64,000 nucleotides of DNA from Haloactinopolyspora alba (GTDB lineage Bacteria > Actinomycetota > Actinomycetes > Jiangellales > Jiangellaceae): NCBI RefSeq assembly GCF_003014555.1, contig NZ_PYGE01000015.1, forward strand, positions 1 to 64,000, given 5' to 3'. The notes under the pieces are model-generated. The model was not told the DNA's origin. It worked only from the letters and a program-made list of their open reading frames with translations, and ran no database searches. Made by a program: the position numbers and the translations under genes. How positions within the stretch are numbered: the first letter of the stretch is position 1; each line of letters starts with the position of its first letter. Shown in pieces: positions 1 to 64,000 of this stretch.

Positions 1-767
1 CCGTCGATCAGCGAGTGCCGGCAGCCGTACTTGTTGTCGAACTTCGACTTGGTGACCGCGTCGTTGACGTTGATGGCCGGGAACAGCAGGTCACCGGACT
101 CGGCGAGCTGGTACAGCCGGTGCACGCCGGTGGTGGTCTCCTCGGTGACACCGCGGATGCCGCCGGCGATCGTCGTCCACTTGGTGGCGTCCTTCGCCAG
201 CGACGAGCGCAGGACGCTGAGCACGACCTTCCACTCGTCCGGGTCGTTGTCCGCAGCGGACGGCACGGCGCCGGCCTTCTCGTACTCCGCGCCCTTGTGC
301 ACCAGCACGGTCGCGTCGCCGCCGTCGTCGAGGATCATGTTCGGGCCCTCGAGCTCCGGCCAGGTCAACATCTGCTCGGTGCACTGCCAGTACTCCTCCA
401 GCGACTCGCCCTTCCAGGCGAACACGGAGATACCGGAGGGCGCCTCGGGGGTGCCGTTCGGGCCGACGACGACAGCCGCGGCCGCGTGGTCCTGGGTGGA
501 GAAGATGTTGCACGACGCCCAGCGCACCTCCGCGCCCAGCGCCACCAGCGTCTCGATCAGCACCGCCGTCTGGATCGTCATGTGCAGCGAACCCGAGATC
601 CGGGCGCCCAGCAGCGGCTTGGTTTCGGCGTACTCACGGCGCAGCGCCATCAGGCCGGGCATCTCGTGCTCGGCGAGACGGATCTCGTTGCGGCCGTACT
701 CGGCCAGCGAAAGGTCGGCGACGGCGAAATCGATGCCGTTGAGCGTTCGGAACTTGTCGGTGGACAT
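1..767 (-). CDS. ahcY: S-adenosylhomocysteine hydrolase, N-terminal part (runs off window)
   Basis: Hydrolyses S-adenosylhomocysteine (SAH) to adenosine and homocysteine, relieving product inhibition of methyltransferases. About 255 codons are visible; the 3' part lies left of position 1. The reading begins [20 protein letters not shown] and contains the family blocks [52 protein letters not shown] and [20 protein letters not shown]. The ATG at 767-765 is preceded by GAGGAG about 11 nt upstream. It is the last visible gene of the betaine/methyl-cycle operon, 90 bp after the adenosine kinase gene. Identification is firm; what follows beyond the window is unknown. Confidence 0.95.
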
Positions 768-857
768 CTGTCGGATGACTCCTCGTGTAGACACAGGGGT
801 GGTCGGTCTCGGCGTGGGCGCCGGCGGTCCTCGTGGAACCCGCGACGCGGTCAGGTA

Positions 858-1838
858 TCAGGCCTTCGGAAGGAACGGTTCGACGTCCGCGCCCGCTTCG
901 TCGCCGTAGGCGTCCGCGAGCCGCTGCACGAACACCTTCGGGTCGATCGAGTACTCCTGCGGACCCATGGTCTCCAGGACCGTGGTGGCCATCAGGCAGC
1001 CGAACTGCAACGACCGCTCCACGGACAGGCCCCAGGACTGCGCGGCGAAGTACCCGACCCGGAAGCCGTCGCCGACACCCGTCGGGTCGACCTCCTGCTT
1101 GGCCGGCACGCTCGGCACGGTGATCGGGTCGGAGCCCTTCGACTCCCACCGCACACCCGCGCCGCCGAGCGTCGTCACCCAGGTGCCGACCTGGCCGAGC
1201 ACGTCCTCGCGCGTCCAGCCGGTCTTGTCGAGCAGCAGCCCGCCCTCGTACTCGTTGGTGAACAGGTACTGCGCACCAGGCACGAGCTTGGACACCTCGT
1301 CGCCGTCCATCCGGGCGATCTGCTGGGAGAAGTCCGCGACGAACGGCAGCCCGAGCGACCGGCACTGTTCGGTGTGCCGCAGCATGCCCGCCGGGTCGCT
1401 CGCGCCGATCAGCACCAGGTCCAGCTCGCCGGCCTGACCCGACACGGCGTTCAGGTCGATGTTGCTGGTCTCGGACATGGCGCCGGGGTAGAACGACGCG
1501 ATCTGGTTGTTCGTGCTGTCGGTGGTGCACAGGAACCGGGCGGTGTGATGGTCCTCGGACACGTACACCGCGCCGGTCTCGACACCGTGCCGGTCCAGCC
1601 AGGCACGGTACTCGTCGAAGTCCTGCCCGACCGCTCCGACGAGCACCGGACGCAGGCCCAGCGTGCCCAGTCCGAAGGAGATGTTCCCGGCGACGCCGCC
1701 GCGGCGGACGTCGAGACTGTCGATCAGGAACGACAGGGACACGTGCTCGAGCTGGTCGGCGACGAGCTGGTCGGAGATTCTTCCCGGGAACACCATCAGG
1801 TAATCGGTGGCGATCGATCCGGTCACTGCGATACGCAC
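858..1838 (-). CDS. adoK: Adenosine kinase, PfkB/ribokinase family
   Basis: Phosphorylates adenosine to AMP, removing the second product of SAH hydrolysis and pulling the methyl cycle forward. The 326 residues match the mycobacterial adenosine kinase type: start MRIAVTGSIATDYLMVFPGR, substrate-binding RRGGVAGNISF (45-55), ASFYPGAMSE (114-123), and the PfkB anion-hole/catalytic motif DPTGVGDGF at 251-259, with D257 as the expected base. It lies 54 bp after metK and 90 bp before ahcY in the same orientation, which argues for the adenosine kinase role rather than a sugar kinase. Confidence 0.93.
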   Translation of the reverse strand: MRIAVTGSIATDYLMVFPGRISDQLVADQLEHVSLSFLIDSLDVRRGGVAGNISFGLGTLGLRPVLVGAVGQDFDEYRAWLDRHGVETGAVYVSEDHHTARFLCTTDSTNNQIASFYPGAMSETSNIDLNAVSGQAGELDLVLIGASDPAGMLRHTEQCRSLGLPFVADFSQQIARMDGDEVSKLVPGAQYLFTNEYEGGLLLDKTGWTREDVLGQVGTWVTTLGGAGVRWESKGSDPITVPSVPAKQEVDPTGVGDGFRVGYFAAQSWGLSVERSLQFGCLMATTVLETMGPQEYSIDPKVFVQRLADAYGDEAGADVEPFLPKA

Positions 1839-1892
1839 TGGGCGGGCCTCCTCGGTCTGGCCTTTCTCACGGCTGACGATTCCGGTGTTCCG

Positions 1893-3089
1893 TCAGACGT
1901 GGGCCGCCTCGCGCAGCTGCTCGACGCGGTCGGTGCGCTCCCACGGGAGGTCGATGTCCGGCCGGCCGAAGTGCCCGTACGCGGCAGTCTGAGCATAGAT
2001 CGGACGGAGCAGCTCGAGGTCCCGGACGATCGCACCGGGACGCAGGTCGAAGACCTCCTCGATGGCCAGCTGGATCTTGGCCGGGTCGACGGCCTCGGTG
2101 CCGAACGTCTCGACGAACAGCCCGACCGGCGCCGCCTTGCCGATGGCGTAGGCGACCTGCACCTCGATGCGCTCCGCCAGGCCGGCGGCGACGGCGTTCT
2201 TGGCGACCCAGCGCATCGCGTACGCGGCGGAGCGGTCGACCTTGGACGGGTCCTTGCCGGAGAAGGCGCCGCCACCGTGGCGGGCCATGCCGCCGTAGGT
2301 GTCGACGATGATCTTGCGGCCGGTCAGCCCGGCGTCGCCGACCGGGCCGCCGGTGACGAACCGGCCGGTCGGGTTGACGAGAATGCGCGTGTCGGACGTG
2401 TCGAGCTCGAGCCCGTCCACCTCCGGCTTCATGACCTGGTCACGGACGTCGACGGCCAGCATCTGGTCGAGATCGATGTCCGCGGCGTGCTGACTCGACA
2501 CCACGACGGTGTCGAGGCGCACCGGGCGCTCGCCGTCGTACTCCACCGTGACCTGGGTCTTGCCGTCGGGGCGCAGGTACGGCAGCGCGCCGTCCTTGCG
2601 GACGTTGGTGAGCCGCCGCGAGAGGCGCTGCGCGAGGGCGATCGGCAGCGGCATCAGCTCGGGCGTGTCCGAGCAGGCGTAGCCGAACATCAGGCCCTGG
2701 TCGCCGGCGCCCTGCGAGTCGATCTTGTCGGTCGCGCCCTCGACGCGGGTCTCGTGCGCGGTGTCGACGCCCTGGGCGATGTCGGGCGACTGGGCGTCGA
2801 TCGCGACGTTCACGCCGCAGGACGCGCCGTCGAAGCCCTTGGCCGACGAGTCGTAGCCGATCTCGAGGATCCGGTCCCGCACGATCTGCGGGATGTCCAC
2901 GTAGGCCTGCGTCGTCACCTCACCGGCGATGTGCACCTGGCCGGTGGTGATCAGGGTCTCTACGGCAACACGGGACTTGGGGTCCTTCTCGAGCAGCGCA
3001 TCCAGGACGGAGTCGCTGATCGCATCGGACATCTTGTCCGGATGGCCTTCGGTGACCGACTCGCTGGTGAACAGTCGTCGAAACGTCAT
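1893..3089 (-). CDS. metK: S-adenosylmethionine synthetase
   Basis: Makes SAM from methionine and ATP. The protein has 398 residues if started at [19 protein letters not shown]. An in-frame ATG four codons upstream (3101) has its Shine-Dalgarno-like AAGG directly abutting, so the inner start is preferred. Family motifs visible are TEGHPDK near the start, [12 protein letters not shown] in the middle and GGGAFSGKD in the second half. It sits between the methyltransferase fusion and adenosine kinase genes, suggesting a copy dedicated to betaine synthesis. Whether the genome has another metK cannot be seen here. Confidence 0.95.
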
Positions 3090-3230
3090 CTGGGAGATCA
3101 TCCTTCACATGGTCGGGCGCGGTGAGCGCACTCGGTCGTGGTATCGGGCCGGGTCGGCCCCTGCGCCGCGTCGTCGCGACTTCGTCGAACTGCGGGTCAA
3201 GTGTCGTACATGACCAGGAGACCCTGCACG

Positions 3231-3260
3231 TCCGCCCGGTGTCTCGTGACACCGGGCGGA
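3231..3260 (-). terminator. Strong hairpin between the betaine methyltransferase gene and metK
   Basis: A perfect 13-bp inverted repeat, TCCGCCCGGTGTC (3231-3243) and GACACCGGGCGGA (3248-3260), closes on a 4-nt loop TCGT. It lies 40 bp past the methyltransferase stop and about 140 bp before metK. No U-tract follows on the minus strand, so it may be a partial terminator or an mRNA 3'-end stabiliser giving more methyltransferase than metK message. That role is inferred. Confidence 0.65.
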
Positions 3261-3300
3261 CAGCGGGCCAGGTGGCCGTCCGGGGTCTCGCCCGTCGGCG

Positions 3301-5001
3301 TCAGGACCTGGCGGTGAAGATCCCCCAGGCGAGATGGCCGGAGTTGCCACCGTTCACCCAGTGCTTCAGGCCGGCCCGCATCTTGTCGAGGTAGTCGTCA
3401 CTGACCTTACCGGCGAGCTGGTCCGCGAGCCGCAGCGACTCGTCGTGCACCCGCTGGTAGTGCCTGGCCAGGTTGGCCGTCTGCTCGCGGAACTCGACGT
3501 CGGTCAGGCCGAGCCGGCCGAGCTCACGCCGGTAGAAGTCCGGCGAGGCCATGGTGTCCAGCTGCAGCCGCTTCAGGATCGGCTCCAGCACGCCAGCCGG
3601 GCAGCTGTCCGCGGACATCGGGTCGGTGAAAACCATCTGCCCGTCGGGGCGCAGCACGCGCACCGTCTCTTCGAGCACCCGAACCCGCTCGCCGCTGTGC
3701 AGGAACGCGTCCTGGGACCAGACGAGGTCGAACGCGTTGTCCTCGAACGGCAGGTTCTCGAACGAGCCGTCGACCACGTCGATCAGGTGGTCGAGGCCCT
3801 GCTCGGCGTTCATCGTGCGGTTGCGGTCGTTCTCGACCTCACTCAGGTTGAGGCAGCTGACCTGGCAGCCGTAGGTCTTCGCCAGGTAGCGCGCGGCGCC
3901 GCCGAAACCGGCGCCGACGTCGAGGATCTTCGTGTTCTCGTCGATGTCGACCAGGCCGGCCATCGACTCGACCGTGCGCCGGCTCGCCGTCGCGATGTCC
4001 TCGGTCTCGCTCTGGTAGGTGCCGACGTGGATGTCCTCGCCGCCCCACACCGTGGCGTAGAAGTTGTCGGCGTCCTCGGAGTTGTAGTAGTCGCGGGCCG
4101 TGTGCACGGCACTCGAATACAGCTCGTCGAGCTCGTCGTCGCGGCGGTAGTGCTTCTCGGCGACATGGATGTAGAAATCCGGGTCGTCGTCGGCGTAAGT
4201 CTGCTGGAAGTCGCCGTACGTCTCGACCTTCTGGAATCCCACTTCCCGCATCAGGCGACGCACATAGTCCTTGCGCAGCGGGTACATGTTGAGGTGATAC
4301 TGCTCACCGTCGGAGAATTCGTAGCGGAATCGCGCGAGACCGTCGTCGACGTATTCCGGCTCCGCGGAAACGTCCTCTCCGGCGTAGTAGTACGTGTGCT
4401 TGCTGGAGAAGCCGTCGTCCAGGATCGAGTCGTAGTTGCGCTGGTCGAGGATCAGCACGCCGTCATGCTTGAGCATCGCGTAGAACTCGGCCAGGGCCTT
4501 GCGACGGTCGCGCTCGGAGAACAGGTGCGTGAACGAGTTCCCGAGGCAGACGATCGCGTCGTACTCGCCGTGCACGTCCCGGTTGAGCCAGCGCCAGTCG
4601 GCGTTGACGACCCGCAGGATGTGCCCGCCGTACTCGAGGCCGTTGGCGAACGCCTTGGCCAGCATCTCCGGACTGCCGTCCGCGGAGACGGTCTCGAAGC
4701 CCTCTTCGAGCAGCCGCACCGAGTGGAACCCGGTGCCGGTGGCGACGTCGAGGACCTTGTGTACGCCCCGTGAGGTGAGCTGGTCGATGAAGAAGCTGCC
4801 TTCGCTCTCGTAGCGCTTCTTCCAGTCGATCAGGGCATCCCACTTGTCGACGAAGCCGGTCACGTACTCCTCGGTGTAGTGATCGGTCGTCCGGACCTCG
4901 AGCGGATTGCTACCGAAGTCCTGGACGTAGCCGTCCTCAGATGACTCGTCGGCGCCGTTGTTCGGCGCCTTGTCGAGGCTGACGTGTTCGCTTCCGGGCA
5001 T
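3301..5001 (-). CDS. Fused glycine/sarcosine N-methyltransferase and sarcosine/dimethylglycine N-methyltransferase
   Basis: Carries out three SAM-dependent methylations from glycine through sarcosine and dimethylglycine to glycine betaine, an osmoprotectant. The 566 residues hold two Rossmann methyltransferase domains. The N-terminal GSMT-like domain has motif I VLDVATGTG at 83-91; the C-terminal SDMT-like domain has ILDVGAGFGG at 359-368 and SQDAFLHSGER near 429-439. Length and domain order match known actinomycete GSMT-SDMT fusions; other halophiles carry two separate genes. The start at 5001 has GGGGAG 8 nt upstream; an in-frame extension to 5139 lacks support. The protein is rich in Asp/Glu, as expected for high-ionic-strength cytoplasm. 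It is the first gene of the operon. Confidence 0.93.
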   Translation of the reverse strand: MPGSEHVSLDKAPNNGADESSEDGYVQDFGSNPLEVRTTDHYTEEYVTGFVDKWDALIDWKKRYESEGSFFIDQLTSRGVHKVLDVATGTGFHSVRLLEEGFETVSADGSPEMLAKAFANGLEYGGHILRVVNADWRWLNRDVHGEYDAIVCLGNSFTHLFSERDRRKALAEFYAMLKHDGVLILDQRNYDSILDDGFSSKHTYYYAGEDVSAEPEYVDDGLARFRYEFSDGEQYHLNMYPLRKDYVRRLMREVGFQKVETYGDFQQTYADDDPDFYIHVAEKHYRRDDELDELYSSAVHTARDYYNSEDADNFYATVWGGEDIHVGTYQSETEDIATASRRTVESMAGLVDIDENTKILDVGAGFGGAARYLAKTYGCQVSCLNLSEVENDRNRTMNAEQGLDHLIDVVDGSFENLPFEDNAFDLVWSQDAFLHSGERVRVLEETVRVLRPDGQMVFTDPMSADSCPAGVLEPILKRLQLDTMASPDFYRRELGRLGLTDVEFREQTANLARHYQRVHDESLRLADQLAGKVSDDYLDKMRAGLKHWVNGGNSGHLAWGIFTARS

Positions 5002-5242
5002 ACGACACTCCCCACGTGTTCGCGCGGCAAAATTGCACATCGTCACCGGCGCCTCGTTGCGCCGGTATCGGTCCGCCGACACGTCAGGAACCGCGGAACC
5101 AAAAACACCGCGGCGCGGGCGCTCACGCTGCCCGCACATGGCCCGACATCCGTCGACTACTCACTGGCGGCCACCAGCGGCACGCTGTGAAGACCTCAGC
5201 CTCGCGGCGGGTTCAACGCACCACCACCAAGTTAGAGGGTTC

Positions 5243-5288
5243 CTATCGAGATAGCAAGATCTGGATCATCTTGCCCGCTGACCAGCGG
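5243..5288. promoter_or_regulatory. Cluster of three consecutive inverted repeats upstream of the betaine operon
   Basis: Three back-to-back palindromic elements: CTATC/GATAG (5243-5254), GCAAGAT/ATCTTGC with a 7-nt spacer (5254-5274) and CCGCTG/CAGCGG with a 2-nt spacer (5275-5288). They lie about 240 bp upstream of the betaine methyltransferase start. A role as operator or folded leader is inferred from position only. Confidence 0.4.
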
Positions 5289-5412
5289 ATTCACAGGCAC
5301 GCATCGGCAAATGCATGGAGATCATCTTCTCTCGAGCGGGGGTGAAATCTGCAGGTGAACTCCGTGCTGTATAGTCGGCTTGTTAGGCAAAAACGAGATC
5401 GCGTTAATTAAT

Positions 5413-5427
5413 GCGCAACCGTTGCGC
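5413..5427. promoter_or_regulatory. Palindrome GCGCAAC-C-GTTGCGC
   Basis: A 7+1+7 perfect inverted repeat in the AT-rich part of the divergent gap, of the size of a dimeric regulator site. The binding protein is unknown. Confidence 0.35.
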
Positions 5428-5654
5428 TATGAGAAACGCAATTTCCACGGATCGCACGCCGACTTCACTGCCGTCCGACATGCGGACGCCTCGGTTGGCT
5501 CCGACCGTACCCCGTGGCCCCGCCCGCGAGCCCGCTCGCCGGCGGGGCCTTTGCATGGCCTGCGCGAACACGGGTACCAAGGGTCGTAGGGTCACGTCCG
5601 GCCGCAACCGGGCGGCGGGCACGGCCGACCCGAAACGAGAGGACGTGAAGGATC

Positions 5655-5963
5655 ATGGTCTTCGAGAAGGTCAAGAACAAGATCAGCGAAGCGGTCTCCG
5701 GTCACGGCGACAAGGTCGACCAGAACATCGACAAGGCCAAGGACTTCGTCGACGAGAAGACCGGCGGGCAGTACGGCGAGAAGCTCGACACCGGCGCCGA
5801 GAAGGCCAAGGGCTACGTCGAGCAGTTCGACCAGGGCGAGGAAGGCGCCTCCGGCGAGAGCACCGGCCAGGGCACCGAGGGCGCGTCCGGCGAGAGCGGC
5901 ACGGGCTCGCAGGGCCAGGGCACCGAGGGTTCCGGCGGAGACGACTCCGGCAGCCGGCCCTGA
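5655..5963 (+). CDS. Small MT0933/Rv0909-type antitoxin-like protein
   Basis: A 102-residue hydrophilic protein. The N-terminal ~55 residues (MVFEKVKNKISEAVSGHGDK, then DKAKDFVDEKTGGQYGEK and KAKGYVEQFDQ) match the MT0933-like antitoxin family, small amphipathic helical proteins common in actinobacteria. The C-terminal half is a Gly/Ser/Glu-rich low-complexity tail with repeats of the type GASGES and GQGTEG. A GAGAGGA-like ribosome site precedes the ATG. No toxin partner is adjacent, so a toxin-antitoxin role is unproven; a stress or osmotic role beside the betaine operon is possible but speculative. Confidence 0.75.
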   Translation: MVFEKVKNKISEAVSGHGDKVDQNIDKAKDFVDEKTGGQYGEKLDTGAEKAKGYVEQFDQGEEGASGESTGQGTEGASGESGTGSQGQGTEGSGGDDSGSRP

Positions 5964-5983
5964 CCCGTGAGGATGTCCCGGGC

Positions 5984-6047
5984 TCCGTGGAACTTCGGTG
6001 GCGGGCCCGGCGAGCGTCAGCCTGCGCTCACGTCTTGAGTGTTGCAG
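5984..6047. repeat. Left copy of a ~64-bp imperfect direct repeat
   Basis: Same length and orientation as 6657-6720. Positions 6022-6047 are identical over 26 bp to 6695-6720, and the preceding ~38 bp are similar but diverged. It flanks the DHFR-like pseudogene on its 3' side. Confidence 0.75.
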
Positions 6048-6113
6048 TCATATCCGACAGTTTCGGCAGCGACTGCCGGTCCAACGCGTCACGGAGCGCA
6101 GCTGACCGCAAGG

Positions 6114-6583
6114 TCATTTGACGACCCGGTACGTGAGGTGCGTGACGTCTCGGTTGGCTGCGACCGAGAGGCATTCGAGTTCGACGGCCTCGGGCAGGTC
6201 GCGGAAGAAGGGATGGCCGCCGCCGAGTAGTACCGGAACCTGGTTGATGACGATCTCGTCCAGCAGGCCCGCCTTCAGGGCTTCGGTTGTGGTGGTGCCG
6301 GAAGCGATCTTGACGTCCTTCCGGCCTTCTCGGCGACGTCCTTGGCCTGCGCGATCGCCGACTCGATCCCGTCGGTGACGATGGGCTGCCCGGGAGCGGC
6401 ATCCGGGATCGGGTCGCGGCTGACCACGAAGAGCGGCGCTCCGGCGACCATGCTGTCGCCGCCCCATCGGCCCGCGTGCTCGTAGGTGTTGCGCCCGGAT
6501 ACGACGGCGTTGCCGGCCCGGGCGCCGCGGCCGGAGACGTACCCGTCGACTGATGCCGACAACGTGGTGAAGACGAGTGTCAT
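6114..6583 (-). pseudogene. Frameshifted and internally deleted RibD C-terminal/DHFR-like reductase
   Basis: The minus-strand reading starts MTLVFTTLSASVDGYVSG, typical of RibD-C/dihydrofolate reductase-like proteins, and continues AGNAVVSGRNTYEHAGRWGG. Compared with intact relatives, roughly 40-45 residues are missing after SVDGYVSG. The frame shifts near 6316-6320: after KDVAEKAGR the homologous reading continues in another frame as KDVKIASGTTTTEALKAGLL, then INQVPVLLGGGHPFF, ending HLTYRVVK at 6114. Two independent lesions make this a pseudogene. Direct repeats flank it. Confidence 0.85.
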
Positions 6584-6656
6584 GGTCGTGGTCCTTCCCG
6601 TGGTGTGGATGCCGACCGAACGCTCCGGGAATCGCATCGCCGACGTCGGCCCGAGA

Positions 6657-6720
6657 TCCGTGGACCTCGGTGGCGGTTTTCGGTGAGCATCAGGCTGCGC
6701 TCACGTCTTGAGTGTTGCAG
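6657..6720. repeat. Right copy of a ~64-bp imperfect direct repeat
   Basis: Second copy of the repeat at 5984-6047, in the same orientation. It begins where the homology of the GNAT fragment stops, so the repeat edge coincides with the truncation point. Confidence 0.75.
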
Positions 6721-6869
6721 CCGGCACAGCTCCCGGACGGTCGCGGTCGCCACGCCACGGCCGGCAACGTGCTGCGCCACCGGGTAGCCGAGTTCGGCGG
6801 CGTGATCTTCGATGCCGACCAGGTTGAACCGGCCCGGTACCGAGCCGGCGCCGTCGACGACGGGAAGTA
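6721..6869 (-). pseudogene. Fragment of a RimJ/RimL-type GNAT acetyltransferase
   Basis: About 50 codons read PVVDGAGSVPGRFNLVGIED then AAELGYPVAQHVAGRGVATA and TVRELCRL, the acetyl-CoA-binding core of GNAT N-acetyltransferases. The N-terminal part is missing, because the homology begins immediately after the neighbouring dioxygenase-like stop codon. The C-terminal part is also missing, because homology ends exactly at the direct repeat. It is an internal fragment and cannot make a functional enzyme. Confidence 0.75.
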
Positions 6870-7574
6870 CTAACCGTGGCGTTCCCACACGACCACGGAG
6901 TACCCCACGCCGAACGGCGCCGCGTCGTAGAGCATCTCGGCGTCGAACAGGCCGTCCTCGGCCGCACCGCCCAGCACACGCAGCGGCGGGATGCCGCCTG
7001 CCCGGCTCGCGGCGGCCGCCGCGTCGTCCAGGGCCAGTATCGCCCGCGGATCGCCCGACTCGAGCGCGCGCACCAGGTCGGCGTCGTGCCGGCGCGCCAG
7101 GGCTCGGTCCGCGTCCGCCTGCTCGTCCGAGCGCTGCGCCGAGCCGTCCGCCATGACCAGCATCGCCACCCGTTCGCGGCGCCAGGCGAGCCGTTCGCCG
7201 AGGCGGGCGCAGTCGTCGGCGGCTGCCGAGGGCGCCACCGACGCGCCCGTGACACTGCCGGACCAGCCGTCGCGCTCGAGCAGCCAGGCGGCCACGCACA
7301 ACGACAGCGGCAGCCCGTCGTCGCCGGCGTGCGCGCCGGGCAGGGCGACACGGCGGTCGACGCCGTAGTCGGCCAGGCTGCCGCCACCGGTCACCTCGTC
7401 GGCGGTGTCCGGTCCGACCCCGACCACCACCAGCAGCTCCGGACTGCCGTCGCGCAGCGCGTCGAGAGCGGTCCAGCAGGCGCCGCGGAGCAGATCGATG
7501 TCGTCGTCGCGCGCCGGCCCCACGCCCGCGACCAGCAGCGGCGGATGTGGACACACGGCAGCCGATACCAGCAC
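6870..7574 (-). CDS. Class III extradiol dioxygenase subunit B-like protein (Rv2728c type)
   Basis: 234 residues beginning MLVSAAVCPHPPLLVAGVGP, with HPP in the position of the metal-binding His of LigB-like class III extradiol dioxygenases; later blocks are ELLVVVGVGPDT and AILALDDAAAAAS. Members sit next to miaA/miaB in most actinobacteria and have no established substrate. Here miaB lies 10 kb away and miaA is absent. The stop is directly followed by a GNAT fragment, so the 3' side has been rearranged. Function beyond fold is unknown. Confidence 0.7.
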   Translation of the reverse strand: MLVSAAVCPHPPLLVAGVGPARDDDIDLLRGACWTALDALRDGSPELLVVVGVGPDTADEVTGGGSLADYGVDRRVALPGAHAGDDGLPLSLCVAAWLLERDGWSGSVTGASVAPSAAADDCARLGERLAWRRERVAMLVMADGSAQRSDEQADADRALARRHDADLVRALESGDPRAILALDDAAAAASRAGGIPPLRVLGGAAEDGLFDAEMLYDAAPFGVGYSVVVWERHG

Positions 7575-7673
7575 TCCCCCAGCCTAGGTCCTCGCGCCAC
7601 CCGCGGGCCCCACAACGACACGCCGACCGGGCGGCCGGCCGCGGAACCGGCCCGGCATGGTCGAATATCAGAC

Positions 7674-8162
7674 ATGTTCGACACCGACGACGTCTACCGG
7701 CTGCTGATCGCCGGTGTCGTCCTGCTGGTCGGCGTCGGCAGCTGCCTCGCGTGGATATCCGCCGGCAGGCGCGACCCCGCGGGACCGGCGGCACGCGTGT
7801 TCATGACCGTCGGACTGGTCATGGCCGCACTGGACTTCGGCGGGGTGGGCGCTGTGCTCGGCCTCTCGCTCGCCGCTCTGGGCGGCCTCGTCGCCTGGGA
7901 GGGCCAGCCCGATCCGGAGGTTCCGCGGCCGCGACGCGGTGGCATCGTCGTCGCGGCCGCGATCACCGGTCTCGCGACCCTGGCCATGATCGAGGGCTTC
8001 GGCCCGCTGGCGTCCGTCCCCGAGGAGGCGCGCGCGGTCGCGACCGTCGTGGTCGCCAGCACCGGGGCGCTCGGCACCCTCGCCGTGGCCGACCGGGCTC
8101 GTGTCACGCTGCGCGACGCCCTGCGCCGCCGTTTCGACACCACCTCGCACGCACCTCACTGA
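7674..8162 (+). CDS. Small integral membrane protein of unknown function
   Basis: 162 residues starting MFDTDDVYRLLIAGVVLLVG. Hydrophobic segments lie near residues 8-27, 43-75 (probably two passes, rich in Gly/Ala) and 83-105, separated by short charged loops; the C-terminus is basic. No motif is recognised. It lies 100 bp from the divergent dioxygenase-like gene and 136 bp before the transporter operon. Confidence 0.6.
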   Translation: MFDTDDVYRLLIAGVVLLVGVGSCLAWISAGRRDPAGPAARVFMTVGLVMAALDFGGVGAVLGLSLAALGGLVAWEGQPDPEVPRPRRGGIVVAAAITGLATLAMIEGFGPLASVPEEARAVATVVVASTGALGTLAVADRARVTLRDALRRRFDTTSHAPH

Positions 8163-8243
8163 GCGGGGCGTCAACCCGCGAGTCACACCGTCCGGGCGGC
8201 GGGTCTTGACCGTCTCGCCGCGCCACCGGTAGCGTCACCTTGA

Positions 8244-8257
8244 GGAAAGCGTTTTCC
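8244..8257. promoter_or_regulatory. LacI-type operator upstream of the ABC transporter operon
   Basis: GGAAAGCGTTTTCC is a near-perfect palindrome centred on CG (6 of 7 pairs), fitting the LacI/GalR consensus with AA-x-CG-x-TT core. It is 42 bp before the permease start. Similar sites occur at 12375 and 13344. Confidence 0.75.
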
Positions 8258-8298
8258 GTGCTCGCCGACCGCTGCCGACGACAAGGAAGAGTTCTTCG

Positions 8299-9213
8299 AT
8301 GACGTCTGACGTGTCCAGCCGCGACGGGCTGACGGACCAGGATCGCCCGGCCGGAGCCGGCGTCGACGGACCGGACGCCGGCGAGGAACTGCCCACCCCG
8401 GCCGCGCGGAACGCCGTGCTGCGCTGGACGCTGCAGGCGTTCTCCGCGGTGTGGCGGCCAGGGCTGCTGCTCATCCTCCTCGGTGTCGGCTGGTGGGTCG
8501 TCACCGCCGCGGAGATGTTCCCCGCCTATCTCGTTCCGACGCCGGGCGACGTCTGGGCGACGCTGCTGGAGGATCGGGAGATGCTCGCCACCCACACCTG
8601 GGTGACGACGTACGAGACCGTGGTCGGCTTCCTGCTGGCCGCCCTCATCGGGATGGTCGCCGCCGTCCTCATCGTCTACTCCCCCACGCTCGAGAAGGCG
8701 CTGTACCCGCTGATCCTGTTCGCGCAGGTCATTCCGAAGATCGCGATCGCGCCGATCCTGGTCGTCTGGTTCGGCTTCGGCCCGACGCCCAAGATCATCC
8801 TGGCCGTGCTCATCGCGTTCTTCCCGGTGGTGGTCTCCGGCGTCGCCGGCCTGCGCTCCACCGACCCGGCGCTGCTCGACCTGTCGTCCACGATGGGCGC
8901 CAGCCGCTGGCAGACCTTCCGCAAGATCCGGTTCCCGGGTGCGTTGCCACACCTGCTCTCGGGACTCAAGGTCGCCGTCACCCTCGCCGTCGTCGGCGCG
9001 GTGGTCGGCGAGTTCGTCGGCGCCGACGAAGGGCTCGGCTACGTGCTGCTGCTGGCCAGCGGCAACCTCAACTCGTCCCTGCTGTTCGCCGACCTGATCC
9101 TGATGTCCGCGCTCGGTGTCGCTCTGTTCGTCCTGGTCGAGGCCGCCGAGGCGCTGCTGATCCCGTGGCACGCCAGCCGCAGGCAGGCGATCCCGATGAC
9201 GACGACGTCCTGA
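8299..9213 (+). CDS. ABC transporter permease, SsuC/ThiX-like
   Basis: 304-residue inner-membrane component of a nitrate/sulfonate/pyrimidine-type ABC importer. After a hydrophilic N-terminal ~45 residues there are about six membrane segments. The cytoplasmic coupling (EAA) loop is visible as LSSTMGASRWQTFRKIRFPG. AAGGAAG precedes the ATG. It is the first gene of a four-gene operon with binding protein, ATPase and NCS1 permease, under a LacI-type operator. The operon partners suggest a small heterocyclic or pyrimidine-like substrate, but this is not decided by sequence. Confidence 0.85.
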   Translation: MTSDVSSRDGLTDQDRPAGAGVDGPDAGEELPTPAARNAVLRWTLQAFSAVWRPGLLLILLGVGWWVVTAAEMFPAYLVPTPGDVWATLLEDREMLATHTWVTTYETVVGFLLAALIGMVAAVLIVYSPTLEKALYPLILFAQVIPKIAIAPILVVWFGFGPTPKIILAVLIAFFPVVVSGVAGLRSTDPALLDLSSTMGASRWQTFRKIRFPGALPHLLSGLKVAVTLAVVGAVVGEFVGADEGLGYVLLLASGNLNSSLLFADLILMSALGVALFVLVEAAEALLIPWHASRRQAIPMTTTS

Positions 9214-9256
9214 CCCGAGCCCCCTACCCCCGTCAATCCGAGAAAGGTGCCGCGCG

Positions 9257-10261
9257 ATGCGACGTAGCTTGCTGACCACTTCGGTGGTGGCCCTTTTCAT
9301 CCTCGCCGCCTGTGGCAGTGGCGAGACGACGACCAGTGGCGACGGTGACGGCCCGACCGAGGTGACCCTGACGCTGAACTGGGTGCCCTACGGCGAGCAC
9401 GCGCCGTTCTACTACGGCGTCGCCGAGGGGATCTACGAGGAGGAGGGCATCGACCTCGAGATCAAACCCGGCAGCGGGTCGACCACCACCGTCCAGCAGG
9501 TCGCCCAGTCCCAGACGGAGTTCGGCTGGGCCGACACGCCCGCGTTGCTCAACGGCGTCTCCGAAGGCATGCCCGTCAAGAGCGTCGGCGTCTTCCTGCA
9601 GAAAGGACCGTCGTCGGTGGAGTTCTTCGCCGAGCAGGGTGTCAGCGAGCCCGCGGATCTGGCCGGGTTGACCGTGGCCGGGACACCCGGTGACGCGATG
9701 TACGCGACGTTCCCGGCGTGGCTGGAGCTCAACGGCGTCAACCCCGAGGACGTCAACGTCGTCAACGTCGACCCCGCGGGCAAGATCGCCGCGCTGGTGG
9801 AGGGTCGGGCGGACGCGATCATGGGCTTCTTCCACGACCAGGCGCCGACCATCGAGAACATCAGCGGCAACCCGGTCGAGGTGCTCCAGTTCTCCGACTG
9901 GGGGATGAACCTGCTGGGCACCGGGATCGTCGTGCACCAGAAGACCATCGACGAGAACCCGGAGCTGGTCGAGTCGTTCGTCCGGGCCACCGCCCGGTCC
10001 TGGGAGGCCGCCGCCGAGAACCAGGAAGCCGCTGCCGCGGCCATGGAGGAGGCGGCCAGCGAGACCCCCGAGACGCAGGTCCTCGTCGACCAGCTCGACA
10101 AGAGCCTGGGGCTGCTGCAGCTGGACACCGCCCCCGCTCCGGGCGTGAACACCGAGGAGCAGTGGCAGGAGACGATCGACCTGCTCGCCGAGCACGCGGA
10201 CCTGAAGGATCCCGGCGATCCGTCGACGTACTGGGACCCGTCGTTCGCCGAGGCCGGGTGA
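9257..10261 (+). CDS. NMT1/THI5-type substrate-binding lipoprotein
   Basis: 334-residue extracytoplasmic binding protein. A lipoprotein signal MRRSLLTTSVVALFILAAC places the lipidated Cys at residue 19. The mature part begins with an acidic/Thr linker, then VTLTLNWVPYGEHAPFYYGV and GIYEEEGIDLEI, the hallmark start of NMT1/THI5-like proteins such as the pyrimidine-precursor binding protein ThiY. Substrate could be a pyrimidine or thiamine precursor, a sulfonate or another small molecule. It lies 43 bp after the permease, and its stop overlaps the ATPase start. Confidence 0.85.
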   Translation: MRRSLLTTSVVALFILAACGSGETTTSGDGDGPTEVTLTLNWVPYGEHAPFYYGVAEGIYEEEGIDLEIKPGSGSTTTVQQVAQSQTEFGWADTPALLNGVSEGMPVKSVGVFLQKGPSSVEFFAEQGVSEPADLAGLTVAGTPGDAMYATFPAWLELNGVNPEDVNVVNVDPAGKIAALVEGRADAIMGFFHDQAPTIENISGNPVEVLQFSDWGMNLLGTGIVVHQKTIDENPELVESFVRATARSWEAAAENQEAAAAAMEEAASETPETQVLVDQLDKSLGLLQLDTAPAPGVNTEEQWQETIDLLAEHADLKDPGDPSTYWDPSFAEAG

Positions 10262-11091
10262 GCGGCACGATGACCTCCGAGACCGCCGCCGAGCCGGGCG
10301 AGCACGGCTCCCAGACCGTGACCCCGACCATCGACGTCCATGACCTCACCTGCACGTTCCGGTCGAAACGGCAGAGCACCACCGCCCTGCACGACGTGTC
10401 GCTGCGCGTCGGCGCCGGTGAGTTCGTGACCATCCTCGGACCGTCCGGCTGCGGCAAGTCCACCCTGCTCAAGATCATCGCCGGGCTGGTGCCGCCCACC
10501 ACCGGCCACGTCGACCTGCTCGGCGGGCGGGTACGGGAGCCGCAGCGCGACATCGGCTTCGCGTTCCAGCGTGCCGCGCTGCTGGAGTGGCGCGGTGCGC
10601 GCGCCAACATCCTGCTGCAGGCCGAGATGCGCGGCATGGACAAGCACACGGCGGCCGAGCGGGCGGACCGGCTGATCGAGCTCACCGGCCTGACCGGGTT
10701 CGAGGACGCGCTGCCGCACGAACTGTCCGGAGGGATGCAGCAACGTGTCGCACTGTGCCGGGCGCTGCTGCACGAGCCCCCGGTGCTGCTGATGGACGAG
10801 CCGTTCGGCGCGCTCGACGCGCTCACCCGCGAACACATGAACGTCGAGATGCACCGGATCTGGCGGGAGACGTCGACGACAGTCGTCCTGGTGACGCACT
10901 CGATCGCCGAGGCCGTCTACCTCGGGCAGCGGGTGGTGGTCATGACGCCGCGGCCGGGCCGGATCGAGCGGGTCTACGACGTCGACCTGCCGCAGCAACG
11001 CGACTACGGCGCCACCATGTCCAGCACCACGTTCGAGACCCTGGCGAGCGAGATCCGCGCCATCCTGGGTGCCAGCGCCCACAACGGATGA
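10258..11091 (+). CDS. ABC transporter ATP-binding protein, SsuB/ThiZ-like
   Basis: 277-residue ATPase that energises the importer. Walker A GPSGCGKST, signature LSGGMQQRVALCRAL, Walker B VLLMDEPFGALDAL and the switch His in LVTHSIAEAV are all present. The GTG at 10258 overlaps the binding-protein stop as GTGA; an ATG at 10270 is the alternative start. It also overlaps the next gene as ATGA. Confidence 0.9.
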   Translation: MSGTMTSETAAEPGEHGSQTVTPTIDVHDLTCTFRSKRQSTTALHDVSLRVGAGEFVTILGPSGCGKSTLLKIIAGLVPPTTGHVDLLGGRVREPQRDIGFAFQRAALLEWRGARANILLQAEMRGMDKHTAAERADRLIELTGLTGFEDALPHELSGGMQQRVALCRALLHEPPVLLMDEPFGALDALTREHMNVEMHRIWRETSTTVVLVTHSIAEAVYLGQRVVVMTPRPGRIERVYDVDLPQQRDYGATMSSTTFETLASEIRAILGASAHNG

Positions 11092-12281
11092 GCGTGGCCG
11101 GCCCGGCGCCGGCGGCGCAACGGCGCTGGTGGCACACCGCCGGCGCCTGGCTGGCCATCGGCACCTCCCCCGCCGCGCTCGTCCTCGGCGCCGGGGTGGC
11201 CGACCGGCACGACGGGCCGATGCCGCTGATCACGCTGCTGCTCAGCGGCGCGGCCATGGCGGCGCTGCTGCTGGTCCAGGGGCGGCTGGGGGTGCTCCCG
11301 CCGTACGGCGAGGGCTGGCCGCTGTCGGACGTGCTCGACGGCTACCTGCCGCGCCGCGACCGGACGCTGGTCTCGCTGCTCATGGCGCTGTCGATGGTCG
11401 GCTGGCTGGGGTTCAACGCCGGCCTCGGCGGTGCCGCGCTGGCGTCGCTGCTGGATGCGCCGCGGTGGCTGGGGGTCGGCGTACTCGGGCTTCCGCTGCT
11501 CGTGCTCGCCCTCGCCGGGCAGCACCGCTGGAACGGTCCGGCCGTGCTCACCACGGCGGCCGCACTGGCGCTGGTCGGGCTGGTGGCGATCCGCGGCGCC
11601 GAGACCACGGTTCCGGTCACCGCCCGGCTGGACGCGCCGGCCCTCCTGCTCGCGGACGTGTCGGTGTTCGTGGGCTACGTGTCGGTCTTCGCACTGCGTG
11701 CCCCGGACTTCACGGCCGGGTTGCGCGGCCGCGGTGACCTGCGGGCGTGCGCGGTCGTGCTGGTCGTCCCCACGCTCGTCGCCGCGGCCGCGGGCACGAC
11801 GGTCGCGCTGCGCGGAGGCTCCAGCGACCTGGTGGCCCATCTGCAGGCCTCGACCCTCGGCACGGCGCTGATCGCCGTCGCCGTCGTCGCACCGTCGCTG
11901 ACCGCCTACCACTCCGGCGGGCTGGCGCTGCGGTCGGTCACGCCACTGTCCGGACGGTCCGCGACGCTCGCGGTGGGTGTCGCCGGACTGGCCCTGGCGA
12001 CCAGCGGGTTCGAGAGCGTCCTGCTGCCCTGGCTGACCGTCCTGGCGGCCGTGCTGCCGCCGCTGGTCGTGCCGCTGGCCGTCGAGGCGCACGCGCGGCG
12101 TCGTGGCCGCGGCCACCGGGTCGTGCTCGCGATGTGGCTGCCCGCCGCCGGGCTCGGGCTCGTGCTCACCGCGTTCGGCGTGACCGGTGCGCCGCTGGTC
12201 GGCCTGGCCGCCGCCGGAGTGTCCACGGCCGTGGCGCGCGCGATGCACCGGCGTGCGCTTCGCCGTCGCGCCATCCCATGA
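11088..12281 (+). CDS. NCS1-family (cytosine/purine-type) permease
   Basis: 397-residue, very hydrophobic protein with about 11-12 membrane segments. NCS1 landmarks are the entry segment LAIGTSPAALVLGAGV, the GWLGFNAGLGGAAL segment, VFALRAPDFTAGLRG, and YHSGGLALRSV resembling the YSAGLAL block of cytosine/hydantoin transporters. Its ATG overlaps the ATPase stop. Pairing an NCS1 carrier with a THI5-like ABC importer resembles thiamine-pyrimidine salvage clusters, but LacI control would be unusual for that pathway. The substrate is unassigned. Confidence 0.7.
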   Translation: MSVAGPAPAAQRRWWHTAGAWLAIGTSPAALVLGAGVADRHDGPMPLITLLLSGAAMAALLLVQGRLGVLPPYGEGWPLSDVLDGYLPRRDRTLVSLLMALSMVGWLGFNAGLGGAALASLLDAPRWLGVGVLGLPLLVLALAGQHRWNGPAVLTTAAALALVGLVAIRGAETTVPVTARLDAPALLLADVSVFVGYVSVFALRAPDFTAGLRGRGDLRACAVVLVVPTLVAAAAGTTVALRGGSSDLVAHLQASTLGTALIAVAVVAPSLTAYHSGGLALRSVTPLSGRSATLAVGVAGLALATSGFESVLLPWLTVLAAVLPPLVVPLAVEAHARRRGRGHRVVLAMWLPAAGLGLVLTAFGVTGAPLVGLAAAGVSTAVARAMHRRALRRRAIP

Positions 12282-12329
12282 TCATCGGCACTTTCCGGCC
12301 CATACGGCGGTTCTCTGCCGATGATCATG
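12277..12329 (+). terminator. Inverted-repeat terminator after the transporter operon
   Basis: Perfect 14-bp arms CATGATCATCGGCA (12277-12290) and TGCCGATGATCATG (12316-12329) with a 25-nt loop. The left arm overlaps the NCS1 gene stop codon. There is no T-tract. It belongs to a set of TGATCA-containing hairpins at operon ends in this window. Confidence 0.7.
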
Positions 12330-12374
12330 CGAACCGACCCATTGACGACCCGAAAGCGTCCCCGTAACCTTCTG

Positions 12375-12388
12375 GGAAAACGCTTACC
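12375..12388. promoter_or_regulatory. LacI-type operator upstream of the isomerase gene
   Basis: GGAAAACGCTTACC, centred on CG, matches the 8244 and 13344 sites. It is 44 bp before the isomerase ATG and just after the preceding terminator. Confidence 0.75.
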
Positions 12389-12431
12389 GGCAGAGCGACC
12401 CAACTGGCACCCAGAAGGGCGGAGCATCCGG

Positions 12432-13298
12432 ATGACCCCAGGCACAGGTGACATGGACCGTCGTACGTTCCTCCGGTCGAGTGCGAGCACGGCGCTGGCT
12501 GCCGGCGCGCTGGGCGTGATCGGCGCCGGCAGCGCGTCCGCCGCGGACCGTCCGATCCCCAGGCCGGGCATCGGGATGCACCTCTACACCATGCGCCGGT
12601 CGCTGGCCGACGATTTCGCGGGCACGCTGGGCGAGCTCGCCCGCATCGGCTACGCGACGGTGGGCGTGAGCGGACGGCACGGGCACAGCGCCGCCGAGAT
12701 CCGCAGCATGATCGACGACACCGGGATGCGGGCCGTCCTCGAGCACGTCGGGCTGAACCGGATCGACGACCGATGGGAGCAGGCCTGCGAGGAGGTCGTC
12801 GTCCTCGGCGGCGAATGGATCGTCATCCGCAGCCTGCCCGGCGTGGACTACACCGCCGACTCGTTCCGCGCCCTGGCGGACACGTTCAACCGCGCCGGCG
12901 AGACGGCGTCGCGGTACGGGCTCAAGGTGCTCTTCCACAACCACGACGCCTCGTTCGCCACCGACGAGGGGCGTGTGCTGTACGACATCCTGGTCGAGGA
13001 GACCGAACCGGAGTACGTGGGCTTCGAGCTCGACGTGTACTGGATGGTCCGCGGCGGGTACGAGCCCGCCGACTACTTCGTCCGTTACCCCGCGCGCTTC
13101 CCCGCGCTGCACGTCAAGGACATGGCTCCGGACGGCGGATTCGCCGACGTCGGGTCAGGCGTCCTGGACTTCGAGGCGATGTTCGCCGACGCGCACCGCG
13201 GCGGCGTGCGCCAGTGGCTCGTCGAGCACGACGACCCCGAGTCCGAGTTCGCGACGGCCCGCAACAGCTTCGGGGCCCTGCGCGCCATGCGCTTCTGA
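12432..13298 (+). CDS. Tat-exported sugar phosphate isomerase/epimerase (xylose isomerase-like TIM barrel)
   Basis: 288 residues. The N-terminus carries a twin-arginine signal, DRRTFLRSSASTALAAGALG followed by SASA, predicting export in folded form. The mature part is an AP-endonuclease-2/xylose isomerase-like barrel. Putative metal ligands are the Glu of VLEHVG, the His of LFHNHDA, the Asp of FELDVYW, the His of LHVKDM and the Glu of LVEHDDP. The ATG at 12432 has GGGCGGAG upstream; an internal ATG at 12453 is possible. It shares LacI-type control with its neighbours, suggesting extracellular processing of a sugar derivative. Confidence 0.82.
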   Translation: MTPGTGDMDRRTFLRSSASTALAAGALGVIGAGSASAADRPIPRPGIGMHLYTMRRSLADDFAGTLGELARIGYATVGVSGRHGHSAAEIRSMIDDTGMRAVLEHVGLNRIDDRWEQACEEVVVLGGEWIVIRSLPGVDYTADSFRALADTFNRAGETASRYGLKVLFHNHDASFATDEGRVLYDILVEETEPEYVGFELDVYWMVRGGYEPADYFVRYPARFPALHVKDMAPDGGFADVGSGVLDFEAMFADAHRGGVRQWLVEHDDPESEFATARNSFGALRAMRF

Positions 13299-13343
13299 AA
13301 CCTCTGCAGCGAACGAACCCCCGGCCGTGGCGGCCGGCACTGC

Positions 13344-13357
13344 GGTAAGCGCTTACC
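13344..13357. promoter_or_regulatory. LacI-type operator upstream of the ThuA-dehydrogenase gene
   Basis: GGTAAGCGCTTACC is a perfect 14-bp palindrome with the CG centre expected of LacI-family operators. It is 64 bp before the 13421 ATG. Confidence 0.8.
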
Positions 13358-13420
13358 ACAGCGCTCGTGGGCCGTCCTCCCGGCATCGCCCTCGACCCGC
13401 ACCACCGGAGGTGACGGTCG

Positions 13421-16400
13421 ATGATCCGTCCGACCCTGACCGGCGCACTCGTCGCGGCGCTCGCTGTCGCCGTGCCGTCGACGATCGGTCAACCGCCCGC
13501 AACCGCCCAGGAACCCGTCCCTCAGCACGAGGCCGGCTTCGACGCGCTCGTGTTCTCGAAGACGACGAACTTCTACCACGAGTCCATCCCCGCTGGTGTC
13601 GCCGCGATCGAGTCCCTCGGCGAGGAGCACGGGTTCAACGTCGTGGTTTCCGACGACTCCACGATGTTCACCGACGAGACGCTCGCCGAGTTCGAGGTGG
13701 TGATCTTCAACAACACGAACTCCACCCCGCAGGCCGGCAACCTGCTGGGCGGCGACCAGCGCGCGGCGTTCGAGCGCTACATCCAGGCCGGCGGCGGCTT
13801 CGTCGGCATCCACTCCGCGTCCGGTACCGAGCGCGACTGGCCGTGGTACGGCGAACTCGTCGGCGCGTTCTTCGCCAGCCACCCGGCCGTGCAGGAGCTC
13901 GAGGTGGAGGTCGACGACCCGCAGCACCCGTCGACCGCCCACCTACCGCAGGAATGGACCCGCACCGCCGAGCCGTACGACTTCGCCACCAACCCGCGCG
14001 GCGACGTGCACGTGCTGGCCAGCTACGACAGCAAGTCCTACGAGGGCGACCAGATGGGCGCGGACCACCCGATCTCGTGGTGCCAGCGCTACGACGGTGG
14101 TCGCTCCTGGTACACGGGCATGGGGCACGCGTCGTCGGCGTTCACCGACGAGCCGCTCTTCCTCGACCACCTGCTCGGCGGCATCGAGTGGGCGGCCGGC
14201 GCGGCCGAGGGCGACTGCGGCGCGACGGCCGGCGCCAACTTCGAGAAGATCCAGCTGGACGGGAACACCGACGACCCGCTGGCGATGGACATCGACGACC
14301 GGGGCCGGGTCTTCTACGTCCAGCGCGGCGGTGCGCTGAAGTACTACGACCCGCAGACGTCCCGCACGCACCGCGCCGCGACGTTCGACGTTCTGGTCGA
14401 GCACACGCACGGCATGCACGGCATCGTCCTCGACCCGGACTTCACCGAGAACCACTGGCTCTACGTCTACTACTCGCCGCTGAACAAGGACGTCAGCCTG
14501 GTGTCCCGGTTCACCTTCGACGAGCAGACCGGCACCCTCGACATGGACTCCGAGAAGGTGCTGTTCGAGATCAACTCCCAGCGCGACGTCAACGCCCACG
14601 AGGGCGGCGGGATGGACTTCGACGCCGACGGGAACCTCTACGTCGCGACCGGAGACAACTCTCTTCCGTGCTGCAGCGGCTACGGCGCGACCGACGAACG
14701 GCCCGGCCACGAGCACAGCGACGCCCAGCGCTCGTCGGCGAACACGAACGACCTGCGCGGCAAGGTGCTGCGGGTGCACCCCACGGACACTGTTGCCGGC
14801 GGCTACACGATTCCCGAGGGCAACCTGTTCGAGCCGGGAACGCCGCGGACACGTCCCGAGATCTACGTCATGGGGCTGCGCAACCCTTACCGCATCCACG
14901 TCGACAACGAGACCGGCTGGCTGTACTGGGGTGACGTGGGCCCGGACGCCCGCAACGACAGCGACACCCGGGGCAGCAAGGGCTACGACGAGTACAACCA
15001 GGCGCGCGAGGCGGGCTTCTTCGGCTGGCCGTACTGCATCGGCGACAACCACGCCTACAACGACCACGACTTCGCCACCGGCGAGTCCGGACCGCTGTAC
15101 GACTGCGCCGGCGGCCCGGTGAACGACTCGCCGAACAACACCGGAGCGCAACAGCTGCCCCCCGCGCAGCCCGCGTGGATGTCCTATCCGTACGGGGTCT
15201 CGCCGCAGTACCCGGAGCTCGGCAGCGGGGGCCGGCTGGCCATCGGCGGGCCCACGTACCACTTCGACCCGGAGCTGGACTCGGAGGCGAAATTCCCCGA
15301 GTACTACGACGACACCGTCTTCGTCGCCGAGTGGACGCGGAACGCGATCTTCGAGGTGAAGCTGGACGAGAACGGCGACCCGGCCGTCATCAACCCGTTC
15401 CTGCCGGGCAAGGAGTTCCTGCGCCCGATCGACATGCAGTTCGGCCCGGACGGTTCGATGTACGTCATCGAGTGGGGCAGCAACTACGGCGGGTCCGGCC
15501 GCGGCGATCCGAACACCGACTCGGGCATCTACAAGATCAACTACGCCAAGATCGGCGAGCGCTCGCCGGACGCCCGAGCGAGCGCCACGCCCACGTCCGG
15601 GCAGCCGCCGCTGACCGTGCAGTTCTCCAGTGACGCTTCCGGCGACCCGGACGAGCATCCGATCAGCTACGCCTGGGATTTCGACGCGGACGGCACCGTC
15701 GACAGCACCGACCCGAACCCGGTGCACACCTACACCGAGCGCGGCGACTACACCGCGCAGCTCACCGTGACCGACCCGACCGGGCGGACCGGGGTCTCGA
15801 ACGTCCCGATCACCGTCGGCAACACTGCGCCGGTCGTCGAGATGGTCGAACCGCGCGACGGCCAGGTGTTCGGCTTCGGCGAGCCGATCGACTTCGACGT
15901 ACGGGTGACCGACGCCGAGGACGGCTCCAGCGAGGACGGCACCATCGACTGCCAGCAGGTCGTCACTCAGCCCAGGCTCGGCCACGACGAGCACGGCCAC
16001 CCGCTCGAGCGGTACCGCGGCTGCGCCGGCACCGTCGAGGCGATCGTCGACGAGGGCCACGACGAGCACGACAACATCTTCTACATCGTCGACACCACCT
16101 ACACCGACCAGGGCGGCACGGGCGCCTCCGCGCTGACCGGGGGCGACTCGGCCATCCTGCAACCGCGGCTGAAACAGGCCGAGCACTGGACCGGCGCCGG
16201 TGACGTGGCGTTGTACGACACCCAGGAGGGCGACGGCGGCCGAATGGTCGGGCAGATCGGGCACCGTGACTGGATCTCCTTCGAGCCGGTGAACCTGCAC
16301 GGCGTGACCCAGCTGACCTTCCGGGTCGCCTCGTCCGGGTCCGGCGGCACCATCGAACTGCGCACGGACGCGGTCGACGGACCGGTGATCGGCAGCGTCG

Positions 16401-18013
16401 ACGTCGCCCCGACGGGCGGGTCCCGCACCTTCGAGACCGTCACCGCGCAGGTCGACGACCCCGGAGGCACGCACGAGCTGTTCCTCGTGTTCACCGACGA
16501 GCCGGGCCAGGAGTACCTGTTCAACCTCGACTGGATGCGGTTCGAGAACCCGGCCACCGACCCGCTGCGCGAGGTGGGCGGACTGGCCGGTGACCTGCGC
16601 GACACGACGGCCGCGCACGCCGGTGCCCTGGACGACGAGCAGGAGAGCTACCTGGGCGACCTGGCCGGGCGGGTCGAGGCCGCGGCCGAGGCGGCGCTGG
16701 ACGTCGCCGACACGTCCGGCACGGACGACCCCGCCTTCACCGAGCACGTCGACGAGGCGTTCACGCACGTCGCCGGCGGACGGCGGTGGATCACCGGGCA
16801 GGTGGACGCCGGCGAGCTCACCGACGAGGTGGCCACCGACCTGCTGACACCGGTGACGGCCGCGCACGACGTGCTGTCCGGCGCGGTCGCCGAGCTGTAC
16901 GGGCTGGACGCGACGCTCGAGACGGACGCCGCGGAGGTGGTCGCCGGCGAGCCGGTGCTGGCCAACGCGACGCTGTCGAACGACGGCAACCGGCCGGTAC
17001 GTGACCCCGGGCTGGCCCTGGAGGTGCCGGAGGGCTGGGACGCCGAACGGGTCGGCGCGTCCGACCTCCGGGTGCTCGAACCCGGCGCGGCGGTCACCGG
17101 GCGATGGCGGCTCACCCCGCCGGCCACGGCCGAGCCGGCGGAGGTGGAGCTCGCCGGCACCGCGAGCTTCGTCCACCGCGGCCGCAGTCCGGCCACGCTG
17201 CCGCTGACGGCCGAGCTGGACGTGCTGGCGGCCGTCGAAGTGTCCGGGATGGACGTCGGCACGCCCGTGTTCAGCGGGCGCGCGAACACCGCGACCGTGT
17301 CGGTCACGAACAACCGTTCGGCGCAGGCGGCGGAGGTCGACGTGACGGTCGACGTCCCCGCGGACTGGAGCGCGAGCACCGGGTCGGTGACGGTGCCGGC
17401 CGGATCCACGCGCCAGGTCGACGTCACCGTGTCGCCGCCGGCGGGCGCTCCGGCGGCCGGCGAGGTCGCCACGCCGAGGCTTACCGCGCGGGTCACCGCC
17501 GACGGCACGGCGGTCGCGGGCGCACCGGAGAGCACGACCTACGTGGTGCCGCACGGCGACGACGTCGCGATCGCGCTGGACGGCGGTTCGGCCGGCAGCC
17601 CGGTGCTGGACTCCTACACCGGGCTCGCCTCCGGCGACGAGTGGGACCCGGAACGCGGCTTCGGCTGGGTCAGCGGCCCGCCGCAGGAGCGTGACCGCGG
17701 CCATCCGGACGCGCTGCGCCGCGACTTCGTGCTGGACAACAGCGGGCCCGGCGAGCTGCGCGTCGCCGTGCCGCCGGGTGAGCACGTGTTCTCCCTGCTC
17801 ACCGGCGACCCCGACTACTCGACGTCCGGGTTCGTGGTGTCGGCGGACGGCTCGGTCGTGTCACCCGCACGGGCGACCATGCCCGAGGACACCTACGCGT
17901 GGAAGGAGTTCACCCTGGACGGCGGCGCCTCGGGGCGCACCGTCGACCTGACCCTGTCCAGCCCGGACGGGTCGTACTGGCGGATGCTCGCGCTGGTGGC
18001 GCGGGCGCGATGA
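13421..18013 (+). CDS. Giant secreted ThuA + glucose/sorbosone dehydrogenase + PKD + carbohydrate-binding protein
   Basis: 1530 residues. A Sec signal peptide ends near residue 29 (ATA-QE). Approximate domain order: ThuA-like glutamine-amidotransferase fold 38-265 (GGGFVGIHSASGTE); PQQ-type glucose/sorbosone dehydrogenase propeller 275-710 (HEGGGMDFDADGNLYVATGD, MGLRNPYRI, DMQFGPDGSMYVIEWG); PKD 723-800 (YAWDFDADGTVD); CBM6-like 905-1043; a helical ~110-residue segment 1050-1163; two NEW3-like beta domains about 1163-1270 and 1272-1377; and a C-terminal beta domain ending RMLALVARAR. No CxxCH heme motif is present. The layout implies oxidation or hydrolysis of a polysaccharide-derived sugar outside the cell. 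Substrate unknown. Confidence 0.85.
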   Translation: MIRPTLTGALVAALAVAVPSTIGQPPATAQEPVPQHEAGFDALVFSKTTNFYHESIPAGVAAIESLGEEHGFNVVVSDDSTMFTDETLAEFEVVIFNNTNSTPQAGNLLGGDQRAAFERYIQAGGGFVGIHSASGTERDWPWYGELVGAFFASHPAVQELEVEVDDPQHPSTAHLPQEWTRTAEPYDFATNPRGDVHVLASYDSKSYEGDQMGADHPISWCQRYDGGRSWYTGMGHASSAFTDEPLFLDHLLGGIEWAAGAAEGDCGATAGANFEKIQLDGNTDDPLAMDIDDRGRVFYVQRGGALKYYDPQTSRTHRAATFDVLVEHTHGMHGIVLDPDFTENHWLYVYYSPLNKDVSLVSRFTFDEQTGTLDMDSEKVLFEINSQRDVNAHEGGGMDFDADGNLYVATGDNSLPCCSGYGATDERPGHEHSDAQRSSANTNDLRGKVLRVHPTDTVAGGYTIPEGNLFEPGTPRTRPEIYVMGLRNPYRIHVDNETGWLYWGDVGPDARNDSDTRGSKGYDEYNQAREAGFFGWPYCIGDNHAYNDHDFATGESGPLYDCAGGPVNDSPNNTGAQQLPPAQPAWMSYPYGVSPQYPELGSGGRLAIGGPTYHFDPELDSEAKFPEYYDDTVFVAEWTRNAIFEVKLDENGDPAVINPFLPGKEFLRPIDMQFGPDGSMYVIEWGSNYGGSGRGDPNTDSGIYKINYAKIGERSPDARASATPTSGQPPLTVQFSSDASGDPDEHPISYAWDFDADGTVDSTDPNPVHTYTERGDYTAQLTVTDPTGRTGVSNVPITVGNTAPVVEMVEPRDGQVFGFGEPIDFDVRVTDAEDGSSEDGTIDCQQVVTQPRLGHDEHGHPLERYRGCAGTVEAIVDEGHDEHDNIFYIVDTTYTDQGGTGASALTGGDSAILQPRLKQAEHWTGAGDVALYDTQEGDGGRMVGQIGHRDWISFEPVNLHGVTQLTFRVASSGSGGTIELRTDAVDGPVIGSVDVAPTGGSRTFETVTAQVDDPGGTHELFLVFTDEPGQEYLFNLDWMRFENPATDPLREVGGLAGDLRDTTAAHAGALDDEQESYLGDLAGRVEAAAEAALDVADTSGTDDPAFTEHVDEAFTHVAGGRRWITGQVDAGELTDEVATDLLTPVTAAHDVLSGAVAELYGLDATLETDAAEVVAGEPVLANATLSNDGNRPVRDPGLALEVPEGWDAERVGASDLRVLEPGAAVTGRWRLTPPATAEPAEVELAGTASFVHRGRSPATLPLTAELDVLAAVEVSGMDVGTPVFSGRANTATVSVTNNRSAQAAEVDVTVDVPADWSASTGSVTVPAGSTRQVDVTVSPPAGAPAAGEVATPRLTARVTADGTAVAGAPESTTYVVPHGDDVAIALDGGSAGSPVLDSYTGLASGDEWDPERGFGWVSGPPQERDRGHPDALRRDFVLDNSGPGELRVAVPPGEHVFSLLTGDPDYSTSGFVVSADGSVVSPARATMPEDTYAWKEFTLDGGASGRTVDLTLSSPDGSYWRMLALVARAR

Positions 18014-18041
18014 ACGCGGCCGGCATCGGGACGGGCGTGTC

Positions 18042-19547
18042 CTAGTGCGCGGCGCAGCCCGGGCCGGACTCGACCGCCACCGGCTCGGGAGCGCCGACCG
18101 TGGGCATCCCGATCAGCACGCCCGGCGACGCCTCGGACGGCGACGAGTTCGCCCGCTCGTAGGCGTCGCCGGCGCGGGTGCGCCGGACCTCGTAGCGCCC
18201 GCCCTGCCGGCCGGAATCGGCGACCAGGTGATGCGGCGCGGCGTAGGTGACGCCGACCGTCACGGTGTCACCAGGACGAATCGCCGTGGCGTCACCATCA
18301 GGCACCGCGAAGTGCACCAGCCGGTTGTCCTCGGCCCGCCCGGACAGCCGGTGCGTCTCGCCGTCCTTGCGGCCCTCGCCGTCGGCCACCAGCACCTCGA
18401 CCTCGCGCCCCACGAACGCCCGGTTCTCTTCCGCGGCGACCTCCTCGACCAGGGCCGTCAGCCGCTGGTAGCGCTCCTTGACCACCTCGGCGGGCACCTG
18501 GCCGTCCATCTCGGCGGCCGGCGTGCCCGGGCGCTTGGAGTACTGGAACGTGAACGCCGAGGCGAACCTGGCCTCGCGCACCACGTGCAGGGTCTGCTCG
18601 AAGTCGTCGTCGGTCTCGCCGGGGAAGCCGACGATGATGTCGGTGGTGATGGCCGCGTGCGGCATGGCCGCGCGGACTTTCTCGACGATGCCGAGGTAGC
18701 GCTCCTGCCGGTACGAGCGCCGCATCGACTTCAACACACTGTCCGAGCCCGACTGCAGCGGCATGTGCAGCTGCGGCATCACCGCCGGTGTCTCGGCCAT
18801 CGCGGCGATGACGTCGTCGGTGAAGTCGCGCGGGTGCGGGCTGGTGAACCGGACCCGTTCGAGCCCGTCGACGGAGCCGACGGTGCGCAGCAGCTTGCCG
18901 AAGGCGTACCGGTCGCCGAACTCGACGCCGTAGGCGTTGACGTTCTGCCCCAGCAGGGTCACTTCGATGACGCCGTCGGCCACCAGCGCCTCGACCTCGG
19001 CGAGCACGTCGCCCGGCCGCCGGTCGCGCTCGCGTCCGCGCAGCGCCGGCACGATGCAGAACGTGCAGGTGTTGTTGCACCCGACGCTGACCGCCACCCA
19101 GGCCGCGTACGGGCTCTCGCGCCGCGACGGCAGGTTCGACGGGAACGTCTCGAGCGCCTCGGCGATCTCGACCTGCGCCTCCTGCTCGACCCGCGCCCGG
19201 TCGAGCAGCGCGGGCAGCGACCCGACGTTGTGCGTGCCGAACACGACGTCCACCCACGGCGCGCGGCGGACGATCTCGCTGCGGTCCTTCTGCGCCAGGC
19301 AGCCGCCGACGGCGATCTGCATGCCCGGCGTCTTCTGCTTGACCGACGCGAGGTGGCCGAGGTTGCCGTAGAGCTTGTTGTCGGCGTTCTCACGCACCGC
19401 ACACGTGTTGAGCACGACTACGTCGGCCTGGCCCCCGTCGTCGGAGCGGGCGTAGCCCGCGTCCTCGAGCAGGCCGGCCAGGCGCTCGGAGTCGTGGACG
19501 TTCATCTGGCACCCGTAGGTGCGGACCTGGTACGTGCGCGCATTCAT
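18042..19547 (-). CDS. miaB: tRNA-2-methylthio-N6-dimethylallyladenosine synthase
   Basis: 501-residue radical-SAM methylthiotransferase that converts i6A37 to ms2i6A37 in tRNA. The N-terminal MTTase domain has the auxiliary-cluster cysteines C13, C49 and C83. The radical-SAM motif is C157-x3-C161-x2-C164 (GCNNTCTFC), followed by [11 protein letters not shown]; a TRAM domain lies at the end ([10 protein letters not shown]). The tail after ~470 is variable. ATG at 19547 reads [16 protein letters not shown]. The convergent neighbour ends 28 bp away. Core gene, normal length. Confidence 0.95.
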
Positions 19548-19689
19548 GACCCGACCAGGGTAACGCCGCCGCCGGGCGATCTGCCCGCACGGTCGGCGGG
19601 ACCGCGCCGCCACCCGTGAGCAGCAGTCGTATCCACTTCGTAACCGTATCCTGTCCCACACCCGCACCTGCCGCGGATAGGTTTCCTGC

Positions 19690-20481
19690 ATGGCCGCGAG
19701 CAACCAGTCCGCAGCGGCGCCCACCGGCATGAATGTCGCCGTGGGCGAGCCGCTCGTGCGGATGCACGGTGTCAACAAGTACTTCGGCTCCTTGCACGTG
19801 TTACAGGACATCGACCTCACCGTTGACCGCGGTGAGGTCGTGGTGGTCATCGGCCCGTCCGGGTCGGGCAAGTCGACGCTGTGCCGCACCATCAACCGGC
19901 TCGAGACCGTCGACTCCGGCACCATCGAGCTCGACGGCCAGCCGCTGCCCGCCGAGGGCAAGGGGCTCGCCCGGCTACGCGCCGACGTCGGCATGGTCTT
20001 CCAGGCGTTCAACCTGTTCGCGCACAAGACCGTCCTCGACAACGTCACACTCGGCCCGATCAAAGCCAAAGGCGAGAAGAAGGCCGACGCCGAGCGCCAC
20101 GCGATGGAGCTGCTCGAGCGTGTCGGCGTGTCGAACCAGGTCAACAAGTACCCGCCGCAGCTCTCCGGTGGACAGCAGCAACGGGTGGCCATCGCCCGTG
20201 CGCTGGCCATGCGCCCGAAGGTGATGCTCTTCGACGAGCCCACCTCGGCGCTGGACCCGGAGATGATCAAAGAGGTCCTGGACGTCATGACCGCACTCGC
20301 CGAAGAGGGCATGACCATGGTCGTCGTGACGCACGAGATGGGGTTCGCTCGTCGCGCCGCTCACCGCGTGGTGTTCATGGACGAGGGGCAGATCGTCGAG
20401 GAGGCCACCCCGGAAGCCTTCTTCACCGACGCCCAGAGCACGCGTGCGCAGGACTTCCTGAGCAAGATCCTGACGCACTGA
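19690..20481 (+). CDS. gluA: Glutamate ABC transporter ATP-binding protein
   Basis: 263-residue polar amino acid transport ATPase. Walker [12 protein letters not shown]-loop VFQAFNLF, signature [15 protein letters not shown], Walker [15 protein letters not shown] and [10 protein letters not shown] are intact. It starts a gluABCD operon of the corynebacterial type. The divergent miaB start is 142 bp away, so the promoter lies in 19548-19689. Confidence 0.92.
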
Positions 20482-20516
20482 GGCAACACGACAGCACAAG
20501 GGAGTTGATCTGCATC

Positions 20517-21413
20517 ATGGCCACCAGAATTGCGGGCCGCACTCGACGGGCGGCGGTCGCCGCGATGGCGGCCGGCTGTGCGCTCGTCCTGGCCGCGTGC
20601 GGCGGTGACGACAGCGAAGGTGCGAACGTCGAGGTCGAGGAGAACCCCGAGTTCCCCGAGGGCAGCACCATGGCCGAGTTCGCCGAAGCCGGCCAGATCG
20701 AGATCGGCGTGAAGTTCGACCAGCCCGGTGTGGGCTTCATGGCACCGGGTGCGGACGTTCCCACCGGTTTCGACATCGAGATGGGCAAGATCGTCGCCGG
20801 TGCGCTGGGCATCGCTCCCGAGGACATCACCTGGACCGAGACGGTGTCCGACAACCGCGAGCCGTTCCTGCAGCAGGGCACCGTCGACATCGTCATCGCG
20901 TCGTACTCCATCACCGAGGAACGGCGCCAGGTCGTCGGCCAGACCGGTCCGTACTACGTGACCGGCCAGCAGATCCTCGTGCGCGAGGAGGACAAGGAGA
21001 CGATCACCGGTCCGGAGGATCTCGCCCAGGCCAAGACCTGCTCGGTCACCGGGTCGACGTCGCTGTCCAACGTGGTCGACGATTACGGCGCCGAGCCGGT
21101 GCCGTTCGACACCTACTCGGACTGTGTCACCCAGCTGCAGAACGGCTCGGTCGACGCGGTCACCACCGACGGCGCCATCCTGCTCGGGTATGCCGCGCAG
21201 GCGCCGGACGAGCTCGAGGTCGTCGGCGAGACGTTCAGCGAGGAGCGTTACGGCATCGGCTACCAGAAGGGCGACACCGAGTTCTGCGAGTTCCTGAACG
21301 AGACCATCCAGGCGTCGTACGAGGACGGCTCGTGGGCCGAGGCGTTCGAGTCCACGCTCGGCGAGTCCGGCGTCGAGACACCCGAACAGCCCGAACTGGA
21401 TTCCTGCCAGTAG
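20517..21413 (+). CDS. gluB: Glutamate-binding lipoprotein
   Basis: 298-residue solute-binding protein of the polar amino acid type. Lipobox VLAAC gives lipid-modified Cys28. The SBP_bac_3 fold is seen in IEIGVKFDQPGVGFM, FDIEMGKIVAGALGI, GTVDIVIASYSITEERR and SVDAVTTDGAILLGYA. The mature protein is strongly acidic. GGGAG lies upstream of the ATG at 20517, 36 bp after gluA. A large hairpin follows before gluC. Confidence 0.92.
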   Translation: MATRIAGRTRRAAVAAMAAGCALVLAACGGDDSEGANVEVEENPEFPEGSTMAEFAEAGQIEIGVKFDQPGVGFMAPGADVPTGFDIEMGKIVAGALGIAPEDITWTETVSDNREPFLQQGTVDIVIASYSITEERRQVVGQTGPYYVTGQQILVREEDKETITGPEDLAQAKTCSVTGSTSLSNVVDDYGAEPVPFDTYSDCVTQLQNGSVDAVTTDGAILLGYAAQAPDELEVVGETFSEERYGIGYQKGDTEFCEFLNETIQASYEDGSWAEAFESTLGESGVETPEQPELDSCQ

Positions 21414-21422
21414 ACCTCACGC

Positions 21423-21476
21423 GACCCCGCCGGTGCTCAGCACGACTCGAAGCTGAGTCTCTGCTCCGGCGGGGTC
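21423..21476 (+). terminator. Stem-loop between gluB and gluC
   Basis: Outer arms GACCCCGCCGG (21423-21433) and CCGGCGGGGTC (21466-21476) pair perfectly over 11 bp. Inside, CTCAG (21436-21440) and CTGAG (21452-21456) can extend the structure. It lies 10 bp after the gluB stop and ends 26 bp before gluC, with AAGGAGG following. It probably stabilises the gluAB message or partly terminates, giving excess binding protein. Confidence 0.65.
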
Positions 21477-21501
21477 GGCACGTCCAAGGAGGACATCCCC
21501 C

Positions 21502-22149
21502 GTGTACCTGTCCGAGCTGACATCGCGACTCGCCGACGGGTTCCTCGTCACGCTGCAGCTGCTCGGCTGGTCGATGCTGATCGCCACGGTGCTGGGCACG
21601 GCGCTGGCAGCGATGCGCGTCTCCCCGATCCCGCCGTTGCGCGCCCTCGGGGTCAGCTACGTCAACGTGTTCCGGAACACACCGCTCGTCGTCCTGTTCC
21701 TGATCACCGTCGTCGGACTGCCCGAGCTCAACCTGCTGACCGGCAGTTTCTTCTGGCGCGCGGTCACCGCGCTGTCGATGTACACGGCGGCCTTCGTCTG
21801 CGAGGTGGTGCGCTCGGGCATCAACACGGTCCAGGTCGGGCAGGCGGAGGCGGCCCGGTCGGTGGGGCTGACGTTCACCCAGACACTGCGCCACGTCGTG
21901 CTCCCGCAAGCCTTCCGCAACGTCATCCCACCACTGGCCAGCGTGTACATCGCGCTGACGAAGAACACCTCGGTCGCTTCGGCGTTCGGCATTCTTGATC
22001 TGACCTACCAGCTCAGCGACCTGATCGAGGACTTCCCCGGCTCGCTGTACTGGAACTTCATCAGCATCGCGGCCTGCTACATCCTGATCGTGGCGGTCAT
22101 CTCCGGCGCCGCCGCGTTGTTCGAGCGGCGAGTGGGGGTGTCCCGATGA
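21502..22149 (+). CDS. gluC: Glutamate ABC transporter permease
   Basis: 215-residue His/Glu/Gln-type permease with about five membrane segments and the EAA loop EAARSVGLTFTQTLRHVVLP. GTG start with a strong AAGGAGG site 9 nt upstream. The stop overlaps the next start (ATGA). Confidence 0.92.
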   Translation: MYLSELTSRLADGFLVTLQLLGWSMLIATVLGTALAAMRVSPIPPLRALGVSYVNVFRNTPLVVLFLITVVGLPELNLLTGSFFWRAVTALSMYTAAFVCEVVRSGINTVQVGQAEAARSVGLTFTQTLRHVVLPQAFRNVIPPLASVYIALTKNTSVASAFGILDLTYQLSDLIEDFPGSLYWNFISIAACYILIVAVISGAAALFERRVGVSR

Positions 22150-22997
22150 ACTCGGTCATGTTCGACATCCCCGGCCCGGCCGCGCGACGCCGGCAGCTGA
22201 TCGGCACGATCATCGGCACGCTGGTGGTGGCGGCGATTCTCGGGTGGGTGCTCTGGACTCTGTGGTCCGAGGAGCAGATCACACCAGACCAGTGGGAACC
22301 CTTCGGCGAGCCGGACATCATCAGCGCACTGTTCGAAGGGCTGCTCGCCACCCTGCGTGCGGCCGCGGTGGCGATCGTCCTGGCCGTCGTGTTCGGCGCG
22401 ATCCTGGCGTCAGGGCGGCTGTCCGAACACGCTTGGCTGCGCTGGCCGAGCATCGCGATCATCGAGTTCTTCCGCGCGGTCCCGCTGCTCCTGCTGATCT
22501 CGTTCATCTTCCTCGGCTTCGGCTCCACCCTCGGCACGTTCTACTCGCTGGTGCTGGGCTTGATGCTCTACAACGGCTCGGTACTGGCCGAGATCTTCCG
22601 GGCCGGCATCCTCGCCGTGCCGAGAGGGCAGACCGAGGCCGGTTATGCCATCGGACTGCGCAAGTCGCAGGTGATGCGCCAGATCCTGGCCCCTCAGGCG
22701 GTCGCGTCGATGCTGCCGGCGATCATCAGCCAATGCGTGGTGGCGCTCAAGGACACCGCGCTCGGCTTCGTCATCGGTGCTTCGGGCATCGTGAACACGG
22801 GTGAGTCGATCTACATCTCGCCGTTGTACAACAACCCACTCGCGGTCGGTTTCGTCCTGGCCGCGGTGTTCATCGTCATCAACTACTCGTTGAGCAAGCT
22901 GGCCACCTGGATCGAAGCACGCCAGCGGCGGGAGGGCCGTTCGGTCGTGCACGTCAACGACACCACCACCGGCCCGGCCGCTGGTGGTATTCATTGA
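22146..22997 (+). CDS. gluD: Glutamate ABC transporter permease
   Basis: 283-residue second permease subunit. It has a longer N-terminal arm (MNSVMFDIPGPAARRRQL), about five to six membrane segments and the coupling loop EAGYAIGLRKSQVMRQILAP. It forms the heterodimeric channel with the preceding subunit and ends the operon; a hairpin follows at 23005. Confidence 0.92.
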   Translation: MNSVMFDIPGPAARRRQLIGTIIGTLVVAAILGWVLWTLWSEEQITPDQWEPFGEPDIISALFEGLLATLRAAAVAIVLAVVFGAILASGRLSEHAWLRWPSIAIIEFFRAVPLLLLISFIFLGFGSTLGTFYSLVLGLMLYNGSVLAEIFRAGILAVPRGQTEAGYAIGLRKSQVMRQILAPQAVASMLPAIISQCVVALKDTALGFVIGASGIVNTGESIYISPLYNNPLAVGFVLAAVFIVINYSLSKLATWIEARQRREGRSVVHVNDTTTGPAAGGIH

Positions 22998-23004
22998 GTT
23001 GTCG

Positions 23005-23058
23005 GTGATCATCAGGCATCTACTCATGCTCCGGCAACAGGAGGTCCCTGATGATCAC
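23005..23058 (+). terminator. Inverted-repeat terminator after the glutamate transporter operon
   Basis: Perfect 12-bp arms GTGATCATCAGG (23005-23016) and CCTGATGATCAC (23047-23058) with a 30-nt loop, 8 bp after the gluD stop. No T-tract. Shares the GATCATC core with the hairpin at 12277. Confidence 0.65.
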
Positions 23059-23265
23059 TGCTCTGTGTCAGCGGGCGCGAACAGCCCGATGTCCGCCGCA
23101 CATGCGTACCCGTGATGTCCGGCCAGGACCTTCAACCGGACGTCACAGGCGTCCATCGCCGGCCATGTCGCGAACCTGCTCGAGGTGTCGTAGAGCCCAC
23201 CAGCGACCGGCCGGACTCTACCGAGACCCAGCCTGATCCCTCGGGTTCGACCGTTCCCGAGACGG

Positions 23266-24897
23266 TCAGCGGGCGAACTCGGTGGAGCGCGACTCACGCA
23301 CCACCGTGATGCGGATCTGGCCCGGATAGCTCAGCTCTTCCTCGACCTGCTTGGCGATGTCGCGCGCGAGCACCTGGGCCTGGATGTCGTCCACGACGTC
23401 GGGCAGCACCATGACCCGCACCTCGCGGCCGGCCTGCATGGCGAAGACCTTCTCGACGCCGTCGTGGCTCATCGAGATCTCTTCGAGCCGCTCGAGCCGC
23501 TTGACGTAGGCCTCGAGCGACTCGCGGCGCGCGCCCGGGCGTCCGCCGGAGATGGCGTCGGCGGCCTGGGTCAGCACGGCCTCGACCGTGCGCAGCTCGA
23601 CCTCGTTGTGGTGCGCCTCGATGGCGTGGATGACGTCGTCGTTCTCGCCGTAGCGCCGGGCGATCTCGGCGCCGATGAGCGCGTGGCTGCCGTCCACCTC
23701 GTGCGTCAGGGCCTTGCCGATGTCGTGCAGTAGCGCGCATCGTTTCGCCTGCTTGATGTCCATGCCCAGTTCGCCGGCCATCATGCCGGCCAGGTGCGCG
23801 GACTCGATCAGGTGCTTGAGCACGTTCTGACCGTACGAGGTGCGGTACCGCAGCCGGCCGAGCAGGGCGACCAGGTCGGGGTGCATCTCGGTGATGCCGA
23901 CCTCCACCAGGGCGTCCTCCCCCGCGCGCACGCACAGCCCTTCGACCTCTGCCTTGCTCTTCTCGTACTGCTCCTCGATGCGGTGCGGGTGGATCCGTCC
24001 GTCGAGCACCAGTTCCTCGAGCGTGAGCCGGGCGATCTCGCGGCGCACCGGGTCGAAGCAGGACAGCAGCACCGCCTCCGGCGTGTCGTCGATGATCACG
24101 TTGACGCCGGTGACCTGCTCGAACGCACGGATGTTCCGGCCCTCGCGGCCGATGATGCGGCCCTTCATCTCGTCGCCGGGCAGGTGCAGCACCGACACGA
24201 CCGACTCGGCGGTCTGCTCGGAGGCGAGGCGCTGGATGGCCAGGGTGATGATCTCGCGAGCACGTGCCTGGCCGTTCTCGTTCGCGTCGCGCTCGATGTC
24301 GCGGACCAGCAGCGCCGCCTCACGCTTGGCCTGTTCCTCGACCGAGGAGACCAGCTCGGCCTTCGCCTGCTCGGCCGTCAGCTCGGCGGTGCGCTCGAGC
24401 ACCTCACGTCGTTGCGTCTCGAGCTCCTCGAGCTCAGTCGATCGTGCCTCGAGCGCTGCGGCCTTCTCGTCCAGCTCGTGCGCGCGCTCCTCGAGGCTGC
24501 GCGTCTCGGTGTCGAGGCGCTGCTCTCGCTCGACCAGGCGCTGCTCGCGCCGTTCCAGGTCGGTGCGCTGGTCCCGCAGGTCGGCGCCCACCTGATCGGA
24601 GCGCTGCCGCGCCTCCTCGGCGTCGGAGAGCGCGCGGGCGCGCATCTCCTCGATGTCGGCCTGCGCCTGCGACTTCAGCTCTTCGACGTCGCGGCGCGCC
24701 TGGGCCCGCGCCTCGTCGGCATCGTTCTGCGCCGCCGCGCGCAGCCTGGCGGAGTCAGCCTCGACCTGGTCCAACACCTCGGACGACCCACCGGCTGCGC
24801 CCATGCCCCGCATCTTCACGAACATGCTGACCAGCGCCACCACCAGTAGCGCAACGATCAACAGCCCGACGACCAGCGTTGCTGTTCCGGTATCCAT
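23266..24897 (-). CDS. rny: Ribonuclease Y
   Basis: 543-residue membrane-anchored endoribonuclease that initiates mRNA decay. Order of parts: one N-terminal membrane segment (about 8-28), a long charged coiled coil (about 40-200), a KH domain (GRIIGREGRNIRAFEQVTGV) and an HD phosphohydrolase domain with LLHDIGKALTHE and HHNEVE. Normal length for the family. Lies downstream of recA-recX, as in many actinobacteria. Confidence 0.94.
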   Translation of the reverse strand: MDTGTATLVVGLLIVALLVVALVSMFVKMRGMGAAGGSSEVLDQVEADSARLRAAAQNDADEARAQARRDVEELKSQAQADIEEMRARALSDAEEARQRSDQVGADLRDQRTDLERREQRLVEREQRLDTETRSLEERAHELDEKAAALEARSTELEELETQRREVLERTAELTAEQAKAELVSSVEEQAKREAALLVRDIERDANENGQARAREIITLAIQRLASEQTAESVVSVLHLPGDEMKGRIIGREGRNIRAFEQVTGVNVIIDDTPEAVLLSCFDPVRREIARLTLEELVLDGRIHPHRIEEQYEKSKAEVEGLCVRAGEDALVEVGITEMHPDLVALLGRLRYRTSYGQNVLKHLIESAHLAGMMAGELGMDIKQAKRCALLHDIGKALTHEVDGSHALIGAEIARRYGENDDVIHAIEAHHNEVELRTVEAVLTQAADAISGGRPGARRESLEAYVKRLERLEEISMSHDGVEKVFAMQAGREVRVMVLPDVVDDIQAQVLARDIAKQVEEELSYPGQIRITVVRESRSTEFAR

Positions 24898-25264
24898 CGC
24901 CCGGCTCCCTCACGTGTCGCTGTCTGCGCACAGACTCATCGCCGGTGGGGAACCGCACCGTGACCGCTCACGCCCTCGACATGAGCCCCGTCCACCACAC
25001 GTGCTGCAATCGACGGTCAGCGTGACCCTTCCGAGCCCAGCACGGCGTGTCGCCGGGACCGATCATCCCGGACACACCATGAAGGCCGGTGGTCAGCCGG
25101 CCTGGGAGTCGTTTCGGTTGTGGGCGTTGCCATGCTGTCTATGTCCGATCCGCAGTCGCGGAGTTGTTCTCCACCTTAGCTGTTGAGGTTACGTAAGGCT
25201 GTTCGAGCGGTCAAGGTGACACGTCCACGACGACCGCGTCGATGCGCGACCGAGATCGGGCGGG
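24898..25264. other. recX-rny intergenic region
   Basis: 367 bp without a convincing gene. It contains two adjacent hairpins (25047-25075 and 25083-25103) and presumably the rny promoter nearer 24900-25000. No other structure was recognised. Confidence 0.55.
25047..25103 (-). terminator. Tandem hairpins downstream of recA-recX
   Basis: First stem: GTGT..CCGGGA (25047-25058) with TCCCGGACAC (25066-25075) around a loop containing GATCA. Second stem: AGGCCGG (25083-25089) with CCGGCCT (25097-25103). About 165-220 bp past the recX stop; they may end the recA-recX transcript or lie in the rny leader. Confidence 0.45.
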
Positions 25265-25786
25265 TCAGTCCTCGTGATCCTCCGCCGGGAGGTCGCCTTC
25301 GTCGACCCCCTCGGCGGCCAGCGCTTCACGCACCACGCGATACGACAGCCCGGCGGGATAGCCCTTGCGGGCGAGCATCGACGCCAGCCGCCGGGTGCGC
25401 GCGACCGGGTCGAGCCGCCGAGTGCTGGGCAGCCGGCGGGCCACCAGCGCCCGGGCCATCTGTTCCTCCTGCTCGGCCGGCAACGCCTCGACCGCGTCGT
25501 CGACGACGGCCGGGTCGACGCCACGTCGGCGCAGCTCGTGGCCGAGCGCCCGTTTCGCCAGCCCTCGGCCGTTGTGGCGCGAGCCGACCCACGCTCGCGC
25601 GTACGCGGCGTCGTCGATCAGGCCGACCTCGCTGAACCTGTCGAGGACGTGCGCGCGCACCTCGTCCGGCACGTCCTTCTTCACCATCGCCGCGTCGAGC
25701 TGGGCACGCGTCTGCGGCGCGGCGGCGAGCTTCTGGAGCACGATCGAACGCGCCACGCTCTCCGGATCGGCTTCGACGTCGCTCAC
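25265..25786 (-). CDS. recX: Recombination regulator RecX
   Basis: 173-residue modulator of RecA filament activity. The helical RecX repeats are visible: SIVLQKLAAAPQTRAQL, RFSEVGLIDDAAYARAWV, RGLAKRALGHELRRRGV and RRLASMLARKGYPAGLSYRVV. It begins 16 bp after the recA stop, the standard recA-recX arrangement, and is likely co-induced with recA by the SOS response. Confidence 0.92.
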   Translation of the reverse strand: MSDVEADPESVARSIVLQKLAAAPQTRAQLDAAMVKKDVPDEVRAHVLDRFSEVGLIDDAAYARAWVGSRHNGRGLAKRALGHELRRRGVDPAVVDDAVEALPAEQEEQMARALVARRLPSTRRLDPVARTRRLASMLARKGYPAGLSYRVVREALAAEGVDEGDLPAEDHED

Positions 25787-25802
25787 GCCTGCTCACCCCG
25801 CC

Positions 25803-26852
25803 TCAGAAGTCGACCGGTGCCTCGGCCTCGGCAGCCTCCTGCGGCGCATCGACCTTCGGGCCGACGCCGAGCTTCTCCTTGATCTTCTTCTCGATCTCGT
25901 CGGCGAGATCGGGATTGTCCTTGAGGAACTTGCGGGCGTTCTCCTTGCCCTGGCCGAGCTGGTCGCCCTCGTACGTGTACCACGCGCCGGACTTGCGCAC
26001 GATGCTCTGCTCGACGCCGAGATCGATCAGGCCGCCCTCACGGCTGATGCCCTCGCCGTACAGGATGTCGAACTCGGCCTGCTTGAACGGCGGCGCGACC
26101 TTGTTCTTCACGACCTTGACCCGGGTGCGGTTACCGACGGCGTCGCTGCCGTCCTTCAGCGTCTCGATGCGCCGGACGTCGAGCCGGACCGAGGCGTAGA
26201 ACTTCAGCGCCTTGCCACCGGTGGTGGTCTCGGGGCTGCCGAAGAAGACACCGACCTTCTCGCGGAGCTGGTTGATGAAGACCGCCGTGGTCTTGGACTG
26301 GCTCAGCGCACCGGCGATCTTCCGCAGCGCCTGGCTCATCAGCCGGGCCTGCAGCCCGACGTGGCTGTCGCCCATCTCGCCCTCGATCTCGGCGCGGGGG
26401 ACCAGCGCGGCGACCGAGTCGACGACGATGATGTCGAGCGCGCCCGAGCGGATCAGCGTGTCGGCGATCTCCAGCGCCTGCTCACCCGTGTCCGGCTGGG
26501 ACACCAGCAGCGCGTCGGTGTCCACCCCCAGCGCCTTGGCGTATTCGGGGTCGAGCGCGTGCTCGGCGTCGATGAACCCGGCGACGCCTCCCGCGCGCTG
26601 TGCGTTGGCCACCGCGTGCAGCGCCACCGTCGTCTTACCGCTGCTCTCCGGGCCGTAGACCTCGACGACCCGCCCGCGCGGCAGACCGCCGATGCCGAGG
26701 GCGACGTCCAGCGCGATGGTGCCGGACGGGATCACCTCGACCGGTGCCCGCGTCTCCTCTCCCAGACGCATCACCGACCCCTTGCCGAACGAGCGCTCGA
26801 TCTGAGCGAGCGCGGTGTCGAGCGCCTTCTCGCGATCTGCTGGAACTGCCAT
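25803..26852 (-). CDS. recA: Recombinase RecA
   Basis: 349-residue strand-exchange ATPase and LexA co-protease. Walker [35 protein letters not shown], and loop 2 and the C-terminal block [20 protein letters not shown] are present. The start [12 protein letters not shown] at 26852 has AGGTGG 8 nt upstream; a 19-residue extension to 26909 is less likely. The C-terminal tail is Glu/Ala-rich. An SOS box lies 156 bp upstream. Confidence 0.96.
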
Positions 26853-27008
26853 GGAAACCACCTGGGGTCGACGGGCCGCGGTGCGACCCTGAGATCGTTT
26901 GGTCATCACCCGGGACGTTACGTGGTGCCACCGACAGGTTCGAGGGCCGCGCTCGAGCCTGTGGACAACGCCATGAATCTACGAACGGGACACGACGACA
27001 CTGTATGC

Positions 27009-27022
27009 CGAACGGGTGTTCG
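27009..27022 (-). promoter_or_regulatory. LexA-binding SOS box of recA
   Basis: CGAACGGGTGTTCG fits the Gram-positive/actinobacterial SOS consensus (CGAAC-N4-GTTCG) perfectly. It lies between recA and the DUF3046 gene, in the expected position for LexA repression of recA. Confidence 0.85.
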
Positions 27023-27063
27023 ATCGCGAGCGACACGCCGAGGACCGCCGGGCGGACCGCCCG

Positions 27064-27258
27064 CTACCGCTCGCTCGGCGCCAGCCGCAACGCCTCGCAC
27101 ACCGCCCGCCACACCACCTTGGTGTCGACGCCGGCGTCCAGCGCCTGGTGCACCGTCCGGCCACCGAGGGAGTCGAGGACGTAGTCCCGCGCCCAGGAGT
27201 CCGCGTAGGTGGCGCCGAGATGGTGCTCCATCCGCTCCCAGAAATCAGTCAACCGCAC
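27064..27258 (-). CDS. DUF3046 small protein
   Basis: 64 residues with GTG start, reading MRLTDFWERMEHHLGATYAD when translated with Met, then WARDYVLDSLGGRTVHQAL and VWRAVCEALRLAP. This matches the DUF3046 family of short proteins encoded just upstream of recA in many actinobacteria. Function unknown; the conserved linkage to recA hints at a DNA-repair role but proves nothing. Convergence with recA control is not seen, since the SOS box lies downstream of its stop. Confidence 0.85.
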   Translation of the reverse strand: MRLTDFWERMEHHLGATYADSWARDYVLDSLGGRTVHQALDAGVDTKVVWRAVCEALRLAPSER

Positions 27259-27311
27259 CCGTCCAGTATCCACGGCTCCCGGCTGTCGGAGGTAGCGGCC
27301 ATCATGGGTGG

Positions 27312-30300
27312 ATGGGTGATGTCCTCGAACTGTTCGGCCCGGCCACCCGCGCGTGGTTCGCGGACGCGTTCGCGGCTCCCACGCCCGCGCAGGAGGGCGC
27401 CTGGCGGGCGGTGGCCGCCGACAACAGCGCCCTCGTCGTCGCGCCCACCGGCTCGGGCAAGACGCTCGCCGCGTTCCTGTGGGCACTCGACCGGCTGGCC
27501 ACCCGCCCGCCCGACGACGGCAAGCGGCGCTGCCGGGTGCTGTACGTCTCACCGCTCAAGGCGCTCACGGTCGACGTCGAGCGCAACCTGCGGGCGCCGC
27601 TGACCGGCATCGCCCGCGCGGGCGAGCGGCTCGGCACCCCGGCTCCGGACGTCACCGTCGGCCTGCGCACCGGGGACACGCCGGCCGACGAGCGCCGCCG
27701 GTTCGCGCGCACCCCGCCGGACATCCTCATCACCACGCCGGAGTCGCTGTTCCTGCTGCTCACCTCGCAGGCACGAGAGTCGCTGCGCGATGTCGAGACG
27801 GTCATCGTGGACGAGGTTCACGCGGTCGCCGGCAGCAAGCGCGGCGCGCACCTCGCGCTGTCGCTCGAGCGCCTCGACGCCCTGCTCCCGCGGCCCGCAC
27901 AGCGCATCGGGCTGTCGGCGACGGTGCGTCCGGTCGACGAGGTCGCCGGCTTCCTGGGAGGCTCGCGCCCGGTCGAGGTCGTGGCGCCCGAGAGCAGCAA
28001 ACGCTGGGACCTGCGCGTCGTCGTCCCCGTCCCGGACCTCGACGAGCTCGGCACCGCCCCCGCTGCGTCGTCGCCGCAAGCGCCCGGCGACGACGGCGAC
28101 GGCGCCCCGGACGCCGTCGCGTCCATCTGGCCGCACGTCGAGCGCCGCGTCGCCGACCTCATCCAGCAGCACACGTCCACCCTCGTCTTCGCCAACTCGC
28201 GCCGGCTGGCCGAGCGGCTGACCGCGCGGCTGAACGAGCTCGCGACCGAAGACGCCGGCGCCGATTCCGACGATTCCGATTCCGCCCCCGCCCGATCCGC
28301 CGGCGCCCATCCCCCGGCCGAGATGATGGCGCAGGCGGGCAGCAGCTCCGGCGCCGGGGCGGTGCTGGCGCGGGCCCATCACGGGTCGGTCAGCAAAGAG
28401 CAGCGGGCACTGATCGAGGACGACCTCAAGTCCGGGCGGTTGCCCGCGGTCGTGGCCACCAGCAGCCTCGAACTGGGCATCGACATGGGCGCGGTCGACC
28501 TCGTCGTGCAGGTCGAGGCGCCGCCGTCGGTGGCCAGCGGGCTGCAGCGGGTCGGCCGGGCCGGGCACCAGGTCGGCGCCGTGTCCGCGGGTGTGCTGTT
28601 CCCCAAGTACCGCGGCGACCTCGTCCAGACCGCCGTCGTCACCGAGCGGATGCGCGCCGGCGAGATCGAGCAGCTGTCGGTTCCGCGCAACCCGCTGGAC
28701 GTGCTCGCCCAGCAGGTGGTCGCGATCGTCGCCATGGACGACACACCGGTGGACGAGTTGCTCACCCTGGTCCGGCGCGCGCGCCCGTTCGCCACGCTGC
28801 CGCAGTCGTCCTACGACGCGGTCCTCGACATGCTCGCGGGGCGCTACCCCTCGGACGAGTTCGCCGAGCTGCGCCCGCGGGTGGTGTGGGACCGCACCGC
28901 CGGAGTCCTGCGCGCCCGGCCGGGCAGCCAGCGGCTGGCCGTCACCAGCGGTGGCACCATCCCCGACCGCGGCCTGTTCGGGGTGTTCCTGGTCGGGTCC
29001 GACCCCAGCAGAGGCGGCGCCCGGGTCGGCGAGCTCGACGAGGAGATGGTCTACGAGTCCAGGGTCGGCGACGTCTTCGCGCTCGGCACCACCAGCTGGC
29101 GCATCGAGGACATCACCCACGACCGGGTGCTGGTCTCCCCCGCGCCGGGCCGCCCGGGCAAGCTGCCCTTCTGGCACGGCGACACGCTGGGCCGGCCCGC
29201 CGAGCTCGGCGCCGCGGTCGGCGGGTTCGTCCGCGAGATCACCGCACTGGGCGACGACGACGCCCGTGCGCGTGCCCACGAGGCGGGACTGGACGACTGG
29301 GCCGTCGACAACCTGCTGGCCTACGTGCGTGAGCAACGCAGCACCACCGGGCACGTGCCCGACGACCGCACGCTGGTCGTCGAGCGCTTCCGCGACGAGC
29401 TCGGCGACTGGCGGCTGGTGGTGCACTCGCCGTACGGGGCGCAGGTGCACGCCCCGTGGGCGCTGGCGCTGGGCGCCCGGCTGCGCGAGCGCTACGGCGT
29501 CGACGTGCAGGCGGCCCACGCCGACGACGGCATCGTCCTGCGCATCCCGGACACCATGGACGTCGCCGACGTCGACGCGCCCGGCACCACCGAGGCTCCG
29601 GACGCCGGCCTGGTCGTTCTCGACCCCGACGAGCTGGACGAGCTGGTCACCACCGAGGTCGGCAACTCCGCACTGTTCGCCTCCCGGTTCCGCGAGTGCG
29701 CCGCCCGGGCGCTGTTGCTCCCGCGGCGCACCCCGGGCAAGCGTTCACCGCTGTGGCAGCAGCGACAGCGGTCCGCCCAGCTGCTCCAGGTGGCGTCGAA
29801 GTTCGGCTCGTTCCCCATGCTGCTCGAGACCATGCGCGAGTGTCTGCAGGACGTCTACGACCTCGAGGGGTTGCGCAGCGTCATGCGCGACGTCGCCGCC
29901 CGCACCATCAAGGTGGTCGAGGTCGAGACCGCGCAGCCGTCGCCGTTCGCCCGCTCGCTGCTGTTCGGCTACGTCGCGTCGTTCATGTACGAGGGCGACT
30001 CGCCGCTGGCCGAGCGCCGTGCCCAGGCGCTCACGCTGGACTCCGCGCTGCTCGCCGAGCTGCTGGGCCGCACCGAGTTGCGTGAGCTGCTCGACCCCGA
30101 CGTGGTCGAGCGCACCGAGGCCGAGCTGCAGCGGCTCACCGACGACCGGCGCGCCACCGACGCCGAGGCCGTCGCCGACCTGCTACGCCTGCTCGGGCCG
30201 CTGAGCGGCGCCGAGGTCGCCGCGAGGTGCGCCGACGGCGTCGATGCCGAGACGCTGCTGAGCACGCTCGGGCGGGCGCGCCGGGCGATGGTCGTCCGGA

Positions 30301-31928
30301 TGGGCGGGCACGAGGTGTGGTCAGCGGTCGAGGACGGCGCGCGGCTGCGCGACGCGCTGGGGGTGGCGGTCCCGGGCGGTGTGCACGACGCGTTCCTCGA
30401 ACCCGTCCCCGATCCGCTCGGTGATCTGATCGCCCGTTACGCCCGCACCCACGGCCCGTTCCGGCCGGAGGAACCGGCCCAGCGGTTCGGCCTGGGGGTC
30501 GCCGTGGTGACGTCCACGCTGCGCCGCCTCGCGGCCGAGGGCCGGGTGGTCGAAGGCGAGCTCCGCCCCGGGGGCTTCGGCACCGACTGGTGCGATCAGG
30601 GGGTGCTGCGGCTGCTCCGGCGCCGGTCGCTGGCCGCGCTGCGCCAGGAGGCCGAGCCGGTCGACGCCGCGACGCTCGGCCGGTTCCTGCCCGCGTGGCA
30701 GTCGGTGGGCAGCTCGCTGCGCGGCCCGGACGGCGTGCTGCGGGTGGTGGAGCAGCTCGCCGGCGCCGCCGTGCCGGCCAGCGCCCTCGAGAGCCTGATC
30801 CTGCCGGCGCGGGTGGCCGACTACTCGCCCGCGTGGATGGACGAGCTGACCACCGCCGGCGAGGTGGTCTGGTCCGGGCACGGCCGTCTGCCGGGCACCG
30901 ACGGCTGGGTGTCGCTGCATGCGGCCGACGCCGCGCCGCTGACCCTCCCCGACCTCGACGGCGAGCCCGACGACGCCCTGCAGCGCGCTCTGCTCGACAC
31001 GCTGAGCGGCGGCGGCGCGTACTTCTACCGCCAGCTCGCCGACGCGGCCACCGGCGGCAGCGAGCCCGGGGCCGGACCGGACGAGCAGGCGCTCACGGCC
31101 ACGCTGTGGGAGCTCGTCTGGGCCGGGCTGGTCACCAACGACACCCTCGCCCCGCTGCGCGCCCTGCTGTCCGGTACCCGGACGGCGCATCGGTCCCGGC
31201 AGTCGCGCCCCCGGTCGCGCTACACGCGCGGGCGCGCGGCCGCCCGGCCACGGTCCGGCCCGCCCGCCGCGGCCGGGCGGTGGTCGCTGCTGCCCGAACG
31301 TGATCCCGACGTCACCCGCCGCGCCCATGCCGCCGCGGAGACGATGCTCGACCGGCACGGCGTCGTCACCCGCGGTGCGGTGACCGCCGAGCGGATGCCC
31401 GGCGGCTTCGCGGCCGCCTATCGCGTGCTGTCCGCGTTCGAGGACACCGGCCGCGCCCGGCGCGGGTACTTCGTCGCCGGCCTCGGCGCCGCGCAGTTCG
31501 GCACACCCGGGTCGGTCGACCGGCTGCGCTCGTTCGCGCGCCCCACCGACACGTCCGTCGAACCGAGCGCGGTCGTGCTGGCCGCCACCGACCCGGCCAA
31601 CCCGTACGGCGCGGCGCTGCCCTGGCCGGAACGCGACGGCACCGGTCACCGTCCGGGCCGCAAGGCCGGCGCGCTGGTCGTCCTGGTCGACGGCGATCTC
31701 GCCCTCTACGTGGAACGCGGCGGACGCACGCTGCTGTCCTGGACCGACTCGCCCGAACACCTGCGCGCAGCGGCCGACGCCCTCGCCCTGGCGGTCCGCG
31801 AGGGCGCGCTGGGCTCGCTGCGGGTGGAACGGGCGGACGGCGAACAGGTCACCGCCACGCCACTGGGAGAGGCACTGACCGCGGCAGGCTTCCACCTGTC
31901 CCCCCGCGGCCTGCGGCTGCGGCACTGA
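27312..31928 (+). CDS. lhr: Lhr-type ATP-dependent DNA helicase
   Basis: 1538-residue superfamily 2 helicase of the long Lhr class. Walker A APTGSGKT at 44-51, DEVH near 167, SATVRPVDEV, helicase C block VVATSSLELGIDMGAVDLVVQ and VGRAGHQVG. The long C-terminal part has the winged-helix and Lhr-specific core domains (around LFASRFRECAARALLLPRR). A low-complexity Asp/Ser insert (DAGADSDDSDSAP) interrupts the region between the helicase lobes. Length is typical. It is divergent from the DUF3046-recA block with only 53 bp between. Confidence 0.93.
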   Translation: MGDVLELFGPATRAWFADAFAAPTPAQEGAWRAVAADNSALVVAPTGSGKTLAAFLWALDRLATRPPDDGKRRCRVLYVSPLKALTVDVERNLRAPLTGIARAGERLGTPAPDVTVGLRTGDTPADERRRFARTPPDILITTPESLFLLLTSQARESLRDVETVIVDEVHAVAGSKRGAHLALSLERLDALLPRPAQRIGLSATVRPVDEVAGFLGGSRPVEVVAPESSKRWDLRVVVPVPDLDELGTAPAASSPQAPGDDGDGAPDAVASIWPHVERRVADLIQQHTSTLVFANSRRLAERLTARLNELATEDAGADSDDSDSAPARSAGAHPPAEMMAQAGSSSGAGAVLARAHHGSVSKEQRALIEDDLKSGRLPAVVATSSLELGIDMGAVDLVVQVEAPPSVASGLQRVGRAGHQVGAVSAGVLFPKYRGDLVQTAVVTERMRAGEIEQLSVPRNPLDVLAQQVVAIVAMDDTPVDELLTLVRRARPFATLPQSSYDAVLDMLAGRYPSDEFAELRPRVVWDRTAGVLRARPGSQRLAVTSGGTIPDRGLFGVFLVGSDPSRGGARVGELDEEMVYESRVGDVFALGTTSWRIEDITHDRVLVSPAPGRPGKLPFWHGDTLGRPAELGAAVGGFVREITALGDDDARARAHEAGLDDWAVDNLLAYVREQRSTTGHVPDDRTLVVERFRDELGDWRLVVHSPYGAQVHAPWALALGARLRERYGVDVQAAHADDGIVLRIPDTMDVADVDAPGTTEAPDAGLVVLDPDELDELVTTEVGNSALFASRFRECAARALLLPRRTPGKRSPLWQQRQRSAQLLQVASKFGSFPMLLETMRECLQDVYDLEGLRSVMRDVAARTIKVVEVETAQPSPFARSLLFGYVASFMYEGDSPLAERRAQALTLDSALLAELLGRTELRELLDPDVVERTEAELQRLTDDRRATDAEAVADLLRLLGPLSGAEVAARCADGVDAETLLSTLGRARRAMVVRMGGHEVWSAVEDGARLRDALGVAVPGGVHDAFLEPVPDPLGDLIARYARTHGPFRPEEPAQRFGLGVAVVTSTLRRLAAEGRVVEGELRPGGFGTDWCDQGVLRLLRRRSLAALRQEAEPVDAATLGRFLPAWQSVGSSLRGPDGVLRVVEQLAGAAVPASALESLILPARVADYSPAWMDELTTAGEVVWSGHGRLPGTDGWVSLHAADAAPLTLPDLDGEPDDALQRALLDTLSGGGAYFYRQLADAATGGSEPGAGPDEQALTATLWELVWAGLVTNDTLAPLRALLSGTRTAHRSRQSRPRSRYTRGRAAARPRSGPPAAAGRWSLLPERDPDVTRRAHAAAETMLDRHGVVTRGAVTAERMPGGFAAAYRVLSAFEDTGRARRGYFVAGLGAAQFGTPGSVDRLRSFARPTDTSVEPSAVVLAATDPANPYGAALPWPERDGTGHRPGRKAGALVVLVDGDLALYVERGGRTLLSWTDSPEHLRAAADALALAVREGALGSLRVERADGEQVTATPLGEALTAAGFHLSPRGLRLRH

Positions 31929-31948
31929 GCACGTGACACGGTGGGTAG

Positions 31949-32497
31949 CTAGCCGGCGAACGTGACCACCGCGGTCAGGCCGGTCGTCTGCGTTCCGCGC
32001 TGCCAGCCGTAGGAGTAGGTGACGTCCACGCCGTCGACCACGACGCGCTGCGGCTCGTCCGAACGCACCGCCACGACCAGACTGTCACCTTCGTCGAGCC
32101 GGGCTCCGGCGACCTCGCCATGCGACATGCAGTACTCGTCCAGCGAGTCCCGGCCGCGAGCCGTCCCGAACGAGCCGTCGTGACATGCGAGCACGTCGAC
32201 CTCGGTGCCGTCGGCGGCCTTGACGATCCGCGGCTGTGCGGAGTGCACGGTCACCGTTCCGTCGCCCACCTGCTGCGGCACGACGAGAACACCGGCCAGA
32301 GCAACCGTGCCGGTCTCGTCACGGATGGTGAGCGTGCTGCCTTGGCCTCCGAACAGCTCCGGGCTGCGCCACCACCACGTCAGCACGCCCAGGACCAGCA
32401 CGACCAGAACGACGACGACCCGGAACCAGAGCGACCGCCGCACCGCGGTGGCTGCGGGCGGTGAAGTCGCGGGAGATTCCGGTGCTGCCGGCGACAT
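31949..32497 (-). CDS. Membrane-anchored protein of unknown function
   Basis: 182 residues. A Pro/Ala-rich cytoplasmic start is followed by one membrane segment about 25-45 (LWFRVVVVLVVLVLGVLTWW). The rest is an extracytoplasmic, beta-rich domain with two Cys (LACHDGSF and LDEYCMSHGE) that could form a disulfide. No family recognised. It converges with lhr, leaving 20 bp between stops. Confidence 0.6.
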   Translation of the reverse strand: MSPAAPESPATSPPAATAVRRSLWFRVVVVLVVLVLGVLTWWWRSPELFGGQGSTLTIRDETGTVALAGVLVVPQQVGDGTVTVHSAQPRIVKAADGTEVDVLACHDGSFGTARGRDSLDEYCMSHGEVAGARLDEGDSLVVAVRSDEPQRVVVDGVDVTYSYGWQRGTQTTGLTAVVTFAG

Positions 32498-32563
32498 GAG
32501 CTGATCGTACGGCGGCGTCGCTGCGTTGTCACCGGTGACGAACGCGCGTGACGGTACGGAACG

Positions 32564-33127
32564 TCAGCCGAGGACGTCGCCGGGACGTGCGTACCGGCGG
32601 TCGACGTGGATCAGCGCGGCGCGATCACCGGCGTCCGTCGTCGCTCGCACCACCCGGCCGAGCGCGATGGTGTGATCACCCGCGTCGAGCCAGTCGTACG
32701 GCTCGCATTCGAGCGCGGCGACACCCGACGTGAGAACCAGCTCGCCGTGCACGGCCCGCCGGGTGGGCCAGCCGGTGAAGTCGTCGCGGTCGCCGGGTGC
32801 TCTGCTGCGCGCTCCGTACCGCGCCAGTTCGACCTGATCGTCGGCGAGCATGCTCAGCGACCAGCCGTCCGCGACGAACAACGCGTCGTGCACGAAGCCG
32901 TCCTTCTTCACGCACACGAGCGCGAGCGGCGGATCCAGCGACACCGACGAGACGGCCGTCACCGTCAACCCGCAGTCACGCCCGATCGGATCGAGCGTTG
33001 TGAGCAACGCCACACCGCCGGCCAGGCGCGCGACCGCCTCACGGAAGTCCGCGGCCGGTCGCTGGGCAGGGCGGGAGGATGTCGGGAAACCGGGCACGTC
33101 ACGTGGACCGGAAGCGGACGTCGTCAC
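32564..33127 (-). CDS. Flavin reductase-like FMN-binding protein
   Basis: 187 residues with the flavin-reductase domain pattern: FREAVARLAGGVALLTT, LTVTAVSSVSLDPPLALVCV, LFVADGWSLSML, AALECEPYDWLDAGDHTIALGRV. Such proteins supply reduced flavin to a partner monooxygenase or are stand-alone reductases. No partner oxygenase is adjacent, so the physiological role is open. Confidence 0.85.
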   Translation of the reverse strand: MTTSASGPRDVPGFPTSSRPAQRPAADFREAVARLAGGVALLTTLDPIGRDCGLTVTAVSSVSLDPPLALVCVKKDGFVHDALFVADGWSLSMLADDQVELARYGARSRAPGDRDDFTGWPTRRAVHGELVLTSGVAALECEPYDWLDAGDHTIALGRVVRATTDAGDRAALIHVDRRYARPGDVLG

Positions 33128-33198
33128 GACCGGACCGGCACGTCGACGAATTCAGGCTTGCCAGGAACCGACGATGTGGCGGGCAACTCCGGTACGTG

Positions 33199-33510
33199 TC
33201 AGCCGACCTCGACGACGTCGCGCAGGACGGCGTCCTCGCGCGGACGCAGTTCCGTCAGCGCGCCGACCGCAGCCGCCTCGACCCGCATCATCTCGTCGCT
33301 GACCTCGCGCAACACCTCGGACATCGGTAGGTCGAGCGCTTCGCAGATCGCCGCGAGCAGTTCCGACGAAGCCTCCTTACGGCCACGCTCGACCTCGGAC
33401 AGGTATCCCAGGCTCACGCGAGCCGCCGCCGAGATCTCGCGGAGAGTTTGCCCTTGCTCGACCCGGCGCCGCCGTAGGACGTCGCCGACGAGCCGTCTGA
33501 TGAGAACCAC
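33199..33510 (-). CDS. clgR: ClgR-type helix-turn-helix regulator
   Basis: 103 residues with an XRE-type [23 protein letters not shown] then [20 protein letters not shown]. It matches ClgR, the activator of clp protease and stress genes in actinobacteria, and lies downstream of pgsA-cinA as in corynebacteria and streptomycetes. Most ClgR proteins end with a short degradation tag; here the end is VLRDVVEVG, so ClpP-mediated turnover is not obvious. Confidence 0.85.
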
Positions 33511-33659
33511 CGGCTACTCCTCTCGCGATCCTCTCGACCGTATGCCTGTCACCACCGTACCCCGCACCGTGCGTGTCCGCGGTGTCCGCCCCGCCCGTTG
33601 TGAATCGCTTCACCGTCGTCCGGAGTCTTGGTTCGGCTGTCCGTCCCAACGCGCGGACG

Positions 33660-34157
33660 TCAGCCGGAATTCCCGGCGGCCGCGGTGGCGAGCAGACCGA
33701 TCGCGATCTCGACGGTCCGGCGGCGGACGGCGTCGCGGTCTCCGGTCAACCGGTCGGCGTCCGCGCACGAGCGGAGCACGACACCCTCGGGCGAGGCCAG
33801 CGCCACGTGCACGGTGCCGGGCCGGTGCCCGTCCTGTGGCTCCGGTCCGGCCACGCCGGTGGTGGCGACGCCGACGTCGGCGCCGAGCCGGTGCCGTACG
33901 CCGTCCGCCATCGCGCGGGCGACCTCGGCCGAGACCGGGCCCTCGCGATCCAGCACCGCGGGCTCGACACCCGCCAGCGCGGTCTTCAGGTCGGTCGCGT
34001 AGACCACGACCCCGCCGCGGACCACGGCCGAGGCGCCCGGCACGGACGTCAGCGCCGCACACACCAGACCGCCGGTCAGCGACTCGGCCGCCGCCACGGT
34101 GCGCCCGGCCACGCTCAACGAGCGCACGGCCGCCGTCGCCGGTTCCAAGCCGGTCAC
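33660..34157 (-). CDS. cinA: CinA-like nicotinamide-nucleotide amidohydrolase domain
   Basis: 165-residue stand-alone C-terminal CinA domain: VAAAESLTGGLVCAALTSVPG, GGVVVYATDLKTALAGV, EVARAMADGVRHRLGADVGV and ATTGVAGPEP. Such proteins deamidate nicotinamide mononucleotide in pyridine-nucleotide recycling. GTG start overlaps the pgsA stop (GTGA). The MoCF-like N-terminal domain of long CinA proteins is absent, as usual in actinobacteria. Confidence 0.9.
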   Translation of the reverse strand: MTGLEPATAAVRSLSVAGRTVAAAESLTGGLVCAALTSVPGASAVVRGGVVVYATDLKTALAGVEPAVLDREGPVSAEVARAMADGVRHRLGADVGVATTGVAGPEPQDGHRPGTVHVALASPEGVVLRSCADADRLTGDRDAVRRRTVEIAIGLLATAAAGNSG

Positions 34158-34753
34158 GACGCGTCCCTCGCGCCACCGCTCCCCCGGCGCACCGCCGAGA
34201 CCACGTAGTCGACACCGGTGACCACGGTCACGATCAGCGCCAACGCCATCGCCACCGCCTCCACCGGATCGAACGCCGCCGGCAGCGGCAGCACGTACAG
34301 CCCCAGCGCAACCGCCTGCAGAGTCGTCTTGACCTTGCCGCCCCGGCTCGCCGGGATGATCCCGCGCCGGATGACGGCGATGCGCAGCAGCGTGATGCCC
34401 CACTCACGGGCCAGCACGACCAACGTGACCCACCACGGCAGCTCGTCCACGATCGACAGGCCCACGAAGGCCATGCCGGTCAGTGCCTTGTCCGCGATCG
34501 GGTCGGCGATCTTGCCGACGTCGGTGACCATGCCGCGCTTGCGTGCCAGGTCGCCGTCGATGCGGTCGGTCGTCATGGCGACCGCGAACACCACGAACGC
34601 CGCCACCCGGGCGCCGTCGTCAGCGCCGCCGTCGTACAGCAGGAGCCACCCGAACACCGGCACCAGAACGATTCGCACGGCGGTCAGCGCGTTCGCGAGG
34701 TTCCACGCGCTCGGCGTCCCGTGCATCGACGGGTCGTGGCTCTGGTCGGACAC
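34154..34753 (-). CDS. pgsA: CDP-diacylglycerol-glycerol-3-phosphate 3-phosphatidyltransferase
   Basis: 199-residue membrane enzyme making phosphatidylglycerol phosphate. The CDP-alcohol phosphotransferase motif is complete: D63-xx-D66-G67-xx-A70-R71 ... G80-xxx-D84-xxx-D88 (DRIDGDLARKRG to DPIAD). Several membrane segments follow. First gene of the pgsA-cinA-clgR cluster. Confidence 0.92.
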   Translation of the reverse strand: MSDQSHDPSMHGTPSAWNLANALTAVRIVLVPVFGWLLLYDGGADDGARVAAFVVFAVAMTTDRIDGDLARKRGMVTDVGKIADPIADKALTGMAFVGLSIVDELPWWVTLVVLAREWGITLLRIAVIRRGIIPASRGGKVKTTLQAVALGLYVLPLPAAFDPVEAVAMALALIVTVVTGVDYVVSAVRRGSGGARDAS

Positions 34754-34837
34754 CAGGCAAAGGTATCCGCCCGCGGCGGGCCTCCACCATCGTCACGGCA
34801 TACGCGGGCACACCGGCCGCGTGCGCCGGGCGCGTAG

Positions 34838-37387
34838 CTACTCGCCGCGAAGCGTCGTCAGGACCTCTTCGAGGTCGTCCGGTTTGATCAGCACGTCACG
34901 TGCCTTGGACCCCTCGGACGGCCCCACGACACCCCGCGTCTCCATCAGGTCCATGAGCCGGCCGGCCTTGGCGAACCCGACCCGCAGCTTGCGCTGCAAC
35001 ATGGACGTCGAGCCGAACTGGGTGTTCACGACCAGCTCGACAGCCTGGCACAGCACGTCGAGATCGTCGCCGATGTCCTCGTCGACCTCACGCTTGGCCT
35101 GCTGCGGCGCGGTGACGTCCTCGCGGTAGTCCGGCTCGAGCTGCTCCTTGCAGTGCGACACGACCGCGTCGATCTCGGACTCGTTGACCCATGCGCCCTG
35201 GACCCGGATCGTCTTGCTGGCGCCCATCGGCAGGAACAGCCCGTCGCCCTGCCCGACCAGCTTCTCCGCTCCGGGCTGGTCGAGGATGACGCGCGAGTCC
35301 GCCAGCGACGACGTCGCGAACGCCAGCCGGGACGGCACGTTCGCCTTGATCAGCCCGGTGACGACGTCGACCGACGGCCGCTGGGTGGCCAGCACCAGGT
35401 GGATGCCCGCCGCACGGGCGAGCTGCGTGATGCGCACGACCGCGTCCTCGACGTCGCGCGGCGCGACCATCATCAGGTCGGCCAGCTCGTCGACGATGAC
35501 CAGCAGGTACGGGTACGGCGACAGGGTGCGCTCGCTGCCCTCCGGCGCCTTGACCTGCCCGGCGCGGACCGCCTTGTTGAAGTCGTCGATGTGCCGGAAA
35601 CCGAACTGGGCGAGGTCGTCGTAGCGCATGTCCATCTCGCGCACGACCCACTGCAGCGCCTCGGCAGCCTTCTTCGGGCTGGTGATGATCGGTGTGATCA
35701 GGTGTGGGATGCCCTCGTAGGCGGACAGTTCGACCCGCTTCGGATCGACCATGATCAGCCGGACCTCGTCCGGTGTCGCGCGCATCAGCACCGACGTGAT
35801 CATCGAGTTGACGAAGCTCGACTTACCCGAACCGGTGGCACCGGCGACCAGCAGGTGCGGCATCTTGGCGAGGTTCGTGACGACGAACCCGCCCTCGACG
35901 TCCTTGCCCAGCCCGGCGACCATCGGGTGGTGGTCCTTGCGCGCCACCGGTGAACGCAGCACGTCACCGAGGCTGACGATCTCCTTGTCGGTGTTCGGGA
36001 TCTCGATGCCGATGGCCGACTTGCCCGGGATGGGCGACAGGATCCGCACCTCGGCGCTGGCGACCGCGTACGAGATGTTCTTGCTCAGCGCCGTGACACG
36101 CTCGACCTTGACGCCCGTGCCGAGCTCGACCTCGTAGCGGGTGACCGTCGGGCCGCGGGTGTATCCGCTGACGATGGCGTCGATCTTGAACTGCTCGAAG
36201 ACGCCCATCAGGGACTCGACGATCGCATCCGACGCGGCGGAGCGCGCCTTGTGCGGGCTGCCCTGCCGCATCAGGTCACTGGACGGCAGCGCGTAGGTGA
36301 TGTCGCCGGAAAGAGCGAGCTGCTCGACGCGTTGCGGCAGCGGCGAGTGCGGCGGCGGCTCGCTGCTCGCGGCGTCGTCGCCGGACTTCTTCTTCCCCTT
36401 GCCCTTGCCGGCCCCGGCCGCCTGCGCGTCGTCCTCGGCAGCCGGCCCGGGGACCGTGGGCGTCTCGTCCTCGGCCGCCACGGCGGGCTTCTTCTTCGGC
36501 TTCTCGCGCAGCACCGGCGAGTCGTACGGCTCGTCGTCGGTGGGGTCGACCGAGGCGCTACGGCGTCGCTGCCGCTTGGTGGCGCCGGGCTGTTCGGCGG
36601 TGTCGTCGAGGCGTTCGTCACGGCGGAACCCGAGCCACGCGGCGACCCGCTCGGCCCCCGCGCTGAGCTGGTCGGTGACCTCGTAGAGCGGAATGCCGGT
36701 GACCACCAGGACCCCGAACAACGTCAGCAGCACCAACAGCGGCGCCGCCACCCACACCGTCAGCAGGTCGGCCAGGATGGTCGAGGACACGTAGCCGACG
36801 GCACCGCCGGCACGCTGCAGGGCCTCGGCGCCGTCGACGGTGCGGGGCATGCCGCCGGCGATGTGTGCCAGCCCGAGCGTGCCCAGCGCGAGACAGACCC
36901 AGCCGATGACCTGCCGCCCGCCCGGACCGTTGCGCGCGGGGTGGCGCAGTGTGCGCCAGGCCATCATGACCAGCAGGATCGGCATGACGTAGGCACCGGT
37001 GCCGATGGCACCCGCCAGCGCACCGTAGATCGCATCGTAGACGGCGCCGTCGAGCGTCCACCACACCGACGCCGCGACGATGACGGCGGTGCCGATCATC
37101 GCCAGGCCCAGCCCGTCGCGGCGCTGCTCCGCCTCCAGCCCTCGGGCGGTCTTGCCGATGCTGCGGGTGATGCCGCCGACGACGTGGGCGACGGCCATCC
37201 AGATACCGGCGATCGCCTTGCCGATGCCGCGGAAGAACTGCGACATCAGCCCCGGCGGCGGGGCCGGCGGCGGAGGCGGCGGGGTGGGTGCGGGTGCGCG
37301 GCTCTTCCGGCCGCGAGCCGGGGCACGCTTCTTGCTCGTCGTACCCGAGGAGCTTCGCGACCGAGACGGTGCTGTTCGGGTCGCCAT
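34838..37387 (-). CDS. ftsK: FtsK/SpoIIIE DNA translocase
   Basis: 849-residue septal DNA pump for chromosome segregation. A basic, Pro-rich N-terminus is followed by four to five membrane segments (about 65-215), an acidic/Pro linker, then the motor: GATGSGKSS near 516-524 and YPYLLVIVDELADLMM near 625. The C-terminal gamma winged helix (FGSTSMLQRKLRVGFAKAGR) reads KOPS-type orienting sequences. ATG at 37387 chosen; GTG at 37396 is possible and neither has a clear ribosome site. Confidence 0.94.
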   Translation of the reverse strand: MATRTAPSRSRSSSGTTSKKRAPARGRKSRAPAPTPPPPPPAPPPGLMSQFFRGIGKAIAGIWMAVAHVVGGITRSIGKTARGLEAEQRRDGLGLAMIGTAVIVAASVWWTLDGAVYDAIYGALAGAIGTGAYVMPILLVMMAWRTLRHPARNGPGGRQVIGWVCLALGTLGLAHIAGGMPRTVDGAEALQRAGGAVGYVSSTILADLLTVWVAAPLLVLLTLFGVLVVTGIPLYEVTDQLSAGAERVAAWLGFRRDERLDDTAEQPGATKRQRRRSASVDPTDDEPYDSPVLREKPKKKPAVAAEDETPTVPGPAAEDDAQAAGAGKGKGKKKSGDDAASSEPPPHSPLPQRVEQLALSGDITYALPSSDLMRQGSPHKARSAASDAIVESLMGVFEQFKIDAIVSGYTRGPTVTRYEVELGTGVKVERVTALSKNISYAVASAEVRILSPIPGKSAIGIEIPNTDKEIVSLGDVLRSPVARKDHHPMVAGLGKDVEGGFVVTNLAKMPHLLVAGATGSGKSSFVNSMITSVLMRATPDEVRLIMVDPKRVELSAYEGIPHLITPIITSPKKAAEALQWVVREMDMRYDDLAQFGFRHIDDFNKAVRAGQVKAPEGSERTLSPYPYLLVIVDELADLMMVAPRDVEDAVVRITQLARAAGIHLVLATQRPSVDVVTGLIKANVPSRLAFATSSLADSRVILDQPGAEKLVGQGDGLFLPMGASKTIRVQGAWVNESEIDAVVSHCKEQLEPDYREDVTAPQQAKREVDEDIGDDLDVLCQAVELVVNTQFGSTSMLQRKLRVGFAKAGRLMDLMETRGVVGPSEGSKARDVLIKPDDLEEVLTTLRGE

Positions 37388-37453
37388 AGTGATCACAGTA
37401 CAACCGACACACTTGCATCTTCCGTCACACGAGCCCCGGCGTGGCGGACGAGG

Positions 37454-38053
37454 TCAGCCCGACGGTCGATGGTATTCGGCGGCGCGTCGGACACGCTCGA
37501 GGTGCCGGTCCCACCACTCGGCGTCGCCGATGTCGTCGTGGTCGGCGCCGGGCCTGCCGTCGATCAGCTCGCGGACGATGTCGGCATGCCCGGCGTGCTG
37601 TGCGGTCTCGGCGACCACCCGGACGAGCAGCGAGCCGAGTGTGGTGTCCCGCCGCCCCTGCGGCCACCAGGGCACGTGTGCCGGCGCGTCCGGGCCCAGC
37701 GTCTCGACCGACTCGTCCGAGTGCTGCCAGGCGCGGCGGTACAGCGCGACCAGGTCGTCGCGGGACTCGTCGGCCGCCGCCCACATGTCCGCGCTGTCCC
37801 AGATCGACTCGTCCTCGACCCACGGCAGCCGGACCGGCGAGGGCCGGCCCACGCAGTCGCCGAGATACCCCAGCTCGACCCCGGCCAGATGCTTGACCAG
37901 CCCGATCAGGTTGGTGGCGGTGGGCGTCATGGGCCGGCGCACGTCGTACTCGGACAGCCCGTCGAGCGATGCGAGCACGCCGTCACGCGCCTGTTGAAGA
38001 TAGCGGTGCAGGTCATCGGTGATTGTCGGCTGCTGGGCCGGTCCGTCGGTCAT
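37454..38053 (-). CDS. DinB/DUF664-family protein
   Basis: 199 residues of the four-helix DinB-like fold: ITDDLHRYLQQARDGVLASL, NLIGLVKHLAGVELGYLGDC and VRVVAETAQHAGHADIVREL. The putative metal-binding His residues fall in KHLAGVE and QHAGHADI. Actinobacterial relatives include mycothiol-dependent enzymes, but this member cannot be assigned to a reaction. Confidence 0.82.
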   Translation of the reverse strand: MTDGPAQQPTITDDLHRYLQQARDGVLASLDGLSEYDVRRPMTPTATNLIGLVKHLAGVELGYLGDCVGRPSPVRLPWVEDESIWDSADMWAAADESRDDLVALYRRAWQHSDESVETLGPDAPAHVPWWPQGRRDTTLGSLLVRVVAETAQHAGHADIVRELIDGRPGADHDDIGDAEWWDRHLERVRRAAEYHRPSG

Positions 38054-38155
38054 GGCACGCACGCTAGACCACGGCACCGACAACGTCGCCGTTCCCGCCT
38101 TCACCGGCATACTGGTCGGCGTGCATCGGTGCCCGCGACGGACGGAGACACGGCG

Positions 38156-39169
38156 ATGAGCGGCGGGGACGACGAACGCGACGGTGTGCGGCTCACCAAC
38201 CTCGACCAGCCGCTGTTCGACGGGGCCGAGGCCACCAAGCGCGACCTCGTCGACTACCTGGACGCGCTGCACGAGCGGATGCTCGCCGAGCTGCGCGGGC
38301 GGCCGCTGACGGTGCAGCGGGTGTTGCGCGGGCAGCAGCCGTTCATGCAGAAGAACCTGCCGAAGTACGCGCCGTCGTGGATCCCGACCGTGCGGCTGTG
38401 GGCGGAGACGTCCAAGCGCGAGGTCGCCTATCCGTTGTGCGACGACCGACGCACGCTGCTGTGGTTCGCCAACCAGCGCGCCGTGGAGTACCACCCCACG
38501 CTGGTCCGCGCCGACGGCTGGCAGTACCCGACCCATCTCGTGCTGGATCTCGATCCGCCGCGTCCCGACGCGTTCGGCCAGGTCGTGCGGGCCGCACGGC
38601 TGGTCCGGCAGGCGCTGGCCGCCGCCGGCCTCGACGGTGCCGTCAAGACCAGCGGCGCGAAGGGCGTGCACGTGTTCGTGCCGCTCGAACCGGATGTGCC
38701 CGCCGACGACGTCGCCGCCGCGACCCGCGCGCTCGCGGCCCGGGCCGAGCGCATCGACCCTGCCGTCGCCACCACGGCGTTCATCCGCGCCGACCGCGCG
38801 GACAAGGTCTTCCTCGACTCCACCCGCGCCGGCGGCGCCACCGTCGTCGCGGCCTACAGCCCTCGGGCGCGTCCCGGCACACCGGTGTCGTTCCCGGTGG
38901 CCTGGGACGACCTCGACGACGTCGACCCGGCGGAGTTCACGCTGCGCACCGCGCTCGCACGGCTCGGTGACGAGGACCCGTGGGCCGAGCGGATGCCCGC
39001 GCCGCAGCGGCTCGGCTCCGACCTGGTCGAGGAGGGACACGCCATCCCGGTCGCACGGGTGCAGGCGATGCACGAGGGCAAACGACGCGCCCGCGCCCGC
39101 CGCGCCGCCGAAGCAGAGGCTGAGGCCGAGGCAGAGCCAGAGGCAGTGGCAGAGACCGAGACGACGTGA
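38156..39169 (+). CDS. LigD-type DNA polymerase/primase domain protein
   Basis: 337-residue stand-alone archaeo-eukaryotic primase-type polymerase domain, as in LigD of bacterial end joining. Visible blocks: NLDQPLFDGAEATKRDLVDY, QKNLPKYAPSWIPTV, catalytic HLVLDLDPP with D131 and D133, and VKTSGAKGVHVFVPL. No ligase or nuclease domain is fused and no ku gene is adjacent. The C-terminus ends in an Ala/Glu repeat (AEAEAEAEPEAVAETETT). GGAG precedes the ATG. Confidence 0.88.
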   Translation: MSGGDDERDGVRLTNLDQPLFDGAEATKRDLVDYLDALHERMLAELRGRPLTVQRVLRGQQPFMQKNLPKYAPSWIPTVRLWAETSKREVAYPLCDDRRTLLWFANQRAVEYHPTLVRADGWQYPTHLVLDLDPPRPDAFGQVVRAARLVRQALAAAGLDGAVKTSGAKGVHVFVPLEPDVPADDVAAATRALAARAERIDPAVATTAFIRADRADKVFLDSTRAGGATVVAAYSPRARPGTPVSFPVAWDDLDDVDPAEFTLRTALARLGDEDPWAERMPAPQRLGSDLVEEGHAIPVARVQAMHEGKRRARARRAAEAEAEAEAEPEAVAETETT

Positions 39170-39176
39170 CGCCGAT

Positions 39177-39239
39177 CCGTCGCATCCCTGGACGCGTCCG
39201 TCGCATCCCTGGGCGCGTCCGTCGCATCCCTGGGCGCGT
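39177..39239. repeat. Three tandem copies of a 21-bp unit
   Basis: Units 39177-39197, 39198-39218 and 39219-39239 follow CCGTCGCATCCCTGG(A/G)CGCGT. The first has A where the other two have G. It starts just after the polymerase gene stop, in a convergent gap. Confidence 0.85.
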
Positions 39240-39242
39240 GAC

Positions 39243-39406
39243 GATCAGGTGACACGACGACCGGCGGGAAGCACCGAGCGTCACCTGATCATCCGCCGTC
39301 CACGATGCAGACATGATCAGGTGCCGACGTGCCACGTCCCTCGTGCTCCGGCGTCACCTGATCGCCGTCGCGCTGATGATCAGGTGACGAAATGGTGATC
39401 AGGTGA
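39243..39406. repeat. Array of six GATCAGGTGA elements between convergent genes
   Basis: Copies at 39243-39252 (+), 39281-39290 (-), 39315-39323 (+, 9 of 10), 39354-39363 (-), 39378-39387 (+) and 39397-39406 (+). Neighbouring opposite copies form hairpins: 11-bp arms at 39243-39253/39280-39290, and 12-bp arms CGTCACCTGATC/GATCAGGTGACG at 39352-39363/39378-39389 with a 14-nt loop. Probably a bidirectional terminator, with more copies than that needs. Confidence 0.75.
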
Positions 39407-39430
39407 ACCGCACCGACAGACCGAGCCCGG

Positions 39431-41119
39431 TCAGGACTCCACGACCACCGGGATGATCATCGGCCGGCGCTTCAGCCGGCCTCCGACCCACCGGCCGATG
39501 GTGCGTCGCAGCGTCTGCTGCAGCTGATACGAGTCGGACGTGCCGCTCTCGGCAGCCTGTTCGACCGCGGTCACCAGCTCCGGCCGGATCTCGTCGAACA
39601 CACTGTCGTCCTCCGCGAACCCGCGGGCGTGGATCTCGGGGCCGCCGGTGACCTTGCCGGTCACCGAGTCGACCACGACCACCACCGAGATGAAGCCCTC
39701 TTCGCCGAGGATCCGCCGGTCCTTCAGCGACGCCTCGGCCACACCGCCCACGTTGGAGCCGTCGACGTACACGTAGCCGCAGGGCACGGCGCCGACGATC
39801 TCGGCCCGGCCGTCCGCGAGGTCGACCACGACGCCGTCCTCGGCCAGCGCCACCCGCTCGCGCGGCACGCCGGACCTCACCGCGACCTGGGCGTTGGCGT
39901 ACAGGTGCCGGGTCTCGCCGTGGATCGGCATCACGTTGCGCGGCTTGACCAGGTTGTACGCGTACAGGAGCTCGCCGGCGGCGGCGTGCCCGGAGGTGTG
40001 CACCTCGGCGTTGCCCTTGTGCACCACGGTGGCGCCCTCGCGGGTGAGGCCGTTGATGACGCGGGACACGGCGTTCTCGTTCCCCGGGATCAGCGACGAC
40101 GCGAGCACCACGACGTCGCCCTCCTCGACCCGGATCGCCGGATGGTCGCGGTTCGCGATGCGCGACAGCGCCGCCATCGGCTCGCCCTGTGAGCCCGTGG
40201 ACATCAGGACGACGTTCTCCGGCGGGAGGTCGTCGATGCTCTTGAGGTCGACCAGGGTTCCGCCGGGCACGTCGAGGTAGCCGAGGTCGCGCGCGATGCC
40301 CATGTTGCGCACCATCGACCGGCCGACGAAGGCGACCTTGCGCCCGTGCGCGACGGCCACGTCGAGGACCTGCTGGACGCGGTGGACGTGGCTGGCGAAC
40401 GACGCGACCACGACCCGGCGCGGCGCCCGCGCGAAGATCCCCTCGAGCACCGTGGCGATGTCGCGCTCGTGCGGAGTGAACCCCGGCACCTCCGCGTTGG
40501 TGGAGTCGACCATGAACAGGTCGACGCCGGCGTCACCGAGGCGGGCGAACCCGTTCAGGTCGGTCAGCCGCCCGTCCAGGGGCAGCTGGTCCATCTTGAA
40601 GTCACCGGTGTGCAGCACCACCCCCGCCGGGCTGCGCAGGGCGAGCGCCAGCCCGTCCGGGATGGAGTGGTTGACGGCGAGGAACTCGACGTCGAACGGG
40701 CCGAACGTCTCACGCTCCCCCTCACGGACCTGCAGCTGATACGCGTCGAGGCGGTGCTCGCGCAGCTTCGCCTCGACGATCGCGAGCGTCAGCCGCGACC
40801 CCACGACCGGGATGTCCGGCTTCTCGCGCAGCAGGAACGGCACGCCGCCGATGTGGTCCTCGTGCCCGTGCGTGAGCACGATGGCCTCGACGTCGTCCAG
40901 CCGGTCCCGGATGTACTCGAAGTCCGGCAGGATCAGGTCGACGCCGGGCTGATGGTCCTCGGGGAACAGCACACCGCAGTCGACGATCAGCAGCCGCCCC
41001 GCGTACTCGTAGACGGTCATGTTCCGTCCGACCTCGCCGAGACCGCCCAGCGGCACCACCCGCAGGGTGTCGTCGTCGAGCTCGGGAGGTGCGGTGAGCT
41101 CTGGGTGCGGGTGGCTCAT
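39431..41119 (-). CDS. rnj: Ribonuclease J
   Basis: 562-residue metallo-beta-lactamase/beta-CASP ribonuclease acting in RNA processing and decay. Zn motif HGHEDH at 84-89, VNHSIPDGLAL, LHTGDFKMD, and beta-CASP blocks MVDSTNAEVPG, SFASHVHRVQQ and STGSQGEPMAALSRI, then HTSGHAAAGEL. The C-terminal domain is complete (ending MIIPVVVES). ATG overlaps the dapA stop, so the two are co-transcribed. Confidence 0.95.
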   Translation of the reverse strand: MSHPHPELTAPPELDDDTLRVVPLGGLGEVGRNMTVYEYAGRLLIVDCGVLFPEDHQPGVDLILPDFEYIRDRLDDVEAIVLTHGHEDHIGGVPFLLREKPDIPVVGSRLTLAIVEAKLREHRLDAYQLQVREGERETFGPFDVEFLAVNHSIPDGLALALRSPAGVVLHTGDFKMDQLPLDGRLTDLNGFARLGDAGVDLFMVDSTNAEVPGFTPHERDIATVLEGIFARAPRRVVVASFASHVHRVQQVLDVAVAHGRKVAFVGRSMVRNMGIARDLGYLDVPGGTLVDLKSIDDLPPENVVLMSTGSQGEPMAALSRIANRDHPAIRVEEGDVVVLASSLIPGNENAVSRVINGLTREGATVVHKGNAEVHTSGHAAAGELLYAYNLVKPRNVMPIHGETRHLYANAQVAVRSGVPRERVALAEDGVVVDLADGRAEIVGAVPCGYVYVDGSNVGGVAEASLKDRRILGEEGFISVVVVVDSVTGKVTGGPEIHARGFAEDDSVFDEIRPELVTAVEQAAESGTSDSYQLQQTLRRTIGRWVGGRLKRRPMIIPVVVES

Positions 41120-42048
41120 ACCAGGCCCGCCTCGGCGAGGTCGGCGCGCAGCAACGCGACCTGCTCGTCGGTGGCGGGCACCAGTGGCGAGCGCACGGTG
41201 CGGTTGTCGGTGACACCGCGCAGCTGGATGGCGGCCTTGGCCATGATGGCTCCTTGGGTTCGGGTCATGATGCCGCGCACGGCGGGGATCAGGCGACGGT
41301 GCAGGCGCAGTGCCCGAGGCAGGTCGCCGGAGTCGACGGCCCGGATCATCTCGGCGTACTCGCGCGCCGCGGCGTGCGCGACGACGCTGACGAACCCGAC
41401 GGCACCGTGGGTCAGCAGAGCGAGGTTCAACGCGTCGTCGCCGCAGTAGTAGGCGAGCCCGGTCCGGGACATGACCTCCGACGACGCGAACACGTCACCT
41501 TTCGCGTCCTTGACCGCCACGATCCGCTCGTGCTCGGCCAACCGCAGCATCGTATCGGTCGCGATGGGCACGCCGGTACGGGCGGGGATGTCGTAGAGCA
41601 TGATCGGCAGGTCGGTGGCCGTGGCGACCGCGACGAAGTGCTGGTACAGGCCCTCCTGCGGCGGCTTGCTGTAGTACGGCGTGACGACCAGCAGCCCGTG
41701 CGCACCCGCTTTCTCGGCGGCTTGGGCCAGCTCGCTGGTGTGGCGGGTGTCGTACGTGCCGACGCCGGCGACGACGTGCGCGCGCGTACCGACCGCCTCG
41801 AGGACGGTGCGCAGCACCGCGTCCTTCTCGACGTCGGAGGTGGTCGGGCTCTCGCCCGTGGTGCCGCTGACGACGATGCCGTCGCATCCGTCGTCGACGA
41901 GCTTCTCCGCGAGCGCCGCCGTCGCCTTCAGGTCGAGTCCGGCGTCGTCGGTCAGCGGCGTGACCATCGCCGTGAGCGCGCGGCCGAACGGCGCCGACGC
42001 CGGCGCCCCGGTGGTCGCGGCGGCAATGGTGAACAGCTCGTCGGGCAT
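41116..42048 (-). CDS. dapA: 4-hydroxy-tetrahydrodipicolinate synthase
   Basis: 310-residue lysine/diaminopimelate pathway enzyme condensing pyruvate with aspartate semialdehyde. SGTTGESPT at 61-69, catalytic Tyr in MLYDIPARTG (about 152) and Schiff-base Lys in VAVKDAKGD (about K180). A ~20-residue N-terminal extension precedes the barrel. It is operonic with RNase J, the usual actinobacterial arrangement. Confidence 0.94.
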   Translation of the reverse strand: MPDELFTIAAATTGAPASAPFGRALTAMVTPLTDDAGLDLKATAALAEKLVDDGCDGIVVSGTTGESPTTSDVEKDAVLRTVLEAVGTRAHVVAGVGTYDTRHTSELAQAAEKAGAHGLLVVTPYYSKPPQEGLYQHFVAVATATDLPIMLYDIPARTGVPIATDTMLRLAEHERIVAVKDAKGDVFASSEVMSRTGLAYYCGDDALNLALLTHGAVGFVSVVAHAAAREYAEMIRAVDSGDLPRALRLHRRLIPAVRGIMTRTQGAIMAKAAIQLRGVTDNRTVRSPLVPATDEQVALLRADLAEAGLV

Positions 42049-42078
42049 GGGGCAAGGGTATCGTGGCGCATCCTGTGA

Positions 42079-43221
42079 CTACGACGTCGCCGCCGCGGCC
42101 GCGGCCCGTGTCTCGGACACCGACGCCAGCACCTCGGCGCGCCAGAGCGCCGCGTGTGGCCCGGCCGCGCCGTGCTCGATCCGGGCGGTAACGAACGCGA
42201 GCTCGGTGACGGCCACCTGGTACGCCCGGACCGCCCGCGCGGCTCGGCGGCCGTGGCCCGCACGTGCCGACCGGACCCAGCGGCGCCGGCTGCGCAGCGT
42301 CGACAGCAGATCCGCCTCGTACCAGGGAACCCATCCGGCGGCGACCAGCCCGCCCAGCTGTGCGGCGACGGTACGCCGTTCGCGCCGGCGCTGCCACAGC
42401 GCCAGGCCGAGCATCGCCGCGAAGACCGGCACCATGAACACCACGTAGACCAGGAAGAAGTCGGCGCCGTCGTCCCACAACGCCGACGCGTTCCACAGCG
42501 CGTGCAGCCCGACCGCGAGCAGGTAGCCCAGCAGCGGCAACAGCCGGCGCGCCCGTCTCCGCCGTCTCGCGGCCATGCCGACGGCCACCCCGATGAACAC
42601 CGTGAACAGCGGATGCGCGAACGGGGACATCAGGCCGCGCACCACGAACACGGCGTACCCGTCGGCCGCGTCGGCGTCGAACGCCCGGGCGAGGTAGAGG
42701 ATGTTCTCGACGAACGCGAAACCGGCCGCGACCAGGCCCGCGTACACGATCCCGTCCACGGCGCCGTCGAGCTCGCGGCGGCGCCACACCAGCATGGCCA
42801 CCAGGAACGCGCCCTTGAACGCCTCCTCGCTGAGCGGTGCGGACACGACCGACGAGGTGACGTCACCGTAGGCGACGGCGACCACGGAGTTGACGGTCAC
42901 CGCTCCGAGCGTCGCGCCGCCCGCACCCCACAGGAACGCCGCGATCAACGTCCGTCCCGGCTCCGGCTCCCACCGGTCCAGCCACAGGAACGCGCCCACC
43001 ACCAGCACGACCGGCACCAGGGCCAGCACGGTCGCCGTGGCGACCGCACCGTCGGACAGGTCACCGGCACCGAGGCCGACCACGACCAGCGCGCACGAAG
43101 CGGCGACCACGAGCCCGACGACGGGCCACAGCACCCGGCTGCGCTGCTGCCGGCTCCACGGCCGGTGCCGCACGAGTTCCGGCGTGCCGGTGTCCGGCTC
43201 GGACCGCTCCCCCGCCGTCAT
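42079..43221 (-). CDS. PrsW-family intramembrane metalloprotease
   Basis: 380 residues, eight or more membrane segments. The family motifs are APLSEEAFKGAFLV (Glu-Glu and Lys), FAFVENILYLAR and the His in MSPFAHPLFTVFIG. PrsW-type proteases cleave membrane-bound anti-sigma factors or related targets, but the substrate here is unknown. The C-terminal ~100 residues form a soluble basic domain (RRRRWVRSARAGH). Confidence 0.85.
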   Translation of the reverse strand: MTAGERSEPDTGTPELVRHRPWSRQQRSRVLWPVVGLVVAASCALVVVGLGAGDLSDGAVATATVLALVPVVLVVGAFLWLDRWEPEPGRTLIAAFLWGAGGATLGAVTVNSVVAVAYGDVTSSVVSAPLSEEAFKGAFLVAMLVWRRRELDGAVDGIVYAGLVAAGFAFVENILYLARAFDADAADGYAVFVVRGLMSPFAHPLFTVFIGVAVGMAARRRRRARRLLPLLGYLLAVGLHALWNASALWDDGADFFLVYVVFMVPVFAAMLGLALWQRRRERRTVAAQLGGLVAAGWVPWYEADLLSTLRSRRRWVRSARAGHGRRAARAVRAYQVAVTELAFVTARIEHGAAGPHAALWRAEVLASVSETRAAAAAATS

Positions 43222-43234
43222 GGTTCCGGTCGGG

Positions 43235-43870
43235 TCAGGTGGCCGGGAGGCTCAGGCGCAACGGCCCCGCGCCGTCGACGCGCAGCTGTGACGGCGACGA
43301 CACGTGCAGGTCGGCGTCGAGCTTCGCGGCGGGATAGTTCGACGTCACCGCGACCACGCCCATACCGGCCGCCCGGGCGGCGGCGATGCCGCTCGGCGCG
43401 TCCTCCAGGACGACGCACCGTTCCGGCTCGACACCCAGCCGGGCGGCTCCGAGCAGGAACGGCTCCGGATGCGGCTTGCCGTGGGCGATGTCGTCAGCGG
43501 TCACGAGCACGCCCGGGCTCGGCACCCCGGACGCGGCGATACGCGCCCGCGCCAGGCGTGCGTGCCCGGACGTCACGATCGCCCACGCGGCCGACGGCAG
43601 CGCGGCGAGCCAGTCGGGGACGCCGCCCATCGCGCGGACCGTACCGGCGTCATCGACCTCCAGTTCGTCGATACGCGCGAGGGCCTCGGCGACCCGGTCG
43701 GCCGGCACGAGGTCGGCCACGATCGCCGCCGACGTCCGGCCGTGCGCCTCCGCCAGCAGCGCCGGGTCGACCCGGAACTCCTCCGTCCAGCGCAGCCAGC
43801 TCCGCGTGATCGACTCGCTGGAGTCGACAAGCGTGCCGTCGAGGTCGAGCAGCAGTGCCTCAGCAGTCAT
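43235..43870 (-). CDS. HAD-family phosphatase (beta-phosphoglucomutase-like)
   Basis: 211 residues. Motif I LLLDLDGTLVDS with nucleophile D9 and D11, motif II AIVTSGHA, motif III and the acidic pair in KPHPEPFLLGA and VVLEDAPSGIAAARAAGM. The cap after motif I is typical of sugar-phosphate phosphatases. Start MTAEALLLDL at 43870 is preferred over an upstream in-frame ATG at 43933. It lies 13 bp before the PrsW gene. Confidence 0.88.
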   Translation of the reverse strand: MTAEALLLDLDGTLVDSSESITRSWLRWTEEFRVDPALLAEAHGRTSAAIVADLVPADRVAEALARIDELEVDDAGTVRAMGGVPDWLAALPSAAWAIVTSGHARLARARIAASGVPSPGVLVTADDIAHGKPHPEPFLLGAARLGVEPERCVVLEDAPSGIAAARAAGMGVVAVTSNYPAAKLDADLHVSSPSQLRVDGAGPLRLSLPAT

Positions 43871-43951
43871 CGTCGTCACGCCCTCGACCATACGATGTGG
43901 TGGCGTGGGCGATGAGGTCCCGCCCTCGCCCACGACCCGGAGAAGTGGCGG

Positions 43952-44347
43952 TCAGGGCCTGCCGCGGACGGACCTTCGTATCCTGCTGATACTCGGGGCA
44001 CACAGGATGATCGCGAGGACCAGCGTCGTGATGGCAGCAAGGATGAGCGGCAGCAGAGCGTAGCCGGGACCGTAGTTGACCGCCAGTTCCTGGCCGTTGT
44101 CCGACCGAAGCACGCACATTCCCGTGGACGAAGTCCGCTCCATGTGCGCGTGGTTGTAGTCCTCGGTGGTCTCGAACGTGATCAGGAGGCGCGTGCAAAG
44201 TTCACCGACTCGAAGGGATACCGCCGCAAGTGCCAGGGTTACGCCAACGCTAGTCACCGTGGCGACCCACAGCAGCGCTCGCTGCAGCGCACCAGCGTTC
44301 CAGTGCGCTTCAGCGGATGCATCTCCGCTACGCACTGCGCGCCGCAT
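43952..44347 (-). CDS. Two-pass membrane protein of unknown function
   Basis: 131 residues with membrane segments at about 23-47 (ALLWVATVTSVGVTLALAAV) and 95-118 (YALLPLILAAITTLVLAIIL). Between them is a ~45-residue extracytoplasmic loop with two Cys (ELCTRLL and GMCVLRS). A basic C-terminus follows. Codon and base composition are somewhat less GC-biased than the neighbours. No family recognised. Confidence 0.55.
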   Translation of the reverse strand: MRRAVRSGDASAEAHWNAGALQRALLWVATVTSVGVTLALAAVSLRVGELCTRLLITFETTEDYNHAHMERTSSTGMCVLRSDNGQELAVNYGPGYALLPLILAAITTLVLAIILCAPSISRIRRSVRGRP

Positions 44348-44504
44348 GGCCGGTCAGTGTACCTCCGTCGGATGCGCTGGAATGTGTGCCGCTACCGTCA
44401 GGTCATCGATCACTTCGAGGGTCTGGTCCGCGGTCTTCGACGGCGAGAGGAACGAGCGTGCCGCGGGCGAGGACATGAGCCCCACCACCGCCACCTCATA
44501 AAGA

Positions 44505-45602
44505 TCACGCGTCGTAGTCGACGTGCAGCGTCGGCGTCGTCGGGTGCGACTGGCAGGTGAGGACGTATCCGGCCGCGAGCTCGTCGTCCTCGAGCGCGTA
44601 GTTGCGCTCCATGGTCACCGCGCCTTCCAGCACCTTCGCCCGGCAGGTGCCGCACACGCCGCCGCGGCAGGCGAACGGTGCGTCGTTGCGCACCTGCAGC
44701 ACGGCCTCGAGAACCGGCACGTCCGGGTCGTCGAGGACGATCTCCGACCGGCGCCCGTCCAGGACGGCGACGATCTCGCTGACCTGCGCCGCCGCACACT
44801 CCTCCGCCGGTGGCGCAGGAGGCGGGTCGCCGACGTGGTACAGCTCGCTGTGCACGTGGGCACGGTCGACACCACGCTCGGCGAGCACCTCGCGAGCGCC
44901 CTCGATCATCGCGTACGGCCCGCACAGGTACCACTCGTCCACCGTGTCGCCGGGAACGAGCGTGTCCAGCAACCGCCGCAGCCGCGGCGCGTCCAGCCGG
45001 CCCGACAGCAGGTCGGTCGTGCCGGGCTCGCGGGAGTGCACGTGCACCAGGTGCAGCCGCCGCGGGTGGCGGTCCTTCAGGTCGGCGAGCTCGTCGAGGA
45101 ACATCGTCGACGACGTCGTCCGGTTGCCGTAGATCACGCTCACCCGGCTTTCGGGCTCGGCCTCGAGCGCCGTCGCCGCGATCGACATGACCGGCGTGAT
45201 GCCGCTACCGGCGACCACGGCCGCGTAGTGGCGGCGCCTGGCCGGGTCGAACGCGGGCGTGAACCGCCCAGCCGGCGTCATGACGTCCAGCTCGTCGCCC
45301 GGCGCCAGGTCGGACAGCGCGTGTGCGGAGAACCGCCCGCCGGGGATCCGCTTCACGGCGATGCGCAGCCGGCCGCTGCCTGCCGGCGAGCAGATCGAGT
45401 AGCTGCGCCGGGCGCCGTCGCCGTCCGGCATCTCGATGTTGACGTGCTGGCCCGCCGCGAACTCGTACTCGCCGGCCAGTTCCGGCGGGACGTCGAAGGT
45501 GACGGCCACGGCGTCGTCGGTGAGCCGCTCGACGGCGCCGACGCGCAACCGGTGGAACACCGAGTGCCGGCGCGCCGGCGCCGCGGCCGTGCGCACGCTC
45601 AC
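44505..45602 (-). CDS. paaE: 1,2-phenylacetyl-CoA epoxidase reductase subunit
   Basis: 365-residue electron-transfer subunit. An N-terminal FAD-binding ferredoxin-reductase domain (RRSYSICSPA), an NAD-binding domain (AAVVAGSGITPVMSIAATAL and WYLCGPYAMIEGAREVL) and a C-terminal plant-type 2Fe-2S domain (CRGGVCGTCRAKVLEG, then a distal Cys in LTCQSH). It passes NADPH electrons to the PaaA di-iron site. GTG start overlaps the paaD stop; last gene of paaABCDE. Confidence 0.94.
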   Translation of the reverse strand: MSVRTAAAPARRHSVFHRLRVGAVERLTDDAVAVTFDVPPELAGEYEFAAGQHVNIEMPDGDGARRSYSICSPAGSGRLRIAVKRIPGGRFSAHALSDLAPGDELDVMTPAGRFTPAFDPARRRHYAAVVAGSGITPVMSIAATALEAEPESRVSVIYGNRTTSSTMFLDELADLKDRHPRRLHLVHVHSREPGTTDLLSGRLDAPRLRRLLDTLVPGDTVDEWYLCGPYAMIEGAREVLAERGVDRAHVHSELYHVGDPPPAPPAEECAAAQVSEIVAVLDGRRSEIVLDDPDVPVLEAVLQVRNDAPFACRGGVCGTCRAKVLEGAVTMERNYALEDDELAAGYVLTCQSHPTTPTLHVDYDA

Positions 45603-46135
45603 AGCGCCTTCAGGTGGTCGAACGGCTCCGCGCAGTCGCCGCAGACCCACAGCGCCTTGCACGCCGTGGAGCCGAACCGCGCCAGCTCGCGGGTGTCGGG
45701 TGAGCCGCACCGTGGGCAGCGGACCGTGAGCGCCAGCGGCACGGGCGCCCGGCCGTCGCCGTGCGCGCCGCCGGCCGGGCCCGGCGGGGCGATGCCGTGC
45801 CGGCGCAGCTTCTCGATGCCGTCCGCGCTGATCCGGTCGGTGGTCCACGGTGGAGACAGCACCACGTGCACCGTGGCGTCGGGCATGCCGTGCTCGTCCA
45901 GCCGGGTCAGCACGTCGGCCCGGATCGCTTCGAGGGCGGGGCAGCCCGAGTAGGTCGGCGTGATGTCGACGTCGACGTGCCCGGACCCGTCGACGTGGAC
46001 CTCACGCAGGATGCCGAGGTCGTCGATGGTGAGCATCGGCAGCTCGGGGTCGGGCACGTCGGCGGCCACCCGGCGCGCCCGTTCCTCGGCGGTCCGCGTC
46101 GTGCCGGCCGTCGCCGTCGTCGTCCCGCGCGTCAC
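45599..46135 (-). CDS. paaD: 1,2-phenylacetyl-CoA epoxidase subunit PaaD
   Basis: 178 residues: a MIP18/DUF59 domain (VPDPELPMLTIDDLGILREV and DITPTYSGCPALEAI) plus a C-terminal zinc ribbon with CPRCGS and CGDC. PaaD-type proteins help assemble or insert the metal centre of the epoxidase. GTG start overlaps the paaC stop and its own stop overlaps paaE. Confidence 0.93.
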   Translation of the reverse strand: MTRGTTTATAGTTRTAEERARRVAADVPDPELPMLTIDDLGILREVHVDGSGHVDVDITPTYSGCPALEAIRADVLTRLDEHGMPDATVHVVLSPPWTTDRISADGIEKLRRHGIAPPGPAGGAHGDGRAPVPLALTVRCPRCGSPDTRELARFGSTACKALWVCGDCAEPFDHLKAL

Positions 46136-46971
46136 CACGAGGCCCCCTCGTGCGACCGATGCAGGTGCTGCATCTCCGCCAGCAGGTACCCCATGACCTC
46201 GGTGTGCAGGCCGCGGCGGCCGCCGCGCGCGACGTGCGCGGGTTCGGGCGGCCGCTCGAGGCCGGCCCGGTCGAGGACCCCGTCGACGTGGCGCTCGCTC
46301 GGCTCGCGCAGTGCGGCCGGGTCCACGGCGACGGCCCCGAGACCGCCGGTGACGCCGTCGGGGTCGAAGAGCTCGTCGACGTACGGCGCCACCGCGGCGA
46401 GACCACCCTGCATCCGCCGCCGGCTCTCGTCGGTGCCGTCGCCGAGCCGCAGCACCCACTGCGCGGCGTGATCGCGGTGGTAGGCGACCTCCTTGACCGC
46501 TTTCGCGGCGACGGCGGCCAGTGTCGGGTCCGCGCTCGCGCGCAGCCGGTCGTAGAGCTCGTACTGGTACGAGGTGAACCACAGCTGACGGGCCATCGTC
46601 TCGGCGAAGTCACCGTTGGGCCGCTCGACCAGCAGCACGTTGCGGAAGTCGCGCTCGTCGCGCCAGTACGCCAGCGCGTCCTCGTCGCGGCCGGCACCCT
46701 CGGCCTCACCCGCGTAGGTCAGCAGCGAACGTGCCTGGCCCAGCAGGTCCAGCGCGATGTTCGCCAGCGCGACGTCCTCCTCGAGCTGCGGGGCACGGGT
46801 GATCCACTCGCCCAGCCGCTGCGACAGGATCAGCGCGTCGTCGCCCAGCCGCAGCGTGTACTCGACCAGCCCGCTCACATCCCCTGGTCGCGCTCCACTC
46901 CTCACTCGCTCCACGGACGGCTCCGCTGCGCTCCGCCAGCCGCTCCGCTCGCTCGTCGTGTCGCCGCTCAC
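46132..46971 (-). CDS. paaC: 1,2-phenylacetyl-CoA epoxidase structural subunit PaaC
   Basis: 279-residue ferritin-like structural partner of PaaA. Blocks: LVEYTLRLGDDALILSQRLG, ANIALDLLGQARSLLTYAGE, RQLWFTSYQYELYDRL and KEVAYHRDHAAQWVLRLGDG. The start overlapping paaB (GTGA) adds a ~30-residue Arg/Ser/Glu-rich N-terminus encoded by low-complexity DNA (about 46885-46965) and unlike the family. An internal GTG at 46878 would give the usual protein. Which start is used is uncertain. Confidence 0.92.
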   Translation of the reverse strand: MSGDTTSERSGWRSAAEPSVERVRSGARPGDVSGLVEYTLRLGDDALILSQRLGEWITRAPQLEEDVALANIALDLLGQARSLLTYAGEAEGAGRDEDALAYWRDERDFRNVLLVERPNGDFAETMARQLWFTSYQYELYDRLRASADPTLAAVAAKAVKEVAYHRDHAAQWVLRLGDGTDESRRRMQGGLAAVAPYVDELFDPDGVTGGLGAVAVDPAALREPSERHVDGVLDRAGLERPPEPAHVARGGRRGLHTEVMGYLLAEMQHLHRSHEGASW

Positions 46972-47252
46972 AGGTGCTTCGCCTCGGCCGGAACCTCGTA
47001 GAACGTCGGATGCCGGTAGACCTTGTCGGCGGCCGGGTCGAAGAACGCGTCCTTCTCGTCCGGACTGCTCGCGGTGACCGCCGCCGACGGGACGACCCAG
47101 ATCGACACGCCCTCGCCGCGGCGGGTGTAGACGTCGCGGGCGTTGCGGACCGCCATCACCGCGTCCGGCGCGTGCAGGCTGCCGACGTGGACGTGCGAAA
47201 GCCCGCGCCGGGCGCGCACGAACACCTCCCACAGCGGCCACTCGTCGCTCAT
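46968..47252 (-). CDS. paaB: 1,2-phenylacetyl-CoA epoxidase subunit PaaB
   Basis: 94 residues, the usual size: [36 protein letters not shown] and [10 protein letters not shown]. PaaB bridges PaaAC heterodimers. Its ATG overlaps the paaA stop. Confidence 0.95.
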
Positions 47253-48217
47253 GCCGGCACCTGCTCCTGCTGAGCGGTCGCGTGTTTCGCCGCGTACGCG
47301 GAGGCGGCCTCGCGCACCCACGCACCGTCGGCGTGCGCCGACACCCGGTGCGCCATGCGCTGCTCGTTGCAAGGCCCGTCGCCGCTGATGACCCGGAACA
47401 GCTCGTCGAAGTCCGGATCGCTGAAGTCGTAGTGCCCGCGCTCGTCGTTCCAGCGCAGCTCGTCGTCGGGTATCCGCAGCCCGAGCACGTCGGCCTGCGG
47501 CGCCGTCATGTCGACGAACTTCTGGCGCAGCTCGTCGTTGGTGAACCGCTTGATGCCCCAGCGCATGGACTGCTCGGTGTGTGTCGCGGTGCGTTCCTGC
47601 GACGGCGTGTCCGGCGGCCCGAACATCGCCAGGCTGGGGTACCACCACCGGTCGAGGGCGTCCTGGGCCATCGCGCGCTGTGCCGCCGTCCCCCGGGTCA
47701 GCGCGAGCAGCGCCTCGAACCCCTGCCGTTGGTGGAACGACTCCTCCTTGCAGATGCGCACCATGGCACGCGCGTACGGCCCGTACGAGCACCGGGTCAG
47801 CGGCACCTGGTTGGTGATGGCCGCGCCGTCCACGAGCCAGCCGATGGCGCCGATGTCGGCCCACGTCAGCGTCGGATAGTTGAAGATGGAGGAGTACTTC
47901 TGCTTGCCCGAGTGCAGCCGTTCGAGCAGCTCGTCGCGGGAGACGCCGAGCGTCTCGGCGGCCGCGTAGAGGTAGAGCCCGTGGCCGGCCTCGTCCTGCA
48001 CCTTGGCCAGCAGGATCGCCTTGCGACGCAGGCTCGGTGCGCGGCTGATCCAGTTGCCCTCGGGCTGCATGCCGATGATCTCCGAGTGCGCGTGCTGGGC
48101 CATCTGCCGCACCAGCGAGCGCCGGTAGGCGTCCGGCATGTCGTCGCGTGGCTCGATGCGCCCGTCGGCGTCGATGATCGCGTGAAACGCGTCGTCCCGC
48201 TCGTCACTGGCCGCCAT
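47249..48217 (-). CDS. paaA: 1,2-phenylacetyl-CoA epoxidase catalytic subunit PaaA
   Basis: 322-residue di-iron oxygenase that epoxidises phenylacetyl-CoA in aerobic phenylacetate degradation. The helical bundle carries carboxylate/His ligands in [15 protein letters not shown] and [15 protein letters not shown], with [18 protein letters not shown] upstream. First gene of the operon. Other pathway genes (paaK, paaG, paaZ) are not in the window. Confidence 0.95.
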
Positions 48218-48235
48218 ACCGCCAGGCTAGGCCGA

Positions 48236-48261
48236 ACATGTGACAGCTGTCCAGCACATGT
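48236..48261. promoter_or_regulatory. Palindrome cluster between paaA and the nitric oxide synthase gene
   Basis: ACATGTG (48236-48242) and CACATGT (48255-48261) form an inverted repeat around GACAGCTGTC (48242-48251), itself a perfect 10-bp palindrome. It is 19 bp upstream of paaA, in the divergent gap. A TetR-type PaaR or similar regulator may bind; this is inferred from position. Confidence 0.5.
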
Positions 48262-48419
48262 GCAGTGCTCTGTAACATCGAGCTCGGGTGATTCGCCCCC
48301 AATCGACGCGAACCGGGGATTTCAGCCGGCACTGTCTGAGATCATCCGTCACGGTGCGTCACGGCTGCCTCGGCATGTTCGTGCCGCGTCGTCGCCGCCC
48401 GAAGTCTCGAGGAGCCGCA

Positions 48420-49616
48420 TTGCCGTCCGATGCGAAACACCTGCACCGGGGCCTGTCGCACACCCCCATCCATTCCGTCGACCTCGGCGAGGCCGAAGCC
48501 TTCTTCCACCAGCACGCAGCCGAGAACATGTCCGCACCGGACGCCGAGGAACGCTTCAGCCAGGCGCTGGTCGAGTTCGGCCAGCGCGGCATCTTCACGC
48601 ACACCACCGAGGAGCTCGAGTTCGGCGCCCGGCTCGCCTGGCGCAACGCGAACCGCTGCATCGGCCGCCTCTACTGGCGCAGCCTGGTGGTCCGCGACCG
48701 CCGGCACGTCACCCGCGCCGACGACGTCGCCGCCGAGTGCGTCGATCACCTGCACGCGGCCACGAACGACGGCCGCATCCGCCCGGTGATCACCGTCTTC
48801 GCTCCCGACCGCCCCGGGCGGCAGGCACCGCGGCTGCGCAACGACCAGCTCATCCGCTACGCCGGCTACCAGGGCAGCGACTCCGTCGTCGGCGACCCGG
48901 CGCAGGCCGAGTTCACGCGCTGGGTCGAGAGCCTCGGCTGGGCCGGCAAGGGCACCGACTTCGACGTGCTCCCCCTCGTCGTCGAGACACCCGAGGAGGG
49001 CGTCACGCTCGCCGAGGTTCCCGCCGACGCGGTGCTCGAGGTCGAGCTGACCCATCCGGAGCTGCCCTGGTTCGCCGACCTCGAGCTGAAGTGGCACGCG
49101 GTACCGGCCATCTCGTCGATGCCGCTGCGCATCGGCGGCGTCACCTACCCGACGGCACCGTTCAACGGCTGGTACCTGGGCAGCGAGATCGGCTCGCGCA
49201 ACCTGGTCGACCCGGACCGCTACGCCATGCTGCCCGAGGTCGGTCGCCGTCTCGGCCTCGACGTCGACGACGACCGGTCGCTGTGGAAGGACCGCGCGCT
49301 CGTCGAGATCAACCGCGCGGTGTTGCACTCGTTCGACCGGGCCGGTGTGAAGGTCGCCGACCACCACAACGAGTCCCGGATGTTCATGGCCTTCGTCGAC
49401 AAGGAGGAGCGCGCCGGGCGAGTCGCGCACGCCGAGTGGTCCTGGGTGGTCCCGCCGATGTCCGGCGCCTCGTTGCCGGTGTATCACCACTACTACGACG
49501 AGTCGGTGCAGCTGCCCGGGTTCCTGCCTGCCGGCGACTGGAGCCCGCCGTCCGGCGAGGCCGGTGAGGCCGACAGCGCCGGCGGCTGCCCACACCACGC
49601 CGGTGGCACGGCATGA
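48420..49616 (+). CDS. nos: Bacterial nitric oxide synthase oxygenase
   Basis: 398-residue heme enzyme making NO from L-arginine. The heme-thiolate Cys lies in RLAWRNANRCIGRLYW (C80), the substrate-guanidino Glu in GWYLGSEIGSRN (E256), and the aromatic/pterin region in EWSWVVPPMSGASLPVYHHYY. As in all bacterial forms, the calmodulin and reductase domains are absent, so an external reductase is needed. The TTG at 48420 has GAGGAG 7 nt upstream; ATG at 48375 is the alternative. The tail ends in a Gly/Cys/His stretch (GGCPHHAGGTA). Confidence 0.92.
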   Translation: MPSDAKHLHRGLSHTPIHSVDLGEAEAFFHQHAAENMSAPDAEERFSQALVEFGQRGIFTHTTEELEFGARLAWRNANRCIGRLYWRSLVVRDRRHVTRADDVAAECVDHLHAATNDGRIRPVITVFAPDRPGRQAPRLRNDQLIRYAGYQGSDSVVGDPAQAEFTRWVESLGWAGKGTDFDVLPLVVETPEEGVTLAEVPADAVLEVELTHPELPWFADLELKWHAVPAISSMPLRIGGVTYPTAPFNGWYLGSEIGSRNLVDPDRYAMLPEVGRRLGLDVDDDRSLWKDRALVEINRAVLHSFDRAGVKVADHHNESRMFMAFVDKEERAGRVAHAEWSWVVPPMSGASLPVYHHYYDESVQLPGFLPAGDWSPPSGEAGEADSAGGCPHHAGGTA

Positions 49617-49628
49617 GCGCAACGTAGG

Positions 49629-50198
49629 GTGGGCGACGTGTCCGAACAGCCCGTCGCCGACAAGAGTGTCCGTCTCGCCTGGGCGGCCGATACCGATGCC
49701 GTCGGCCGGGTGCAGGCACGCGCGTGGCAGCACTCCTACCAGGAACTCCTGCCGAAGGAACTGCTCGACGAGGTCGACAGCGAGCAGTTCGCGGCCGCGT
49801 GGAGCCAGGCCGTCATCCGCCCGCCCACCGCGCAGCACCGGGTGCTCGTCGCGCTGGACGCCGGACGCGTCGTGGGTTTCGCCGCGACGGCGCCGTCCGA
49901 CGACCCGGACGCACAGCCGACCGACGGTGAGGTCGTCGCGTTCCACATCGATCCCGACGAGCTCGGCGAGGGGCACGGCTCACGGCTGATCTCCGCCGTC
50001 GCCGACACCCTGCGCGCCGACGGGTTCACCCGCGGCCGGATCTGGCTCTTCGTCGGCGAGGACGCCCTGCGTGGCTTCCTCGAGCCGGCCGGGTGGGGCC
50101 CGGACTCCGCGCACCGGACGCTGGACCTCACCGGCGACGGCGAGCACACGGTGCGGCAGGTGCGCCTGCACACCGACCTGGCCGAGGACGCGTCGTGA
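49629..50198 (+). CDS. GNAT-family N-acetyltransferase
   Basis: 189 residues. GNAT core: VRLAWAADTDAVGRVQARAW, RVVGFAATAPSDDP, VVAFHIDPDELGEGHGSRLI (acetyl-CoA pyrophosphate loop) and EPAGWGPDSAHR. GTG start at 49629, or at 49638 (SEQPV...). It follows nos by 12 bp and overlaps the next gene, so the three may be one transcript. Substrate unknown. Confidence 0.85.
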   Translation: MGDVSEQPVADKSVRLAWAADTDAVGRVQARAWQHSYQELLPKELLDEVDSEQFAAAWSQAVIRPPTAQHRVLVALDAGRVVGFAATAPSDDPDAQPTDGEVVAFHIDPDELGEGHGSRLISAVADTLRADGFTRGRIWLFVGEDALRGFLEPAGWGPDSAHRTLDLTGDGEHTVRQVRLHTDLAEDAS

Positions 50199-50824
50199 CG
50201 TTCACCGGCATCCCGGTCGAGGCGCTCGACTTCTACGAGGACCTCGAGGTCGACAACACGAAGTCGTTCTGGACCCGCAACAAGAGCGTGTACGAGAACT
50301 CGGTCCGCGGGCCCGTCCGCGCCCTGGCCGACGCGCTCGCTCCGGAGTTCGGCGCGGTCCACTTCTTCCGGCCGCACCGCGACGTGCGCTTCGCCAAGGA
50401 CAAGTCGCCGTACAAGACGCAGCAGGGCGTCACCGTCGGCCCGCACTACCTGCACATCAGCGCCGCCGGGCTGTTCGTCGCCGTCGGCTACTACCGCATG
50501 TCCCCCGACCAGGTCGCGCGGTACCGCAACGCCGTCGACGTCGAGTACTCCGGCACCGACCTCACCCGCCGGGTCGCGGACCTGCGCGGCAGCGACTACG
50601 TCGTCGACGGCGACGCCCTGAAGACGCGTCCGCGCGACTACCCTGCCGACCACCCGCGCATCGACCTGCTGCGGTACCGGTCCCTCGTCGGGCACACCGA
50701 CCTCGGCGCGCCGCCATGGCTGCACACCGCCGAAGCCGTCGAGCAGATCGCCGCCCGCTGGCGCGATCTCGCGCCGCTGCAGCAGTGGCTCGACGACCAC
50801 GTCGGCCCGGCGGAGGCGACGTAG
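50195..50824 (+). CDS. DUF2461 protein
   Basis: 209 residues matching the DUF2461 family: FYEDLEVDNTKSFWTRNKSVYE, HFFRPHRDVRFAKDKSPYKT and LHISAAGLFVAVGYYRMSPD. Family function unknown. GTG start overlaps the GNAT gene stop (GTGA). Confidence 0.88.
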   Translation: MTFTGIPVEALDFYEDLEVDNTKSFWTRNKSVYENSVRGPVRALADALAPEFGAVHFFRPHRDVRFAKDKSPYKTQQGVTVGPHYLHISAAGLFVAVGYYRMSPDQVARYRNAVDVEYSGTDLTRRVADLRGSDYVVDGDALKTRPRDYPADHPRIDLLRYRSLVGHTDLGAPPWLHTAEAVEQIAARWRDLAPLQQWLDDHVGPAEAT

Positions 50825-50827
50825 CGG

Positions 50828-51409
50828 TCAGCGGGTTGCGTCGAGGTAGGCGCGGCCGCGCGGGGACAGCCGGTAGCCGACGTCGAGGCTCTCGGTCAGG
50901 CCGAGGTTCTTCAGCTTGCGGACGTCCAGCTTGAACGGGTCGCGTTCGCGTCCGGCCATCCCGGCGAGGTCGCCGGCACGCCGCGCCGGGTTGGCGGCGA
51001 TCAGCTCCAGCGTGGGCCGGGTCCACGGGCCCCACGACGACGCCCGGTCCAAGCGGTCGAGCCGGCGGGTGATCGCCGCGACGTCGTCCCCGTCCAGCTC
51101 GGCGTCCGCGGCCAGCGCGGCGCGCGGGTCCGGCCGGTCGGCGGGCGAGAACTCGACGCGGTGGACGAGCTCGCCGGGTTCACCGCGCAGGTCGCTCACG
51201 AGTGACGCCGCGTCCGGGTAGCCCGCGGCGCGTGCGTCGTCGTCGGTGATGGACCGTGGTTCGACCAGGCTCACGGCGTGCACGTCGATGATGCCCGCCG
51301 CGGTGCGGTACGAACGCCCGGCGACGGCCTGCGGACGCTTCCACCGGCGGAACGTCACGGTCACCGTGCCGTCGGCGATGCCGGACCAGAACCTCTTCTC
51401 GAACAGCAC
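50828..51409 (-). CDS. ASCH-domain protein
   Basis: 193 residues with GTG start, reading LFEKRFWSGIADGTVTVTFR then WKRPQAVAGRSYRTAAGIID, which fits the ASCH (PUA-like, RNA-binding) fold. The C-terminal half is helical with a wHTH-like segment (DPFKLDVRKLKNLGLTESL). A longer in-frame start at 51538 would overlap the divergent azlC gene and is disfavoured. It converges with the DUF2461 gene, 3 bp between stops. Confidence 0.78.
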   Translation of the reverse strand: MLFEKRFWSGIADGTVTVTFRRWKRPQAVAGRSYRTAAGIIDVHAVSLVEPRSITDDDARAAGYPDAASLVSDLRGEPGELVHRVEFSPADRPDPRAALAADAELDGDDVAAITRRLDRLDRASSWGPWTRPTLELIAANPARRAGDLAGMAGRERDPFKLDVRKLKNLGLTESLDVGYRLSPRGRAYLDATR

Positions 51410-51473
51410 GCGCTGAACCGTATCGCGCCCCTCGCCGTCCGCCCACCGGACACGGTTCACAGTCACGGCGCCG

Positions 51474-52184
51474 ATGACTACTGTCAGCGCGGTGAGTCCG
51501 GACACGCACAAGGCGATCCGACGCGACGCGCTGGGCATCGCCGCCTACGCCGGCGCATTCGGCGCCTCGTTCGGCGCGGTCTCGATCGCCTCCGGCCTGA
51601 GTGTCGCGCAGACCGTGGTGCTGAGCGTGGTGATGTTCAGCGGCGCCTCCCAGTTCGCGCTGGTCGGCGTCATCGGTGGCGGCGGTGCGGGGCTGGCGGC
51701 GATCCCGACCGCGTTGCTGCTCGGCGTCCGCAACGCCTTCTACGGAGTGCCGATGGCGCGCATCCTGGGCCGGGAGGGCCTGCGCGGACTCCGTCGTCCG
51801 GTCGCCGCGCATCTGGTCATCGACGAGACGACGGCCATGGCCGTCGCCCGAGAGGATCCCGAGGCACAGCGCTACGCGTTCTGGACCACCGGCGTCCTGC
51901 TCTTCACGTTCTGGAACACCGGCACGGCGGCGGGCGCCCTGGCCAGCTCCCGTATCGGGGACGTCGGTGCCCTCGGCCTCGACGCGATGGCGCCGGCGGC
52001 GTTCCTGGCACTGCTGTGGCCGCGGCTGCGCGTGCCGGCCGCGCGCTGGGTCGCCGCGGCCGGGGCGCTCATCGCCACCGCGCTCGTTCCGCTCGTCCCG
52101 GCCGGCCTTCCGGTCCTGGCCACGGCGCCGGTCGCGGTGGTCGCCGGGCTGCTGCCGCGCCGGCGCACCGAGGAGGCACCGTGA
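51474..52184 (+). CDS. azlC: Branched-chain amino acid exporter large subunit AzlC
   Basis: 236-residue membrane protein with about five to six segments. AzlC blocks: AAYAGAFGASFGAVSIASGLS, VVLSVVMFSGASQFALVGVI and LLLGVRNAFYGVPMARIL. With AzlD it exports branched-chain amino acids or analogues. The stop overlaps azlD. Confidence 0.9.
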   Translation: MTTVSAVSPDTHKAIRRDALGIAAYAGAFGASFGAVSIASGLSVAQTVVLSVVMFSGASQFALVGVIGGGGAGLAAIPTALLLGVRNAFYGVPMARILGREGLRGLRRPVAAHLVIDETTAMAVAREDPEAQRYAFWTTGVLLFTFWNTGTAAGALASSRIGDVGALGLDAMAPAAFLALLWPRLRVPAARWVAAAGALIATALVPLVPAGLPVLATAPVAVVAGLLPRRRTEEAP

Positions 52185-52486
52185 TCTGGCTCGCCGTGCT
52201 CGCCGCCGCGGTCGGCTGTTACCTGCTGAAGCTCGCCGGTGTCTCGGTGCCCGCGTCCCTGCTGGAACGCCCGGCGGTACAGCGGATCGCGATGTTCCTG
52301 CCGGTGGCGATGCTCGCCGCGCTGGTCGCGACGGGGCTGTTCGACGCCGGTGGCCGGCTGGCCGTGGACTTCGCGCTGCTGGCGGGCGTCGGCGCGGCCG
52401 TGGTGGCGCTGGTGGCGCGACAGTCGTTCCTGGTGGTGATCCTGGTCGCGGCGGCCACCACGGCCGTGCTGCGCGCGCTCACCTGA
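52181..52486 (+). CDS. azlD: Branched-chain amino acid exporter small subunit AzlD
   Basis: 101 residues, three to four membrane segments: WLAVLAAAVGCYLLKLAGVS, RIAMFLPVAMLAALVATGLF and a hydrophobic C-terminus. GTG start overlaps azlC (GTGA). It converges with and overlaps the ggt 3' end by 8 bp. Confidence 0.9.
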   Translation: MIWLAVLAAAVGCYLLKLAGVSVPASLLERPAVQRIAMFLPVAMLAALVATGLFDAGGRLAVDFALLAGVGAAVVALVARQSFLVVILVAAATTAVLRALT

Positions 52487-54365
52487 CGGGGAACAGGACC
52501 GCCGCGCTGCCGCCTCCACGCCGCTCGGGCTCGGCGACGGCCTGGATCCGTCCGCCGCGCAGGAACTCCAGCCCGGTCAACGCGCCGATCTCGGGCGTCG
52601 TCGTGAAGCTGTGGCCCAGCGAGCGCAGCTGCTCGCCGCTCCGCGACTCGACGAACTCCGGCTCCGCGGTGACCGACGGCGTGTTGCGTTGTGAGGCTCG
52701 CGGCGCCGCGAGCGCCTCCGGCAGGTCCATGCCGAGATCTATCCGGTTGACCAGCGTCTGCAGCACCGTCGTGATGATCGTCGAGCCGCCCGGGGTGCCG
52801 AGCGCCAGGAACGGCTCACCGTCGTCGAGCACGATCGTCGGCGAGATCGACGAGCGCGGCCGCTTGCCCGGTCCGGGCAGGTTCGGGTCGGGCGCGTCGC
52901 CCTGACTCGGTGCGAAGTTGAAGTCGGTCAGCTCGTTGTTCAGCAGGAACCCGCGTCCCGGCACCGCGATACCGCTGCCGCCGGTCTGCTCGATGGTCAG
53001 CGTGTAGGCGACGACGTTGCCCCACCGGTCGGCGGTGGTGAGGTGTGTCGTCGACATCCCCTCGTGCGCGACGGCGCCCGCGCCGGCCTCCGGGCCGCAG
53101 CTGTCGCCGCCGGTGTATTCGCCGTCCGGAACACCCGGTGCGACCGGCTTGTCCGCCGCGGCCGCCGGGGCGATCTCGCACGCGCGTTCGTCCGCGAACC
53201 CCTGCGACAGCAGCTCGTCGAGCGGCACGTCGACGACGTCCGGGTCGCCCACGTAGCGGTTACGGTCCGCGAAGGCCAGCGCGCTGGCCTCGAGATAGTG
53301 ATGCAGGGCCGCGGTGGTGTCGTCGGGTCCCGGGTCGGCCGTCTCGAGGATGTTCAGCGCCTCACCGACGGTGCTGCCGCCGGACGAGGGCGGGCCCATG
53401 CCGAACACCTGCAGGCCGTCGTACTCGACCGTCGTCGGCTCGCGCTCGACGACCTCGTAGCCGGCGAGGTCGTCGACGGTCATCGAGCCGGGCCGGACGT
53501 CGCGGTCCGCATCGTCGGCCACCGGCGGGTCCTGCACCGTGGCCGCGACGTCCGCGCCGATCTCGCCGCCGTAGAACGCGTCCGTCCCGTGCCGCGCGAT
53601 CAGCCGGTAGGTCGCCGCGAGGTCGCGGTTACGCAGCCGGGAACCGACCTCCGGAGGCGCGCCGTCCGGCAGGAACAGCTCCGCGGACGCCGGGAAGTCG
53701 GCGAACAGCTCCGCGTTTCCGGCCACCTGGGAGCGGAACGTCTCGTCGACGACGAACCCGCGCGCGGCCAGCCGGGTCGCCGGGCTCAGCGCGTCGGCCA
53801 GCGACCGCCGCCCCCACCGGTCCAGTGCCTCCTGCCAGGTCTGCAGCGTGCCCGGCGTGCCGACGGACAGGCCGCTGACCCGCGCCTGCTGGAACGGCAA
53901 CGGCTCGCCGGTCTCCGCATCGATGAACAGTTCCTCGGTCGCGGCGGCCGGCGCGGTCTCGCGGCCGTCGAGCGTCGAGACCTCGCCCGTGCCCGCGTCG
54001 TAGTGCACGTAGAACCCGCCGCCGCCGATGCCGGACGAGAACGGCTCGGTGACCCCCAGCGCGGCCGCGGCCGCCACGGCAGCGTCGGTGGCCGTGCCGC
54101 CGCGGCGCAACGCCCGCATGCCCGCGGCCGTGGCGTCGGCGTCCACCGTCGCCACAGCCCCTCCGAACCCGGTCGCGACCGGCTGTTTCGGCGGGGCGGG
54201 CCGGCCCGGCGGGAATTGCGGCGGATGGCCCGCCCGCTCGCCGGCACCGGGCGCGGCAGGCGCCGACTCGTCCGGCCCGTCCGCCTGCGCCGAACCCTGC
54301 AACGTCGCCGCCACGACCGCGACCGTGCCGAACACTGCCGCCGACCGAGAGAACCGTCCGCTCAT
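52479..54365 (-). CDS. ggt: Gamma-glutamyltransferase, secreted
   Basis: 628-residue N-terminal-nucleophile hydrolase acting on glutathione-like or gamma-glutamyl substrates outside the membrane. A signal peptide ends near QGSAQA. The heavy-chain start has ATGFGGAVATVDADATAAG, and the autoprocessing/nucleophile Thr lies in the motif STTHLTTADRWGN near residue 440. GIAVPGRGFLLNNELTDF and PRSSISPTIVLDDG follow. GGAGGA precedes the start. It does not share direction with azlCD. Confidence 0.9.
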   Translation of the reverse strand: MSGRFSRSAAVFGTVAVVAATLQGSAQADGPDESAPAAPGAGERAGHPPQFPPGRPAPPKQPVATGFGGAVATVDADATAAGMRALRRGGTATDAAVAAAAALGVTEPFSSGIGGGGFYVHYDAGTGEVSTLDGRETAPAAATEELFIDAETGEPLPFQQARVSGLSVGTPGTLQTWQEALDRWGRRSLADALSPATRLAARGFVVDETFRSQVAGNAELFADFPASAELFLPDGAPPEVGSRLRNRDLAATYRLIARHGTDAFYGGEIGADVAATVQDPPVADDADRDVRPGSMTVDDLAGYEVVEREPTTVEYDGLQVFGMGPPSSGGSTVGEALNILETADPGPDDTTAALHHYLEASALAFADRNRYVGDPDVVDVPLDELLSQGFADERACEIAPAAAADKPVAPGVPDGEYTGGDSCGPEAGAGAVAHEGMSTTHLTTADRWGNVVAYTLTIEQTGGSGIAVPGRGFLLNNELTDFNFAPSQGDAPDPNLPGPGKRPRSSISPTIVLDDGEPFLALGTPGGSTIITTVLQTLVNRIDLGMDLPEALAAPRASQRNTPSVTAEPEFVESRSGEQLRSLGHSFTTTPEIGALTGLEFLRGGRIQAVAEPERRGGGSAAVLFPVR

Positions 54366-54452
54366 CCGCACACCACTCCTCCACCGATGCGTCACCGCAC
54401 AACCCGCCGCGTTCCCCTACCCTGCCGGGTTCCGGGCTCGGTGAGAAGAGGG

Positions 54453-55762
<1,310 letters not shown>

Positions 55763-56980
55763 TCACGACGCTTCCCGGTGGCCCCGGCTGGCCTCGGCCA
55801 GCTGGACGAACCGGGCCCGTTCTCGGCCGTGGCTGGCGCCGGCGAGCGTACGCCACAGCGCCTCGTGCTCGGACCCGGTGTAACGGCGCTGCGCTTCGGC
55901 ATAGACCTGGGGATGCGCCAGAGCGACGCCGGCATGAAACGCAGCCGACGGCGCCGAACCGGAGCTGATTTCACACGCCATGATCACCGCTTCGATGGTG
56001 GCGAGTTGTTCGGCATCGACACGGCCGAGGCCGTCGGCCATCAGTTCACGCACCCACGGAGCCGGTTCGTCGTCGAACTCGATCGGTGGCCGGTGGTAAG
56101 GGTCGCCGGAACGGACCGCCGCACCCAGCGCGGCGCACCGCGACTCGAGATCCCACGGATCATGGTCGGCAAGCCGTTCGAGGCGCTGCGCCACCACCTC
56201 GTCGACCACGATCGGTGGAGCCGCGAAGATCAGCGCCGGCTCGCCAGGCACGTCGATGAGATGTCCGTAGACCAGATCGCCCGGGCCCAGTCCGACGGTC
56301 TCGCCGAGGTGCCGGATCCTGTGCTCACGCCCGGTGGCGTGCTCGCGCACGTCGAGTTCGACTCCGTCGACGCCGACGAGCTCGTAGATCCGGCCGGGCG
56401 TGTCCGCCCATGTCCGGCCTCCGCCACTTCGACCGGCCAGGACAGGGGCGACCTGGACGAGAAAGACCTCGAGCATGAGTTCGTCGAACAGCAGCGTGCC
56501 GGCGACCGCTGGGTGCAGCGCCGCGCGGCCGGCGACCCAGCCCGGATACTCCGGGAAGACCGGACCGTCGGCGCCCTCGGCCGCGTCGGTGACCTCACGG
56601 ATCACTCGGGCCACCAGCGGTAACGGCAGAGTTCTGACCCAGCGACCAGCGGCGGCGACGGTGAACCTGGCCCATTGCCACGGCTCTGCGCTCTCGCCGA
56701 GCTCGACCATCTCGGCAAGCTCGTCATCCCAAGAACTGCCGACGGGTCGTGGGGCGCGTTGCAGGCAGGCCAGCGCATGGCTGAGGTCGCCGCGTTGCTC
56801 CGCGCCCACTGCCTCGGTCATCAGCCAAAGATCCTCTTCGGTCAGCATCTCTTCGAATTCAGCGACCGAGACGGGCCCGAGATGCTGGCGGGCCTGCGGA
56901 TCCTGGGGAGTCTGGGGGGACTGGCGGGCGTGGTGTGACCGCCGCTTCGAGCGGCGCTTACTGGAACGAGATTTGGACAT
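55763..56980 (-). CDS. Hypothetical protein with basic N-terminus
   Basis: 405 residues. An extremely basic start (MSKSRSSKRRSKRRSHHARQ) precedes a mixed alpha/beta body rich in Trp and acidic residues (for example SWDDELAEMVELGESAEPWQW). No signal peptide, membrane segment or catalytic motif was recognised. The basic tail could bind nucleic acid. A start 12 codons upstream (57016) is possible. Confidence 0.6.
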   Translation of the reverse strand: MSKSRSSKRRSKRRSHHARQSPQTPQDPQARQHLGPVSVAEFEEMLTEEDLWLMTEAVGAEQRGDLSHALACLQRAPRPVGSSWDDELAEMVELGESAEPWQWARFTVAAAGRWVRTLPLPLVARVIREVTDAAEGADGPVFPEYPGWVAGRAALHPAVAGTLLFDELMLEVFLVQVAPVLAGRSGGGRTWADTPGRIYELVGVDGVELDVREHATGREHRIRHLGETVGLGPGDLVYGHLIDVPGEPALIFAAPPIVVDEVVAQRLERLADHDPWDLESRCAALGAAVRSGDPYHRPPIEFDDEPAPWVRELMADGLGRVDAEQLATIEAVIMACEISSGSAPSAAFHAGVALAHPQVYAEAQRRYTGSEHEALWRTLAGASHGRERARFVQLAEASRGHREAS

Positions 56981-57229
56981 GGCCACGACTCTCCCCACCT
57001 GAGCACACCACCACAACGGCGCTCGCGCGATCTGTGGACGACCGCGGCGGGCCGGGTTCGACTGTGGACAACCGAGTTTCGAGACGCATCAGAGCCGGAG
57101 CGTGCCCGGGCAACCAGAAGGCACCGCCGGGCAAGTGTGCCTCGTCACACCCGGCGGGACCGGGGCAAGCCGACCGGCAAGAGGCGGCAAGCAGCGTGTT
57201 CGGTGTCGGTCCACACGCGAGGAGCCATC

Positions 57230-58075
57230 GTGATCACCATCGACGCCGCCATCCGCCCCGCCGCGGAACGCCGCACACCCGAACCCACGGACGATCTCCA
57301 CACCAGTGTCGGGCGAACCGGGGCCCGGCACCGGAACGACTCCAGCCTCGTCGGCCGTCTGAACTCCGAGTGGACGGAGCTGTGCGCCGCCCCCACCAAC
57401 CAAGCGACGGTCTCCGGCTGGGCGGCCGTGCACGGCGCCATCGCCGGCTGTGCGGATCTGCGTTCGGTCGAAGCGGCCGTCGCCGGAGCCGCTCCCGAGC
57501 AGGCCGACGAGATCCTGCTCGCCCTGGTGCGGCTCGGGCACGACGGTGACGAACTGGCCACCCGCACCGTCCTGCAGCTCATGCTGGGCAAGGCCGTCCG
57601 GATCGCAGCCAGTCACGCCGGCCGGGACACACGCGACAACCTCGAGCAAGCGACGGTCACCGCGCTCTGGACGGTCATCGCGACGTATCCCGTCGAGCGC
57701 CGTCACCGCAAGGTCGCCGCCAACATCGCTATGGACACACTGCGGATCGTGGTCGGCGAGCTCGCTCCTCGACGCCACGAACTGCCAGCAGGAGCGGACA
57801 TCCCGCATGCCGTCGCGGCCCAGCCCACGCAGATCCCTGCCGACCTCGAACTGCTCGAGCTCCTGGCGTGGGCCGTGGACACGGGCGCCGTCTCCGCCCA
57901 GGAGGCAACGCTGATCGTCGACATCCACGCACCAGCACCAGGACAGCGCGGCGGAGCGGACGCCGCTGCCCGCCACGGCTTTGCCTGGCCCGCCGCCCGG
58001 CAGCGTGTCAGCCGGGCGGTGCGCCGGATCGCACGGTCCGTCCACGCCGACACTCACGAGCGAGTTGACGGGTAG
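57230..58075 (+). CDS. Helical protein distantly resembling RNA polymerase sigma factors
   Basis: 281 residues with GTG start and GAGGAG upstream. The middle segment (LEQATVTALWTVIATYPVER then KVAANIAMDTLRIVVGELAP) resembles sigma-70 region 2 in spacing. The C-terminal segment (LELLAWAVDTGAVSAQEATL ... AARQRVSRAVRRIARSV) resembles a region-4 helix-turn-helix. The N-terminal ~60 residues are low complexity. The similarity is weak; transcriptional function is inference. It could equally be a phage- or element-derived protein. Confidence 0.5.
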   Translation: MITIDAAIRPAAERRTPEPTDDLHTSVGRTGARHRNDSSLVGRLNSEWTELCAAPTNQATVSGWAAVHGAIAGCADLRSVEAAVAGAAPEQADEILLALVRLGHDGDELATRTVLQLMLGKAVRIAASHAGRDTRDNLEQATVTALWTVIATYPVERRHRKVAANIAMDTLRIVVGELAPRRHELPAGADIPHAVAAQPTQIPADLELLELLAWAVDTGAVSAQEATLIVDIHAPAPGQRGGADAAARHGFAWPAARQRVSRAVRRIARSVHADTHERVDG

Positions 58076-58167
58076 CCCGAGCGGCGCCCCGTCTCCCCGG
58101 CGACGTCGCGCCCGCCATGCGGAATACGCTGCTTGGTGACCGACCTCGCGAGCCGATCGGAGCCAAC

Positions 58168-58629
58168 GTGTTCCACGTCGTCTTCTACGAACCGCGCATC
58201 CCGCCCAACACGGGCAACGCCATCCGGCTGGTCGCCGCGACCGGTGCTCATCTGCACCTGGTCGAGCCGCTGGGATTCGACCTCGACGACGCCAAGCTCC
58301 GCCGCGCCGGGCTCGACTATCACGACCTCGCCAACGTCACGGTGCACGCCGACCTCACGGCCTTCCGCAAGGCGGCCGAGCCCGGCCGGGTGTTCGCCTT
58401 CGCCACCACGGCCACCACCCGGCACAGCGAGGTCACGTATCGTGCCGGCGACGCACTGCTGTTCGGGCCCGAGCCCGACGGCCTGCCGGACGCCGTGCTG
58501 GACGACCCGATGGTCACCGAGCGGGTCCGCATCCCGATGCTGCCCGGCCGCCGGTCGCTGAACCTCTCCAACTCCGCCGCCGTCGCCACGTACGAGGCGT
58601 GGCGCCAGCACGGGTACCCGGGGGTGTGA
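58168..58629 (+). CDS. trmL: tRNA (cytidine/uridine-34 2'-O)-methyltransferase
   Basis: 153-residue SPOUT (trefoil-knot) methyltransferase. FHVVFYEPRIPPNTGNAIRL at the start, LLFGPEPDGLPD and IPMLPGRRSLNLSNSAAVAT at the knot are diagnostic for TrmL. GTG start with CGGAG upstream. The next gene begins 4 bp downstream. Confidence 0.93.
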   Translation: MFHVVFYEPRIPPNTGNAIRLVAATGAHLHLVEPLGFDLDDAKLRRAGLDYHDLANVTVHADLTAFRKAAEPGRVFAFATTATTRHSEVTYRAGDALLFGPEPDGLPDAVLDDPMVTERVRIPMLPGRRSLNLSNSAAVATYEAWRQHGYPGV

Positions 58630-58633
58630 AGCC

Positions 58634-59008
58634 GTGCCGATCCGGCTGCCGCGGTGGCTCGCGCGCTCCAACCGGCACGTCGCCAACCCGGTCATGGGGT
58701 TGTGGGCGCCGTATCTGCCGCCGTGGGCCGTGGTGACGCATCGCGGCCGGCGCACCGGGCGGACCTACCGGACGGTCGTGCTCGCGTACCGGCGCGGCGA
58801 CACCCTCGTCATCGCACTGACCTACGGCGAGACCGACTGGTCCCGCAACGTCGCAGCCGCAGGGCACGCGGAGGTCACGCGGCGCGGCCGCACCCAGACG
58901 ATCACCCGCCCGCGCGTGGTCACCTCCAGCCGGCGAGGCGACCTCCCGCCGGGAACGCGGTGGACGGCGCGGGTCTTCGGCTCAGCGCTCGCCGCCGACA
59001 TCGGCTGA
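58634..59008 (+). CDS. Deazaflavin (F420)-dependent nitroreductase-family protein
   Basis: 124 residues of the Ddn/FDOR-A-like split-barrel family: NPVMGLWAPYLPPWAVVTHR, GRRTGRTYRTVVLAYRRGD and WSRNVAAAGHAEVTRRGR. The RTG-x-x-YRT and W-x-R-N elements line the cofactor site. GTG start. It probably reduces a quinone or other hydride acceptor; substrate unknown. Confidence 0.82.
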   Translation: MPIRLPRWLARSNRHVANPVMGLWAPYLPPWAVVTHRGRRTGRTYRTVVLAYRRGDTLVIALTYGETDWSRNVAAAGHAEVTRRGRTQTITRPRVVTSSRRGDLPPGTRWTARVFGSALAADIG

Positions 59009-59113
59009 CCCTCGTCGTGACGGGCCTGGCAGCCCACCCGTCGGGCGCGGCCGCCGTCGTGGTTGGCCGTTGATCGGCCGAGGTTGTCGGTGGCACGCGG
59101 TAGTGTCGTTCAC

Positions 59114-60601
59114 ATGTTCGAGGAAGACGGTCACGGTGCTCTGACGGCAGGTCTGCGGGACGAGGCGGACGGCGCCGTCCTCGAGCCCACCGACGGTCTC
59201 GGTGGCGACCCGCACGACCCGGGTCCCCCGTACGGCCCGGACGGTCGGGCCGTGGTCGATCCGGCCGACGCCGGCGACGGGTTCGCGCCGGAGGCGGTCG
59301 CGGACATGCTCCCGGGGCCCGAGACGGCCGATCTGCTCACCGCCACCGACACCGCCGGCCTCGACGCGTACGACCTCGTCGAGGCCGCCGCCGGTTGGCA
59401 GCGCCTCATCGCCTGGGCACAAGCCCGGCATGCGGGCACGATGGCCGAGCTCACCCGGCGTGCGCAGATGCGCCCAGCCGACACCGGATCCCGGTCGGCG
59501 AACCCGGTCACCAACACTGCGATGGACCTCGCCGCGCGCACCGCGACCACCGTCCGGCAGGCGGAGAACACCGTCGGGCACGCCGTCCAGCTCGTCGAGG
59601 ACTTCCCCGCCACCCACGCCGCCCTGACCGACGGCACCATCGACGAACGGCGCGCCCGCACCATCACCAACGAGCTCGGCGGGCACGCCCCTGCCGTTCG
59701 CCGCCGCGTCGAAATCGCGGTCCTACCGGACGCGCCCGAGCTCGACTCCGTGGCGCTGCGCCGCAGAATCACCGAACTGCTGGCGAAGCTCGCCGCCACC
59801 GACGCCCAGGACCGTTGCCGCACCGCCCGGCAACGCCGCTACGTGGCCGTCACCCCGGCCGGCGACGGCATGGCCCACCTCGACGCGCTGCTACCCGCCG
59901 AAGACGCCGTCGCGCTCAGGAACACCCTCGACGCCGCCGCGACGGCCGCGGAGCGGCACGACCGCCACGCCGGGCGCGAGCCCCGCACCGCCGATCAGCG
60001 CCGCGCCGACGCCCTCGCCGCGTTCGCGTGGACCTCGCTGAGCACCACCGAGCACGCCGGTTCCGGCACGCCGCTGGCCACAGCGCACCACCGCCCGGTC
60101 ACCGTGCACCTCACCTTCCCGCTCACCACCATGCTCGGGCTCAGCGACGACCCGGCCGAGCTGCACGGCTACGGCCCCGTCCCAGCCGAGACCGCCCGCC
60201 ACCTCGCCGCCGCCGGCGTCTGGACCTGGCTCGGCACCCACCCCGCCACCGGCGAGGTCCTCGACCACGGCCGCACCCGCTACCGGCCCACCCAAGCCCT
60301 CGTCGACCACGTCATCCTCCGCGACCGCGAATGCCGCGCCGTCGGGTGCCACCGGCCGGCCATCCGCTGCGAGATCGACCACCGCGACCCGTTCAGCCGG
60401 GGCGGGCCCACCGCGGCCTGCAACTGCCACACTCTCTGCAAGACCCACCACCTGCTCAAACACGGTGGCGGATGGCACCTCGAACGCACCAGCACCGGCG
60501 TATGCGTGTGGCTGTCGCCCTCCGGACACCGGTACACCGAACCACCGGAACGGACCGGGCCGGTCATCGACAGACCCGGAACCGGCCCACCGCCGTTCTG
60601 A
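59114..60601 (+). CDS. DUF222 / HNH endonuclease-domain protein (13E12 repeat type)
   Basis: 495 residues. An acidic N-terminus is followed by the DUF222 helical domain (NTAMDLAARTATTVRQAENT, TIDERRARTITNELG). A C-terminal HNH nuclease domain carries ILRDRECRAVGCHRPAIRCE, IDHRDPFSRGGPT and LCKTHHLLKHGGGWHL, with paired Cys and His for zinc and catalysis. Such genes occur as multicopy families in actinobacterial genomes, sometimes as mobile elements. No repeats or partner genes mark it as mobile here. Confidence 0.88.
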   Translation: MFEEDGHGALTAGLRDEADGAVLEPTDGLGGDPHDPGPPYGPDGRAVVDPADAGDGFAPEAVADMLPGPETADLLTATDTAGLDAYDLVEAAAGWQRLIAWAQARHAGTMAELTRRAQMRPADTGSRSANPVTNTAMDLAARTATTVRQAENTVGHAVQLVEDFPATHAALTDGTIDERRARTITNELGGHAPAVRRRVEIAVLPDAPELDSVALRRRITELLAKLAATDAQDRCRTARQRRYVAVTPAGDGMAHLDALLPAEDAVALRNTLDAAATAAERHDRHAGREPRTADQRRADALAAFAWTSLSTTEHAGSGTPLATAHHRPVTVHLTFPLTTMLGLSDDPAELHGYGPVPAETARHLAAAGVWTWLGTHPATGEVLDHGRTRYRPTQALVDHVILRDRECRAVGCHRPAIRCEIDHRDPFSRGGPTAACNCHTLCKTHHLLKHGGGWHLERTSTGVCVWLSPSGHRYTEPPERTGPVIDRPGTGPPPF

Positions 60602-60644
60602 CGGCCGCGGACTCGCTGTCGTACCCCCGATGTAGCGTCGGCGC

Positions 60645-62111
60645 ATGCAGCGCCCCGAGCCACTGCCAGACCTCGACTGGTCCCCCGACCGTGCCCACCG
60701 GTTCGGACGGGCGATGCTGGACCTGTGGGTCGAGTACCTGCGCCGGCTGCCCGATCTACCGGTCGCGCACACGCACACGCCGGCCCAGACCAGGGCCGCT
60801 GTCGCCCACGCCGTGCCGGACGATCCGCAGGACGACGACGAACTGCTGGCCGCGCTGCGCCAGATGGTGTTCGAGTACAGCACTCAGACCGGGCACGGCG
60901 GCTACATGGCGTTCATCTCCGGAGCGGGCACGGTCCCGGGCGCACCGGCGTCGCTGCTGGCGGCAGGGATCAACCAGAACGCGGGAGGCTGGCCGCTCGG
61001 TCCGGCCGCGGCCGAGCTCGAGACGCTCGTGCTGTCCTGGTTCGCCCAGCGCCTCGGCCTGCCGGCCGACAGCTCCGGCGCTTTCGTCACCGGTGGCGCG
61101 ACCGCCAATCTGATGGCGCTGACGGTCGCCCGGGACACACTCGCCGGCTGGGACGTCCGGCGCGACGGTGTCGCCGCCGGTCCGCCGCTGGCGGTCTACG
61201 CCTCCGACGATGCGCACGAGACCGTCGACCGCGCCGCGGACATCCTCGGGTTGGGCACCGCCATGGTGCGGCGCATCACCACCGACGGGCGGCTGCGGAT
61301 GCGCCCGGACGCGCTGACCGCGGCCGTCGAGCGTGACCTCGCCGGCGGTGTCCGGCCGCTGTGCGTCGTCGGCACGGCGGGCACGACCGAGCTCGGCGCA
61401 GTCGACCCGCTCGCCGAGCTGGGTGAGATCGCGCGGCGGCACGGCTGCTGGTTCCACGTCGACGCCGCCTACGGCGGGCCGGCCGCCATGGTCGACGACC
61501 TCCGGCATCGGTTCGCCGGCATCGAGCGGGCGGACTCGGTCACCTGCGACCCGCACAAGTGGATGAACATCCCGATCTCGTCCAGCCTGGTGCTGTTCCG
61601 CGACCCAGCCCGCCAGCTGGCGTCGTTCACCCTGCGCCCCGACTACGCACAGCTCGACGCGGAGCTCGAGCAGGACATGGTGCTGCGCTACCAGTCGACG
61701 CCGCAGTTCACCCGTCCGTTCGACGCACTGCCGGTCTGGGTGTCACTGATGGCACACGGCTGGAGCGCGTTCGCCGGGCGCATCCAGCACGACATCGAGC
61801 TGGCGCGGTGGCTGCACCACCTGGTGTCCGACCATGACGAGCTGGAGGCGCTGGCCGATCCCGAGCTGTCGATCGTGTGCTTCCGGTACGTCCCGCCCGC
61901 CGGAGCCGACCCCCTCACCGAGGCCGAGCTCGACGCGTTGAACGAGCAGATCCTCTACGCCGTGCAGCGAGCCGGCCTGGTGCATCCGTCCAACGCGGTC
62001 GTGCGCGGCCGCTACGCCATCCGCGCCTGCCTGATCAACTACCGCACCGAGGCCGAGCACGTCCGGACACTGGTGGACGAGGTCGTCCACCACGGTCGCC
62101 GGTTGAGGTAG
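60645..62111 (+). CDS. PLP-dependent group II decarboxylase (aromatic amino acid type)
   Basis: 488 residues of the pyridoxal-phosphate decarboxylase family. SGAFVTGGATANLMALTVAR, YASDDAHETVDRAADILGLG, FHVDAAYGGPAAM and the PLP-lysine motif CDPHKWMNIP (Lys near residue 305) are present. Relatives include aromatic-L-amino-acid and related decarboxylases; substrate specificity cannot be read here. It is 43 bp after the HNH gene and converges with the M16 peptidase. Confidence 0.88.
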   Translation: MQRPEPLPDLDWSPDRAHRFGRAMLDLWVEYLRRLPDLPVAHTHTPAQTRAAVAHAVPDDPQDDDELLAALRQMVFEYSTQTGHGGYMAFISGAGTVPGAPASLLAAGINQNAGGWPLGPAAAELETLVLSWFAQRLGLPADSSGAFVTGGATANLMALTVARDTLAGWDVRRDGVAAGPPLAVYASDDAHETVDRAADILGLGTAMVRRITTDGRLRMRPDALTAAVERDLAGGVRPLCVVGTAGTTELGAVDPLAELGEIARRHGCWFHVDAAYGGPAAMVDDLRHRFAGIERADSVTCDPHKWMNIPISSSLVLFRDPARQLASFTLRPDYAQLDAELEQDMVLRYQSTPQFTRPFDALPVWVSLMAHGWSAFAGRIQHDIELARWLHHLVSDHDELEALADPELSIVCFRYVPPAGADPLTEAELDALNEQILYAVQRAGLVHPSNAVVRGRYAIRACLINYRTEAEHVRTLVDEVVHHGRRLR

Positions 62112-62120
62112 GTACGCGGC

Positions 62121-63434
62121 TCAGGCGACGGCGGCGTCGAAGCGGCGCGCCTCGTCGAACGGGCCCACCACCGCCAGCGACGGCGACGCCGTCAGCAGCG
62201 TCTCCGCCAGCTCGCGCACCTGGTCCATGGTGACCCCGTCGACGCGGCTGATCAGCTCGTCGACACTCGGCAGTTCGTCGTAGACCAGCTCGGCCTTCGC
62301 CAGCCGGCTCATCCGGGCGCTGGTGTCCTCCAGGCCGAGAACGAGCCCGCCGCGGGCCTGACCCTTGCCCCGGTCGAGCTCCTCCTTGGAGATGCCCGAC
62401 GAGACGACCTCGTCCAGCGTCGACCGGCACAGTTCCAGCACCTCGTCGACCTTCTTCGGCTGGCAGCCGACGTACACCCCGAACATGCCCGCGGCGGCGT
62501 GCTGGGCGGCGTACGAGTAGACCGCGTACGCCAGGCCGCGCCGCTCGCGGATCTCCTGGAACAGCCGTGACGACATGCCGCCGCCGATCGCGGCGTTCAG
62601 GACACCCAGCGCGAATCGCCGGTCGTCGTTGCGGGCCAGTCCGGGCACCGCCAGCACCACGTTGGCCTGCTCGGTGGGCCGGTGCAGCACCGACACGCCG
62701 GGCGGGTTCACCGGCGTCGTCCCCCCGATGCGCGGCGGCGCGGGCGATTCCTCGACGTCGAACCCGGCGGTGGCGAACGCGTCGGTGACCATCGCCACCA
62801 CGTCGTCGTGAGAGACGTTGCCCGCCGCGGCGACGACGATGTTCCGCGGAAGGTAGTGCCCGCGGTAGTAGTCGTGGACGGTGTCGCGCGACATCGACGT
62901 GATGCTGTCGACCGTGCCGAGGATCGACCGTCCCAGCGGGCTGTCGCCCCACATCCGCTCGGCGACCAGGTCGTGCACCGCGTCCGACGGGTCGTCGTCG
63001 CGCATCGAGATCTCCTCGAGCACGACGTCTCGCTCACTCTCGACGTCGGCGGACTCGATCAGTGACGAGGTCACCATGTCCGCGACGACGTCGACGGCCA
63101 ACGGCAGGTCGGTGTCGAGCACCCGGGCGAAGTAGCAGGTGAACTCCTTCGCCGTGAACGCGTTGAGCTCACCGCCCACCGACTCGATGGCCGCCGAGAT
63201 GTCCAGCACGCTGCGTTTCGGCGTGCCCTTGAACAGCAGGTGCTCGAGGTAGTGGGTGGCGCCGGCCTGGTGCGGCGCCTCGTCGACCGATCCCACCCCG
63301 GCCCACATGCCGATCGACACCGACCGCACGGTCGGCACGGCCTCGGTCACGATGCGCAGGCCGCTGGGGAGGACGGTGCGGCGGACCAACCCGCCTTCGT
63401 CCTCACCCAGCAGCGTGCGCGTGAATCCCGTCAC
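62121..63434 (-). CDS. M16-family zinc metallopeptidase (processing peptidase-like)
   Basis: 437 residues. Inverted zinc motif H61-x2-E64-H65 (THYLEHLLFKGT), with VGGELNAFTAKEFTCYFAR and SERDVVLEEISMRDDDP supplying the third ligand region. The C-terminal half is the inactive M16 repeat. It lies 9 bp after pnp, the standard actinobacterial pair. Cytosolic, no signal peptide. Confidence 0.93.
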   Translation of the reverse strand: MTGFTRTLLGEDEGGLVRRTVLPSGLRIVTEAVPTVRSVSIGMWAGVGSVDEAPHQAGATHYLEHLLFKGTPKRSVLDISAAIESVGGELNAFTAKEFTCYFARVLDTDLPLAVDVVADMVTSSLIESADVESERDVVLEEISMRDDDPSDAVHDLVAERMWGDSPLGRSILGTVDSITSMSRDTVHDYYRGHYLPRNIVVAAAGNVSHDDVVAMVTDAFATAGFDVEESPAPPRIGGTTPVNPPGVSVLHRPTEQANVVLAVPGLARNDDRRFALGVLNAAIGGGMSSRLFQEIRERRGLAYAVYSYAAQHAAAGMFGVYVGCQPKKVDEVLELCRSTLDEVVSSGISKEELDRGKGQARGGLVLGLEDTSARMSRLAKAELVYDELPSVDELISRVDGVTMDQVRELAETLLTASPSLAVVGPFDEARRFDAAVA

Positions 63435-63443
63435 CAGCGACGA

Positions 63444-64000
63444 TCAGACGTCGGCGGTCTCGGTGGACTCGGCGGAACCCGAATCCTCGTCGGCCACCGG
63501 CGTCAGGGCGAGCTTGCCCCGGTCGTCGATCTCGGTGATCTCGACCTGGATCTTCTGCCCGACCTCGACGACGTCGTCGACGTTCTCGACCCGCTTGCCA
63601 CCCGCGAGCGTGCGCAGCTTGGAGATGTGCACCAAGCCGTCCTTGCCCGGCAACAGCGAGACGAACGCGCCGAAGCTGGTGGTCTTGACCACGGTGCCCA
63701 GGTAGCGCTCGCCGACCTCCGGCATGGTCGGATTGGCGATGGCGTTGATGGCCGACCGGGCGGCCTCCGCCGACGGACCGTCGGTGGCACCGATGAAGAT
63801 CGTGCCGTCGTCCTCGATGCCGATCTCGGCGCCGGTGTCTTCCTGGATCTGGTTGATGACCTTGCCCTTGGGCCCGATCACCGCGCCGATCTGGTCGACC
63901 GGGATGTTGATCGAGATGACGCGCGGAGCGTAGGGGCTCATCTCGTCCGGCTCGGCGATCGCCTCGGACATGACATCGAGGATCGTCAGCCGCGCGTCGC
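63444..64000 (-). CDS. pnp: Polyribonucleotide nucleotidyltransferase, C-terminal part (runs off window)
   Basis: About 185 codons of the 3' end of a phosphorolytic exoribonuclease. The visible part has the linker [18 protein letters not shown], the KH domain ([20 protein letters not shown]) and the S1 domain ([31 protein letters not shown]), then an acidic tail ([15 protein letters not shown]). The reading is open to position 64000, so the catalytic PH domains are outside the window. Confidence 0.95.

Follow-up and report, generated by a model that had tools for sequence, protein, structure and literature searches.

Three matching operators in Haloactinopolyspora alba and a candidate LacI-family regulon that joins an NMT1-type importer to secreted carbohydrate enzymes

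Introduction

The closest described systems are LacI-type sugar regulons, operons for glycoside degradation and transporters of thiamin precursors. In the LacI sugar regulons described in the searched passages of PMC4052901 (including AglR, with the motif nnntcAAAGCGCTTTgannn, and ThuR), a regulator with a LacI helix-turn-helix and a Peripla_BP domain acts on sugar-catabolism targets through an even palindrome centered on CG, and the sites and candidate regulator reported here resemble them in all of these respects. Unlike those regulons, the present one has sites with GG..CC outer bases, a regulator gene that in this genome is unlinked to most of its putative targets, and NMT1- and NCS1-type transporters among those targets. 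The regulon itself does not appear in those passages of the paper.

The Agrobacterium operon for O-glycoside degradation consists of GlycDH, AtOGE, AtHYD and Gfo, and the levoglucosan and puerarin operons are alike (PMC10628242). Our gene set shares with it an oxidoreductase, two TIM barrels (one of which, TIM1, is homologous to AtOGE) and a Gfo protein, but differs in that the putative oxidizing enzyme is a secreted ThuA-GSDH protein, TIM1 is exported, DUF993, cupin and PL8 genes are added, and the genes are scattered. One of its members also carries the domain (PF06439) of the DUF1080 3-keto-glycoside hydrolases (PMC9007349), which here, unlike there, is fused to ThuA-GSDH-PKD-CBM6. Rhizobia encode strong homologues of GfoX, DUF993 and TIM2, all three proteins of another operon of the set (PDB 3oqb, 4dnh and 3ju2, the last being SMc04130). 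Uptake of thiamin precursors by ThiXYZ/CytX offers the nearest parallel for the transporters, with a permease, an NMT1-type binding protein and an ATPase beside an NCS1-fold carrier; the differences are that our window contains no riboswitch and our regulon no thiamin gene, that control is of the LacI type, and that the sequence similarity is distant.

Operators and genes of the window

The window is a stretch of 64,000 nucleotides that begins contig NZ_PYGE01000015.1. A sequence-only reading had pointed to three matching 14-mers in it, at 8244, 12375 and 13344, and all three are present on the + strand. Operator 1 (GGAAAGCGTTTTCC, 8244-8257) lies 8 bp after a -10 element and 41 bp before the called start at 8299; operator 2 (GGAAAACGCTTACC, 12375-12388) lies 4 bp after a -10 element and 43 bp before the start at 12432. 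Operator 3 (GGTAAGCGCTTACC, 13344-13357) is a perfect palindrome 63 bp before the start at 13421, and the promoter scan recognized no promoter of its own. These distances, measured to starts from a simple gene caller of our own, agree with the 40-65 bp given earlier. At up to two mismatches the window holds four matches against 0.50 expected, a number that was reached in no shuffle. The same reading had assigned one operator to each transcription unit; each does precede a gene, but TIM1 and the ThuA-GSDH gene are directly adjacent in several Jiangella genomes, so units two and three could form a single one.

Operator 1 is preceded by a sigma70-type promoter (8206-8235, + strand; TTGACC, 18 bp, TAGCGT), and aligned Jiangella importer promoters have TTGACC-18-TAACGT in common. 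The importer operon, also on the + strand, begins with an ABC permease (8299-9213; Pfam BPD_transp_1), followed by a lipoprotein substrate-binding protein of the NMT1/THI5-like type (9257-10261) and an ABC ATPase (10258-11091, by domain search). The binding protein scores 159 bits against Pfam NMT1 (2e-46; cut-off 20.5), and the best folds for its AlphaFold model (pLDDT 90) are ThiY (3ix1, E 2.9e-23) and a thiamin-binding protein (4nmy), at ∼23-24% identity, with PqqT further down the list. The fourth gene (11088-12281) encodes a membrane transporter that matches neither the Pfam NCS1 profile nor any other Pfam family above cut-off, DUF997 (E 0.03) falling under its own; the earlier NCS1 call is nonetheless borne out by the fold of its AlphaFold model (pLDDT 75), for which Foldseek gives CodB (7qoa) at TM 0.72 and Mhp1 at TM 0.68. 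The Rfam search gave no match in the window, whether a TPP riboswitch or any other, and there are no thiamin genes among the members of the regulon.

Between operator 1 and the permease there is a remnant of a small cupin gene (8271-8309, + strand), whose frame reads AADDKEEFFDDV followed by a stop. The operator 1 14-mer is identical before the importer operon in the relatives' loci L069-L074 and L118, and in two of these an intact cupin of ∼113 residues lies between operator and permease (L073:974-1400, ending in AADDKDEFFDD and a stop, and L069:8702-9065). Read against these sequences, positions 8258-8309 are the scar of a deleted cupin gene, whose last codons (AADDKEEFFDDV and the stop) overlap the permease start.

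TIM1 (12432-13298, + strand) is an exported xylose-isomerase-like TIM barrel (PF01261) with a Tat-type signal, DRRTFLRS, and it is transcribed from a predicted sigma70-type promoter at 12342-12370 (+ strand; TTGACG, 17 bp, TAACCT). Its relatives in the PDB are 8tcd, 8tcs, 8tct and AtOGE (8bvk). His134 and His189, the catalytic residues tested in the O-glycoside eliminase AtOGE (PMC10628242), are both conserved in TIM1 when it is aligned to the 8bvk chain. Downstream of operator 3, a secreted ThuA-GSDH-PKD-CBM6-NPCBM_assoc protein of 1530 residues is encoded at 13421-18013 (+ strand; domain search). Two further structures were seen in the intervals: an inverted repeat, ATGATCATCGGCA ... TGCCGATGATCAT (12279-12330), terminator-like by eye, between the NCS1-like gene and the TIM1 promoter, and a hairpin, CCGGCCGTGGCGGCCGG (13322-13338, no strand assigned), between TIM1 and operator 3.

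Sites in the genome

The pattern GGWAARCGYTTWCC has five matches in the 5.54 Mb genome, and GGNAARCGYTTNCC, in which the third base is free, has exactly seven; the reversed-pattern control gave 0 for both, and the numbers expected by chance are ∼0.02-0.1 and 0.3-1.2, respectively. As GGNAARCGYTTNCC was chosen after the conserved sites were known, the five-site count for GGWAARCGYTTWCC is the cleaner test. With either pattern, the scan that the earlier consensus called for returns few sites, all of them before genes of the set, rather than many random hits. A looser 14-mer, GGNANNCGNNTNCC, was uninformative (110 matches against 82 for its control).

Besides the three operators of the window, the strict sites are located 30 bp before the gene of a secreted 1664-residue ThuA-GSDH-PKD-CBM6 protein with the 3-keto-disaccharide hydrolase domain PF06439 (C2:480545), ∼30 bp before that of a secreted 1105-residue ThuA-GSDH protein fused to a TIM barrel of the TIM1 kind (C23:18914), before the Gfo/Idh-DUF993-TIM operon (GfoX, DUF993 and TIM2; C9:45211), and before a PL8 polysaccharide lyase gene (C3:32948). 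All seven lie immediately upstream of such genes, which belong to one functional set. A site with one mismatch (C2:295228) precedes a cupin gene whose relatives are found inside a Micromonospora cluster, and this gene is probably an eighth unit of the regulon. The sites are spread over five contigs. The proposed tie between the NMT1-type ABC/NCS1 operon and secreted carbohydrate enzymes thus holds across the genome, as every strict site precedes such a gene, and the arrangement is kept in relatives. The site at C12:148884 (GGAAAGCCCTTTCC) is not before any gene of the set and was taken as chance.

Four operators of this genome, those of the importer, of TIM1 and of the ThuA-GSDH genes on C2 and C23, lie 4-15 bp behind the end of a TTGACN-17/18-(-10) promoter, so that a bound repressor would cover the transcription start site. 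The promoter scan found none at the GfoX, cupin and PL8 sites.

Conservation in relatives

Exact sites occur in 19 of 22 genomes of the family, with 0 control matches. In Jiangellaceae, a site with at most one mismatch is present upstream of GfoX in 11/11 cases, of TIM1 in 8/8 (44-70 bp before the start in all eight loci) and of first genes of the ThuA-GSDH type in 10/11, compared with 13 of 263 first genes in the background. Among actinobacteria outside the family, such a site precedes the importer permease in 40 of 64 loci, against 13 of 548 in the background. Many of the loci counted were fetched by site or by importer and are mutually related, so that P values derived from these counts overstate their independence. 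Orthologues of the PL8 and cupin genes were fetched by protein alone, and these have a site before 12 of 17 family copies (PL8, at most two mismatches) and 10 of 19 (cupin, at most one mismatch), our own copies included. In Micromonospora, a single cluster contains a LacI gene, the cupin, the importer, GfoX-DUF993-TIM2 and the NCS1-like gene.

Some promoters of relatives show a variant form. Upstream of LacIx-type and cupin genes of Micromonosporaceae and Actinophytocola, the center of the operator is CC/GG rather than CG, as in GGAAAGCCCTTTCC (L081:7925, L095:8852, L116:5034, L121:8083 and others), and in several of these genomes the -35 element is overlapped by a second, CC-centered site that lies 41-43 bp before the main operator.

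A candidate regulator in trans

The genome has 34 LacI genes, and the absence of a local regulator that was reported for the window is literally true of it and of the whole 140-kb contig on which it lies; our candidate, which we call LacIx, is on another contig (C9:46505-47542, minus strand). LacIx has a LacI helix-turn-helix (PF00356, 6.8e-15) and a Peripla_BP sensor domain (PF13377, 2e-30), and no other protein of the genome matches it at E≤1e-60. Its gene is a neighbor of the GfoX operon both in this genome and in Jiangella; in the Jiangellaceae genomes of other genera that were examined (G016-G021), an exact site upstream of GfoX is no more than ∼6 kb away from it in 6/6. Both here and in Jiangella, the LacIx gene and an inositol (iol) operon (L045:11683-19000) are arranged divergently, and the interval between them has no more than a weak site.

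Relatives that include Micromonospora and Actinophytocola have a LacI gene no more than a few kb from the importer operon, and its orientation is often divergent to that of the cupin gene. LacIx is the best match of all these importer-adjacent LacI proteins among our own LacI proteins tested and, in a maximum-likelihood tree that included 29 of the 34, the only one to fall into a clade (100/100) with 17 of them. Two genomes have their best LacIx match in a gene other than the importer-adjacent one. The importer permease is preceded by a site in 24 of 31 loci with LacIx and in 0 of the 15 in which the LacI is unrelated, which indicates that motif and regulator type go together. In six of the remaining seven LacIx loci, the site precedes a neighboring upstream gene, ThuA-GSDH or GSDH; the last one (Actinomadura, L139) shows only sites with two mismatches. 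In Streptomyces sp. 150FB, the importer occurs together with a 1-mismatch site, but LacIx is absent.

An exchange of regulators is seen in Promicromonosporaceae and relatives (L075-L078, L083-L085, L090, L092, L094, L097 and L115), which keep the importer with another type of LacI and lack the operator; we found no group-wide CG-centered palindrome before the permease of the Promicromonosporaceae loci that might serve their LacI.

It had been proposed to look for the regulator by way of a site in its own promoter. The LacIx promoter does have one, but with two mismatches, and a search for a perfect site would miss LacIx; weak sites of this kind occur in 6 of 21 LacIx-type genes tested in the family.

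We conclude, with a probability of about 0.8, that the three sites are operators of this single LacI-family repressor, which would act in trans on seven to eight units: the importer operon, TIM1, the three secreted ThuA-GSDH genes, the GfoX-DUF993-TIM2 operon, PL8 and the cupin gene. The sequences themselves show the sites, their specificity and conservation, the promoter geometry and the kinship of the regulator. From these we infer that LacIx binds the operators, the sign of control and the action of an inducer: without inducer, LacIx would occupy the operator over the transcription start and repress, and a pathway metabolite would bind its periplasmic-binding-protein-like domain and release it.

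A possible pathway

What the regulated genes do together can be read, with slightly less than even confidence, as the breakdown of 3-keto-glycosides by a pathway whose steps are divided between the two sides of the membrane. Extracellularly, the ThuA-GSDH enzymes would oxidize glycosides and TIM1 would beta-eliminate them; a small ring product would enter through the ABC importer of the NMT1 type, the NCS1-type transporter or both; and inside the cell, TIM2, GfoX and DUF993 would finish its conversion. The resemblance of TIM1 to AtOGE and the presence in one regulon of a Gfo/Idh protein, a second TIM barrel, GSDH and a 3-keto-disaccharide hydrolase domain make oxidation, elimination, hydration and reduction of glycosides the best reading. 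Rhizobia (4dnh) share the DUF993 protein (L045:6877-8040), which is also conserved in the regulon. The library searched had no paper on DUF993 and no relevant one that treats ThuA as a keto-sugar isomerase, and the literature on the neighbors of SMc04130 dealt with regulation by PhaR only and gave no function.

For the importer we advance a speculative and rather unlikely proposal, that its substrate is a planar enone derived from sugar (a 2-hydroxy-3-keto-glycal) or a related keto-sugar, which secreted ThuA-GSDH and TIM1 would make outside the cell; the NCS1-fold partner may share in the uptake, and a single LacI repressor would control the whole. Carriers of the NMT1 and NCS1 types would suit a planar ring of sugar origin as well as a heterocyclic aglycone.

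Alternative explanations

It is improbable that another LacI-family protein, or several paralogues, bind the sites and LacIx is merely a neighbor of the GfoX operon. The genome's many LacI genes offer candidates for this role, several of them sharing the A-T-x-S-R recognition stretch, and G021 has three further exact sites near other LacI genes and unrelated sugar/peptide transport genes (L199:9464, L200:9303 and L201:8975), which implies that other regulators use similar operators; yet LacIx alone clusters with the importer-adjacent LacI proteins, and the motif is gone where the LacIx type is replaced. Because its gene is divergent from the iol operon, in Jiangella as in the present genus, LacIx might instead be an IolR and the regulon one for inositol-type compounds. 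We consider this equally improbable, as a site with at most one mismatch precedes iolG in 0/4 cases, the divergent LacIx-iolG region having a 2-mismatch site, and LacIx-type genes are found in Micromonospora clusters without iol genes. Global carbon control by a CcpA-like regulator is less probable still. The operator core, AARCGYTT, resembles that of cre-type sites, but only seven strict sites exist in 5.5 Mb, all in one functional set, and on this number we rejected it; in addition, the outer bases are GG..CC and not TG..CA in 42 of 42 aligned sites, although the collecting pattern demands GG..CC, with one mismatch allowed.

The remaining alternative would leave the regulon and the LacIx regulator unchanged and alter only the ligand: the importer and the NCS1 gene would salvage a compound like the thiamin pyrimidine, a nucleobase or a cofactor (even PQQ for GSDH), with the sugar enzymes deglycosylating its glycoside. 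We regard this as possible though on balance unlikely. It would accord with the binding protein's nearest relatives of solved structure (ThiY and a thiamin-binding protein, PqqT coming further down) and with the proximity of the NCS1-fold partner to the cytosine carrier CodB, but identity to the thiamin proteins is low, the window is without a riboswitch and the regulon without thiamin genes.

Significance

Three look-alike sites have become a defined regulon with a named candidate regulator, which provides a functional context for DUF993, for the ThuA-GSDH fusion proteins and for an NCS1-like family that has no Pfam model. As a rule, NMT1-type importers are annotated as carriers of thiamin precursors or of sulfonates, and what makes the finding interesting is that an importer of the vitamin-precursor type is linked to a sugar regulon; it predicts that importers of this type can serve carbohydrate catabolism in actinobacteria. 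If the uptake of a keto-glycal proved true, a transporter family of the vitamin-precursor type would have been recruited to sugar uptake.
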